This document shows positions 1 through 43,572 of a stretch of 43,572 bases of DNA, one piece after another (the first letter of the stretch is position 1; every line of letters starts with the position of its first letter). The position numbers and the translations under genes are program-made. Location of the stretch: assembly GCA_020719845.1 (NCBI GenBank), contig DYPP01000013.1, positions 3,908-47,479 on the forward strand, written 5' to 3'. The DNA comes from Treponema denticola. GTDB lineage: Bacteria > Spirochaetota > Spirochaetia > Treponematales > Breznakiellaceae. The notes under the pieces were generated by a model that had not been told where the DNA came from, made no database searches, and saw nothing but the letters and a program-made list of their open reading frames with translations.

Positions 1-20
1 GAGTCCGGGATGCCCGACCA
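1..20 (+). tRNA. tRNA 3' end (partial, probably tRNA-Pro)
   Basis: The window opens inside a tRNA gene. Bases 1-4 fit the end of a TTCGAGT T-loop, 5-9 (CCGGG) the 3' half of the T-stem, 10-16 (ATGCCCG) the 3' acceptor strand, 17 (A) the discriminator, and 18-20 an encoded CCA. The inferred 5' acceptor strand would begin CGGGCAT. A C1-G72 pair with A73 is typical of tRNA-Pro, so Pro is the likely identity, but the anticodon lies outside the window. Confidence 0.7.
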
Positions 21-28
21 AAAATACA

Positions 29-92
29 AAGCGAGCAGCAGTGCGGCGCCAAGTCTGGGGGACCGGTCCCCGGTTCGAGTCCGGGATTGTTC
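29..92 (+). pseudogene. degenerate tRNA-Pro-like fragment
   Basis: A second tRNA-like segment follows the real tRNA end. It has a D-arm-like stretch (about 30-50), the 5' side of an anticodon stem (CAAGT) with a CTGGGGG loop that would carry a GGG anticodon (Pro), and a perfect T-arm (CCCGG, TTCGAGT, CCGGG). The 3' side of the anticodon stem and the variable loop do not pair properly. The 3' acceptor (ATTGTTC) has no partner upstream and there is no CCA. The 11-base string GAGTCCGGGAT occurs at 1-11 and again at 77-87. I read it as a decayed tandem copy rather than a working tRNA. Confidence 0.45.
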
Positions 93-102
93 CGGCTTTC
101 CC

Positions 103-131
103 TTGCGCTTTCGGGACTCTTGTGCTACACT
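103..131 (+). promoter_or_regulatory. promoter of the ferredoxin gene
   Basis: A TTGCGC -35 hexamer (103-108) and a TACACT -10 hexamer (126-131) are separated by 17 bases. Predicted transcription start is near 138, giving a leader of about 26 bases with a weak GCGAGG ribosome site before the ATG at 164. Confidence 0.5.
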
Positions 132-163
132 CCCGGGCATTCCACATTTATAGCGAGGTTTTT

Positions 164-334
164 ATGGCATACAAGGTCACCGATGCGTGCACCAACTGCG
201 GCGTGTGCGAAAGCGAGTGTCCCGTCGAGGCAATTTCCGAAAAAGACGGTGCCCGCTGGATCGATCCTTCCAAATGCATCGACTGCGGCGCCTGCGCCGG
301 GGTCTGCCCTACCGAAGCCATCATCGCCGGCTAA
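164..334 (+). CDS. 2[4Fe-4S] ferredoxin
   Basis: This 56-residue cytosolic electron carrier is of the clostridial type. Two CxxCxxCxxxCP motifs are visible (CTNCGVCESECP and CIDCGACAGVCP), each supplying ligands for one [4Fe-4S] cluster, separated by a short acidic linker. The frame is open upstream to about 41, but that part would run through the pseudo-tRNA and the promoter. The ATG at 164 gives the normal family length and start (MAYKV). Such ferredoxins pass low-potential electrons between oxidoreductases such as hydrogenase, PFOR or flavodiiron proteins. No redox partner is adjacent; the nearest is the FprA-type protein at 32819. A strong terminator follows within 25 bases, so the gene is probably mainly monocistronic. 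Confidence 0.93.
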   Translation: MAYKVTDACTNCGVCESECPVEAISEKDGARWIDPSKCIDCGACAGVCPTEAIIAG

Positions 335-356
335 GGCACCTTTACCCTGCGGAAAG

Positions 357-383
357 GCAAGGGCGTGCCCTTGCTTTTTTTTT
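357..383 (+). terminator. intrinsic terminator after the ferredoxin gene
   Basis: GCAAGGG (357-363) and CCCTTGC (368-374) form a perfect 7-bp stem with a CGTG loop, followed directly by nine T (375-383). This is a textbook Rho-independent terminator. It ends only 15 bases before the start codon of the next gene. Confidence 0.9.
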
Positions 384-398
384 AGGGGGAACCCCGCC

Positions 399-1349
399 AT
401 GAACCGCCCCGGCAGTCTTGCCCTGTTCCTGAGCCTGACCGCCGCGCTTACCCTGGCCGCCCAAAACGGGAGCGGCGACCTGGCGTATCCGACCATCCTG
501 CGGCTCGCCGCCGGGGACGCGTCCTTCATGCAGTACCAGGCGGATGTGGCCGACGCCCGGCAGCGGCTGGCAAACCTGGAACAGGCGAGGCTCGATGCCC
601 CACGGGCAGCCGCCGGCTTGACGGTCTACGCCTACCGGCCCCAAAAAGCGGACGAATTCTTTACCCTCGCCGCCCGCTGCGGCATCCCCTACGCCGGTCT
701 GGCCAGCGCCAATCGTCTTCCCAACCCGGACTTGCTGGGACGGGCGACGGTGCTCCTGCTGCCATCCGTTCCGGGCATCTATATCCCCGAACCGCCGCTG
801 TCCGACCTGGAACGGCTGATGACGGCGACCCGGGCGGGCAAACCGGCGGTGGAAATTTTACTGCGTCCCGACGGCAAGCCGCAGCGTTTCCGATTTTTTC
901 CCGGCGACGACTTCAGCCCTACGGAACGGGCGTTTTTTCTGAACGCCGCTTTCCGCTTCCCCCTGCCGGCTTTTACCCTGACCAGCGCCTACGGCGTGCG
1001 GCGCAATCCCGTCACGGGCAACCTGGTCTTTCACCAGGGCCTGGACCTGGCTGCCCCCCCGGGCACCGACGTGTACGCCACCCGGGACGGGACGGTAGAC
1101 GAAATCGGCGACGACCCGATCTACGGCAAGTACGTCGTCATCCGGCACGAAGGGGACTGGTCCAGCCTGTACGGCCACTTGTCGGAAGTGCTGACGGACT
1201 TGCGGAAGCCCGTCCGATCGGGTACCCTCATCGGCAGAGTAGGCTCAACCGGCCAGTCGACGGGACCCCACCTGCACTTTGAACTGCGGCAGGACGGCAG
1301 ATCCCGGAATCCGGCCCCCCTGCTGCCTTCAAAAGGAACAGATCGGTGA
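399..1349 (+). CDS. secreted LysM / M23 metallopeptidase
   Basis: This 316-residue envelope protein begins with a signal peptide (hydrophobic stretch at about residues 6-20, cleavage near LAAQ). A LysM-like segment follows in the middle (around LTVYAYRPQKADEFFTLAAR). The C-terminal peptidase M23 (lysostaphin-like) domain contains HQGLDLAAPPGTDVYA and the terminal HLHFEL zinc-ligand motif. Members bind peptidoglycan through LysM and cut or regulate cross-links. The ATG at 399 is chosen because it starts the signal peptide and lies 9 bases after an AGGGGGA ribosome site. Its last codon overlaps the next gene (GTGA), so the two are translationally coupled. The gene starts just downstream of a terminator with no room for a separate promoter. 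Confidence 0.9.
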   Translation: MNRPGSLALFLSLTAALTLAAQNGSGDLAYPTILRLAAGDASFMQYQADVADARQRLANLEQARLDAPRAAAGLTVYAYRPQKADEFFTLAARCGIPYAGLASANRLPNPDLLGRATVLLLPSVPGIYIPEPPLSDLERLMTATRAGKPAVEILLRPDGKPQRFRFFPGDDFSPTERAFFLNAAFRFPLPAFTLTSAYGVRRNPVTGNLVFHQGLDLAAPPGTDVYATRDGTVDEIGDDPIYGKYVVIRHEGDWSSLYGHLSEVLTDLRKPVRSGTLIGRVGSTGQSTGPHLHFELRQDGRSRNPAPLLPSKGTDR

Positions 1350-2326
1350 AACGCGGATACGGCGCGGCGCTTCTCTTGCTGGTACTCACCCTGCCTCTGC
1401 CGGCTGAAACTTTCCGCACCATAGTCGCGGGCCTGGTCGATCTTTCCGTCGACGACATCGACGGGCGCACCCTGGAGCTTTCCTACGTGGATTCCGTGGT
1501 GGTGCGCTTCAAGCAGGGGACCCGGTTCATGCGGGGCGTCGAACTGGAGCTGAAAGTACCGCCGGCCTACCTGAAATACCGGGGCAGCCTGTCCCTGGCC
1601 TTCTATTCGGACCTCAAAGCCACCCCCGAGCCGGGCGTGGCGGACATCAGCGCCCTGCGGGCCGGTTTTTCCCTCCTGCCCAATAAACTGCAGGCGATCT
1701 ACCAGATTCCCATCCGCACGGACGCGGCGCTGAAATCTTCGCCCTACGTCACGATTCCCACGGACGTGGTCCTGCCGGACTCGTTTCCCCTGCTGGTCCG
1801 GCTGATGCCGGTCATCAAGGGTTTGAGCGAAGAAATCGAGCAGATGCGGTTCTACCTGAACGTCAAACCGATCCTGTCCGACGAAGGCGCGGTCCGCGTC
1901 CAGATCCGGTATCCGGAGCAGCTCAAGGGGCGTCCGTTCACCATGCTGATCGACGATGCCGTCGTGGCCGATCCCGCCGAAGAACGCCTGTTGAAGGAAG
2001 GCGAACACCATCTGGCCATCGTCTCCGACGATTACCGCAACGAAAGCCGGCGCTTCAACGTTCAGCGCGGCAAAGTCCTGGAGCTGCTCCTTGAGCTCCA
2101 GGATCCGACGCCCCTGCTGATTTTCGAGGGACCGGAAAATTCGACGGTCTACTTCGACGACCGCAAAATCGTCGACTACAGCGCGGCGATTCCCACCGAA
2201 CCGGGGGAGCACCAGGTCCGGTTTCAGGTGGGCGATTATTCCATCGTCAGGCCGCTGGTCATCCGCAAGGGCCGCACCTACCGGATCGCCTTGACCATCG
2301 ACGTGACGGTGACGGAAAAAGAATAG
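1346..2326 (+). CDS. secreted protein with a PEGA-like C-terminal region
   Basis: The product has 326 residues. The start is a GTG overlapping the stop codon of the M23 gene. An N-terminal signal peptide (hydrophobic core at about residues 7-18, likely cleavage after PLPAE) directs export to the periplasm or envelope. The mature protein looks like stacked beta-sandwich domains. The last 70 residues (LLIFEGPENSTVYFDDRK to the end) resemble the PEGA domain seen in surface-associated bacterial proteins. I do not recognise the first 240 residues as a named family. The coupling to an M23/LysM peptidase suggests a role in cell-wall or envelope maintenance. A terminator lies about 110 bases downstream. 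Confidence 0.75.
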   Translation: MKRGYGAALLLLVLTLPLPAETFRTIVAGLVDLSVDDIDGRTLELSYVDSVVVRFKQGTRFMRGVELELKVPPAYLKYRGSLSLAFYSDLKATPEPGVADISALRAGFSLLPNKLQAIYQIPIRTDAALKSSPYVTIPTDVVLPDSFPLLVRLMPVIKGLSEEIEQMRFYLNVKPILSDEGAVRVQIRYPEQLKGRPFTMLIDDAVVADPAEERLLKEGEHHLAIVSDDYRNESRRFNVQRGKVLELLLELQDPTPLLIFEGPENSTVYFDDRKIVDYSAAIPTEPGEHQVRFQVGDYSIVRPLVIRKGRTYRIALTIDVTVTEKE

Positions 2327-2433
2327 CCGGGTCCGAAAATTCCTCAAGAGTCCGGCGCCGCTACCGATATTGATGATGTCGGACCTATAGTTCCCCTCCC
2401 AAACCGCTATATTTCCGACACGCCTCCAGGGCA

Positions 2434-2460
2434 GGCCGGTGCAAACCGGCCCTTTTTTTT
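2434..2460 (+). terminator. intrinsic terminator
   Basis: GGCCGGT (2434-2440) pairs perfectly with ACCGGCC (2445-2451) across a GCAA loop and is followed by C and eight T. It closes the M23/PEGA unit ahead of the penicillin-binding protein promoter. In the 107 bases between the stop at 2326 and this hairpin I see only a TATAGT box at 2386-2391 with no good -35. Confidence 0.9.
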
Positions 2461-2509
2461 GCCCTGCCGCCCAACCGCGCTCCGGCCGAACCGCCGCGCC
2501 CCCCGTCGC

Positions 2510-2538
2510 TTGACAAAACACCCGGCCTTCCGTAGGCT
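2510..2538 (+). promoter_or_regulatory. promoter placing the start at the PBP ATG (leaderless)
   Basis: A consensus TTGACA (2510-2515), a 17-base spacer and TAGGCT (2533-2538) precede the ATG at 2545 by 6 bases. Predicted transcription start is 2544-2546, i.e. at the start codon, and no Shine-Dalgarno sequence is present. One of a group of promoters here with the same geometry. Confidence 0.65.
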
Positions 2539-2544
2539 CTGCCC

Positions 2545-5118
2545 ATGGCCTCCGATACCCTCCGACCCCCCAGGCAGATCATCGTTCGCATTGTCGTGGC
2601 CGTGGCCGTATTTTCGGCGGTCCTGATCGGCGTCGCCGCCGGTTTATCCCTGGCCGAAACCGTCAATATCAGCAACCAGGAAAACTTCATCGAACTGGCG
2701 CCGGCCCTGCCGACCAGGATACTCGACGTGCACGGCACGCTGATCACCGAGTTTTCGGCGGAAGAAAAAAGGGAACTGGTGGCGCTCAACCTCTTGCCCA
2801 AGCACCTGATCTACGCGGTGCTGGCCCGGGAAGACCCCAACTTCTACCAGCATCCCGGCTTCAGCGTCCGGGGCATCCTGCGCGCCCTGATCGGGCAGCT
2901 GACCGGACAGAACCTGGGCGGCGGCTCCACCATCACCCAGCAGGTGGCGGGCACCCTCTACGCCGACCGGTCGGAAAAATCCATCGCCCGCAAGCTGCGC
3001 GAGCTCTGGTGGGCGCTGCAGCTGGAGCGCCGCTACACCAAAAATGAAATTCTGGAACTGTACCTCAACAAGATGTACATGGGCGCCGGCACCTACGGCG
3101 TCGAAGCGGCCAGCAAGTACTACTTTGGCCACAGCGCCCGGGAGATCAGCCTGGCCGAGTCGGCCATTCTGGTCATCCAGCTCTCCAGCCCCGCCCGCTA
3201 CAACCCCCTGGACAATCCGAACGTCGCCCGGGACCGCCAGCGGTCCGTGCTGGACCGGATGATCGAACTGGGCTTCGCAACCAAAGCCGATGCGGAAGCT
3301 TCCTTCAATGACTATTGGAACAATTACGATTACACCCGGGTTTCCACCTCCGCCTATTTCAACCGGGACGACCAGGCGCCCTGGTTCAGCGAATACGTGC
3401 GGCGCCAGCTGGAAAACATGCTCTACGGGACGCTGGACCTGTACAAGGACGGCTTTACCGTCCACACCACGCTGGACCTCGGCTTTCAGGCCGCGGCGGA
3501 AAAGTACGTGGCCCGGGGACTGGGCGAAGCCAACCTGGAATACCAGAAAACCCAGGGCGCCCGGCTGGAGCAGGCGGAACAGGTCTACGTTCCCATCGTG
3601 GACCTGCTCTCCCTGGTCTTCGACATCGACGCGATCCACGCTTCTTCCGACGGCCAGAACGAACGCAAGGCGCTTACCCGCTACGTCACGGAAATCAATC
3701 CGGTCATCGACGCCGCGGCGCTGCTGTTCGGCCTCCAGAAGCTCAAGCCCCTCACCAACGCCGCCTACGGCACGATGAAGAACATCAGCGAAAAGAACAC
3801 CGTCGAAGGCGCGCTCATCGCCATCGAGAACGACACCGGCTACATCAAGGCGCTCATCGGCGGCTCCAGGTACGATCAGTCCAACCAGCTCATCCGGGCC
3901 ACCCAGGGGCACCTGATGCCCGGCAGTTCCTTCAAGCCGCTCTATTATTCCGCGGCCATCGATTCCCGCAAATTCACCGCCGCCTCGCTGATCTATGATT
4001 CGCCGGTGGTCTTCTACAACGAGGACAAGACGCCCTACATTCCGCTCAACTACAAGGGCGAATGGAAGGGACCGGTCCTGCTCTGGTACGCCCTGGCCCA
4101 TTCCATGAACGTGCCCTCCCTCAAGGTGCTGGACGGCGTGGGTTTCGACGCCGCCATCGACCGGGCGGCGATCCTGCTGGGCATCGAGGACCCGGACCTC
4201 AAGCGGCGCACCTTCCCCCGCCTGTATCCCCTGGGGCTGGGCGTGATCAGCGTCGCGCCCATCCAGATGGCCCGGGCTTTTTCCGCCTTCGCCAACCAGG
4301 GCCGGGAAGTGACCCCCATCGCCATCCGGGCGGTGGAGGACCGCAACGGCCGGGTCATTCTGGACCCGGAAAAGGAACTGCGGCAGCAGCAGAAGCGGAA
4401 AGGCGCGGCCATCCAGATCATCAGTCCGCAGAACGCCTACATCATGACCAGCCTGCTGCAGAAGACCGTCGAGTCCGGAACCCTGGCCTACGCGGCCGGC
4501 TACGGCTCCAAGTTCACCTACCGCGACCCGGAAGGCAATAAATTCTCCCTGCCCGCCGCCGGAAAGACCGGCACCACCCAAAACTGGGCCGATGCCTGGA
4601 CGGTCGGCTTTACGCCCTACTACACCACCGCGGTGTGGTTCGGGTTTGACCGGCCGGGCAATTCCCTGGGCGTCACCCAGACCGGCGCGACCATCGCCGG
4701 CCCGACCTGGGCGGATTTTATGCGCGAAATCCACCAAGGTTTGCCGATGAAGGACTTTGTGCGCCCCAACACGGGGCTGATCGACGTCACGGTCTGCGCC
4801 CGTTCGGGTTTGCTGCCCACCCCGGACTGCAACGAAGGCACGGTCACCGCGACCTTTTTGGAAGGCACCCAGCCGACGCGGTACTGCGACATCCACGAAA
4901 ACTCCGCCCAACGCACCGAGCAGGTGCTGGACATCATGCGTCTGGACACGATGCTGATCGACGATACGGACCTGGCCAATCAGCTGAAGATGCCCACGTT
5001 GCGCCTGGACCTGCTGCCGTCGAGCTCCGGGACGCCGCCCGGCGCCCCCGCCCCCGGCGGCACGCCGGATCCGGATCCGTCCCCGGGCGTAGGCAACTAC
5101 AATCCCTTGCTAGATTAG
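2545..5118 (+). CDS. class A penicillin-binding protein (PBP1A-type)
   Basis: This 857-residue bifunctional peptidoglycan synthase has one N-terminal membrane anchor (residues about 12-34). A GT51 glycosyltransferase domain follows, with catalytic Glu96 in REDPNFYQHPG and then GGGSTITQQVA. The transpeptidase domain carries the nucleophile Ser461 in SSFK, an SMN motif (HSMNVPSLK) and KTGTT. The C-terminal tail is rich in Pro, Gly and Asp. It polymerises and cross-links lipid II at the outer face of the membrane. Length and order of motifs match the mrcA/ponA family. The ATG at 2545 follows a strong promoter by only 6 bases. The ParB-domain gene begins 5 bases after the stop and is probably co-transcribed. 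Confidence 0.96.
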   Translation: MASDTLRPPRQIIVRIVVAVAVFSAVLIGVAAGLSLAETVNISNQENFIELAPALPTRILDVHGTLITEFSAEEKRELVALNLLPKHLIYAVLAREDPNFYQHPGFSVRGILRALIGQLTGQNLGGGSTITQQVAGTLYADRSEKSIARKLRELWWALQLERRYTKNEILELYLNKMYMGAGTYGVEAASKYYFGHSAREISLAESAILVIQLSSPARYNPLDNPNVARDRQRSVLDRMIELGFATKADAEASFNDYWNNYDYTRVSTSAYFNRDDQAPWFSEYVRRQLENMLYGTLDLYKDGFTVHTTLDLGFQAAAEKYVARGLGEANLEYQKTQGARLEQAEQVYVPIVDLLSLVFDIDAIHASSDGQNERKALTRYVTEINPVIDAAALLFGLQKLKPLTNAAYGTMKNISEKNTVEGALIAIENDTGYIKALIGGSRYDQSNQLIRATQGHLMPGSSFKPLYYSAAIDSRKFTAASLIYDSPVVFYNEDKTPYIPLNYKGEWKGPVLLWYALAHSMNVPSLKVLDGVGFDAAIDRAAILLGIEDPDLKRRTFPRLYPLGLGVISVAPIQMARAFSAFANQGREVTPIAIRAVEDRNGRVILDPEKELRQQQKRKGAAIQIISPQNAYIMTSLLQKTVESGTLAYAAGYGSKFTYRDPEGNKFSLPAAGKTGTTQNWADAWTVGFTPYYTTAVWFGFDRPGNSLGVTQTGATIAGPTWADFMREIHQGLPMKDFVRPNTGLIDVTVCARSGLLPTPDCNEGTVTATFLEGTQPTRYCDIHENSAQRTEQVLDIMRLDTMLIDDTDLANQLKMPTLRLDLLPSSSGTPPGAPAPGGTPDPDPSPGVGNYNPLLD

Positions 5119-5123
5119 AGCGG

Positions 5124-5543
5124 ATGAACGAGAATGAACGCGGGAGCGTGATCGTGCAGATTCCACTGGAAGACATCATCGTCAAAAAGAGAATCCGGAA
5201 AGACGTGGGCGACGTTTCGTCCCTGGCCGACAGCATCCGGCGGTTCGGCCTGATCAACCCGATCGTCATCAACAAGCGCAACGTGCTGATCGCCGGACGG
5301 CGGCGGCTGGAGGCGGTCCGCAACCTGGGCTGGCGCACGGTCAACGCCGCGGTCATCGATTCTACGGATGAATTGAACAAACTGGAGTTCGAGCTGGAAG
5401 AAAACCTGCACCGCCAGGACCTGAGCCTGGAAGAAATCGCCAAAGCCAACGACCGGATCCGCAAATTGCGCCATCCCGGTGTGTTCCGCAAACTCTGGAA
5501 TAATTTTGTACGTTTTCTGAAGCGTCTATTCCGGCTGGACTAG
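5124..5543 (+). CDS. ParB/sulfiredoxin-domain mini-protein
   Basis: The product has 139 residues. Residues about 10-95 form a ParB N-terminal-type domain: SLADSIRRFGLINPIVI (ParB box I-like) and LIAGRRRLEAVRNLG (box II, the nucleotide-binding GxRR region). It ends in a basic amphipathic segment (FRKLWNNFVRFLKRLF) instead of the helix-turn-helix and dimerisation domains of true ParB. It is therefore unlikely to be the chromosome-segregation ParB; nucleotide (CTP or ATP) binding is inferred from the fold, and membrane or partner binding by the tail is a guess. It lies 5 bases downstream of the PBP gene. An extended -10 box (TGCTAGATT, 5109-5117) overlaps the PBP stop and may give additional transcription. 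Confidence 0.8.
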   Translation: MNENERGSVIVQIPLEDIIVKKRIRKDVGDVSSLADSIRRFGLINPIVINKRNVLIAGRRRLEAVRNLGWRTVNAAVIDSTDELNKLEFELEENLHRQDLSLEEIAKANDRIRKLRHPGVFRKLWNNFVRFLKRLFRLD

Positions 5544-5545
5544 GA

Positions 5546-5594
5546 GCCGAGTTTATCGGCGTTTTAGCAACCCAAGGCCCTTGGGTTGCCAAAA
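5546..5594. terminator. two hairpins between convergent genes
   Basis: A small hairpin (GCCGA 5546-5550 with TCGGC 5556-5560) is followed by GTTTT and can terminate the plus-strand unit. Next to it a long, nearly perfect hairpin spans 5562-5594: an 11-base arm GCAACCCAAGG (5567-5577) with its complement at 5579-5589, extended by TTTT and AAAA flanks across one mismatch. It lacks a T-tract on either strand, so it may act as an RNA end-stabilising stem or bidirectional pause site between this unit and the histidine kinase gene. Confidence 0.6.
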
Positions 5595-5606
5595 TCCACC
5601 AGTCCG

Positions 5607-8600
5607 TCAGGCTCCCAGCGCCTTCTTCATGATGCCCGGCAGTTTCAGGGCGAGCCTTTTGGCCAGCGGCAACAGCTCTCCGACGCGCGCTCCGTCTCCC
5701 ACCAGTCCGGCTTCTTCGATGGCGCCGCTCAGCTCGGCCAGGGTGCGGGCGCTCATGTTGGCCGCGCCGCCGCGGAGCTTGTGCGCCAGTTTTCCCGCCG
5801 CGACCGGATCCCCGGCGGCGACTGCGGCTTCCAGCTGACGGATCTGTTCCGGAAGTTCCTCCATAAAGGCGTCCACCAGCGTCGCCGCCAGCACTTCATC
5901 TCCCATGACCCGGGACAATAGAGAAGGATAATCGAAATCCTGGTCCTCCCCCGCCGGCTCCAGCTCCGACAGCGCGTCTTCGGCCTCCGCCGTGCCCGCG
6001 CCGCGGTACAGCCAACGGTCGATCAGCGCGGCCAGCTGGACGGGATCGACGGGCTTGCTCAGGTAGTCGTCCATACCCGCGGCGATGCATTTTTCCCGGT
6101 CCCCGGCCAGGGCGTTGGCGGTCAGGGCGATGACCGGGATACGGGGATTCTTGATGCCCGCCCCGCCGGAACGGATGACCCGGGTGGCGTCGAAACCGTC
6201 CAGCACGGGCATCTGGCAGTCCATCAGCACGAGGTCGAATTCCTTTTCCGCCAAGGCCTGGATGGCTTGGCGCCCATCGTCCACCACCCGGCAGCGGAAA
6301 GCCATTTTTTCCAGGATCTTCTGGAGGACCAGCTGGTTGGTCGCGTTGTCCTCCGCCACCAGGATGCGGACTTTCTTTCTCAGGTCCACGCTCAGGGTGG
6401 TGGCGGGGAACGGTTCCGCAGGCGGCGCCGCTGCGTCGGAATCGACCGCGCTGCGGGGCTTCAGCTGCTTTTCCAGCTCCAGGGTGAACCAAAAGGAAGC
6501 GCCCTTGCCGTATTCGCTCTGCAGGCCGATTTTCCCGCCCATCAGTTCGACCAGCTGCCTGCAGATGGCCAGGCCCAGCCCGGTTCCGCCGTAGCGCCGG
6601 GTGGTGGAGCCGTCCACCTGGGTAAAAGGCGTAAACAGCGCGGCCTGCTTGTCCGCCGGAATGCCGATGCCCGTATCGGTCACGGTAAACCGGATCGTTT
6701 CGGCGCTCCCGGTCTGTCCTTCCAGCGCGGCGCTGAGCAGCACCTGTCCCTGCGGGGTGAACTTGAGCGCGTTGCCGATCAGGTTGACCAGGATCTGTCG
6801 GATCCGGCCCGGATCGCCGATGACGAAGGGAAGGATGCCGCCGTCCGCCAGGACCTTCAGCTCCAGGCCCTTCTGCCGGGCGCCGACTTCCAGCAATCCG
6901 ACGGTTTCATCCATCAACCGGCGGAGATCGAAATCGATCTTTTCCGGCTCCACCTTGCCGGCTTCGATCTTTGAAAAATCCAGGATGTCGTTGATCAGCG
7001 CCAGCAGCGTTTCACCGCTGGCGCGGATGACCTCGGCAAACTGCTTCTGTTCGGCGTTCAGTTTGGTGTTCAACAACAGGCCGGCCATGCCGATGACGCC
7101 GTTCATGGGCGTACGGATCTCGTGGCTCATGGTGGCCAAAAAAGCGCTCTTGGCGTAGTTGGCATCTTCCGCCCTGACCATCAGATCGTTGGCCCGCCGG
7201 GTCGTCTCTTCCAGGTAGGCGTTGGTCTGGGACAGGTCGTCCATGGTATCCCGGATTTCCTTGAACGCCGCGCCCAGCTGGCGCTCCGCGGAAGCTGTCA
7301 CGTAGGACAGCAGCAGCAGCACGCCGCCGATCAGGGCGATGACGATCAACAGTTTGAGGTACAGCGTGGCCGTGATCAGGTCCGGGCCGCACCGGTCGGT
7401 GCGCCGCAGGAGAACGATGGCGCCGGAGCTGCGCCCATCCCCGTCGTACAGGCGCAGGACGCCGCCGGTAAAGCGGGCATCCCCGAGCCGGGCGGGAAAC
7501 ACCAGACCGTCGGGCAGCGCGTCCCAACCCCGGCGAATCCGGTCCGACAGTTCCGGCGGCAAGGCGGGCAAGCCGGCGTCCAGCACGGCCGGCGGCGCGT
7601 TCCCGGCCTCCGGCGGCGGACTTACCAGAAAGACCAACTCCACGTCCGCTTCCTTGATCCGGGATACCAGAAGGTCCTTAAAATCCAGCCCCAGTTCCAG
7701 GTACCCGCCGCCCCGGATCGGCCGGACGTAGTACAGCATGATGGCGTCGCCGGATCCGAAATCCAGGCTCCAGTAATCGCGGTAGCTGCGCTGGGCTTCC
7801 CGCAGGGCGCTACGCTCCAGCCGCCGCCCCCCGGGGGCCATACCCGAGGCGGCGTAGAACAAGATCCGTTCCTCGGTGATGAAATTGAGCTGCGCCATCC
7901 CGTATTCGTGATTCAATATGCCGAAAATTTCAGCCGACTGCGCCGCCAGGGCCTCCGCGTCCCGGGCTTTCCAGGCCGCCATCAGGGCGGTTTCCTTTTC
8001 CAGCCGATCCATGGCCAGGCTCAGAAAGCGCTCTTCCCGGGCCAAGGCCCGATCCTGCGCCAGCCGGGTGCGCTCCAGAAAAGCGCGGATATCCGCCGTA
8101 TTCCGCTGCCCGAGCTCTTCCTGCCCCAGCAAGCCGTAGAAAAGCAACCCGATCAGCATGGCGGCGACGGTGGGCGTCAGGATCCAGCGCCGGAATTTGA
8201 GGGTGTCCCGACCGTGCTTCCGATTGTGCCGCCCCACCCCTACGGCGATCAGGCCGACCACCAGAATCAAAAGCAGGGGCAGCCACAGGGTACGCAGAAA
8301 AATATCCCGGGCGGTGCCGGACCAGGTTGCCTGATCCATTTCCGCCCCCAGAACCATGATTACTTGCTCATTGTCCGGATCGAGGATGGGCACAAACGCC
8401 CGGATCAAGCCGCCGAACGCATCGCCTGAGGTCAGCGGACGCGCCTGCCGGTACGCCTGGATCAATTCCGGCGGGACCGGCTTTAATTCCGTACCTGGTT
8501 TCATTACGCTCCGGTTTGCGGAGCCGCGGGAGGCGGGTCCGACATACCAGGCGCCGTCCCGGGGCGAAACGGTGTACAGATCTACATCCGGGATGCCCGT

Positions 8601-8873
8601 CGCCAGGGCTTTAAGGCGGGCGTCCAGGACATCGTAGGCCCAGCTGCCTTCGTCGGCCTGGGTAAAGCCGAGTTTCCGGGCGATGGAGGCATCCAGGTGC
8701 GCCGCGGCGGCTGAAACCCGGTACAACAGATCCCGCCGCGCCAGCAGGCGGGACTCGGCCACTTTTTTTTGCCCCGCGGCCAAGCCCAAGGACAGGATGA
8801 CGAGGCACATCCCGGCCAGGGATACGACGAACCCCCGACCGCGCGGAAAAAAGGTATCTTTCAGATGTATCAC
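5607..8873 (-). CDS. hybrid sensor histidine kinase with receiver and HPt domains
   Basis: This 1088-residue membrane sensor carries a full phosphorelay in one chain. A TM helix (about 15-33) begins an extracytoplasmic sensor region, a TM segment (about 194-212) leads to a second TM near 232-249, and another sensor-like region ends at a last TM near 500-530. After a coiled coil come HisKA (His584 in [15 protein letters not shown]), HATPase_c ([35 protein letters not shown]), a receiver (Asp885 in [13 protein letters not shown]) and a C-terminal HPt (His1031 in [11 protein letters not shown]). The start is a GTG behind AGGA. No response regulator is adjacent, so the HPt must pass phosphate to a distant partner. 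The ligand cannot be told from sequence. Confidence 0.93.
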
Positions 8874-8902
8874 CGATTATTCCTAATAGCTTTAATAATT
8901 CC

Positions 8903-8931
8903 ACTATCACGCGGACGACCCCTTTTGTCAA
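8903..8931 (-). promoter_or_regulatory. promoter of the hybrid histidine kinase gene
   Basis: On the minus strand a consensus TTGACA (8931-8926) and GATAGT (8908-8903) are 17 bases apart. Predicted start is about 8896, leaving a 23-base leader with an AGGA ribosome site before the GTG at 8873. Confidence 0.6.
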
Positions 8932-8991
8932 TAAAACCCGGCCGGCTCCGCCGGAAAGAAGCCGAAGAAGACCGAGGACCCGCGATTTAAG

Positions 8992-9020
8992 TGGCGCGGT
9001 CGCCGGAATTCGCTTATACC
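8992..9020 (+). promoter_or_regulatory. probable promoter of the lipid kinase operon, nearly leaderless
   Basis: TGGCGC (8992-8997), a 17-base spacer and TATACC (9015-9020) stand 7 bases before the ATG at 9028. The -35 match is weak. Transcription would start within one or two bases of the ATG, and no Shine-Dalgarno sequence is seen. Confidence 0.45.
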
Positions 9021-9027
9021 TACGGAT

Positions 9028-9975
9028 ATGGCCAACAACGATCGTCTGCTTGTTATTTTGAATCCCACCGCCGCCCAGGGCAAGGCGGGGGAACGGCGGG
9101 ATGAAATCGAGGCGCTGCTCCGGAAAGCGGGCCTGGATTATACCCTGCGCCCGACCGAAGGCGTCGGCCACGCGGCGGATCTGGCCTTCGGGGCCGGAGA
9201 CCAAGGGTTTACCGTCGCCGTCGCCGCCGGCGGAGACGGCACGGTCAACGAGGTGCTCAACGGCTTGATGTCCGCCCGGAAGGCGGGACGGAAGAGCAGC
9301 GACCTGGGCGTCCTGGCGCTGGGGCGGGGCAACGACTTTGCCTACGGAGCCGGCATACCGCCTGAGTTGGCCGACGGGATCACCCTGCTGGCGGCAGGGC
9401 ACCGCCGGCCGTTGGACGTGGGCCTGATCAGCGGCGGCGATTATCCCGGGGGCAAGTATTTCGGCAACGGCGTGGGCATCGGTTTCGACACCCTGGTGGG
9501 CCTGGAGGCGGCCAAGATGCGCTGGGTACGGGGTTTTATGGCCTACGTGCTGGGCGCGCTTAAAACCTTCATCGTCTATCCTCCGGCGCCCCTGGTGCGG
9601 GTCAGCAGCGCCGAAGGCTGGGAACTGCACCAAAAAAGCCACCAGATATCGATCATGAACGGCAACCGCATGGGCGGCACCTTCTTCATGGCACCGGAAG
9701 CCAAAAACGCGGACGGCCTTTTGGACCTCTGCCTGGCCGACGAGCTGGACCGGTGGGCCATGCTGGGTTTGATGGCCCGCTACGTCAAGGGAACCCAGGC
9801 GGAACATCCGGCCATCCACCTGGACCGTTCTTCCCGCTATCACGTCGCCGCGCCCGCAGGGGGCCTGAACGTCCACGCCGACGGGGAGACCATCTGCATC
9901 GGCGGCTACCAGGTTACGGTGGAATGCATCCCCCAGGGCGTCATGATCTTGAACCCCCGGGAGGAAACCCGTTGA
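9028..9975 (+). CDS. diacylglycerol kinase-family lipid kinase (YegS/BmrU-like)
   Basis: The 315-residue soluble enzyme has the DAGK catalytic domain at its N-terminus: LNPTAAQGKA near residue 11 and the nucleotide-binding loop AAGGDGTVNEVLNGL near residue 70, followed by GRGNDFA. The C-terminal beta-sandwich includes NGVGIGFD and NGNRMGGTF. Family members phosphorylate diacylglycerol or related lipids at the membrane surface with ATP and Mg2+. The gene overlaps the acyltransferase gene by 4 bases (TTGA), so both act in phosphatidate metabolism, one by phosphorylating diacylglycerol and the other by acylating lysophosphatidate. The exact lipid substrate is not visible. Confidence 0.9.
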   Translation: MANNDRLLVILNPTAAQGKAGERRDEIEALLRKAGLDYTLRPTEGVGHAADLAFGAGDQGFTVAVAAGGDGTVNEVLNGLMSARKAGRKSSDLGVLALGRGNDFAYGAGIPPELADGITLLAAGHRRPLDVGLISGGDYPGGKYFGNGVGIGFDTLVGLEAAKMRWVRGFMAYVLGALKTFIVYPPAPLVRVSSAEGWELHQKSHQISIMNGNRMGGTFFMAPEAKNADGLLDLCLADELDRWAMLGLMARYVKGTQAEHPAIHLDRSSRYHVAAPAGGLNVHADGETICIGGYQVTVECIPQGVMILNPREETR

Positions 9976-10673
9976 AAATCGCCGCCCACCTGGTGACGCC
10001 GCCGATCCGCCTGCTTTTTTCCCTGCTCTGCCGCCTGGACGTCGACGAGCTCCGGGGCGTGCCGCGCCGGGGTCCGCTGATCATCGTGCTCAACCACGTC
10101 AGCTTTCTGGAAGTGCCCATCCTGTATTCCCGGCTGTATCCCCGGGATTCCATCGGCCTGGCCAAGCAGGAAACCTGGGACCACCCGCTGCTGGCCCTGC
10201 TGGCCCGGGCCTGGGACGCCATTCCCCTGGACCGGCAGCATACCGACCTGGCGGCCATGCGCCGGGCCTTCGAGGTCCTCAAGGCGGGCAAGCTGCTGCT
10301 GCTGGCCCCGGAAGGCACCCGCAGCGGCCATGGCCGGCTGCAGAAGGGCCACGCCGGCATCATCCAGATCGCGCTCAAATCCGGAGCGCCGGTCATCCCC
10401 ATCGCCCACACCGGAGGCGAACGCTTCTGGCGCAACCTGAAAAGGCTGCGGCGCACGCCGTTTACGGTCCGCGTCGGCCCGGCCTTTACGCTCCGCCCGC
10501 CCCGGGACGCCGCCGGAAACCCGCTGCCCGTCACCCGGGAAATCCGGCAGGAAATGACCGACGCGGTGATGAACCGCATCGCCCTGCTCCTACCCGCGGC
10601 ACAGCGCGGCGCGTATCCGGAACCGGAAAAGGCGGACTACCGCACCCTTGACATCCTGCAAGGCGACGCGTAA
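9972..10673 (+). CDS. PlsC-like 1-acyl-glycerol-3-phosphate acyltransferase with HX4E motif
   Basis: The 233-residue membrane-associated protein probably starts at a TTG at 9972, overlapping the previous stop and preceded by GGAGG at good distance; no ATG suits the family start. The acyltransferase signature is NHVSFLEVP (His42...Glu47), where most relatives have HX4D. Motif III is present (PEGTRSGHGRLQKGHAGI), as is the last motif (SGAPVIPIA). The family transfers a fatty acyl chain to lysophosphatidate to make phosphatidate. Whether the Glu keeps the His charge relay working is open. Its 3' end carries the promoter of the next gene. Confidence 0.87.
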   Translation: MKIAAHLVTPPIRLLFSLLCRLDVDELRGVPRRGPLIIVLNHVSFLEVPILYSRLYPRDSIGLAKQETWDHPLLALLARAWDAIPLDRQHTDLAAMRRAFEVLKAGKLLLLAPEGTRSGHGRLQKGHAGIIQIALKSGAPVIPIAHTGGERFWRNLKRLRRTPFTVRVGPAFTLRPPRDAAGNPLPVTREIRQEMTDAVMNRIALLLPAAQRGAYPEPEKADYRTLDILQGDA

Positions 10674-10676
10674 GGT
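10648..10676 (+). promoter_or_regulatory. promoter inside plsC 3' end, leaderless for the next gene
   Basis: A perfect TTGACA (10648-10653), a 17-base spacer and TAAGGT (10671-10676, containing the plsC stop codon) stand 6 bases before the ATG at 10683. Geometry is identical to the PBP, ZIP, methyltransferase and ferric-reductase-like promoters. Confidence 0.6.
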
Positions 10677-10682
10677 CGGCGC

Positions 10683-10958
10683 ATGGAAGCACCCGTCGTA
10701 TTTCTGCACGGATTTACCCAGGATCAGTTGATCGCCGTCATGCGGGCCGCCAGGAAGGCCGCCGCCGAAGCGGGGCTGGACCCCGGCTCGATCGCCTTTG
10801 CCTCGTCCACCGCCGCCAACCTGGAGTGGAAGGTCCGGGATTTGGTCACCGAGGTGCGGGAAGAACACGAGTATATGCGCCTCAACCCGCCCAGGCTAAC
10901 GCCTGGGCGGCCGCCTGGGCGGTCCGGCGGTCCCGGGCAGGACGCCAAACCGGTATAG
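10683..10958 (+). CDS. small DUF3783-like protein
   Basis: The 91-residue soluble protein has no signal peptide or membrane helix. The first 70 residues (PVVFLHGFTQDQLIAVMRAAR ... WKVRDLVTEVREEHEYM) resemble DUF3783, a small uncharacterised family found in anaerobes. The last 20 residues (LTPGRPPGRSGGPG) are low-complexity and are encoded by a GC-rich inverted repeat, so they look like a late addition. The ATG at 10683 is 9 bases after the plsC stop and directly after its own promoter, with no Shine-Dalgarno sequence. It is convergent with the M16C protease gene 10 bases away. Function unknown. Confidence 0.7.
   Translation: MEAPVVFLHGFTQDQLIAVMRAARKAAAEAGLDPGSIAFASSTAANLEWKVRDLVTEVREEHEYMRLNPPRLTPGRPPGRSGGPGQDAKPV
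10887..10910. repeat. perfect GC-rich inverted repeat in the DUF3783-like 3' end
   Basis: CCGCCCAGGC (10887-10896) pairs over all 10 bases with GCCTGGGCGG (10901-10910) across a TAAC loop. The motif GCCTGGGCGG recurs at 10913-10922. It would form a very stable stem near the end of the mRNA but has no T-tract. It may serve as the transcript end for the convergent pair. Confidence 0.6.
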
Positions 10959-10967
10959 GCGCGGCTC

Positions 10968-13943
10968 CTAGACCGGCAGACGGCGCACCGCAGCGCCCAG
11001 CGCCGCCGCGGCTTCGCCGGCCTGGCTGTTGCCCGCCAGCACCGCAGTACAGGATCGTTCCCAGCCCGCCGCCAGCCGTCGCGCCGCCGCGCTGAGCTCA
11101 GGCGGTTCCAGGGCCACCAGGGCTTCGAGCTTGCGCCGCCGGGCGGCGTCTTCTATCCCGGTCAAAAAACGCAGGAAGTCGGCCATGCCCTTGTCCGCCG
11201 CCGTCCGGGGCCGGGTTTCTTTGGCGTAGCTGCCGATGATGGCCTTTTCCAGCTCCTCCGGGTCCGGAGCGGCGCGGGCGGCGGCGTCCAGCGCGGTGCG
11301 GAAGGCGTCCAGGGAACGCAGCGGTTTGGGGTCCCGGTAGGTGGCCAACAGGAACACCGGCTCCAGGCCGTCGGGAAAGGCAAAGGCGCCGTAAGCGCCG
11401 CCCTTCATGCGGATATCTTCCCACAGCGCGCCGGTGGAAAGGCGATGGGCCAGCACCAGTTCGGCGGCCTGTTCGGCGCCGGCAAAGGGCGCGGCTTTGA
11501 GGCCCAGAGCGGCAAAGCCGACCTGCAGCGCCGCCGAAGCGTACACTTCCGCGGCGCCGGCGTCGCCTGAGGAGCGGAAAGACGCCGGATCGTCCGTGGC
11601 CGGATGCCGCGGCCGGGGCGGACCGAATCCCTGAAAGCGCACCAGGGACTTGAGGCTCCGGTCGATGGCGGCGGCGGAACCGGTCACGTTGAGCATCAGC
11701 CCGGCGGCGGTCATCAGCCGGTCCCGGAGCGCTCCCAGGCGCCCGGCGACCTCCTCCAGCGGCAGGGCGGCGATCCGGTGCAGGAATTCCAGCTGGGAAA
11801 GGCCGTTCCAGACTTCTTCCACCGATCGGGAGCGGGAAAACAGCCGCCCGGCCCGGCTCATGGCGTAGCTGTGGCCGGCGGGCGCCAGGGAAGCGTCGAA
11901 ATCATTGCGGAATTCCAGCACCAGGTCCTTGAGGCGCCTGAGGTCGGAAAAATCCGATTCCGTGAGCAAGCGGTAGACCAGGTCCAGGCCGGCGTCCAGC
12001 TTGGCGTCCAGGGCCTTGAGGCGGAACAGAAGCCAGTCCCGGCCCACCAGATCCAGCACCCCCGTGGGCACCACCGCAGACCGGGAAGCCCCGGGCGCGG
12101 GGGACGAGCTGTGCAGCAGGCCGTGGAATCCCCCTACCGTGCGGGCCATGAGGCTGGATACTTCCCCGTAGTCCATGCCCGGCAGCCCCAGAGCGCCCAG
12201 ACAGCGGGACAGGAGCGGCAGCCAGGGATAGTCTTCCGGCGCCAGCACGTCTGCGGGCAGGCCAAAATCCACGTAGGCGACGCCGTTGGTGAACAGGTCG
12301 TGGGCCAGCAGGGGTACCGGACCGACGTGGTGGAGCCTGCGCGGCACGTTCTCCACGTCCGGGACCAGGTCCGACCGGGAGATGTGGGGAATAGCCGCCA
12401 GATCTTCCGGCGAATCCGGCCGGGACTGGATGTGCTCCAGTTCCTCCGCCCGGCGCCGGATCGCTTGCCGTTCCGATTCCGGCATCCCCTGGGCGCTGCG
12501 TTCCAGTTCCGCCGCCAGAGCCGCTTCTTGCCGTTCCGTCAGTCCCGGCTCGGCGTCCACCGAAACCAGCGCCCGGTGGGGATTGTCCAGCAGATAGCGC
12601 CGGATGAGGCTTTCAAGATACGACGGTTCCTTCGCCAGCCGTTCCTTGAGCGCCGTAAATGCCGGCAGGAACAGCAGGGTATCCCAGGGTTGGGCGCCGT
12701 GCATCCAGCCCCGCAGCGCCCGGCGCATCCAGACCAGGGAAAAGGGACCGCCGGCGCGGCGGATTTCCCGGTTGGAGAACTCCATGGACAGCAGCGCGGC
12801 TTCGATTTCCGGTTTCGGCAAACCCCTGGCCGCCAGGTCTTCCAGGGTCTTGAGGATCAACGCTTCCAGCTGGTCCCCCGTACCGGGCACCACGCCCCGC
12901 AGGCCGATGGTCAGGACCGTCTCCCGCAGATCGCCTTCCAGCCCGGTGGCGGGCGCCAGGTCCTCGCCCAGCGGGGATTCCACCAGCACCCGGGTCAGGG
13001 GCGACCCGTCATGGCCCAGCAGGACTTCGGTCAGCACCGCCAGGGCCATGGATTCCTGTTCGTCCGTGACGTCCGAGCAGAGCCAGGACAGAAAGACCGT
13101 GGACTTCTGGGCCGCCGCGGCGGGATAGGGAACGGAAAGACGCCGCGGTTCGGTCCAGCGCTCGGCCTTGGGCGGCGCGGGACTGCGGATGCCCGGCTCA
13201 AGGCTGGACAAAAATTGCGCGTCCAGAAAAGCCAGCTGCTCGGCGGTGGGAATATCGCCGCACAAAAAGACGCGGCAGTTGGCCGGGGCGTAGCGCGCCT
13301 GGTGAAAAGCCCGCAGGTCCTCCCAGGTGAGTTTGGGAATATCCTCCGGGTCGCCCCCGGAATCGAAGGCATAGGGCGTCCCGGGCAGCACCGACCGGAA
13401 GGCCCAGTCGCCGGCGATGGCGTCCATGGACGAATAATTGCCCTTCATTTCGTTGTAGACCACCCCGGTGCGCACCAGCCGGTCGGCCACAAAGCCGAGC
13501 CGGTGGCCTTCCTGCATGAAGGTGGCCTCGGTCAGGAGCGGACGGAAGACGGCGTCGCCGTAGACGGACAGCAGGTTGAAGTAGTCCCGCCGGTTGACCG
13601 AAGCGGCGGGGTAGACGGTTTTGTCCGGGAAGGTCATGGCGTTCAGGAAGGTCTGCAGGCTGCCCTGGGCCAGCACGATGAAGGCGTCCTTGAGCGGGTA
13701 CCGCCGGGAGCCGCAGAGCACCGAATGCTCCAGGATATGCGCCACCCCGGTGCTGTCCATGCTCGGCGTGGCAAAGGCGAAGGCAAAAAGGTTTTCTTCA
13801 TCATCATTGAGCAGGTGGAAAACTTCCGTACCGGAAACCAGGTGCCGCGCCAGAATGCCTGAGGCTTTGAGTTCTTCCAGTTCGCGTACCGCAACAATCT
13901 TGAAACCGCTCACCACCTGTCCCGCTTCCAGGGTCGTACGCAC
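10968..13943 (-). CDS. M16C zinc metalloprotease (PreP / presequence protease-like)
   Basis: The 991-residue length is typical of M16C, which pack two pitrilysin halves into one closed chamber. The inverted zinc motif HxxEH is intact (His69-Ile-Leu-Glu72-His73), and the downstream Glu region (GVVYNEMKGNYSS) is present. The second half is catalytically empty, as in the family. There is no signal peptide, so it should degrade short unfolded peptides in the cytosol. The start is a GTG, 8 bases after GGGAGG. It lies 14 bases downstream of the FliG paralogue on the same strand, so it is probably the last gene of a three-gene unit. Confidence 0.93.
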   Translation of the reverse strand: MRTTLEAGQVVSGFKIVAVRELEELKASGILARHLVSGTEVFHLLNDDEENLFAFAFATPSMDSTGVAHILEHSVLCGSRRYPLKDAFIVLAQGSLQTFLNAMTFPDKTVYPAASVNRRDYFNLLSVYGDAVFRPLLTEATFMQEGHRLGFVADRLVRTGVVYNEMKGNYSSMDAIAGDWAFRSVLPGTPYAFDSGGDPEDIPKLTWEDLRAFHQARYAPANCRVFLCGDIPTAEQLAFLDAQFLSSLEPGIRSPAPPKAERWTEPRRLSVPYPAAAAQKSTVFLSWLCSDVTDEQESMALAVLTEVLLGHDGSPLTRVLVESPLGEDLAPATGLEGDLRETVLTIGLRGVVPGTGDQLEALILKTLEDLAARGLPKPEIEAALLSMEFSNREIRRAGGPFSLVWMRRALRGWMHGAQPWDTLLFLPAFTALKERLAKEPSYLESLIRRYLLDNPHRALVSVDAEPGLTERQEAALAAELERSAQGMPESERQAIRRRAEELEHIQSRPDSPEDLAAIPHISRSDLVPDVENVPRRLHHVGPVPLLAHDLFTNGVAYVDFGLPADVLAPEDYPWLPLLSRCLGALGLPGMDYGEVSSLMARTVGGFHGLLHSSSPAPGASRSAVVPTGVLDLVGRDWLLFRLKALDAKLDAGLDLVYRLLTESDFSDLRRLKDLVLEFRNDFDASLAPAGHSYAMSRAGRLFSRSRSVEEVWNGLSQLEFLHRIAALPLEEVAGRLGALRDRLMTAAGLMLNVTGSAAAIDRSLKSLVRFQGFGPPRPRHPATDDPASFRSSGDAGAAEVYASAALQVGFAALGLKAAPFAGAEQAAELVLAHRLSTGALWEDIRMKGGAYGAFAFPDGLEPVFLLATYRDPKPLRSLDAFRTALDAAARAAPDPEELEKAIIGSYAKETRPRTAADKGMADFLRFLTGIEDAARRRKLEALVALEPPELSAAARRLAAGWERSCTAVLAGNSQAGEAAAALGAAVRRLPV

Positions 13944-13957
13944 TTAAAAAACCTCCC

Positions 13958-15055
13958 TCATAAAACCAGGTCCTCGTCGTTCATCATCGTAATCCGCCCT
14001 TCCTGACGTCCCAGGCGGAACCAGGCCAGAAATTCCCCGGCTACCGCCTCGACTTCCTTTTTGGGAACCCGGCCCAGCAGCGACCGCTCCTCTTCCAGCA
14101 GGGCGCGCCGGGTGGCGGAAAGGCAGGATCGAATTTTATCGGTGAATTCGGCGCTGCGGCCTTTCAGGAGCAGGGCGATGTCCCGATCCGCCATGGATCG
14201 CAGCTTTTCCTGCAACGGCCGTTCGTCGGCCTGCACCACGTCTTCCAGCGTGTAGAGCCGGTCCTTCAGGTCCCGGCCCAGTTCGGGATCCAGGTCTTCC
14301 AGGTCTTCCAGGACCTGGTCCCCGAAGGACGGATCGGCAAAACGCAGGATCGCCGCCAGGGTCGACCGGCCGTCGGGGGCGCTGGTGTCCGTCCGGCTGA
14401 GGGAACGCGCTTTTTCCCGCAGCGCCGCGGCTACCCGTTCCAGCACCTCCGGCGCGGCGGCTTCCAGGGTGGCGATGCGCCGGACCACGTCCAGGCGCCG
14501 GGGGGCGTCCAGACCGGCCAGCGTCGCCGCCGCCATTTTGGCCGACAGCCGGGAAAGAACCAGCGCCAGGGTGCCCGCGCCTTCGTCCTTGAGCAGAAAA
14601 CCGATCTGTTCGCCGGAAAAATCTTCCATAAAGCCGAAGGGGTTCTCCACCGACTCGGGAACGGCCTTTTTAAGGTAGGCGGCGCCTTTTTCCGGACCGA
14701 AGGCGGCATAGAGCAGCTCCCGGGCGGTTTCGATCCCCCCGGCGGCGGGCCGGCCGGGCTTGAAGCCCGCGGCGAACAGGGTCCGGAATTCAGCCAGCAG
14801 GGTCCGGGCTTCGGCTTCGTCGACGGTACGGATCAGGGCGATTTCGGCGCTGATCTTTTCCACCTGGTCCGCGTCCAGACCGGCCAGGATCTTGGCCGCG
14901 TCCTCGGGCCCGAGCACGATCAGCAGCTTGGCTACCTTGCGGTACTTGGCCCCCGCCTCGGGCTGGGGCACCTTGAGCAGCCCGGGATTCCCGGCTTCCG
15001 GCTCCATGGCCTTGGCGTAGGCCGCGCTTCCCCGACGGGAACTTGAATTCTTCAC
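13958..15055 (-). CDS. FliG-family flagellar switch paralogue (FliG1-like)
   Basis: The 365-residue protein has the FliG layout: an N-terminal domain (KYRKVAKLLIVLGPEDAAKILAGLD), a middle domain (about 130-220) and a C-terminal domain ending around residue 355. The C-terminal motor region is divergent. The usual acidic-basic torque helix (MSxRAAxxLxED) reads LSATRRALLEEER, and other conserved FliG_C stretches are altered. Spirochaetes carry two FliG genes, and I infer this is the divergent one rather than the main torque FliG. It is not beside other flagellar genes here. The GTG at 15055 is tentative; an ATG at residue 17 (MEPEAG) is an alternative. Confidence 0.82.
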   Translation of the reverse strand: MKNSSSRRGSAAYAKAMEPEAGNPGLLKVPQPEAGAKYRKVAKLLIVLGPEDAAKILAGLDADQVEKISAEIALIRTVDEAEARTLLAEFRTLFAAGFKPGRPAAGGIETARELLYAAFGPEKGAAYLKKAVPESVENPFGFMEDFSGEQIGFLLKDEGAGTLALVLSRLSAKMAAATLAGLDAPRRLDVVRRIATLEAAAPEVLERVAAALREKARSLSRTDTSAPDGRSTLAAILRFADPSFGDQVLEDLEDLDPELGRDLKDRLYTLEDVVQADERPLQEKLRSMADRDIALLLKGRSAEFTDKIRSCLSATRRALLEEERSLLGRVPKKEVEAVAGEFLAWFRLGRQEGRITMMNDEDLVL

Positions 15056-15079
15056 GAAAAATCCCCAGCGGACCCGGAC

Positions 15080-16063
15080 TTACGCAATGCCCGTCAACGC
15101 CTTGATGTACTGCAGACGTTCGTAGCGCTCGCCCTGGTCGGCGGACCGTCGGGCCAGCTTGCCCCGGAGCGCGTCGGTGGAAGCGAGCTTGAGGGCGTCC
15201 AGCCGGGCGCCCATCTGGTCGCGCATGGTTCCCAGCACCGACCAACCGCCCTTGTAGAGGGCGGAACAAACCTGCACCGCCGTCGCGCCGCCAGCGATGA
15301 ATTTGAGCGCCGTCTCCGCGCTGTGGATGCCGGTGCCGCCCACCAGCTCGCAGCCCACGGCGCCGTAGAGGTTGGCGATCCAGCGCAGGCTTTCGTGGTA
15401 TTCGTCGTTGCCGCTGAACTGGGGACCGGCCTTGAGCGCCATGGCGTCCAGGTCGAAATCGAATCGGTAGAAGCGGTTGAACAGCACCGTCGCGTTGGCG
15501 CCGGCGCCGGCCAGGCGGTCCACCAAACCCAGGGGATTGGTGTAGTAGGGCCCGATCTTGACGGCGATGGGCAATTTGGTGCGCACCGACACGTTCCGGA
15601 CTACGCCCACCACCGCATCCTCCAGTTCTTTGCCCGCGGCGGCCGCGGATTCCGGAAAGGGAGCCACGTTCAATTCCAGCGCGTCCGCGCCGGACAGTTC
15701 GATCTGTTCGGTAAAATCCACCCAGAGATCGCCTTCGAGGCAGTTGACGCTGGCGATGATGGGCACCGGCCCGGCGGTTTTTTTGGCGCTCCTGATCAGG
15801 TCCAGGTATTCCCCCGCCCCGCCGTGGACGCCCATAGCTTCCATGAACGCCGCGGCTTCCGGGTGCTGGCCTTCGCCCGAGTCCGCGTACGCGGTCAGAT
15901 CGGCCCGCAGTTGTTCTTCAAAGAGCGATTTCAGCACGATCGCCCCCGCGCCGGCATCGACGGCCTTGCGCACGCCGTCGATGGTGGACGTCAGGCCGCT
16001 GGCGGCGACGATCAGGGGATTTCTGAGCTGCAAGCCAAGATAGGCTGTAGAAAGATTGGCCAT
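15080..16063 (-). CDS. dihydroorotate dehydrogenase-like FMN protein
   Basis: The 327-residue TIM-barrel flavoprotein shows the DHOD family outline: GLQLRNPLIVAASGLTSTIDGV at the N-terminus, AIVLKSLFEEQL, PIAVKIGPYY, and a C-terminal FMN phosphate site (GGTGIHSAETALKFIAGGATAVQVCSALY). The usual active-site loop NLSCPN is replaced by LNVAPFP, so the catalytic Cys or Ser base is missing and orotate formation is doubtful. The ATG at 16063 follows GGAGGG by 5 bases. It is the first gene of a unit with the FliG paralogue (24 bases downstream) and the M16C protease. Substrate unknown. Confidence 0.83.
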   Translation of the reverse strand: MANLSTAYLGLQLRNPLIVAASGLTSTIDGVRKAVDAGAGAIVLKSLFEEQLRADLTAYADSGEGQHPEAAAFMEAMGVHGGAGEYLDLIRSAKKTAGPVPIIASVNCLEGDLWVDFTEQIELSGADALELNVAPFPESAAAAGKELEDAVVGVVRNVSVRTKLPIAVKIGPYYTNPLGLVDRLAGAGANATVLFNRFYRFDFDLDAMALKAGPQFSGNDEYHESLRWIANLYGAVGCELVGGTGIHSAETALKFIAGGATAVQVCSALYKGGWSVLGTMRDQMGARLDALKLASTDALRGKLARRSADQGERYERLQYIKALTGIA

Positions 16064-16092
16064 GGGAACCCTCCGTTTGCTGTTGCGTTCCC

Positions 16093-16121
16093 AGTATAAA
16101 GCCCCCCGGCGGAAGGTGCAA
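16093..16121 (-). promoter_or_regulatory. promoter of the DHOD-like / FliG / M16C unit
   Basis: On the minus strand TTGCAC (16121-16116), a 17-base spacer and TATACT (16098-16093) predict a start near 16086. The 23-base leader contains GGAGGG before the ATG at 16063. Confidence 0.65.
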
Positions 16122-16139
16122 GCGCCGGAGGGCGGGAAA

Positions 16140-17900
<1,761 letters not shown>

Positions 17901-17980
17901 GTACGTCCTTGGCGCAAATTCCCGACGGAGCGCAGGGTCGGCCAATAGGACATTACGGGCTATTAACGCTAACTGCGGGA

Positions 17981-18009
17981 TTCAACGCAAAATACTGTGG
18001 TCGTATAGT
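17981..18009 (+). promoter_or_regulatory. probable promoter of recQ-like gene, near-leaderless
   Basis: TTCAAC (17981-17986), a 17-base spacer and TATAGT (18004-18009) stand 5 bases before the ATG at 18015. A minus-strand promoter for the DEAD-box gene (TTGCGT at 17990-17985, TTAATA at 17966-17961) may overlap it, so the two divergent promoters could compete. Confidence 0.45.
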
Positions 18010-18014
18010 ATCGT

Positions 18015-19898
18015 ATGCGAGCGGTTCGTGTCTACCGGTACGGACCAGCGGTACCCCGGATTGAAGCGCCGCTCATCCCCGGGCCGTACCTATGGCCGGG
18101 AGGCAGGGGGATGGAAGCGGACGAATCGACGCCGGTTATTCCGGATCCGGTTGCGCTGGCGGCCCGGGACTTGCTGGGGATACGCTACCTCTTCCCCTTT
18201 CAGCGGCTGGTGGTAGCCAACATCCTGGAGGCCGCGGGCGACGCCGACGTGGCGCTGCGCTGGCCGACGGACACCGCCGCCGCCGCCGCCCGGGACGACG
18301 AGGACAGCGCCGCGCTTCCGCCGGGGCCGCCGGAAACCGCGGCGGCCGAAGACACCGGCGACCGGGAGGCTGCGGGCCGCCAGATCGTCATCCTGCCCAC
18401 CGGCGCGGGCAAGTCGCTCTGCTTCCAGCTGCCCGCCCTGCTCATGGACCGCCCCACGCTGGTGCTGTACCCGATCCTGTCGTTGATGGCCGACCAGCAG
18501 CGCCGCCTGAGCGACCAGGGCTTTACGCCGGTGGTCCTGCGGGGCGGCCAGAGCCGGCCGGAACGGGAGGCGATCTGGGACCAGATCGTCCGGGGAAAGA
18601 GCCGCTTCATCATCGCCAACCCGGAAGTATTGTTGACGCCGACGGTCATGGCACGGCTGGCGAGCCTGCGCATCGCCCACGTGGTGGTGGACGAAGCCCA
18701 CTGCGTCAGCGAATGGGGTGAAAGCTTCCGCCCCGCCTACCTGCGGATCCGGGAAATAATCGCCGCCGCCGCCGCGCCGCTGGTCACCGCCTTCACCGCC
18801 ACGGCGTCGCCGGAGGTGCTGGAAAAAATCCAGCGCTACGTCTTTGGGGACTCAGGCGCCCACCGCATCATCGGCAACCCGGACCGGCCGAACATCGACT
18901 ACGCCGCCCAGGGCGCCATTCTCCGGGATCTGGCCGTCCGGGACCTGCTGCGCCGTCTGCCCCGGCCGGCCATCGTCTTCTGTTCCAGCCGGGTCCGCAC
19001 CGAGCGGCTGGCGCGCTACCTGCGGGGCGAACTGCAGGATCCGGAGGTGCGCTTCTACCACGCCGGGCTGGAACGGGAAGAAAAAAAAGACGTGGAAGCC
19101 TGGTTCTTTTCCAGCCCCACGGGCATCTTGACGGCCACCTGCGCCTACGGGTTGGGCGTGGACAAAAGCGACATCCGGACGGTCATCCACCGGGACTGCC
19201 CGCCGTCGGTGGAAGCCTACCTGCAGGAATCCGGCCGGGCGGGGCGGGACGGAAAACCGGCGCAGGCGGTGCTGCTCTGGGGACCGGAAGACGAGGCGGC
19301 CCGGCAGCGCATCCCGCCCGGGCCGGAGCGGGAACGCTTTTCCCGCCTGCTGGCCTACGGGCAGGACGTCGACGGCTGCCGCCGGGCGGCCCTGCTGGGT
19401 CTGCTCGGCTACGCTGGCGGCGACTGCCCGCCCGGCGACGTGGCCTGCGACGTCTGCCATGGCACCGCCCGGCCGGACCTGCGGGAACAGCGCAGCCTGA
19501 TCTCGTTCATCGCCCGCAACCGGCGGCGCTACACCCTGGGCACGGCCGCCCGGACCCTGGCGCAGTCGGCCGCGCTGGACTGCGCCGAAGAAGACGGACG
19601 GCGGGCCCTGGCGTACCTGATCGGCCGGGGCTTGCTGAAAAAATCCGCCCACCCCTTCTGGAAAAACCGGCTTACCCTGCCCGGCGGATCCGGAAAAACG
19701 ACCAGCGGCGGACCCCCGCAGCCCCTACTCTTCAATCTCCAGCTCTTCCGCCGGGGCTTGGTCTTTTTTCGGTTTGGCCGGGCGTCTGGGACGGGGCGAA
19801 AAAAGGGCCTTCCGCCGCGGTCGATAGAGGCGGGCAACGTAGAAGACCAGGAAAAAATAGACGATCAGGACCAGGGTGACGGCGATCACCTGCCATGA
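18015..19898 (+). CDS. RecQ-family ATP-dependent DNA helicase
   Basis: The 627-residue protein has Walker A (LPTGAGKSLCFQLPAL), DEAH box (VVDEAHCVSEWGESFRPAYL), the aromatic-rich loop region, motif VI (QESGRAGRDG), a RecQ zinc-binding Cys cluster (CRRAALLG ... DCPPGDVACDVC) and a winged-helix-like C-terminus. There is no HRDC domain. Two oddities: about 45 acidic, Ala-rich residues (about 74-121) are inserted just before Walker A, and the final ~57 residues are read through the antisense of a convergent gene. The start may be the ATG at 18015, directly behind a promoter, or the ATG at 18111 behind a purine-rich stretch. It unwinds DNA during recombination and fork repair. Confidence 0.9.
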   Translation: MRAVRVYRYGPAVPRIEAPLIPGPYLWPGGRGMEADESTPVIPDPVALAARDLLGIRYLFPFQRLVVANILEAAGDADVALRWPTDTAAAAARDDEDSAALPPGPPETAAAEDTGDREAAGRQIVILPTGAGKSLCFQLPALLMDRPTLVLYPILSLMADQQRRLSDQGFTPVVLRGGQSRPEREAIWDQIVRGKSRFIIANPEVLLTPTVMARLASLRIAHVVVDEAHCVSEWGESFRPAYLRIREIIAAAAAPLVTAFTATASPEVLEKIQRYVFGDSGAHRIIGNPDRPNIDYAAQGAILRDLAVRDLLRRLPRPAIVFCSSRVRTERLARYLRGELQDPEVRFYHAGLEREEKKDVEAWFFSSPTGILTATCAYGLGVDKSDIRTVIHRDCPPSVEAYLQESGRAGRDGKPAQAVLLWGPEDEAARQRIPPGPERERFSRLLAYGQDVDGCRRAALLGLLGYAGGDCPPGDVACDVCHGTARPDLREQRSLISFIARNRRRYTLGTAARTLAQSAALDCAEEDGRRALAYLIGRGLLKKSAHPFWKNRLTLPGGSGKTTSGGPPQPLLFNLQLFRRGLVFFRFGRASGTGRKKGLPPRSIEAGNVEDQEKIDDQDQGDGDHLP

Positions 19899-19940
19899 GC
19901 GCAGCACCCGCCAGACGAGATCTACGAATTCCTCCGACAT
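19725..19940 (-). CDS. small single-pass membrane protein
   Basis: The 71-residue protein has one membrane helix (about residues 16-40, WQVIAVTLVLIVYFFLVFYVA). A strongly basic segment follows (RPRRKALFSPRPRRPAKPKK), then an acidic tail (EELEIEE). AGGAGG lies 8 bases before the ATG, which supports a real gene. It is the last gene of the glycosyltransferase, HAD and Crp/Fnr unit, 12 bases after the regulator's stop. Its 3' 174 bases overlap the end of the convergent recQ-like gene. I do not recognise the family. Confidence 0.7.
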   Translation of the reverse strand: MSEEFVDLVWRVLRSWQVIAVTLVLIVYFFLVFYVARLYRPRRKALFSPRPRRPAKPKKDQAPAEELEIEE

Positions 19941-19952
19941 TTCCGCTTCCTC

Positions 19953-20633
19953 CTACGCTTTGTCCGCCGCCAGGCGGTCGAACCGCGTCTGGTCCAGGAC
20001 TTGGATACGCCGCCCCCGGACCGCCAAGATCCCCTCCGCCGCCAGGGCGGACAATTCCCGGGAAAGGCTCGGCCGGGCGACGGACAATAATTCGGCCATT
20101 TTTTCTTTGGAAAACTCCAGGGTCAGCGCCCCGGCGGTAAGTCGGGGCGCCAGGTAGGCGACGATGCGCTGCCGCAGGGAAGAGAATTCCAGCAGGTGGA
20201 ATTTTTCCGCCAGCAGGGAAACCTTGCCGCCGATCTCGGTCAAAAAATTGAGCAGGAAGCGCCGGTCCGCCCGACAGAGATCCAGCACTACCTCCAGCGG
20301 CAGCACCAGGAGCCGGCAGTCGGTGGCGGCGGTCACGGTTACCGGCAAGGCCTGGTTGGGAGCAAAAAGGATGGCCGACGCGATCGGATCCGGCGCCTTG
20401 AGGGTTTCGATGGTCAGCAGCTTGCCCGCCGGGGACTGCATGTCGGCGTTGACCCTGCCTTCCAGCAACACCCGCAGTTCGTCGTAGCGCGTGCCCGCCG
20501 GCAGGACCAGCCCGCCCGCGGCCCGGGCTTCCACGCGGCACGGCGCCTGGGCCAGCAAGGAGGCCAAAATCTTGACGTCCACGCCCCGGCAGAGGGTGGA
20601 AACGGAAAAGGCCAGCAGATCCCGGCTTTCCAC
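19953..20633 (-). CDS. Crp/Fnr-family transcription regulator
   Basis: The 226-residue protein has an N-terminal cyclic-nucleotide-binding-like beta barrel (about 10-125), a long dimerisation helix and a C-terminal winged helix (FSKEKMAELLSVARPSLSRELSALAAEGIL). The cAMP phosphate-binding cassette is not recognisable, so it is not a CRP. Four Cys (about residues 15, 32, 109 and 122) are present but not spaced as in FNR, so an Fe-S sensor is only a possibility; a haem or NO sensor such as the HcpR/DNR types is another. The GTG at 20633 begins 2 bases after the HAD stop codon. The target genes are unknown. Confidence 0.87.
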   Translation of the reverse strand: MESRDLLAFSVSTLCRGVDVKILASLLAQAPCRVEARAAGGLVLPAGTRYDELRVLLEGRVNADMQSPAGKLLTIETLKAPDPIASAILFAPNQALPVTVTAATDCRLLVLPLEVVLDLCRADRRFLLNFLTEIGGKVSLLAEKFHLLEFSSLRQRIVAYLAPRLTAGALTLEFSKEKMAELLSVARPSLSRELSALAAEGILAVRGRRIQVLDQTRFDRLAADKA

Positions 20634-20635
20634 GG

Positions 20636-21526
20636 TTATTCCGGAGCGAGCAGACCCGGCAGGTCGGCCAGGTCGGCGATCACCGCGTCCGGCGCCAGGT
20701 CGGCGCAGAAGGGTACATCCCGGCGCAGCCGCAGGGACCGGCGGTCGCCGGCAAAGAGTACCGTCCTGAACCCGGCGGCGACTGCGGCGTAGACGTCGTT
20801 GAGCATGTCGTTGCCGACGTAGACCCAGTCCCGGGCCTGATGACCCCGGCGGGCAAGCCCCGCGCGGGCCGCCAGAAAGAGATCCGGCGCCGGTTTGGCC
20901 ACGCCCCGGTCGCAGGAATAGATCAGCAGGTCGGCGGCAAAGCCCAGCTCCGCCGGTTCGGCGCCGAAGTAGGCTTCAAACAAGAGGGGCGTATAGAACT
21001 GGGCGTTGGAGACGATGCCCAGCTCCCGTCCCCCGGCCCGGATGGCCCGCAGGCAGTCCCGGGCACCGGGCAAGGGCGCCGCCGGGTTGAGCGCCAGTTC
21101 GTAGCGCAGGGCCAGTTCCGCCGGGTCCGCGCCCGGCCGCAAGCCCGGCAGCGTCGACCACAGTTCTTCCACCCGAATTTCCGGGTACGGCGTACGCTCG
21201 TAGGCCGCGGCGTGCCGCGTCTGGACGGCGGACCGGAACCAGGCTTTGAGCTCCTCGCCGCTTGAATCTGGGGCAAACTCCCGGGCTACCGACTCCAGGT
21301 CGCCCCGCAGGTAGTCGGCGGCAACCCCGATGTCCCCGGCGGCGGAGGCGAACAGGGTGCCGTACACGTCGAACAGCACCCCCCGCACTCCCGCCAGCGG
21401 GCCGACGGCTTCGGGGTAGCGGCGCCGCCGCAGCTGCTCCGGCAGCGGGTCGACGGGTTCCGGGGACGCGGGACGCGCCGCCCGGCGGATCAAGTCGATG
21501 TAGCGTCGCTTTTCCGTCTCAGTCAT
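20636..21526 (-). CDS. HAD-superfamily hydrolase
   Basis: The 296-residue protein has motif I as LFDVYGTLF (about residue 50), the haloacid-dehalogenase-like form with Asp nucleophile. Motif II is IVSNAQF and motifs III/IV are in GVAKPAPDLF and YVGNDMLNDVYAA. The helical cap between motifs I and II marks subclass I. Phosphoester hydrolysis is most likely but the substrate is not visible. It carries an unusual 45-residue N-terminal extension before the fold. Its ATG overlaps the glycosyltransferase stop by 8 bases, so the two are coupled, which hints at a sugar phosphate. Confidence 0.88.
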   Translation of the reverse strand: MTETEKRRYIDLIRRAARPASPEPVDPLPEQLRRRRYPEAVGPLAGVRGVLFDVYGTLFASAAGDIGVAADYLRGDLESVAREFAPDSSGEELKAWFRSAVQTRHAAAYERTPYPEIRVEELWSTLPGLRPGADPAELALRYELALNPAAPLPGARDCLRAIRAGGRELGIVSNAQFYTPLLFEAYFGAEPAELGFAADLLIYSCDRGVAKPAPDLFLAARAGLARRGHQARDWVYVGNDMLNDVYAAVAAGFRTVLFAGDRRSLRLRRDVPFCADLAPDAVIADLADLPGLLAPE

Positions 21527-22949
21527 GGCCCAGGCCGACCAGGGACAACTTTTGGGGATCCAGAAATAGCTCCAGCAGGATGGACTTGGAGAGCCGGTGG
21601 GTGACGGGCTTTTCGATCACCGCCCGGTAGGTTTCCCGCAGCGCGTCGCTGATGGCGGCGGCGCCGTAGCGCTCCAGGATCCGGGACCGATTGGCCTGGA
21701 TGCGGTCTTCATCGTCCTGCCGGGTCGCCAGGGAAGCCAAAAAGGGATTGGCGTCCGCCAGGTCCCTTCGGGCCGCGTCGTTGGAGGCGATGGTCTGCAG
21801 GATGTCCGTCTGCAGTTCCTGATCCAGACGGCCAAAATCGAATTTATCCTGGGAGAAAATTTCGTCCGTCATCATTTTGAGCGTATACGAGGGCGCTTCC
21901 AGCCCGAAAGCCCGGAAGGCGGAAATCAGGGCCTGCTCCATCTTTTTGCGCAGGATCGGCGGCGGCAGGTAGACCATGGGAATATTGATCGACGCATACA
22001 GGTCGTCGAACTGGACCCCGGAACGCTCAAAATCCTTGCAGACGTAGTCGATGCGCCGGCCGATTACCGACCGTCCCGCGGTCCAGGGTTCCAGGAACGA
22101 AAAGCCGAAGCCTTCTTTGACCGAAGTGGTCAGGGCGCACACCGCGCTGCCCAGCAGCTCGGGCAGCGAGGCCGAACCGCCCACCTCGAACTCCACGGGC
22201 AGGCCCAGGGCCTGGGCGGTTTCTTTCCAGTGCCGGTACCCGGGCTCATCCTTGTGGGAGGTCGGCGGCAGGGTGATGGCGATGGTGCGCCCCTTGGGGA
22301 TGAACAGGGACAGGAGCAGGGCTTCGCCGATGTTCTTGCGTCCGATGCCCCGGACCGGGTAGAGGTAGCGGGTCCGTTCCAGGCCGGGCTGGGCTTCGAT
22401 GGGCACCACCTCGTTGGGCATCAGGTGCAGTCCCGCCGGGTCCAGCCCGGAACGGTGCAGAAAAGAAAAATCCCGGCTGTTCAGCGCGCCGTAGTGGACA
22501 TTTTCCAGGTACAACTCGTTTTCGATGTAGACGTCGGGCCGGAAATCTTCGGCAAAATCGTGGTTTTGCAGCAGCAGCCGCAGGCCACGGTCCTTCAGGA
22601 TCCGCAGGGCGGGCAGGAGCAGCGAATTTTTGCGGATCAGCGGGTTGTGGACGTGGACGACGTCGGCGGGGCCGCCCCACCGGGCATCCATGGCCTTGAG
22701 CAGGGCGTCGGCCAGGCGCGCCGTCCGGGCTTGTCTGACCACCCCCTCCGCCAAACGCGCTTCGCCCCGGACGCTGTCGTAGCGCAGATCCGGGATCAGG
22801 GCTTCCGGAAACCCGCTGTGGTCCTGGGGGGCATCGCCGCTGATCAGCAGAACCTCGTCCCCGGCGCTCCGCAAAACCCGGGCCTGGTGGTGGACGACCG
22901 AAGTCACCCCACCCCGGAGCAGATGATAATGAATCAAGGCAATACGCAC
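21519..22949 (-). CDS. GT-B glycosyltransferase
   Basis: The 476-residue cytosolic enzyme begins MRIALIHYHLLRGGVTSVV, a typical GT-B N-terminal nucleotide-fold strand and glycine-rich loop. It has HVHNPL, then NEVVP and a second Rossmann half containing the EX7E motif (EGFGFSFLE), which fits family GT4. The donor and acceptor are not visible. The start is a GTG with GAGGA about 8 bases upstream. It leads the unit with the HAD hydrolase, Crp/Fnr regulator and small membrane protein and is divergent from nrdJ. Confidence 0.85.
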   Translation of the reverse strand: MRIALIHYHLLRGGVTSVVHHQARVLRSAGDEVLLISGDAPQDHSGFPEALIPDLRYDSVRGEARLAEGVVRQARTARLADALLKAMDARWGGPADVVHVHNPLIRKNSLLLPALRILKDRGLRLLLQNHDFAEDFRPDVYIENELYLENVHYGALNSRDFSFLHRSGLDPAGLHLMPNEVVPIEAQPGLERTRYLYPVRGIGRKNIGEALLLSLFIPKGRTIAITLPPTSHKDEPGYRHWKETAQALGLPVEFEVGGSASLPELLGSAVCALTTSVKEGFGFSFLEPWTAGRSVIGRRIDYVCKDFERSGVQFDDLYASINIPMVYLPPPILRKKMEQALISAFRAFGLEAPSYTLKMMTDEIFSQDKFDFGRLDQELQTDILQTIASNDAARRDLADANPFLASLATRQDDEDRIQANRSRILERYGAAAISDALRETYRAVIEKPVTHRLSKSILLELFLDPQKLSLVGLGHD

Positions 22950-22979
22950 TTCCGGGTCCTCACTTGTTTCTCATTTACC

Positions 22980-23008
22980 ATAGTATCCCAATCGGCGCAT
23001 TGGGGCAA
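22980..23008 (-). promoter_or_regulatory. promoter of the glycosyltransferase unit
   Basis: On the minus strand TTGCCC (23008-23003), a 17-base spacer and TACTAT (22985-22980) predict a start near 22973. The leader of about 24 bases holds GAGGA before the GTG at 22949. Confidence 0.55.
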
Positions 23009-23060
23009 CCAAAAAAACCTCCGAAAAGGCCGGTCAAAGCCGTTTTATTCCCCATACCCC

Positions 23061-23089
23061 TTGCCAGCACACTTCCCATAGTGTATATA
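23061..23089 (+). promoter_or_regulatory. promoter of nrdJ
   Basis: TTGCCA (23061-23066), a 17-base spacer and TATATA (23084-23089) predict a start near 23096. The leader of about 35 bases contains TAAGGA before the ATG at 23131. It is too short for a cobalamin riboswitch. Confidence 0.6.
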
Positions 23090-23130
23090 TTGTTCGGCAT
23101 ACCACAATAGGTATGGTAAGGATGGTCCCC

Positions 23131-26100
23131 ATGAAAATAGAGCGTTATTTTACCAGCCCCGCCCGCGGCCCCTACGACGGCATTTCCTGGGAAAAAAGAA
23201 AAAGCGAAATCCGCAATCCCGACGGCCGCCTGATATTTTCCGAAGAAACGGTCATCGTTCCTTCCTTCTGGAGCCAGATCGCCACGGACATCATCGCCCA
23301 AAAATATTTCCGCAAGGCCGGCGTGCCCGCGGACAAGGCCGGGGACTGGAAAAAATGGGCGCTTCCCGAGGGGACCAGGAAAAAAGCCGCCGACCCGGGG
23401 GCCGAACTGCCCCCGGACGGCGCGGAACACGACGCCCGGCAGGTCTTCCACCGCCTGGCCTATACCTGGATGGACTGGGGTCGGCGGAACGCCTACTTCG
23501 ATACGCCCGAGGACGCCAAGGCGTTCTATGACGAAACCTGCCATATGCTGGCCCGCCAGATGGCGGCGCCCAACAGCCCCCAGTGGTTCAACACCGGCCT
23601 CTACGCGGTCTACGGCATCGACGGTCCCGCCCAGGGCCACTACTACGTGGATCCCGCGGACGGGAAGCTCAAGAAGTCGGACAGCGCCTACGAACGGCCC
23701 CAACCCCACGCCTGCTTCATCCTCTCCGTCAACGACGACCTGGTCAACGACGGCGGCATCATGGACCTGGTCACCCGGGAAGCCCGGCTCTTCAAGTACG
23801 GCTCCGGATCGGGTTCCAACTTTTCCAACATCCGCGCCGCGGACGAACGGCTTTCCGGCGGCGGCGTCTCTTCGGGCCTGCTTTCGTTCCTCAAAATCGG
23901 CGACCGGTCCGCGTCGGCCATCAAGTCCGGGGGCACCACCCGCCGGGCGGCCAAGATGGTTACCCTGGACGCGGACCACCCGGACGTGGAAAAATACGTG
24001 GAGTGGAAGGCCGGGGAAGAGCATAAGGTGGCGTCCATGGCCATCGGCTCGAACATCGTCAAAAAGCACCTGGACGCCATCAAGCGGTCGCTGGCTTCGT
24101 TCCGGGGTCCCGAAACGGACCAGTTCAACGCCGAAAAGAACCATGATCTGGCGGCCGCCCTGCGTCTGGCGTTGCGGGACCAGATTCCGGCTACCTACGT
24201 CTACCAGCTGCTCAGGCGCCTGGAACAGGGGGACGATACGGTCGATCCGGCGGTATTTTCCACCGCCTGGGACGATGAAGCCTACAACACGGTCTCCGGT
24301 CAATCCAGCAACAACAGCTTACGGGTCACCGACGCCTTCATGAAGGCCGTACTGGACGACACGGACTGGGACCTCAGCGGGCGCATCGGCGGCAAAAAGG
24401 TGCGCACGATCAAAGCCCGGACGCTGTGGGACAAGGTTTCCCGATCCGCCTGGCAGTGCGCCGATCCGGGACTGCAGTACCACACCACGATCAACGACTG
24501 GCACACCTGCCCGGCGGGGGGCGAAATCCGGGCTTCCAATCCCTGCTCGGAGTACATGTTCCTGGACGACACGGCCTGCAACTTGGCTTCCATCAATCTG
24601 ATGACCCTCTACGACGCGGAAAAGAAGGCCTTCAGCATCGACGGCTACCTGCACGCCATCCGGATCTGGACCACCATCCTGGAAATTTCGGTGGTCATGG
24701 CCCAGTTTCCGTCGCCCCGGATCGCCGAACTTTCTTATGAATACCGTACCCTGGGCCTGGGCTTCGCCAACGTGGGCAGCCTGCTGATGGTGATGGGCCT
24801 GGCCTACGATTCCGACGCCGGGCGCGCCGTGGCCGCCGCCCTGTCGGCCATGCTTTCCGGCGAGGCCTACGCCCAGTCCGCCCGCCTGGCCGCCGCCCTG
24901 GGTCCCTTTCTGCGCTACGGGGAAAACCGGGAATCCATGCTGCGGGTCATCCGCAACCACCGCCGGGCGGCGTACAACGCCGGACCGGGGGAATACGAGG
25001 CCATCAACACCATCCCGCCGGGCATCGATCCGGCCTTCTGCCCGCCGGATTTCCTCAAGGCCGCCCAGGCCAGCTGGGACCGGGCGCTGGAGCTGGGCAC
25101 GGCCCAGGGCTTCCGCAACGCCCAGGTTACGGCCATCGCGCCCACGGGCACCATCGGCTTGCTGATGGATTGCGACACCACCGGCGTGGAGCCCGACTTT
25201 GCCCTGGTCAAGTTCAAGAAGCTGGCCGGCGGCGGCTACTTCAAGATCATCAACCAGACCGTTCCGCCGGCCCTGGCCGCCCTGGGCTACAGCCCAGCGG
25301 AAATCGAAGACATCATCGCCTACGCCCTGGGCCGCAAGACCCTCCAGGACGCGCCCCACGTCTCCCTGGACGCCCTGGAGGAAAAGGGCTTTACCACGGA
25401 AGCCCTGAAGGCGGTGGAAGCCGCGGTGGAAAGCTCCTTTTCCCTGGAAGCCGTCTTCAGTCCCTGGATCATCGGCCGGGATTTTGTGGAAAAGGCGCTC
25501 AAAGTGCCCGAAGCCACCTGGTCCCTGCCGGGCTTCAGCCTGCTGCGGCACCTGGGATTTTCGGCCGCCGAAATCGAGGAAGCCGAACTCTACGCCTGCG
25601 GCACCATGGGCGTCGAAGGGGCGCCGGGACTCAAGGCCGGGCATCTCTGCGTCTTCGACACCGCCACGCCTTCGGGCAAGAACGGCAAGCGTTCCATTCC
25701 CTGGACCGCCCACGTCGGCATGATGGCCGCCGTCCAGCCCTTCGTGTCCGGGGCAATCTCCAAAACCATCAACATGCCCAACTCGGCCACCTACGAGGAC
25801 GTCAAGGGCGCCTACATGCTGGCCTGGCGCAGCGCCATCAAGGCGGTGGCCCTGTACCGGGACGGCTCCAAACTGTCCCAGCCCCTTTCTTCCTTCGCTC
25901 CCGGCGTGGATCCCCTGGCGGACACCATCGTCCGCCTGCAGCGGGACCTGGACAGCCCGGCGGCGGCGGACAAGGCGCCCACGGGCAAAAAGGTGGACGT
26001 CCGGGGCATCCGCCGCTCCCTGCCCAACCGGCGGGCGGGCTACACCCAGAAAACCAAGATCGGCGGCCACTCCATCTTCATCCGCACCGGCGAGTACAAC

Positions 26101-26676
26101 GACGGAGCCCTGGGCGAAATCTTCCTGGACATGCACAAGGAAGGCGCCGCCTTCCGCAGCCTGCTCAACAGCTTCGCCATCGCCGTTTCCCTGGGGCTGC
26201 AGTACGGCGTGCCCCTGGAAGAATACGTCGACGCCTTTACCTTCAGCCGCTTTGAGCCCAACGGCATGGTCCAGGGCCACGATTACGTCAAAATGGCCAC
26301 CAGCGTCATCGACTATATTTTCCGGGACCTGGCCATCAGCTACCTGAAGCGTACCGACCTGGCCCAGGTAAAGCCGGAAGACCTGCTGGCCACGGGCACC
26401 CGCAGCGATACGGAGAACAACGGGACCGTCAAAGCCAGCGCCGGCTTCCGGCCCCACGGAGCTGCCGCCGAAGCGGCGCCGGACCAAGCCCGAACGGACC
26501 AGGGCCGAGGGGACCAGATCAGCGTGGCCGAACAGGAGCAGGCCGCCAAGATCGCCCAGGCCCGGGTCAAGGGCTACGAAGGCGACCCCTGTCCGGTCTG
26601 CGGCTATTTTACGCTGATCCGGAACGGGACCTGCCTCAAATGCGATACCTGCGGCGGCACCACGGGCTGCAGCTGA
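23131..26676 (+). CDS. nrdJ: adenosylcobalamin-dependent ribonucleotide reductase, class II
   Basis: The 1181-residue enzyme reduces ribonucleotides to deoxyribonucleotides using a radical made from adenosylcobalamin. It is independent of oxygen, which suits an anaerobe. The active site shows N470-P-C472-S-E474 with the radical Cys472 and nearby ACNLASINL. The phosphate-binding loop is [20 protein letters not shown], and a C-terminal Cys-rich tail ([16 protein letters not shown]) re-reduces the active site. The ATG at 23131 is chosen because AAGGA lies 8 bases upstream; ATG codons at 23113 and 23122 are in frame but less well placed. No class I or III subunits are present here, so it is probably a main DNA-precursor enzyme. 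Confidence 0.96.
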
Positions 26677-26683
26677 CGGGCAT

Positions 26684-26712
26684 TTGCATTGCCCCGGGCT
26701 ATCGGGTATACT
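26684..26712 (+). promoter_or_regulatory. promoter of the ZIP transporter gene (leaderless)
   Basis: TTGCAT (26684-26689), a 17-base spacer and TATACT (26707-26712) stand 6 bases before the ATG at 26719. It begins 7 bases after the nrdJ stop. No Shine-Dalgarno sequence is present, and transcription should begin at the ATG. Confidence 0.65.
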
Positions 26713-26718
26713 GGTTCC

Positions 26719-27528
26719 ATGGAATGGTTTACCCAACTCGGGGCGGTGCCCCAGGCCACGCTGGCCACCCTGTTTACCTACGGAGTCACCGCCCTCGGGG
26801 CGGGGATGGTGTTCTTCTTCAAGACCATCGACCGCCGCGTGCTGGACGCCATGCTGGGCTTTGCCGGGGGCGTCATGATCGCCGCCAGCTTCTGGTCCCT
26901 GCTGGCGCCGTCCATCGACCTGGCCGAATCCATGGGCATGGTATCCTGGGTGCCGCCGGTGGTCGGATTTCTGGCCGGCGGCGCGTTCCTGCGCCTGGTC
27001 GACCTGGTGCTGCCCCACCTGCACATCGGATTTGACCGGGACGAGGCGGAAGGCATCAAGACCACCTGGTCCCGTTCGGTGCTGTTGGTGCTGGCCATTA
27101 CCCTGCATAATATCCCGGAAGGCCTGGCCGTGGGCGTGGCCTTCGGCGCCGTCGCGGCGGGAATTCCCAGCGCCGGCCTGGCCGCCGCCATCGCCCTGGC
27201 CCTGGGCATCGGCATCCAGAACTTCCCTGAGGGCGCCGCAGTGTCCATTCCGCTCCGCCGGGACGGCCTGAGCCGGGGCAAGGCCTTTTGGTACGGGCAA
27301 CTCTCGGGCGTGGTGGAACCCTTCGCGGGCATCCTCGGCGCCGCGCTGGTGCTGGCCATGCGGCCCATCCTGCCCTACGCGCTGGCCTTTGCCGCGGGAG
27401 CCATGATCTTTGTCGTGGCCGAAGAAGTCATCCCCGAATCCCGCCGGGCGGGCAACGAACACATTTCCACCATGGGCATCATGATCGGCTTTGCCGTCAT
27501 GATGACCCTGGACGTAGCCCTGGGATAG
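26719..27528 (+). CDS. ZIP-family metal transporter
   Basis: The 269-residue inner-membrane protein has about eight predicted membrane helices. The conserved metal-site helices read HNIPEGLAVGVAFGA (TM4) and NFPEGAAVSIPL (TM5), the GufA/ZupT-like bacterial form. The His-poor loop includes HLHIGFD. It imports divalent cations such as Zn2+, Fe2+ or Mn2+. The ATG at 26719 is used; upstream frame codons are non-family. It has its own promoter behind nrdJ and is followed by three hairpins. Confidence 0.92.
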   Translation: MEWFTQLGAVPQATLATLFTYGVTALGAGMVFFFKTIDRRVLDAMLGFAGGVMIAASFWSLLAPSIDLAESMGMVSWVPPVVGFLAGGAFLRLVDLVLPHLHIGFDRDEAEGIKTTWSRSVLLVLAITLHNIPEGLAVGVAFGAVAAGIPSAGLAAAIALALGIGIQNFPEGAAVSIPLRRDGLSRGKAFWYGQLSGVVEPFAGILGAALVLAMRPILPYALAFAAGAMIFVVAEEVIPESRRAGNEHISTMGIMIGFAVMMTLDVALG

Positions 27529-27529
27529 G

Positions 27530-27634
27530 GGCGTCTCCAAAAACCCGCTTGGTTTTTTGAGGCGCCTTGGCAAATCCTTGCCGGATTTGCGGTTTTCATC
27601 AGTAAACCACGAAAAACGGAAGTTTTTCATGGTT
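27530..27634. repeat. three consecutive hairpins between ZIP and adenylate kinase genes
   Basis: Stem 1: arm 27530-27545 pairs with 27551-27566 over 16 positions with one mismatch and one G-U pair. Stem 2: GCAAATCC (27570-27577) pairs perfectly with 27583-27590 and is followed by GGTTTTC, a plausible terminator for the ZIP gene. Stem 3: AACCACGAAAAAC (27605-27617) pairs with 27622-27634 with one mismatch and lies just before the adenylate kinase ribosome site. The spacer is clearly AT-richer than its flanks. Confidence 0.75.
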
Positions 27635-27654
27635 CCCCTATGAAGGAGCCGACC

Positions 27655-28287
27655 ATGAACCTGATTTTTCTGGGCCCCCCCGGGGCGGGCAAGGGAACCC
27701 TGGCCGCCAAAGCCACGGACATACTCAGCATTCCCCACATATCCACGGGCGCCATTTTCCGGGCCGCCATCGCCGCCAAAAGCCCGCTGGGCCTCAAGGT
27801 CAAGGCGATCATCGACTCCGGCGGTCTGGTGGACGACGACACCACCGTGGCGCTGGTGGAAGAACGTCTAGCCCAGGAGGATGCCACGGCGGGCTACATC
27901 CTGGACGGCTTCCCCCGCACCATCGGCCAGGCCGAAGCGCTGGCCGCATTTTCCACCGTCGACCGGGCGGTCAACTTCGACATCCCCGACGGCTCGGTGG
28001 TGGAGCGGCTGGCCGGGCGCCGGGTGTGCCGCAAATGCGGCACCAACTACCACGTGCTGTTCCAGAAGCCCCGGCAGGACGGGGTCTGCGACCTGTGCGG
28101 CGGCGAGCTGTACACCCGGGCCGACGACCAGGAAGAAGCCATCCGCAAGCGGCTGGAAGTCTACCGCGCCCAGACCGCGCCGCTGATCGACCACTACCGG
28201 GCCAAAGGCCTGCTGACCGACGTGGACGCCCGCCCGGCGGTGGATCAGGTGGTGGCCGGGTTCAAGGCGGCCCTGGGTATCCGGTAG
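27655..28287 (+). CDS. adk: adenylate kinase
   Basis: The 210-residue enzyme converts ATP + AMP to 2 ADP. It shows the P-loop GPPGAGKGT (residues 7-15), the AMP-binding segments (ISTGAIFR and GYILDGFPRTIGQAEAL) and a long LID domain. The LID carries a four-Cys zinc site (CRKC ... CDLC), as in Gram-positive and thermophilic forms. The ATG at 27655 is 6 bases after AAGGAG. An ATG at 27640 is in frame but upstream of that ribosome site. Its last 43 bases overlap the convergent dus gene. The three-hairpin spacer lies upstream. Confidence 0.97.
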   Translation: MNLIFLGPPGAGKGTLAAKATDILSIPHISTGAIFRAAIAAKSPLGLKVKAIIDSGGLVDDDTTVALVEERLAQEDATAGYILDGFPRTIGQAEALAAFSTVDRAVNFDIPDGSVVERLAGRRVCRKCGTNYHVLFQKPRQDGVCDLCGGELYTRADDQEEAIRKRLEVYRAQTAPLIDHYRAKGLLTDVDARPAVDQVVAGFKAALGIR

Positions 28288-29243
28288 TACCGTTCTTCCG
28301 GGTATTCGGCAAAGTAGGCGCCCAGCGCCTTTTCCACGTCCGCCGGCGTCGAAGCCCGGGCCAACAGGGTCTTGACGTGGTGCGACCATTTCAGGTTTTC
28401 GCAAAAATACTCAAAATAGCGGCGCGTGCGGGTGGGGTAGAATTCCGGCGGTTGGTGGCGGACCAGCAGGTCCAGAAAACGGTGCGCCGTGTCCTGCAGG
28501 TCGATCGTTTCCGGAAAAGCCGGCGCCGGGCCGTCGGGGGCTTCCAACCGGCGGGCCTGGGCGAAAATCCAGGGCGCCCGCACCGCGGCGCGGCCGACCA
28601 TGACCGCGTCGCAGGGTCCCGCCGCGCGCTGGACCAGCTCCTCCGCCGTACGGACGTCGCCGTTGCCCGCCACCGGGATGCCCAGCGCGGCGCGCAGCGG
28701 CCCGATGAACTCCCAGCGGGCGTTCCGCTTGAACTTTTCCGTGGCCGTCCGGGGATGCAGGGTGATCAGGTCCACCCCGGCGTCTTCCAGCCGGCGGCAG
28801 AAGGCGACCAGGGTTTCCAGATCCGCGTCCCAACCCAGCCGCAGCTTGACGCTCAATCGGCGCTGAACCCGGGGGCGCACCGCGGCGATCAGCCGGGCCG
28901 CGGCGTCGGCGTCGGCCATCCAGCCCACCCCGCCGCCGCCGCGCACGATCTCCGGCGCCGAACACCCCATGTTGAGGTCGATGCCCGCGCAGTCCCGTTG
29001 GTCCAGCAAGGCCGCCGCCCGGGCTACCTGGTCGGGCTCCCCGCCGACCACCTGGTAGACCAGGCGGTCCGGCCGGGGCCGGGCGTCCAGGTAATAGCGC
29101 TCCAGCGGTCCCTGGTTGAGCAGGCCCGGGGCGCTGATCATCTCCGAAAAATACTGGTCGCAGCCGCCGAAATGCCCGATCAGTTCCCGCAGGGCCCGAT
29201 GGCTCAGGGCCGCCATGGGGGCCAGGTAAAAGGGTACGCTCAT
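28245..29243 (-). CDS. tRNA-dihydrouridine synthase
   Basis: The 332-residue FMN enzyme reduces specific uridines in the tRNA D-loop with NADPH. It has the N-terminal signature FYLAPMAALSHRALR, the active-site Cys in IDLNMGCSAPEIVRGGGG (most relatives read NxGCP), SVKLRLGWD, HPRTATEKFK, GNGDVRTAEE and MVGRAAVRAPWIF for FMN phosphate. The C-terminal helical tRNA-binding region includes RRYFEYFCENLKW. Which U position it modifies cannot be told. The ATG at 29243 is 8 bases after a TATAGT box. It is convergent with adk and divergent from the methyltransferase. Confidence 0.93.
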   Translation of the reverse strand: MSVPFYLAPMAALSHRALRELIGHFGGCDQYFSEMISAPGLLNQGPLERYYLDARPRPDRLVYQVVGGEPDQVARAAALLDQRDCAGIDLNMGCSAPEIVRGGGGVGWMADADAAARLIAAVRPRVQRRLSVKLRLGWDADLETLVAFCRRLEDAGVDLITLHPRTATEKFKRNARWEFIGPLRAALGIPVAGNGDVRTAEELVQRAAGPCDAVMVGRAAVRAPWIFAQARRLEAPDGPAPAFPETIDLQDTAHRFLDLLVRHQPPEFYPTRTRRYFEYFCENLKWSHHVKTLLARASTPADVEKALGAYFAEYPEERYYRIPRAALNPATT

Positions 29244-29251
29244 ACGGAGCC

Positions 29252-29257
29252 ACTATA
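29252..29257 (-). promoter_or_regulatory. -10 box of the dus gene
   Basis: On the minus strand TATAGT (29257-29252) lies 8 bases before the ATG at 29243. The -35 region is weak (TATGCG at 17 bases). Predicted start is 1-2 bases upstream of the ATG, so the transcript would be almost leaderless. Confidence 0.45.
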
Positions 29258-29300
29258 GCATCTTGGGCCCTGCGCGCATATTCCGGAAGGCGAAGCCGCA

Positions 29301-29329
29301 TTGATCAGGCATCCAAAAGTCCGTATATT
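29301..29329 (+). promoter_or_regulatory. promoter of the methyltransferase gene (leaderless)
   Basis: TTGATC (29301-29306), a 17-base spacer and TATATT (29324-29329) stand 6 bases before the ATG at 29336. No ribosome site of normal spacing is present. Confidence 0.65.
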
Positions 29330-29335
29330 CGCAGG

Positions 29336-29923
29336 ATGACGCACCGCGAAAAGCACGCCCGCCTTTTTGAACGCATCGCCGCACCCTACGCCTGGTTCTT
29401 CAACGGACAGACCCGGTCCTACGCCGCCTGCTTTGACCTGGGCCGGCAGGCTTTGGGCGATCCGGCGGGCAAGCGCGCCCTGGACATCGGCTGCGGCACC
29501 GGCGCCTTTACCGCGGCGCTGCGCGCCGAAGGCTGGGCGGTCCAGGGCGTGGACGTCGCCCCAGCCATGATCCGGGAAGCCCGCAAAAGCGGCGCCCCGT
29601 GTTCCGTGGCCGACGCGCTGGAGGGCTTGTCCCACGAGGACCAGAGCTTCGACCTGGTCAGCGCCGCCTACGTCGCCCACGGCCTGCGTCGGGACGACCG
29701 GCGCAAGCTCTACGCCGAGGCGCGCCGCCTGTCCCGGGGTGTGGTGCTCTTCCACGACTACAATCCCCGGCGTCGCCTCTTGACCAGCTTGGTGGAGTTG
29801 GTGGAAGGCGGCGACTATTTCAACTTCATCAAGGCAATACCCGAAGAACTGGGCGCCGTTTTTTCAGCGGTGCGCATCATTCCCGTCGGCCCCCAGGCCG
29901 CCTGGTACGTTTGTACGCCATAA
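29336..29923 (+). CDS. class I SAM-dependent methyltransferase
   Basis: The 195-residue soluble enzyme has a compact methyltransferase fold. Motif I is ALDIGCGTGAFTAAL (about residue 45), followed by the acidic end of strand 2 (VQGVDVAPAMIREA) and SFDLVSAAYVAHGL (motif IV region). The substrate-binding half is short and contains FHDYNPRRRLLTSLVELVEGG. It could methylate a small molecule or quinone-type ring (UbiE-like fold), but the substrate is not visible. It is followed by a separately promoted CheY-like gene. Confidence 0.85.
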   Translation: MTHREKHARLFERIAAPYAWFFNGQTRSYAACFDLGRQALGDPAGKRALDIGCGTGAFTAALRAEGWAVQGVDVAPAMIREARKSGAPCSVADALEGLSHEDQSFDLVSAAYVAHGLRRDDRRKLYAEARRLSRGVVLFHDYNPRRRLLTSLVELVEGGDYFNFIKAIPEELGAVFSAVRIIPVGPQAAWYVCTP

Positions 29924-29936
29924 ACGGCGTATCGCC

Positions 29937-29965
29937 TTGAATTATCCCGCAGCATAGGTTATAAA
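29937..29965 (+). promoter_or_regulatory. promoter of the CheY-like gene
   Basis: TTGAAT (29937-29942), a 17-base spacer and TATAAA (29960-29965) predict a start near 29972. The AGGAGG ribosome site (29973-29978) lies at the very 5' end of a 14-base leader before the ATG at 29986. Confidence 0.65.
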
Positions 29966-29985
29966 GAAGGCTAGGAGGATACCGC

Positions 29986-30423
29986 ATGATTGCTAAAAGC
30001 GATATGCCCAGTATCAATGAGAAGGAACCCGACGGCATCAAACCCGACGGAACCTCCTACCGGGTGCTGATCATCGACGACTCTATGTTCATCGCCAAAC
30101 AGCTCGGCCAGATTCTGACTTCCGAAGGCTTTGAGGTCGCGGGGACCGGCTCCGACGGACTCCAGGGCCTGGAAAAATATAAAGAACTCTTTCCCAACGT
30201 CGACCTCGTCACCATGGACATCACCATGCCCGTCATGGACGGCGTATCGGCGCTGGAAAAAATCCTGGAATTCGACAAGGACGCCAAAATAATCATGGTC
30301 AGCGCCCTGGGCAAAGAAGACGTGGTCAAAAAATCGCTCTTGCTCGGCGCCAAAAGCTATATCGTCAAACCACTGGACCGCAAGAAGGTCCTGGAGCGGG
30401 TAGTCTCGGTGCTCCAGCGTTAG
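29986..30423 (+). CDS. stand-alone response regulator (CheY-like)
   Basis: The 145-residue protein is a single receiver domain with a 20-residue polar N-terminal extension. Visible are the acidic pair (IIDDSMF), the phosphoacceptor Asp in LVTMDITMPVMDG, the switch Ser in MVSALG and the Lys in YIVKPLD. With no output domain, it acts by binding a partner such as the flagellar switch or a histidine kinase. It is not next to che genes. The nearest signal proteins are the convergent diguanylate cyclase and, further away, the hybrid kinase whose HPt could phosphorylate it; that link is only inferred. Confidence 0.92.
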   Translation: MIAKSDMPSINEKEPDGIKPDGTSYRVLIIDDSMFIAKQLGQILTSEGFEVAGTGSDGLQGLEKYKELFPNVDLVTMDITMPVMDGVSALEKILEFDKDAKIIMVSALGKEDVVKKSLLLGAKSYIVKPLDRKKVLERVVSVLQR

Positions 30424-30430
30424 CAAATTC

Positions 30431-30480
30431 CCATTTCAGAGGTTATTGAAATGGCCGGTTGCTGTTTCAACAACCTTGGC
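30431..30480. terminator. hairpin pair between convergent genes
   Basis: CCATTTCA (30431-30438) pairs perfectly with TGAAATGG (30447-30454). A second stem GGTTG (30457-30461) pairs with CAACC (30471-30475), extended by GCC/GGC. No T-tract follows on either strand, so termination is inferred from the position between the CheY-like gene (+) and the GGDEF gene (-). Confidence 0.5.
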
Positions 30481-30523
30481 GATTGTTCCCAAACCGGGCG
30501 GTTGATCCGATAACGCTCCAGCC

Positions 30524-32716
30524 CTACTCCTGTCGGGCAAAGAGAAAGGCGTTCTTGCCGCTTCTTTTTATCTGGTACATGGCTTCGTCGGCTTTGCGCA
30601 AAAGGTCGTCCGACGACTTGCCGTCCTCCGGGTAAAGGGCGATGCCGATGGAAATACCCACCCGCCACGCCTCGCCCTGGACCGTCAGGGGGGCCGCAAA
30701 GGCGTCGATCAACTTGCCGGCCACCAAGCGCGCCCCCTGGGCGTCGTCCATGTCCGTCACCACGGCGATGAACTCGTCCCCCCCGACCCGGGCCACGACG
30801 TCGGAAGCCCGCAGGGCGTCCTTGAGCCGCCGGGCCACCTCCACCAGCGCCGCGTCCCCCGCCTGGTGCCCGTAGCGGTCGTTGATGGGCTTGAATTCGT
30901 CCAGGTCCATGAACAGCACCGCCACCTGCTTCTTGAGCCGTTGGGCCTGCAGCAGGGCCTTGTCCAGCAGTTCGCCCAGCAGCAGGCGGTTGGGCAGACC
31001 GGTCAGCGCGTCGTGGTTGGCGATGCGGGACACCTTGGCGGCCAGCCGCTGCAGGCTGACCTTTTCGGCGGTCAGCTCGCCGTTCAACCGCAGCAGCTCG
31101 GCGTGGGCGCGGCTGTTCTCGACGGCCACGGCGATGAAGGAGCCTAAGGAAACGATCAGCTCCAGGTCTTCTGCAGAATACGCGGCCGGCTTGTAGCTCT
31201 GCAGACCCACCGCGCCGATGACTTTTCCGGTAATGGACAGGGGCGCGTAGATCAGGGATACGTTGGGTTTGCCCTGGACGGTCAAGACGGCGCGCACGTA
31301 GCGCTGGTATTCGGCGTCCAGGTCGTCGATCCTAACCGGCGCGTTGGTGCGGACCACGTAGGCGGCAAAACTGTCTTCGCTGTCTTCGGCGATGCTGAAG
31401 GGAGCCAATTCTTCCCCATCGACCAAAAAGTAGGTATAGGTCAGCAGTGCCTGCCGTTCCTCCCGAAGAACCAGACAAAAATCGGTTACGTCCATCAAGT
31501 GGGCCAGGCTCTCATGGACGGTCTTGGCCACCCGACCCAGGTCAAGGGAAGCCGTCAGCGCCCGGCCGATTTCGGTTACCGCCCGCTGACGGTCGATGCT
31601 GCGCTCCAGCTCGGCCCGGTTTTCTTTCAATTCCACGTTCCGCAGCCGGAATATTTCCGCTTCCTGCCGGGCCCGTTCCAGTTCAAAGCGGATTTCCGAA
31701 TCCTTGAGGTTGCGGGCGGCCCGGTCGGCGGCGATGCTGTCCCGCATGCCATGGAAACGCTTGAAATCCGCCAGCGCTTCCCGATGGTTCCCCGAAGCTT
31801 CATAGGCCAGGGAACGATGACGGTAGATATCCGCCAAGCGGGGTTTCAAGCCCCGGGAAGCCGCCAGCGGTTCCAGCTCGTCCAGGGTATCGATGGCCGC
31901 CTGATACCGATTTTCTTCGATATCCAGCACGGCGTACTCGATTTTCAGCTCCACCGAAGGCCGCGGCTGGTCTATCGCCGCCCCCGGCGACAGGGCCGAC
32001 ACGAGCAATTGCCGGGCCGCTTCCCGGTTGCCCTTGCGCCGGGCGGCTATGGCCAGGCCGCGCAGCGCCCGCAGCCGGGAACTGGTGTCCGAGACCGCCT
32101 CCGCGGCGCTGAGGCCCAGTTCCAGATAGCCTTCGGCGTTGCCGGTCTCTCCCAGGGCGATAAAGGCATGGCCGATATTCGTGAAAAGGTTGGACTCCAG
32201 TTCCACCGGTTTGCCCTGCTGCCCACCGTCCTGGCCAACGGCTTTGATGGCCCCCGCCGCGCGCATGAAGTATTCCAGCGCTTCGTGGACGTCGTCGCAG
32301 TCCATGAGCACTTCGCCCACGTTGTTCAGCGCCGCCGCTTCCCGGTCCGGCCGACCCGCCGCCCGGGCCAGTTCCACGGCCTTCATGTTCCGGTCCAGAG
32401 CCTTGTCCAGCTGGCCGCGATCCTGGGCTACGGCGCCGAGGACCAGAAAAGCCATCGAAATGCCCGCCGGGTCATTGAGGGCGCTGTAGGCGTCCAGGGC
32501 TCCCGTACCGGCCAGCTCGGCGGCGTCCAGCTGGGAAAGATAGTACTCGCACCAGGCCAGATTGAGCAGCGCCAGGGCCTTGCCCGGACCATAGCCGGCC
32601 GTAGTCGCCAGCTGGACGCTCCCCTGGGCTACTTCCCGGGCCGCCGTGGGATTCACCAGGCTCAGGTCCCAGGCTTCGGCGTTGAGCGCATCGATCGTGG
32701 CGGTCGGTGTATCCAT
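30524..32716 (-). CDS. TPR-GAF-GGDEF diguanylate cyclase
   Basis: The 730-residue protein is soluble. Residues about 20-330 form tetratricopeptide-like repeats (ALALLNLAWCEYYLSQLDAAE and later), followed by a coiled coil, a GAF domain (about 370-530) and a GGDEF domain ending at the C-terminus (ARVGGDEFIAVV). The inhibitory site RxxD is present five residues before GGDEF (RASD), so c-di-GMP probably feeds back on the enzyme. It makes c-di-GMP from two GTP. The TPR and GAF parts imply protein partners and a small ligand, without membrane sensing. The ATG at 32716 follows GGGAGA; the frame is open upstream but that part is antisense to fprA. Confidence 0.92.
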   Translation of the reverse strand: MDTPTATIDALNAEAWDLSLVNPTAAREVAQGSVQLATTAGYGPGKALALLNLAWCEYYLSQLDAAELAGTGALDAYSALNDPAGISMAFLVLGAVAQDRGQLDKALDRNMKAVELARAAGRPDREAAALNNVGEVLMDCDDVHEALEYFMRAAGAIKAVGQDGGQQGKPVELESNLFTNIGHAFIALGETGNAEGYLELGLSAAEAVSDTSSRLRALRGLAIAARRKGNREAARQLLVSALSPGAAIDQPRPSVELKIEYAVLDIEENRYQAAIDTLDELEPLAASRGLKPRLADIYRHRSLAYEASGNHREALADFKRFHGMRDSIAADRAARNLKDSEIRFELERARQEAEIFRLRNVELKENRAELERSIDRQRAVTEIGRALTASLDLGRVAKTVHESLAHLMDVTDFCLVLREERQALLTYTYFLVDGEELAPFSIAEDSEDSFAAYVVRTNAPVRIDDLDAEYQRYVRAVLTVQGKPNVSLIYAPLSITGKVIGAVGLQSYKPAAYSAEDLELIVSLGSFIAVAVENSRAHAELLRLNGELTAEKVSLQRLAAKVSRIANHDALTGLPNRLLLGELLDKALLQAQRLKKQVAVLFMDLDEFKPINDRYGHQAGDAALVEVARRLKDALRASDVVARVGGDEFIAVVTDMDDAQGARLVAGKLIDAFAAPLTVQGEAWRVGISIGIALYPEDGKSSDDLLRKADEAMYQIKRSGKNAFLFARQE

Positions 32717-32731
32717 GATTCTCCCGGGGAT

Positions 32732-32760
32732 AGTATAGCCGCAGTGCGGCCTTCTTTCAA
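32732..32760 (-). promoter_or_regulatory. promoter of the GGDEF gene
   Basis: On the minus strand TTGAAA (32760-32755), a 17-base spacer and TATACT (32737-32732) predict a start near 32725, leaving a short leader with GGGAGA before the ATG at 32716. Confidence 0.65.
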
Positions 32761-32783
32761 TTGGCCACGCTTTTCGGTATATT
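32755..32783 (+). promoter_or_regulatory. promoter of the flavodiiron gene, sharing a -35 with the divergent promoter
   Basis: TTTCAA (32755-32760) and TATATT (32778-32783) are 17 bases apart. The -35 is the same six base pairs as the minus-strand TTGAAA used by the GGDEF gene, so RNA polymerase could not occupy both. The predicted leader to the ATG at 32819 is about 29 bases and carries AAGGCGAGG. Confidence 0.5.
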
Positions 32784-32818
32784 TGGAGTGCCGATTTGTA
32801 CCATAAGGCGAGGTTTGT

Positions 32819-34036
32819 ATGAAAGCGTACGCGATTTCCGATTCCGTCTACTGTCTGCACGCCGACATCGACGGACCCAAAGAATACTTTGAAGGCATCT
32901 GGCCTATCCCCGACGGGGTTTCCCTCAATACCTACCTGGTCAAAGGGGAAAAAACGGCCCTGATCGACCTGGTGCGGGACTGGGACCAGGCGCCCCGACA
33001 ACTGGAAACCGAACTGGCGGGCATCGGCGCCTCTTTCCAGGACGTGGATTACCTGATCCTCAACCATCTGGAACCGGACCATACCGGCTGGCTCCGGGAA
33101 TTCCGGGCGCTCAATCCGGGCGCCCAGATCATCGCCAGCGTCAAAGGCGTCGAGCTGGTCAAGACCTTCTACAAGATTGAGGACGGCCTGCGGGCGGTCA
33201 AGACCGGGGACACCCTGGACCTGGGGCGGGGCAAGACGCTGCAATTCATCGACACGCCCAACGTGCACTGGCCGGAGACCATGGTCACCTGGGAAGCCGA
33301 ATCGGGCACCGCCTTTACCTGCGATGCCTTCGGCGCCTTCGGAAAACTGGGGGACCGGGTATTCGACGACCAGTTCAGCCCGGAAGAGCACGCCTTTTTT
33401 GAAAAAGAAGGCCTCCGCTACTACGCCAACATCGTTTCTTCGTTCTCCGTCTTCGTCGAACGGGCCATCAAGAAGCTGGAAACCCTGCCCATCCGCTGCA
33501 TCGCCCCCAGCCACGGCATCGTCTGGCGCCGGGACCCGCAAAAGATCATCGACCGCTACCGCGCCTACGCCGGGTACATGAACGGCCCGGCGGAAAAGAA
33601 AATCGCCGTGGTCTGGGGCTCGATGTACGGCAATACCCGTTTGGGCCTGGACGCGGTGATCAAGGGCATCGAAGCCGAGGGCGTACCCTACTCCATCCAC
33701 CGCGTACCCAACGACGACGTGTCCTTCATCCTGGCGGACGCCTACCAGAGCGCCGGCGTCGTGCTGGCCATGCCCACCTACGAATACGCCATGTTTCCGC
33801 CCATGGCCTACGCCATCGACGTGATGCGGCGCAAGCACGTGCACGGCAAGACGGTGCTGCGCATCGGCAGCTGGGGCTGGGTCGGGGGCGCCAAGAAGGA
33901 ATACGAGGCGGCCATCGCCGACCTGAAGTGGACCAGCCTGGAGTCCGTGGAATGGCCCGGCGTGCCCTCGGAAACGGACCGGCAGCTGCTGGAGCAGCGC
34001 GGCCGGGAACTGGCCCGGGCCGTCCGGGGCGCCTGA
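32819..34036 (+). CDS. FprA-type A-type flavoprotein (flavodiiron protein)
   Basis: The 405-residue protein pairs an N-terminal metallo-beta-lactamase-like diiron domain with a C-terminal flavodoxin domain. Diiron ligands are visible as HLEPDH (His83-Glu85-Asp87-His88), HWPETM, FTCDAFGAFG and APSHGIVWR. The FMN loop is VWGSMYGNT. Such enzymes reduce O2 to water or NO to N2O with electrons from rubredoxin or ferredoxin and protect anaerobes. No rubredoxin is fused. Start ATG 32819 follows AAGGCGAGG. It may draw electrons from the ferredoxin at 164, but that is inference. Confidence 0.95.
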   Translation: MKAYAISDSVYCLHADIDGPKEYFEGIWPIPDGVSLNTYLVKGEKTALIDLVRDWDQAPRQLETELAGIGASFQDVDYLILNHLEPDHTGWLREFRALNPGAQIIASVKGVELVKTFYKIEDGLRAVKTGDTLDLGRGKTLQFIDTPNVHWPETMVTWEAESGTAFTCDAFGAFGKLGDRVFDDQFSPEEHAFFEKEGLRYYANIVSSFSVFVERAIKKLETLPIRCIAPSHGIVWRRDPQKIIDRYRAYAGYMNGPAEKKIAVVWGSMYGNTRLGLDAVIKGIEAEGVPYSIHRVPNDDVSFILADAYQSAGVVLAMPTYEYAMFPPMAYAIDVMRRKHVHGKTVLRIGSWGWVGGAKKEYEAAIADLKWTSLESVEWPGVPSETDRQLLEQRGRELARAVRGA

Positions 34037-34097
34037 ACGTTCCCGCCGCGGGTCGCCGGGAAAACCCCGGGACCTACCCGGCGCGGACTACTCCACC

Positions 34098-34565
34098 ATG
34101 GAAAAAACCAACGTCCTGCGCCTGTTGGAAGCCGCGGGCATCGCCTTCGAGCACCTTGAATACCCGGTGGACGAGGCCGACCTGTCCGCGGTGCACGCCG
34201 CCGTCCTTTTGGGGATCGACGCCGATACGGTCTTCAAGACCATCGTCCTGACCGGCGAGCGCACCGGGCCCTTTGTCTGCGTCGTGCCCGGCACCTGCGA
34301 GGTGGACCTGAAGAAGGCCGCCCGGGCCGCAGGGGACAAGGCCGCCGCTGCCCTACCCCTGCGTGAGCTGGAAGGCCTGACCGGTTACGTCCGGGGCGGC
34401 TGTTCGCCCATCGGCATGAAGCGCGCCCTGCGGGTCTACATCGACGAGACCGCCCGGGTCTTTGACCGCATCGCGGTCAGCGCCGGTCGGCGGGGCCTGC
34501 AGGTACGTCTGGCCCCGGCCGCCCTGGCCGCCGCCGCGGACGCGGTTTTTGCCGACCTGGTATAA
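34098..34565 (+). CDS. ybaK: YbaK-type aminoacyl-tRNA deacylase
   Basis: The 155-residue protein fits the YbaK/ProX editing family: the conserved Lys lies in DTVFKTIVLTGER, and CVVPGTCEVDLKKAA and GYVRGGCSPIGMKRALRVYIDE are typical. It hydrolyses Cys-tRNA(Pro) and related misacylated tRNAs. It lies 61 bases after the flavodiiron gene. I see neither a good Shine-Dalgarno sequence nor a clear promoter ahead of the ATG. An extended -10 box overlaps its stop codon and could serve the next gene. Confidence 0.9.
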   Translation: MEKTNVLRLLEAAGIAFEHLEYPVDEADLSAVHAAVLLGIDADTVFKTIVLTGERTGPFVCVVPGTCEVDLKKAARAAGDKAAAALPLRELEGLTGYVRGGCSPIGMKRALRVYIDETARVFDRIAVSAGRRGLQVRLAPAALAAAADAVFADLV

Positions 34566-34566
34566 G
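34561..34566 (+). promoter_or_regulatory. possible extended -10 promoter of the SHOCT gene
   Basis: TGGTATAAG at 34558-34566 is an extended -10 element overlapping the ybaK stop codon. No good -35 is visible. Predicted start near 34573 gives a 10-base leader holding GGAGG. Confidence 0.35.
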
Positions 34567-34582
34567 ACATTGGAGGTATTAA

Positions 34583-34849
34583 ATGCGCGGTTTCAACAAT
34601 GGATGGGCTTCAGGCGGCTATGGATTCGGATCCGGCGTTCCCTGGGGCGGCCTGGTACTGGGGGCGATCGGAATCACCCTGATCGTGTTCCTGATCATCA
34701 CGCTGGTGCGCCTGGGCAAAGTCGGCGGTACGGCCATGAAGGACGGCAATGCCAACGCCAGGGCGCGGGAAATTCTGGCGGAGCGCTTTGCCCGGGGAGA
34801 ACTGGACGCAGAAACCTTTCGGGGGATGAAGGCGGAACTGGATAAATAA
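34583..34849 (+). CDS. small membrane protein with a SHOCT domain
   Basis: The 88-residue protein has a Gly-rich N-terminus, one membrane helix (about residues 24-45, LVLGAIGITLIVFLIITLV) and a C-terminal SHOCT motif (AREILAERFARGELDAETFRGMKAELDK). SHOCT is a short oligomerisation-type segment common at the ends of small bacterial membrane proteins. GGAGG lies 6 bases before the ATG. The function is unknown. Confidence 0.88.
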   Translation: MRGFNNGWASGGYGFGSGVPWGGLVLGAIGITLIVFLIITLVRLGKVGGTAMKDGNANARAREILAERFARGELDAETFRGMKAELDK

Positions 34850-34965
34850 CCCTTTCTGACAGATATTTAGGAGTAAAAACGGTAGATTACCCCTTATTCA
34901 AGGTAATATTTCGATTGTTAATTTGGAAAATGCGCTTTTTCATTCCTTAATTACCGTTCTGCGCC

Positions 34966-34994
34966 TTGATATTTCCACTTTCTCCGTCTATGAT
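34966..34994 (+). promoter_or_regulatory. carAB promoter
   Basis: TTGATA (34966-34971), a 17-base spacer and TATGAT (34989-34994), both close to consensus, predict a start near 35001. The leader is about 15 bases and contains GGGGGG before the ATG at 35016. Confidence 0.7.
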
Positions 34995-35008
34995 CCCCGG
35001 ATCCGGGG
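34995..35008. promoter_or_regulatory. perfect 14-bp palindrome over the carA transcription start
   Basis: CCCCGGATCCGGGG directly follows the -10 box and covers the predicted start and most of the ribosome site. As DNA it is placed like an operator; it starts too late to form a full hairpin in the mRNA. Confidence 0.45.
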
Positions 35009-35015
35009 GGATAAA

Positions 35016-36149
35016 ATGAAAAGAAAAATTCCGGCGGCACGCTTGGTTCTGGAGGACGGCTCGGAATTCGAGGGCTGGTCCTTCGGCAAGCCCCGCTCCC
35101 AGGCGGGGGAAGTGGTGTTCACCACCGGCATGACCGGGTATCCCCAATCCCTGACCGATCCCAGCTACCGCGGCCAGATCCTGGTTTCCACGTATCCCCT
35201 GATCGGCAACTACGGCGTACCCCTGGAAAGTGGAACGGGCCAAGTTGTCCGCGACGCCCGGGGCATACCGGTGCATTTTGAGTCCGACCGGATCCAGGTC
35301 GCCGCCTTCGTCGTCGCCGACCTCTGCGAGGTTCCCAGCCACCACGCTTCCACCGCCACGCTTTCCGCCTGGCTGGAGAAAAACAACGTGCCCGGACTCT
35401 ACGGCGTCGACACCCGGGCCCTGACCGAGCGGCTGCGCGAACAGGGAGTCATGCGGGGCAAAATTTTGGTCGACGGCAGCCGGGAGCTGAGCTTCGATTC
35501 CGGCGACCTGGTCCACCCCGTGGCCGACGTTTCCCCCGGCGGCGTCCGGGTGTATCCCGCGTCGCCCTCCGGGGGACAGGGCGCCCGGCCGCCGCGCATC
35601 GCCCTGGTGGACTGCGGCGCCAAAGCCAACATCCTGCGGGTGCTGCTGGACCGGGGGGTCGAGGTGATCCGGGTCCCCTGGAACCAGGATCTGTCGGAGA
35701 TCGAGCATGACGGGATTTTTCTATCCAACGGGCCCGGGGATCCCAAGGCCTGCGGCAAAACCATCGCCGGCGTGCGCCGGGCGCTGGAAAAGCGGACGCC
35801 GACCTTCGGCATCTGCCTGGGCAACCAGATCCTGGCCCTGGCGGCCGGGGCGGACACCTACAAGCTCCCCTACGGCCATCGCGGCCAGAACCAGCCCTGC
35901 GTGGAAGTCGGCACCGGCCGCTGCTACATCACCAGCCAAAACCACGGCTACGCGGTACGGGAAGACACCCTGCCCCAAGGCTGGGAGCCCTGGTTCGTCA
36001 ACGCCAACGACGGCACCATAGAAGGAATCCGCTCCGCGGACGGGCGGTTCGACGCGGTCCAATACCATCCGGAGGGCTGTCCGGGGCCCCGGGATACGGA
36101 ATTCTTGATCGACCGCTTCATCCAGCGCGTCCAGGGAGGCCGGCGATGA
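35016..36149 (+). CDS. carA: carbamoyl-phosphate synthase small (glutaminase) subunit
   Basis: The 377-residue subunit hydrolyses glutamine and sends ammonia to CarB. The N-terminal domain begins RLVLEDGSEFEGWSFG. The class I amidotransferase domain has the nucleophile Cys in FGICLGNQILALAAG and the His-Glu pair in QYHPEGCPGP. Segments such as GHRGQNQP, SQNHGYAV and LPQGWEPWFVNANDGTIEGI recall the eukaryotic CPS amidotransferase domain. The ATG at 35016 follows GGGGGGATAAA. It overlaps carB by 4 bases (ATGA). Confidence 0.96.
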   Translation: MKRKIPAARLVLEDGSEFEGWSFGKPRSQAGEVVFTTGMTGYPQSLTDPSYRGQILVSTYPLIGNYGVPLESGTGQVVRDARGIPVHFESDRIQVAAFVVADLCEVPSHHASTATLSAWLEKNNVPGLYGVDTRALTERLREQGVMRGKILVDGSRELSFDSGDLVHPVADVSPGGVRVYPASPSGGQGARPPRIALVDCGAKANILRVLLDRGVEVIRVPWNQDLSEIEHDGIFLSNGPGDPKACGKTIAGVRRALEKRTPTFGICLGNQILALAAGADTYKLPYGHRGQNQPCVEVGTGRCYITSQNHGYAVREDTLPQGWEPWFVNANDGTIEGIRSADGRFDAVQYHPEGCPGPRDTEFLIDRFIQRVQGGRR

Positions 36150-39100
36150 CCGATTCTGCCAAACCGATGACCAAGTCGATGCCGCGATCGGTGCTGGTGC
36201 TGGGATCGGGGGGCCTCAAGATCGGCCAGGCCGGCGAATTCGACTATTCCGGCTCCCAGGCCCTGAAGGCGCTGAAGGAAGAAGGCCTCCGGACGATCCT
36301 GATCAACCCCAACATCGCCACCATCCAGACCAGCGAGGGCATGGCGGACGCCACCTACTTTTTGCCCGTCACCCCCGAATACGTCCGCCGGGTAATCGAA
36401 AAAGAAAAACCCGAGGGCATCCTGCTTTCTTTCGGCGGCCAGACGGCGCTCAACTGCGGCGTGGCTTTGGACCGGGACGGCACGCTCTACAAATACGGCG
36501 TCCGCGTGCTGGGCACGCCGGTCAAATCGATCGAAGACACCGAGGACCGCCAACGTTTTGTGGAGCGGCTGAACGAAATCGGCGTGGCTTCGCCCCGCAG
36601 CCGTGGGGCGGATACCACGGAGCAGGCCGTCCTGGCGGCGGAGAGTATCGGCTACCCGGTCATGGTGCGGGCGGCCTTTGCCCTGGGCGGCGCCGGGTCG
36701 GGGCTCTGCCGCAATCAGGCGGAACTCCGCCGGCGCTGCGACCGGGCTTTTTCCCACGCCCCCCAGGTGTTGGTGGAAGAATGGCTGGGCGGCTGGAAAG
36801 AGATCGAATACGAAGTGGTCCGGGACGCCCAGGACAACTGCGTCGCGGTCTGCAACATGGAAAACTTCGATCCCCTGGGCATCCATACCGGGGAAAGCAT
36901 CGTGGTGGCCCCCTCCCAGACGCTGAACGACGCGGAATACCACAAGCTGCGCAGCATCGCCCTGCGGGTCATCCGCCACCTGGGGATCGTGGGGGAATGC
37001 AACATCCAGTACGCCCTGGATCCCCTGTCGGAAGAATACCGGGTCATCGAGGTCAACGCCCGGCTGTCCCGCAGCTCCGCCCTGGCTTCCAAGGCGACGG
37101 GCTACCCGCTGGCCTTCGTGGCCGCCAAGCTGGCCCTGGGCTACAGCCTGCTGGACATCGAAAACCGGGTTACCCGGGTAACGAAGGCCTGCTTTGAACC
37201 CGCCCTGGATTACTGCGTGGTCAAGGTGCCGCGCTGGGACCTGGGCAAGTTCAAGAACGTGGACCTGCGTCTGGGTTCGGAGATGAAGTCGGTGGGCGAA
37301 GTCATGTCCATCGGCCGGACTTTTGAAGAAGCGCTGCAGAAAGCCCTGCGCATGACCAACATCGGCGCCCCCGGCCTGGCCGGGGACGACGCTCTGCTGG
37401 GCTCGGGCTTCCGGGACCTGAAGGACGCCCTGGCCAAACCCACGGACCGGCGCATCTTCGCCGTCTACCGCGCCCTGGACGAAGGCTGGTCCATCGACCG
37501 CATCCACCGGCTTACCCGCATCGACCGCTGGTTTTTGGCCAAGATGGCCAAGGTGCTGGCCGGCGAACGCGCCCTGCGGGACCAGGCCGCCCGCGGCGCC
37601 CTGCCCGACCGGGCGCTGCTGGCCCGGGCCAAGCGCCTGGGGTTCGCGGACGAGCGCATCGGCCGGCTCCTGGGCCTCGGCGAGCAGCGGATCCGCCGGC
37701 TGCGGGAAGAATACCGCCTTTTCCCCGCAGTCAAGCAGATCGACACCCTGGCGGGGGAATACCCGGCCAGGACCAACTACCTGTACATGACCTACGGCGA
37801 CGCCGGTTCGGACAGGCCCGCGGTCGACGATACGGCGCCGGCCAAGCGGGGCGTCATGGTGCTGGGCTCCGGGGCCTACCGAATCGGCAGCAGCGTCGAG
37901 TTCGACTGGTGCTGCGTCAACGCCGCCGCCGCCGCCCGCAATCTGGGCCGCTACACGATCATGGTCAACAACAACCCGGAGACGGTTTCCACGGACTACG
38001 ACATCTGCGACCGGCTGTACTTTGAGGAGCTGTCCCTGGAACGGGTCCTGGACATCTACGAACGGGAACGGCCCGAAGGAATGATCCTGTCCATGGGCGG
38101 CCAGACGCCCAACAACCTGGCGGTCCAGCTCTACGCTGCGGGGACCCTCATCTACGGCACCAGCCCCCAGTCCATCGACAAGGCCGAGGACCGGCATAAA
38201 TTCTCCGCCCTGCTGGATTCCCTGGGCATCGAACAACCCGCCTGGAAGGAACTGACCGACCTGCCCGCGGCCAGGGCCTTTGCCGCCGACGTGGGCTACC
38301 CGGTGCTGATCCGGCCCAGCTACGTCCTGTCCGGCGCGGCCATGAACGTGGCCTGGAACGACCGCAGCCTGGAAACCTTCCTCAGCCTGGCCGCAGACCT
38401 GTCCGCGGAGCATCCGGTGGTCATCTCCAAGTTCGTGGAGGATTCCAAAGAAATCGAAATCGACGCCGTGGCCAAGCGGGGGGAACTGCTCTTCCACGCC
38501 ATCACCGAACACATCGAGAACGCCGGGGTCCACTCCGGCGACGCCACCGTGGTGTTGCCCGCCCAGCGGCTCTACATCGAAACCATCCGCAAGGTGCGCA
38601 AGATCACCGAACGGATCGCCCGGGCTCTGGACATCACCGGTCCCTTCAACATCCAGTTCCTGGCCCAGCACAACCGGGTGCGGGTCATCGAGTGCAACCT
38701 GCGGGCCAGCCGCAGCTTCCCCTTCTGCTCCAAGGTCAGCCGGGTCAACATGATCGACATGGCCACCCGGGCCATGCTGGATGAACCCGTAGCCAAGGTG
38801 CCTTCTTCGGCCTTCGACCTGGAATGGGTCGGCGTCAAGGCGGCGCAGTTCAGCTTTTCCCGCCTGCACGGCGCCGACCCGGTCAGCGGCGTGGAGATGG
38901 CCTCCACCGGAGAAGTGGGCTGCATCGGCACGGACCTGGACGACGCCTTCCTCAAGGCCATGCTGTCCGTCGGCTACCGGCTGCCCAAAAAGAAGATCCT
39001 GCTTTCCACCGGACCCATCGAGGACAAGGTGGATTTTCTGGATGCCGCCAAAAAACTGGTGGCCATGGGCTACGAATTGTACGGATCCCGGGGCACGGCC

Positions 39101-39391
39101 AAGTTCCTGAGCGTCCACGGCGTGCCCGCGACGCCCCTCAACTGGCCGCTGGAATCCAAGGAACCCAACATCGCCGGGATGCTCCGGCGCCGGGAGGCGG
39201 ACATGGTCATCAACGTGCCCAAAAACAACCGGGAGACGGAGCTGAAGAACGACTACCTCATCCGCCGCCTGGCCGTCGACTACGACATTCCCCTGTTCAC
39301 CAACGTCAAAGTAGCCCGGCAGTACATCGATGCCCTGGCCTATCACCGGGAGCGGGGCCTGGAAATCAAGGCCTGGGAAGAATACCGTTGA
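36146..39391 (+). CDS. carB: carbamoyl-phosphate synthase large subunit, eukaryote-like
   Basis: The 1081-residue subunit makes carbamoyl phosphate from bicarbonate, ammonia and two ATP for pyrimidine and arginine synthesis. Two homologous ATP-grasp halves are clear (about residues 15-400 and 570-930), with an oligomerisation domain between and an allosteric MGS-like domain at the end. Signature stretches read LGSGGLKIGQAGEFDYSGSQ, GWKEIEYEVVRDAQDNC, ASKATGYPLAF and LGSGAYRIGSSVEFDW. They match those I recall for animal CPS1/CAD better than for E. coli CarB (IIIGQACEFDYSG, RIGQGIEFDY). GGGAGG in carA serves its ATG. Confidence 0.97.
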   Translation: MTDSAKPMTKSMPRSVLVLGSGGLKIGQAGEFDYSGSQALKALKEEGLRTILINPNIATIQTSEGMADATYFLPVTPEYVRRVIEKEKPEGILLSFGGQTALNCGVALDRDGTLYKYGVRVLGTPVKSIEDTEDRQRFVERLNEIGVASPRSRGADTTEQAVLAAESIGYPVMVRAAFALGGAGSGLCRNQAELRRRCDRAFSHAPQVLVEEWLGGWKEIEYEVVRDAQDNCVAVCNMENFDPLGIHTGESIVVAPSQTLNDAEYHKLRSIALRVIRHLGIVGECNIQYALDPLSEEYRVIEVNARLSRSSALASKATGYPLAFVAAKLALGYSLLDIENRVTRVTKACFEPALDYCVVKVPRWDLGKFKNVDLRLGSEMKSVGEVMSIGRTFEEALQKALRMTNIGAPGLAGDDALLGSGFRDLKDALAKPTDRRIFAVYRALDEGWSIDRIHRLTRIDRWFLAKMAKVLAGERALRDQAARGALPDRALLARAKRLGFADERIGRLLGLGEQRIRRLREEYRLFPAVKQIDTLAGEYPARTNYLYMTYGDAGSDRPAVDDTAPAKRGVMVLGSGAYRIGSSVEFDWCCVNAAAAARNLGRYTIMVNNNPETVSTDYDICDRLYFEELSLERVLDIYERERPEGMILSMGGQTPNNLAVQLYAAGTLIYGTSPQSIDKAEDRHKFSALLDSLGIEQPAWKELTDLPAARAFAADVGYPVLIRPSYVLSGAAMNVAWNDRSLETFLSLAADLSAEHPVVISKFVEDSKEIEIDAVAKRGELLFHAITEHIENAGVHSGDATVVLPAQRLYIETIRKVRKITERIARALDITGPFNIQFLAQHNRVRVIECNLRASRSFPFCSKVSRVNMIDMATRAMLDEPVAKVPSSAFDLEWVGVKAAQFSFSRLHGADPVSGVEMASTGEVGCIGTDLDDAFLKAMLSVGYRLPKKKILLSTGPIEDKVDFLDAAKKLVAMGYELYGSRGTAKFLSVHGVPATPLNWPLESKEPNIAGMLRRREADMVINVPKNNRETELKNDYLIRRLAVDYDIPLFTNVKVARQYIDALAYHRERGLEIKAWEEYR

Positions 39392-39413
39392 GCCGGAGCC
39401 GGAGTACCCGGGA

Positions 39414-39442
39414 TTGTGCCGGCGCCGGGTTTGCGCTACAGT
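39414..39442 (+). promoter_or_regulatory. promoter of the ferric-reductase-like gene (leaderless)
   Basis: TTGTGC (39414-39419), a 17-base spacer and TACAGT (39437-39442) stand 6 bases before the ATG at 39449, 23 bases after the carB stop codon. Confidence 0.6.
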
Positions 39443-39448
39443 AGGGCT

Positions 39449-40111
39449 ATGCACAAAGCACTATTCGCCCTGCTGTACCTGGCCGCCCTTGCCGTTCCGG
39501 GTTGGTTGTACCTGGCCCCCCTGGGCGGACCGGCGCTGGTGTTTTCCGACGCCTACGCCCTGTCCACGCTTCTGGGAACCACGGCTTACGCCATTCTTGT
39601 AACCCAGTTTCTGCTGGCCGCCCGACCGGCCTGGGTAGTGCGGACCCTGGGGCTCAAACCGCTTTTGTCTTTCCACGGAACCATGGCCACGGTGGGCATC
39701 GCCCTGGCGGTGGTCCACCGGGTCCTCAAGATCGGCGTCGTCGGCTATCCGGATGATACGCTACAGGCCCGGTTCGGCCTGGCGGCGCTGCTGGTGTTCT
39801 TCATCGTCATCCTGGCTGCGGCCTTTCTGATGGCCACTACTTTCTGGCAAAAAATACCGTTCCTGAAGCGCTTCAGGGAGGGCGTCTACGCCCGCTTCAA
39901 GCTCAGCTACCCCCGCCTGCGGGCTTTCCACAACCTGAGCGTCCTGGCCGGACTGATCGTGCTGGTCCATGTTCTTCTGGCCGGCAGTTCGGACCTTTCC
40001 GCCAACCCCGCCGGCTTCGCCTGGATGGCCTTCTGGATGCTGTTCTGCCTGGGCGCCTACGCCCGCTACCGCCTGGGCGGCAGAAAGGCGCCGCGTCCCA
40101 AGGGCGCCTGA
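39449..40111 (+). CDS. ferric-reductase-like haem membrane protein
   Basis: The 220-residue protein has about six membrane helices and no soluble domain. Two helices each carry a pair of His 14 residues apart (FHGTMATVGIALAVVH and FHNLSVLAGLIVLVH), the bis-haem arrangement of the ferric reductase/NOX transmembrane family. The FAD/NAD half of those enzymes is absent, so a separate partner must supply electrons, and the acceptor is unknown. A GTG at 39416 is in frame, but the ATG at 39449 starts a normal membrane protein and fits the promoter. Confidence 0.82.
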   Translation: MHKALFALLYLAALAVPGWLYLAPLGGPALVFSDAYALSTLLGTTAYAILVTQFLLAARPAWVVRTLGLKPLLSFHGTMATVGIALAVVHRVLKIGVVGYPDDTLQARFGLAALLVFFIVILAAAFLMATTFWQKIPFLKRFREGVYARFKLSYPRLRAFHNLSVLAGLIVLVHVLLAGSSDLSANPAGFAWMAFWMLFCLGAYARYRLGGRKAPRPKGA

Positions 40112-40122
40112 AGGGGGAAGCG

Positions 40123-41103
40123 CTACCCGGTCACGCCGAATTTGGTCCGGTATTCTTCGATCTCGATCATCGGCGGCCGCTCCACGGCGGAGATGGCGGT
40201 TTTTTCCACCGTGTGGGATTCGCCTTGCACCTTCAGGGCCACGTGGGCGTCCCCCAGTTCGCGCAGCACCGCCGCGTCGCCGTAGCGGGCAGCCCGATCC
40301 AGGAAGGTGTTGACGATGCCGTAGGCCATCCGCCCCAGGGCCTGGGTGGTCTGGTTGCGGTGGATGCGCAGGTCCAGGTCCACCTGGGCCAGGGCGCGGA
40401 TGCCCGCCAGATGGTAGATGTCGATCAGGTGCCCCAGTTCCACGCCGTAGCCGACGGAAAAAGCCAGTTTTTCCAGCAGCGAACGGCGGCCGGCGTACTC
40501 CCCCGACAGAGGCTGCACCAGGCGCGCCAGCTCGGGGTAGAACAGGGAGAAGAGGGGCCGCACCAGGATCTCCGTGACCCGGCCGCCGCCGGAAGGGGCG
40601 ATGCCCTCGGCGGAACGGATCGGCCGTTCGTAGAAGGCTTTGACGTAGGAGACTGAATCGTCCTCCAGCAGGGGGCCGAGCAGGCCGTAGACGAACTTGG
40701 GATCGATGTTGGAAATATCCGCGTCCACCCAGACGATCAGGTCCCCCTGCAGCGCGTAGAGGCTCTTCCACAGGTTTTCGCCCTTGCCCCGGTAGGTGCC
40801 CTGCTGGGGCAGGATGGCTTTGGATTCGAACACCGTGGCGCCGAAGCGCTGGGCCACCCGGCGGGTACCATCGGTGGACGAAGAATCGATGACCGCGATC
40901 TCGTCGATGAGCGGATAGCGGTCCATCAGCTCCGTCCGCATGACCAGGATTTCTTTGCCGATGGTGGCTTCTTCGTTCAAAGTCGGAAAAGCCAGGGAAA
41001 TCTTCAGGTTCTTCTGATTCTTCAGTTTCACCAGGCGGGCAATATCGGTAAATCGGGAATGGTGCCAGGTCCGTTCCAGCAGGGAATCGGCGGGTGAACT
41101 CAT
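40123..41103 (-). CDS. gpgS: glucosyl-3-phosphoglycerate synthase (GT81-like)
   Basis: The 326-residue GT-A enzyme transfers glucose from an NDP-glucose donor to 3-phosphoglycerate, the first step to glucosylglycerate, a compatible solute. Motifs are FPTLNEEATIGKEIL, IDSSSTDGT, a KGENLW donor-site stretch, the metal-binding VDADI and the family signature QPLSGEYAGRR followed by GYGVELGHLID. No phosphatase (GpgP) is adjacent. The ATG overlaps the stop of the M20-like gene (ATGA), which couples the two. Confidence 0.9.
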   Translation of the reverse strand: MSSPADSLLERTWHHSRFTDIARLVKLKNQKNLKISLAFPTLNEEATIGKEILVMRTELMDRYPLIDEIAVIDSSSTDGTRRVAQRFGATVFESKAILPQQGTYRGKGENLWKSLYALQGDLIVWVDADISNIDPKFVYGLLGPLLEDDSVSYVKAFYERPIRSAEGIAPSGGGRVTEILVRPLFSLFYPELARLVQPLSGEYAGRRSLLEKLAFSVGYGVELGHLIDIYHLAGIRALAQVDLDLRIHRNQTTQALGRMAYGIVNTFLDRAARYGDAAVLRELGDAHVALKVQGESHTVEKTAISAVERPPMIEIEEYRTKFGVTG

Positions 41104-42332
41104 GACGGCATTTCCTCGGAACTCCTCTGCGTCAGAAGGGACACCAGCTTGCGGCCCCGTTCCAGGGAATCCAGCACCACCTGGTCGGTCTTGAGTCCTT
41201 CCCGGCCCAGGGCTACGCCGATGGCCAGGGCGGGAATGCCCAGTCCGGTCAAAAAGGCCGCCGGATCCGGGCCGGCGCTCTCCCGGACTTTAACCCGCAG
41301 CTCCTTCATGCCCCGCAGCGCCAGCTGGATCAGATCCTTGTTGACCGCCGCGTCGCCCACCGGCACGTAGCCGACGACGGACACCTCGGTGCGGGCCTTG
41401 GCTTCCCGGCCGGTGCTTTCGGCGGTGGCCACCGCCGCCTTCATGGCCAGCTCCAGCACGGCGGCATTGGAAGATTCCAGCTCGATGTCCACGATGCCCT
41501 CGGTGGGATGCCGGCCGAAACCGGTGCCCGCCTCTACCCGGCGGATCCGGCACGCCGTCTGTTTGTCCGCGTCCCAGACCACGCCGGACAGTTTGCGGGC
41601 CACCAGCACGGCGGCGTCCACCGCCGAGGCCGGTTCGGGAGCGCCGGGTCTGGCCGGCTGACCCTCGTCGGTCTCGTCCCGGGCGTCCTCGTCGGTGCGC
41701 AGTTTTACTTCGATGCGGTAGGTGCCCTGCGGACGGGTCACCAGGGACCCGAGCGCAAAGCCCCGCAGGCCCAGGGCGGCCACCGGCCGGTCGGCGGCGG
41801 ATTCGGCCAGGCGGGAAAAAACGCCCCCCGCCGGATTGTCCAGGGCGTGGGCGGCAAAGAGCAGCAGCAATTCGCGGCGGCTCAGGGCGTCGCCGGAAAG
41901 CAGGGATTCGGCCAAGGAAAGCAGGGCGGCGGCACCCAGGGCGTCGGCCAGGCCCGCGCCGTAGGCCATGTCCACGTCCAGCCGGGAAAGGCTTTCCAGG
42001 GGATGGTAGCGGCTGGAGCCCAGGTCGGCAAAAAGCAGCAGCGGCGCGCCGTCCAGGGGCTCGGCGCACTGGATCCGGGCCAGGACGTTGCCGTCTTCGT
42101 CGACAACCGCGCTGATCCCCAGGGACGCCAGCCGTTCGACGACGAACGCCGCCCGTCGTTCCTCATTGTGGGTGGGCGAAGGAATTCCCGCCATCCGGAG
42201 GGCGTCCGCCAGCAGACGTTCGGCCAAGGGCGACCGGGCCTGGCGCAGAAAGCCCAGCATCGAAGCCGCGTTGCCCCGGACAAAGCGCGCCGCCCGGGCC
42301 ATGGAATTCTGGATTCTGGTAAAAATAGTCAT
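41100..42332 (-). CDS. M20-like protein lacking metal ligands (probable pseudo-peptidase)
   Basis: The 410-residue protein has the M20 aminoacylase/dipeptidase outline: SPTHNEERRAAFVVERLASLG at the N-terminus, the bridging-Asp segment (AYGAGLADALGAAALL) and a C-terminal GIPALAIGV strand. The first metal motif (HxD) is replaced by LLFADLGSS, the catalytic Glu-Glu region reads HALDNPAGG, and the last His is absent (LKTDQV). Hydrolysis is therefore unlikely. The ATG at 42332 is 5 bases after GAGGAG. It is the upstream partner of gpgS. Confidence 0.8.
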   Translation of the reverse strand: MTIFTRIQNSMARAARFVRGNAASMLGFLRQARSPLAERLLADALRMAGIPSPTHNEERRAAFVVERLASLGISAVVDEDGNVLARIQCAEPLDGAPLLLFADLGSSRYHPLESLSRLDVDMAYGAGLADALGAAALLSLAESLLSGDALSRRELLLLFAAHALDNPAGGVFSRLAESAADRPVAALGLRGFALGSLVTRPQGTYRIEVKLRTDEDARDETDEGQPARPGAPEPASAVDAAVLVARKLSGVVWDADKQTACRIRRVEAGTGFGRHPTEGIVDIELESSNAAVLELAMKAAVATAESTGREAKARTEVSVVGYVPVGDAAVNKDLIQLALRGMKELRVKVRESAGPDPAAFLTGLGIPALAIGVALGREGLKTDQVVLDSLERGRKLVSLLTQRSSEEMPS

Positions 42333-42348
42333 GGCGGCTCCTCTTTCC

Positions 42349-42354
42349 ATTATA
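42349..42354 (-). promoter_or_regulatory. consensus -10 box of the M20-like / gpgS unit
   Basis: On the minus strand a perfect TATAAT (42354-42349) is followed by a short leader with GAGGAG before the ATG at 42332. The -35 region is poor (TATACG at 17 bases). Confidence 0.5.
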
Positions 42355-42398
42355 AGGCAGATTGTTCCCCGCGTATAGAAAAAGGAGCCGGATCGGGT

Positions 42399-42902
42399 CT
42401 ATTTCTTGGTTTTCAAATAATCGCCCGCAGCCTTGAAGTCCTTGCCCAGCGTCTTGGCGGCGTCCAGCATCGGGTTGAAGGGTCCGCCGTTCAGGTAACT
42501 CTGCACCGGACTGACCCCACCGGCGGCGCCGGCGCCGCTGCCTGCGGTGGTCCGTTCGCTCAGGCGGGCGATGGCCAGACCGTCCACGAAGGCTAGCTGA
42601 TCCGCCGTCAGCACCCGGTCTTCAATTTCCACCAGCATCGCTTCCGCGTCCTTGGGTTCGATCCGCTGCATGCCCTTGATTTTGTCGAAGTAGCCGATCA
42701 GGCTTTTTGCCTGGGCCGCGTTCAGGGCCAGCTTTTTTTGCTCCTTGTCCATGGTGTGGATATAGCCGAACACCCGGCCCAGGTCGTAGACCACTTCCAG
42801 CTTTTCCTTGGCCGCGGTGATGGCCGGATCCTGGGTAGTCTGGGCGGACAAGCCCGCCGCGGCAAGCAAGGCAACAATCAATACGGCGCTCAATCTCTTC
42901 AT
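42399..42902 (-). CDS. secreted hypothetical protein
   Basis: The 167-residue protein begins with a clear signal peptide (MKRLSAVLIVALLAAAGLSA, cleavage near SAQ). A helical domain follows, with repeated Lys/Gln/Ala-rich segments, then a Gly/Ser/Ala-rich linker and a short helical end. I do not recognise a family. AAGGAG lies 7 bases before the ATG. It sits between the ABC permease and the M20-like gene and is likely envelope-associated. Confidence 0.8.
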   Translation of the reverse strand: MKRLSAVLIVALLAAAGLSAQTTQDPAITAAKEKLEVVYDLGRVFGYIHTMDKEQKKLALNAAQAKSLIGYFDKIKGMQRIEPKDAEAMLVEIEDRVLTADQLAFVDGLAIARLSERTTAGSGAGAAGGVSPVQSYLNGGPFNPMLDAAKTLGKDFKAAGDYLKTKK

Positions 42903-42944
42903 TCAAATACTCCTTCCGGACAAAGCCGGCCTTTGGTCAGCAGA

Positions 42945-43572
42945 CTATTCGTAGCGCAAGGCTTCGATAGGGTCGAGTTGGGAAGCCCGGTAGGCGGGAT
43001 AGCCGCCGAACACCAGGCCGATGATCAGGGAAAAACCGAAAGACAGGCCCACGGAAAGCGGGGTTACCGTGCTGGCCAGTCCGCCGAAGCGGGAAAAGGC
43101 CCAGGAGGATCCGACCCCCAGGGCGACGCCGATCAGGCCGCCGCCGACGGACAGGATGATGGCTTCGGTCATGAACTGGGCGATGATGTCCTTGGTTTTG
43201 GCGCCCAGGGCCATGCGCACGCCGATTTCCCGGGTCCGTTCGGTCACCGAGACCAGCATGATGTTCATGATGCCGATGCCGCCGACGATCAGGCTGATGG
43301 CGGCGATGCCGCCCAAGAGCAGCGTGAACGTGCCGGCCACGCCCTGCAGCGTATCCAGCAGATCCAGCTGGTTGGCCACGTAGAAGTCCGCGGCGTCCAT
43401 GTTCGGCAGCTTGTGCAGGCGCAGCAGCGTGTTTTCGATTTCCGCCTGGGCCTGGCGCATCAGGTCCGGATTGCCCGCCTGGATGTTGACCAGGGCGTAC
43501 TCCGCCGCTCCGGAAATATAGCGCTTGTAGGTGGATATCGGAATGAATACCGACGCGTCGGTGGTCGAATTG
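42945..43572 (-). CDS. ABC transporter permease, MacB/FtsX type (5' end missing)
   Basis: The C-terminal part of a larger permease runs off the window; 208 residues are visible and the frame stays open to the last base. The periplasmic part (VFIPISTYKRYISG) leads into three membrane helices of the FtsX-like domain, with the family stretch GIGIMNIMLVSVTERTREIGVRMALGAKTKDI and the terminal DPIEALRYE. Such proteins pair with a MacB-type ATPase and an outer-membrane partner, or act in lipoprotein or peptide export. The partner genes would lie beyond the window. Confidence 0.93.
   Translation of the reverse strand, partial: NSTTDASVFIPISTYKRYISGAAEYALVNIQAGNPDLMRQAQAEIENTLLRLHKLPNMDAADFYVANQLDLLDTLQGVAGTFTLLLGGIAAISLIVGGIGIMNIMLVSVTERTREIGVRMALGAKTKDIIAQFMTEAIILSVGGGLIGVALGVGSSWAFSRFGGLASTVTPLSVGLSFGFSLIIGLVFGGYPAYRASQLDPIEALRYE

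Follow-up and report, generated by a model that had tools for sequence, protein, structure and literature searches.

A spirochaete ParB-fold mini-protein encoded beside a class A penicillin-binding protein: a candidate nucleotide-binding envelope adaptor

What would a ParB domain do beside a cell-wall enzyme? Most of what is known of the ParB nucleotide fold comes from DNA clamps, and in the stretch of Treponema denticola DNA analyzed here (43,572 nucleotides of contig DYPP01000013.1, hereafter the window) a gene for a short protein of this fold, which we call mini-ParB, directly follows the gene for a class A penicillin-binding protein (PBP). A preliminary description of the same DNA had read the product as a ParB domain with an amphipathic tail and had proposed a nucleotide-dependent switch tied to cell-wall synthesis.

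The gene and its fold

The open reading frame and its adjacency to the PBP gene (PBP_1a_fam match at 2e-181) stand as first described, with the gene then placed at 5124-5543, 5 bases after the PBP; the start, and with it the gap, had to be revised. The PBP stop codon occupies 5116-5118, leaving 5 bases before ATG 5124 and 35 bases before GTG 5154, and the residue encoded by GTG 5154 is the first residue of all homologues. Since the homologue starts and the GGGAG box favor GTG 5154, we adopted the 129-residue version with its gap of 35 bases, and 5154-5543 is the likelier gene of the two (Table 1). No terminator-like site was found in the 35-base gap, and a strong terminator-like hairpin lies upstream of the PBP gene, at 2434-2451. 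Further upstream of the latter, the window carries genes for a ferredoxin, an M23 peptidase, and a PEGA-domain protein.

Table 1. Features of the mini-ParB locus, in window coordinates
Feature	Position	Strand	Basis or remark
M23 peptidase, conserved neighbor	399..1349	+	Relatives in 23 surveyed regions
PEGA-domain envelope protein, conserved neighbor	1346..2326	+	Relatives in 19 surveyed regions
Intrinsic-terminator-like hairpin, then T run	2434..2451	+	Between PEGA gene and PBP-mini pair
Class A PBP (PBP1A family)	2545..5118	+	Directly upstream of mini-ParB gene, same strand
Mini-ParB gene, earlier version, ATG start, 139 aa	5124..5543	+	First 10 residues not conserved
Mini-ParB gene, 129 aa	5154..5543	+	Preferred GTG start, GGGAG 7 bases upstream; homologue starts
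Box II, G48-R49-R50-R51 (GERR in ParB; E78 equivalent is R)	5295..5306	+	Alignment; PMC8494293
Box III, E83-N84-L-H-R87 (ENLQR in ParB)	5400..5414	+	Alignment
C-terminal basic aromatic amphipathic helix, residues 110-126	5481..5531	+	Predicted

Mini-ParB is a ParB_N-fold protein without a helix-turn-helix (HTH) and without a ParA-binding motif. ParB_N (PF02195, E = 1.6e-9) is its sole Pfam match above the cut-off, and no HTH family of Pfam matched the 129 residues, whereas the true ParB of the genome, encoded on a separate contig and used as a control, matched both ParB_N (4e-34) and HTH_ParB (1.1e-33). The absence of a DNA-binding HTH, noted from the outset, is therefore borne out. The ParA-binding motif LG(R/K)GL is absent from the window protein and from the homologue alignment, because mini-ParB starts directly with the first strand of its fold.

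Structure prediction and comparison with ParB and Noc, the check proposed in the preliminary description, returned a ParB fold as well, with Z of 11-13.5 to ParB, Noc, and PadC. The AlphaFold2 model was built with 105 homologues (mean pLDDT 78.6, pTM 0.56; block means of 80-92 for residues 1-70 and a moderate 62-72 for residues 71-129) and shows the ParB nucleotide fold joined through two helices to a final helix at residues 110-126. Its best Foldseek match was Noc (2e-7), and the family profile compared with the PDB gave a ParB-fold match at 6e-15, finding ParB, Noc, PadC, and, weakly, sulfiredoxin. In VIA structural alignments over about residues 1-89, in which rows with Z < 5 were treated as background and ignored, the values were 13.5 for Myxococcus xanthus ParB, 12.5 for Noc, and 11.9 for the solved ParB-fold structure of M. 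xanthus PadC (residues 1-88), compared with about 8-10 for sulfiredoxin and 6-7 for SerK. The last two share the fold and likewise have no HTH (PMC12704722), and mini-ParB could in principle be a membrane-acting enzyme akin to SerK or sulfiredoxin; however, it is nearer to ParB/Noc in sequence and structure, and no cysteine stands among its invariant columns, which makes such an enzyme highly unlikely.

Nucleotide site and membrane tail

The homologue set, which first held 28 proteins, was widened to 121 distinct proteins across the spirochaete phylum. The equivalents of Bacillus subtilis ParB G77, R79, R80, E111, and N112 are invariant in it (121/121), and the window protein has G48, R51, E83, and N84 at binding positions; loss of the nucleotide-site residues in homologues, named beforehand as evidence that would count against a nucleotide-dependent role, was thus not found. 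In B. subtilis ParB the substitutions R80A and G77S impair CTP binding (PMC8494293). The claim that the protein keeps the ParB nucleotide-binding boxes holds for these residues but not for the boxes as a whole: box I (NPxQPR in ParB) is three residues short and its NPxQP pattern is lost in the mini family, while in the window box II reads GRRR against GERR and box III ENLHR against ENLQR.

Hydrolysis in ParB involves the pair E78 and E111, and both E78Q and E111Q stop it (PMC8494293). The E111 equivalent is kept in 121/121 mini homologues, in contrast to the E78 equivalent, where the window protein has R and the family as a whole Y, E, G, H, Q, R, F, or A, with glutamate in 21/121 homologues versus 23/24 true-ParB controls. 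We infer that mini-ParB binds a nucleotide, with poor or no hydrolysis, and since the hydrolysis glutamate is mostly gone, the term "nucleotide-binding" is better supported than "switch." A 2025 survey of the ParB fold described binders of CTP, ATP, and GTP, reported that 17 of 28 purified ParB-fold proteins gave no detectable nucleotide binding, and found that nucleotide specificity is not reliably predicted by sequence analysis or AlphaFold3 (PMC12704722).

The basic aromatic helix, thought at first sight to be able to sit on the membrane, is supported as such by prediction. In the window protein its hydrophobic moment is 0.86, a value not reached in 200 shuffles, and its net charge is +6; across the family (n = 121) the mean moment is 0.69 versus 0.34 for shuffled tails, and the D factor exceeds 1.34, the threshold for lipid binding, in 83%. 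Furthermore, 11 distinct homologues, all of family f3 (L032, L121-L130), have two predicted transmembrane (TM) helices after the amphipathic tail, an independent argument that the mini-ParB domain belongs at the membrane. Membrane attachment of the family is strongly supported by these predicted TM-fused homologues. An amphipathic membrane helix joined to a ParB fold, a trait of Noc, is thus predicted here too, at the opposite end of the protein.

A spirochaete family and its linkage to class A PBP genes

Mini-ParB is a phylum-wide spirochaete family, separate from the true ParB of the same genome. The best matches in a search of 392 genomes fell into two levels, of about 1e-25 or better for the mini family and of about 1e-12 to 1e-22 where only ParB-type proteins were found. 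In the tree of the shared domain the mini family stands apart from 23/24 ParB-type controls with 99/99 support, the exception being one ParB-type control row with a very long branch. Many spirochaete genomes have a class A PBP but not the mini gene. A single-protein scan of genome contigs gave just one weak ParB/Noc-like match, and a plasmid search gave three partial ParB matches only. One 4.5-Mb genome of family f1 (G382) has seven ParB-type matches, far above its relatives.

In the small-genome family f7 the mini gene was present in every genome among those listed, where the gene order runs Nox-GltP-Pgi-mini-PBP and a PilZN3 (PlzA-like) gene adjoins. From this gene order and that of the loci BB0728-BB0734, we take f7 to be Borrelia, in which the mini-ParB gene is presumably the one annotated as Spo0J (BB0731); if so, the Spo0J label is misleading. 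The protein was not described in the literature searched (on the Borrelia locus, and on ParB together with PBP in spirochaetes), and spirochaetes are unmentioned in the main text of the ParB-fold survey (PMC12704722). The loss of the HTH, the C-terminal domain, and the hydrolysis glutamate could be read as the decay of a ParB duplicate without function. This reading is barely credible, because the binding residues are invariant phylum-wide, and the gene is kept in every listed f7 genome.

Of the 92 homologues within the class Spirochaetia, 82 immediately follow a class A PBP gene in the same orientation, in 21 families with Borrelia included, and the gap is at most 201 nt in 81 of these 82. 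The ten unlinked homologues comprise two at contig edges (L027, L086), two in genomes where no class A PBP was found (L114, L115), and six, belonging to two genera, whose genomes carry the mini gene and the PBP at separate places. M23 and PEGA genes often precede the PBP-mini pair, forming a wider M23-PEGA-PBP neighborhood. Outside the class, no PBP was adjacent to the mini gene (0/29 homologues), and the neighbors include citrate synthase, RuvA, and small membrane proteins. Conserved linkage to PBP genes, whose lack had been named as grounds for dropping the proposal, is therefore present in one class and not outside it, and within the class it fails for two genera and for two genomes with no class A PBP found. 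In family f43, which falls outside the class, the mini gene is preceded by that of a conserved membrane protein some 150 residues long (L073, L083, L085).

These distributions bear on whether the protein serves the PBP in particular. It may instead be a general membrane adaptor common to all spirochaetes, for example a PadC-like scaffold, with the PBP linkage reflecting an expression operon of one class. The other neighbors of the mini gene in other classes agree with this, as do its retention in G364 and G393, the two genomes where no class A PBP was found, and the place of PadC among the closest solved relatives. However, the PBP linkage persists over 21 families with very short gaps, Borrelia retains both genes in a reduced genome, and mini-ParB has no ParA-binding motif. 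We regard the general adaptor as a tentative alternative, possible but doubtful.

Strict loss of the mini gene together with the class A PBP was considered as a further sign of linkage and found weak, with two genomes holding the mini gene only and many the PBP only. Among the genomes listed, family f13 has neither the mini gene nor PF00912; all 20 PF00912-negative genomes listed belong to f13, and the listed positives include none from f13. Little weight was given to this joint absence because it is possibly a single loss. The six f13 genomes probed carry no more than one PF00905 transpeptidase each, which makes their wall machinery unusual.

A closer partnership with the enzyme would resemble that of GpsB, a small cytoplasmic protein at the membrane that serves a PBP in Gram-positive bacteria; mini-ParB may have a like role, although the folds of the two are unrelated. 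A nucleotide-loaded mini-ParB dimer would then bind the short tail or the TM helix of the PBP and activate or place the enzyme. The strict adjacency of the genes and the TM-fused homologues, which might make contact with the PBP inside the membrane, are consistent with such a direct cofactor, and cytosolic PBP adaptors have a precedent in GpsB (PMC6335420). Against it stand the PBP cytoplasmic tail, with about 4-15 residues that would offer a cytosolic partner little to hold and no evident motif beyond basic residues, the unlinked mini copies, and the genomes without a class A PBP; we consider it unlikely.

The linked PBPs end in a recurrent C-terminal motif (window 5096-5118; L005-L020, L092-L130), in the forms YNPLLD, NYLLD, NFLFD, and NPYLD, and NIQLD in Borrelia, and the same motif ends PBPs of genomes without the mini gene (L173, L174). 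A position outside the cytoplasm is expected for this motif, which might serve as a docking peptide. As a partner of mini-ParB, the NPLLD motif was rejected on account of its presence without the mini gene and its expected noncytoplasmic position. In a close relative, a J-domain-like gene (L173:1507-1995) takes the place of the mini gene directly behind the PBP.

Relation to ParB, Noc, and PadC and a proposed role

Mini-ParB shares the nucleotide-binding fold and boxes II and III with canonical ParB/Spo0J, but it has no HTH, C-terminal dimer domain, or ParA motif, its box I is short, and E78 is mostly lost. Noc of Bacillus shares the ParB fold and has an amphipathic membrane helix under the control of its ParB domain (PMC8429893), to which the predicted helix of mini-ParB is comparable; Noc differs in its HTH, C-terminal domain, DNA binding, CTP hydrolysis, and N-terminal helix, where mini-ParB has no HTH and a C-terminal tail. 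PadC is described as a CTP-binding scaffold at the bactofilin cytoskeleton (PMC12704722) and recruits ParA through a ParA motif, whereas mini-ParB lacks the motif and has a predicted membrane helix of its own. Mini-ParB is not a ParB, having neither HTH nor ParA motif, and not a Noc, having no DNA-binding domain. It is best read, by analogy, as a variant in the ParB-fold group that would work most like Noc and PadC while being a member of neither.

Built on the observed sequence family, its invariant residues, and its gene order, our preferred explanation is that mini-ParB is a membrane-attached, nucleotide-binding, probably nonhydrolyzing ParB-fold envelope adaptor with a PBP-coupled wall role in Spirochaetia, a reading to which we give an even chance. 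The invariant binding residues suggest that its ParB domain would bind a nucleoside triphosphate, CTP or another, and binding would be expected to favor face-to-face pairing of two domains, as in ParB/Noc. Each subunit is predicted to sit on the inner face of the cytoplasmic membrane through its C-terminal amphipathic helix, and in some relatives two TM helices would provide this hold instead. Having lost its DNA reader, its ParA motif, and in most members the hydrolysis glutamate, the protein would sense nucleotide or serve as a scaffold, turning over slowly or not at all, rather than clamp DNA. In Spirochaetia, gene order points to a role in wall synthesis, which the protein, co-encoded with a class A PBP, would most likely help to place or tune.

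Mini-ParB may control the PBP directly, but contact with the enzyme is the weakest link in this scheme, owing to the short cytoplasmic tail of the PBP and the PBP-unlinked mini copies. Consequently, we prefer "membrane-attached nucleotide-binding envelope adaptor" to "PBP switch." The originally proposed switch keeps its linkage to wall synthesis and its binding residues, and is weakened by the loss of most hydrolysis glutamates; in its full form, a ParB-fold membrane switch that acts directly on a class A PBP to control or position it and couples wall growth to the CTP/NTP state, it seems to us rather improbable.

We know of no mechanism for the control of class A PBPs in spirochaetes. In the mini family, a fold familiar from chromosome segregation's DNA clamps would have dropped DNA and ParA binding and most of its catalytic glutamates, kept its nucleotide pocket, and become attached to the membrane at a cell-wall operon. 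Mini-ParB may thus offer a concrete candidate, with testable residues, for class A PBP control in spirochaetes.
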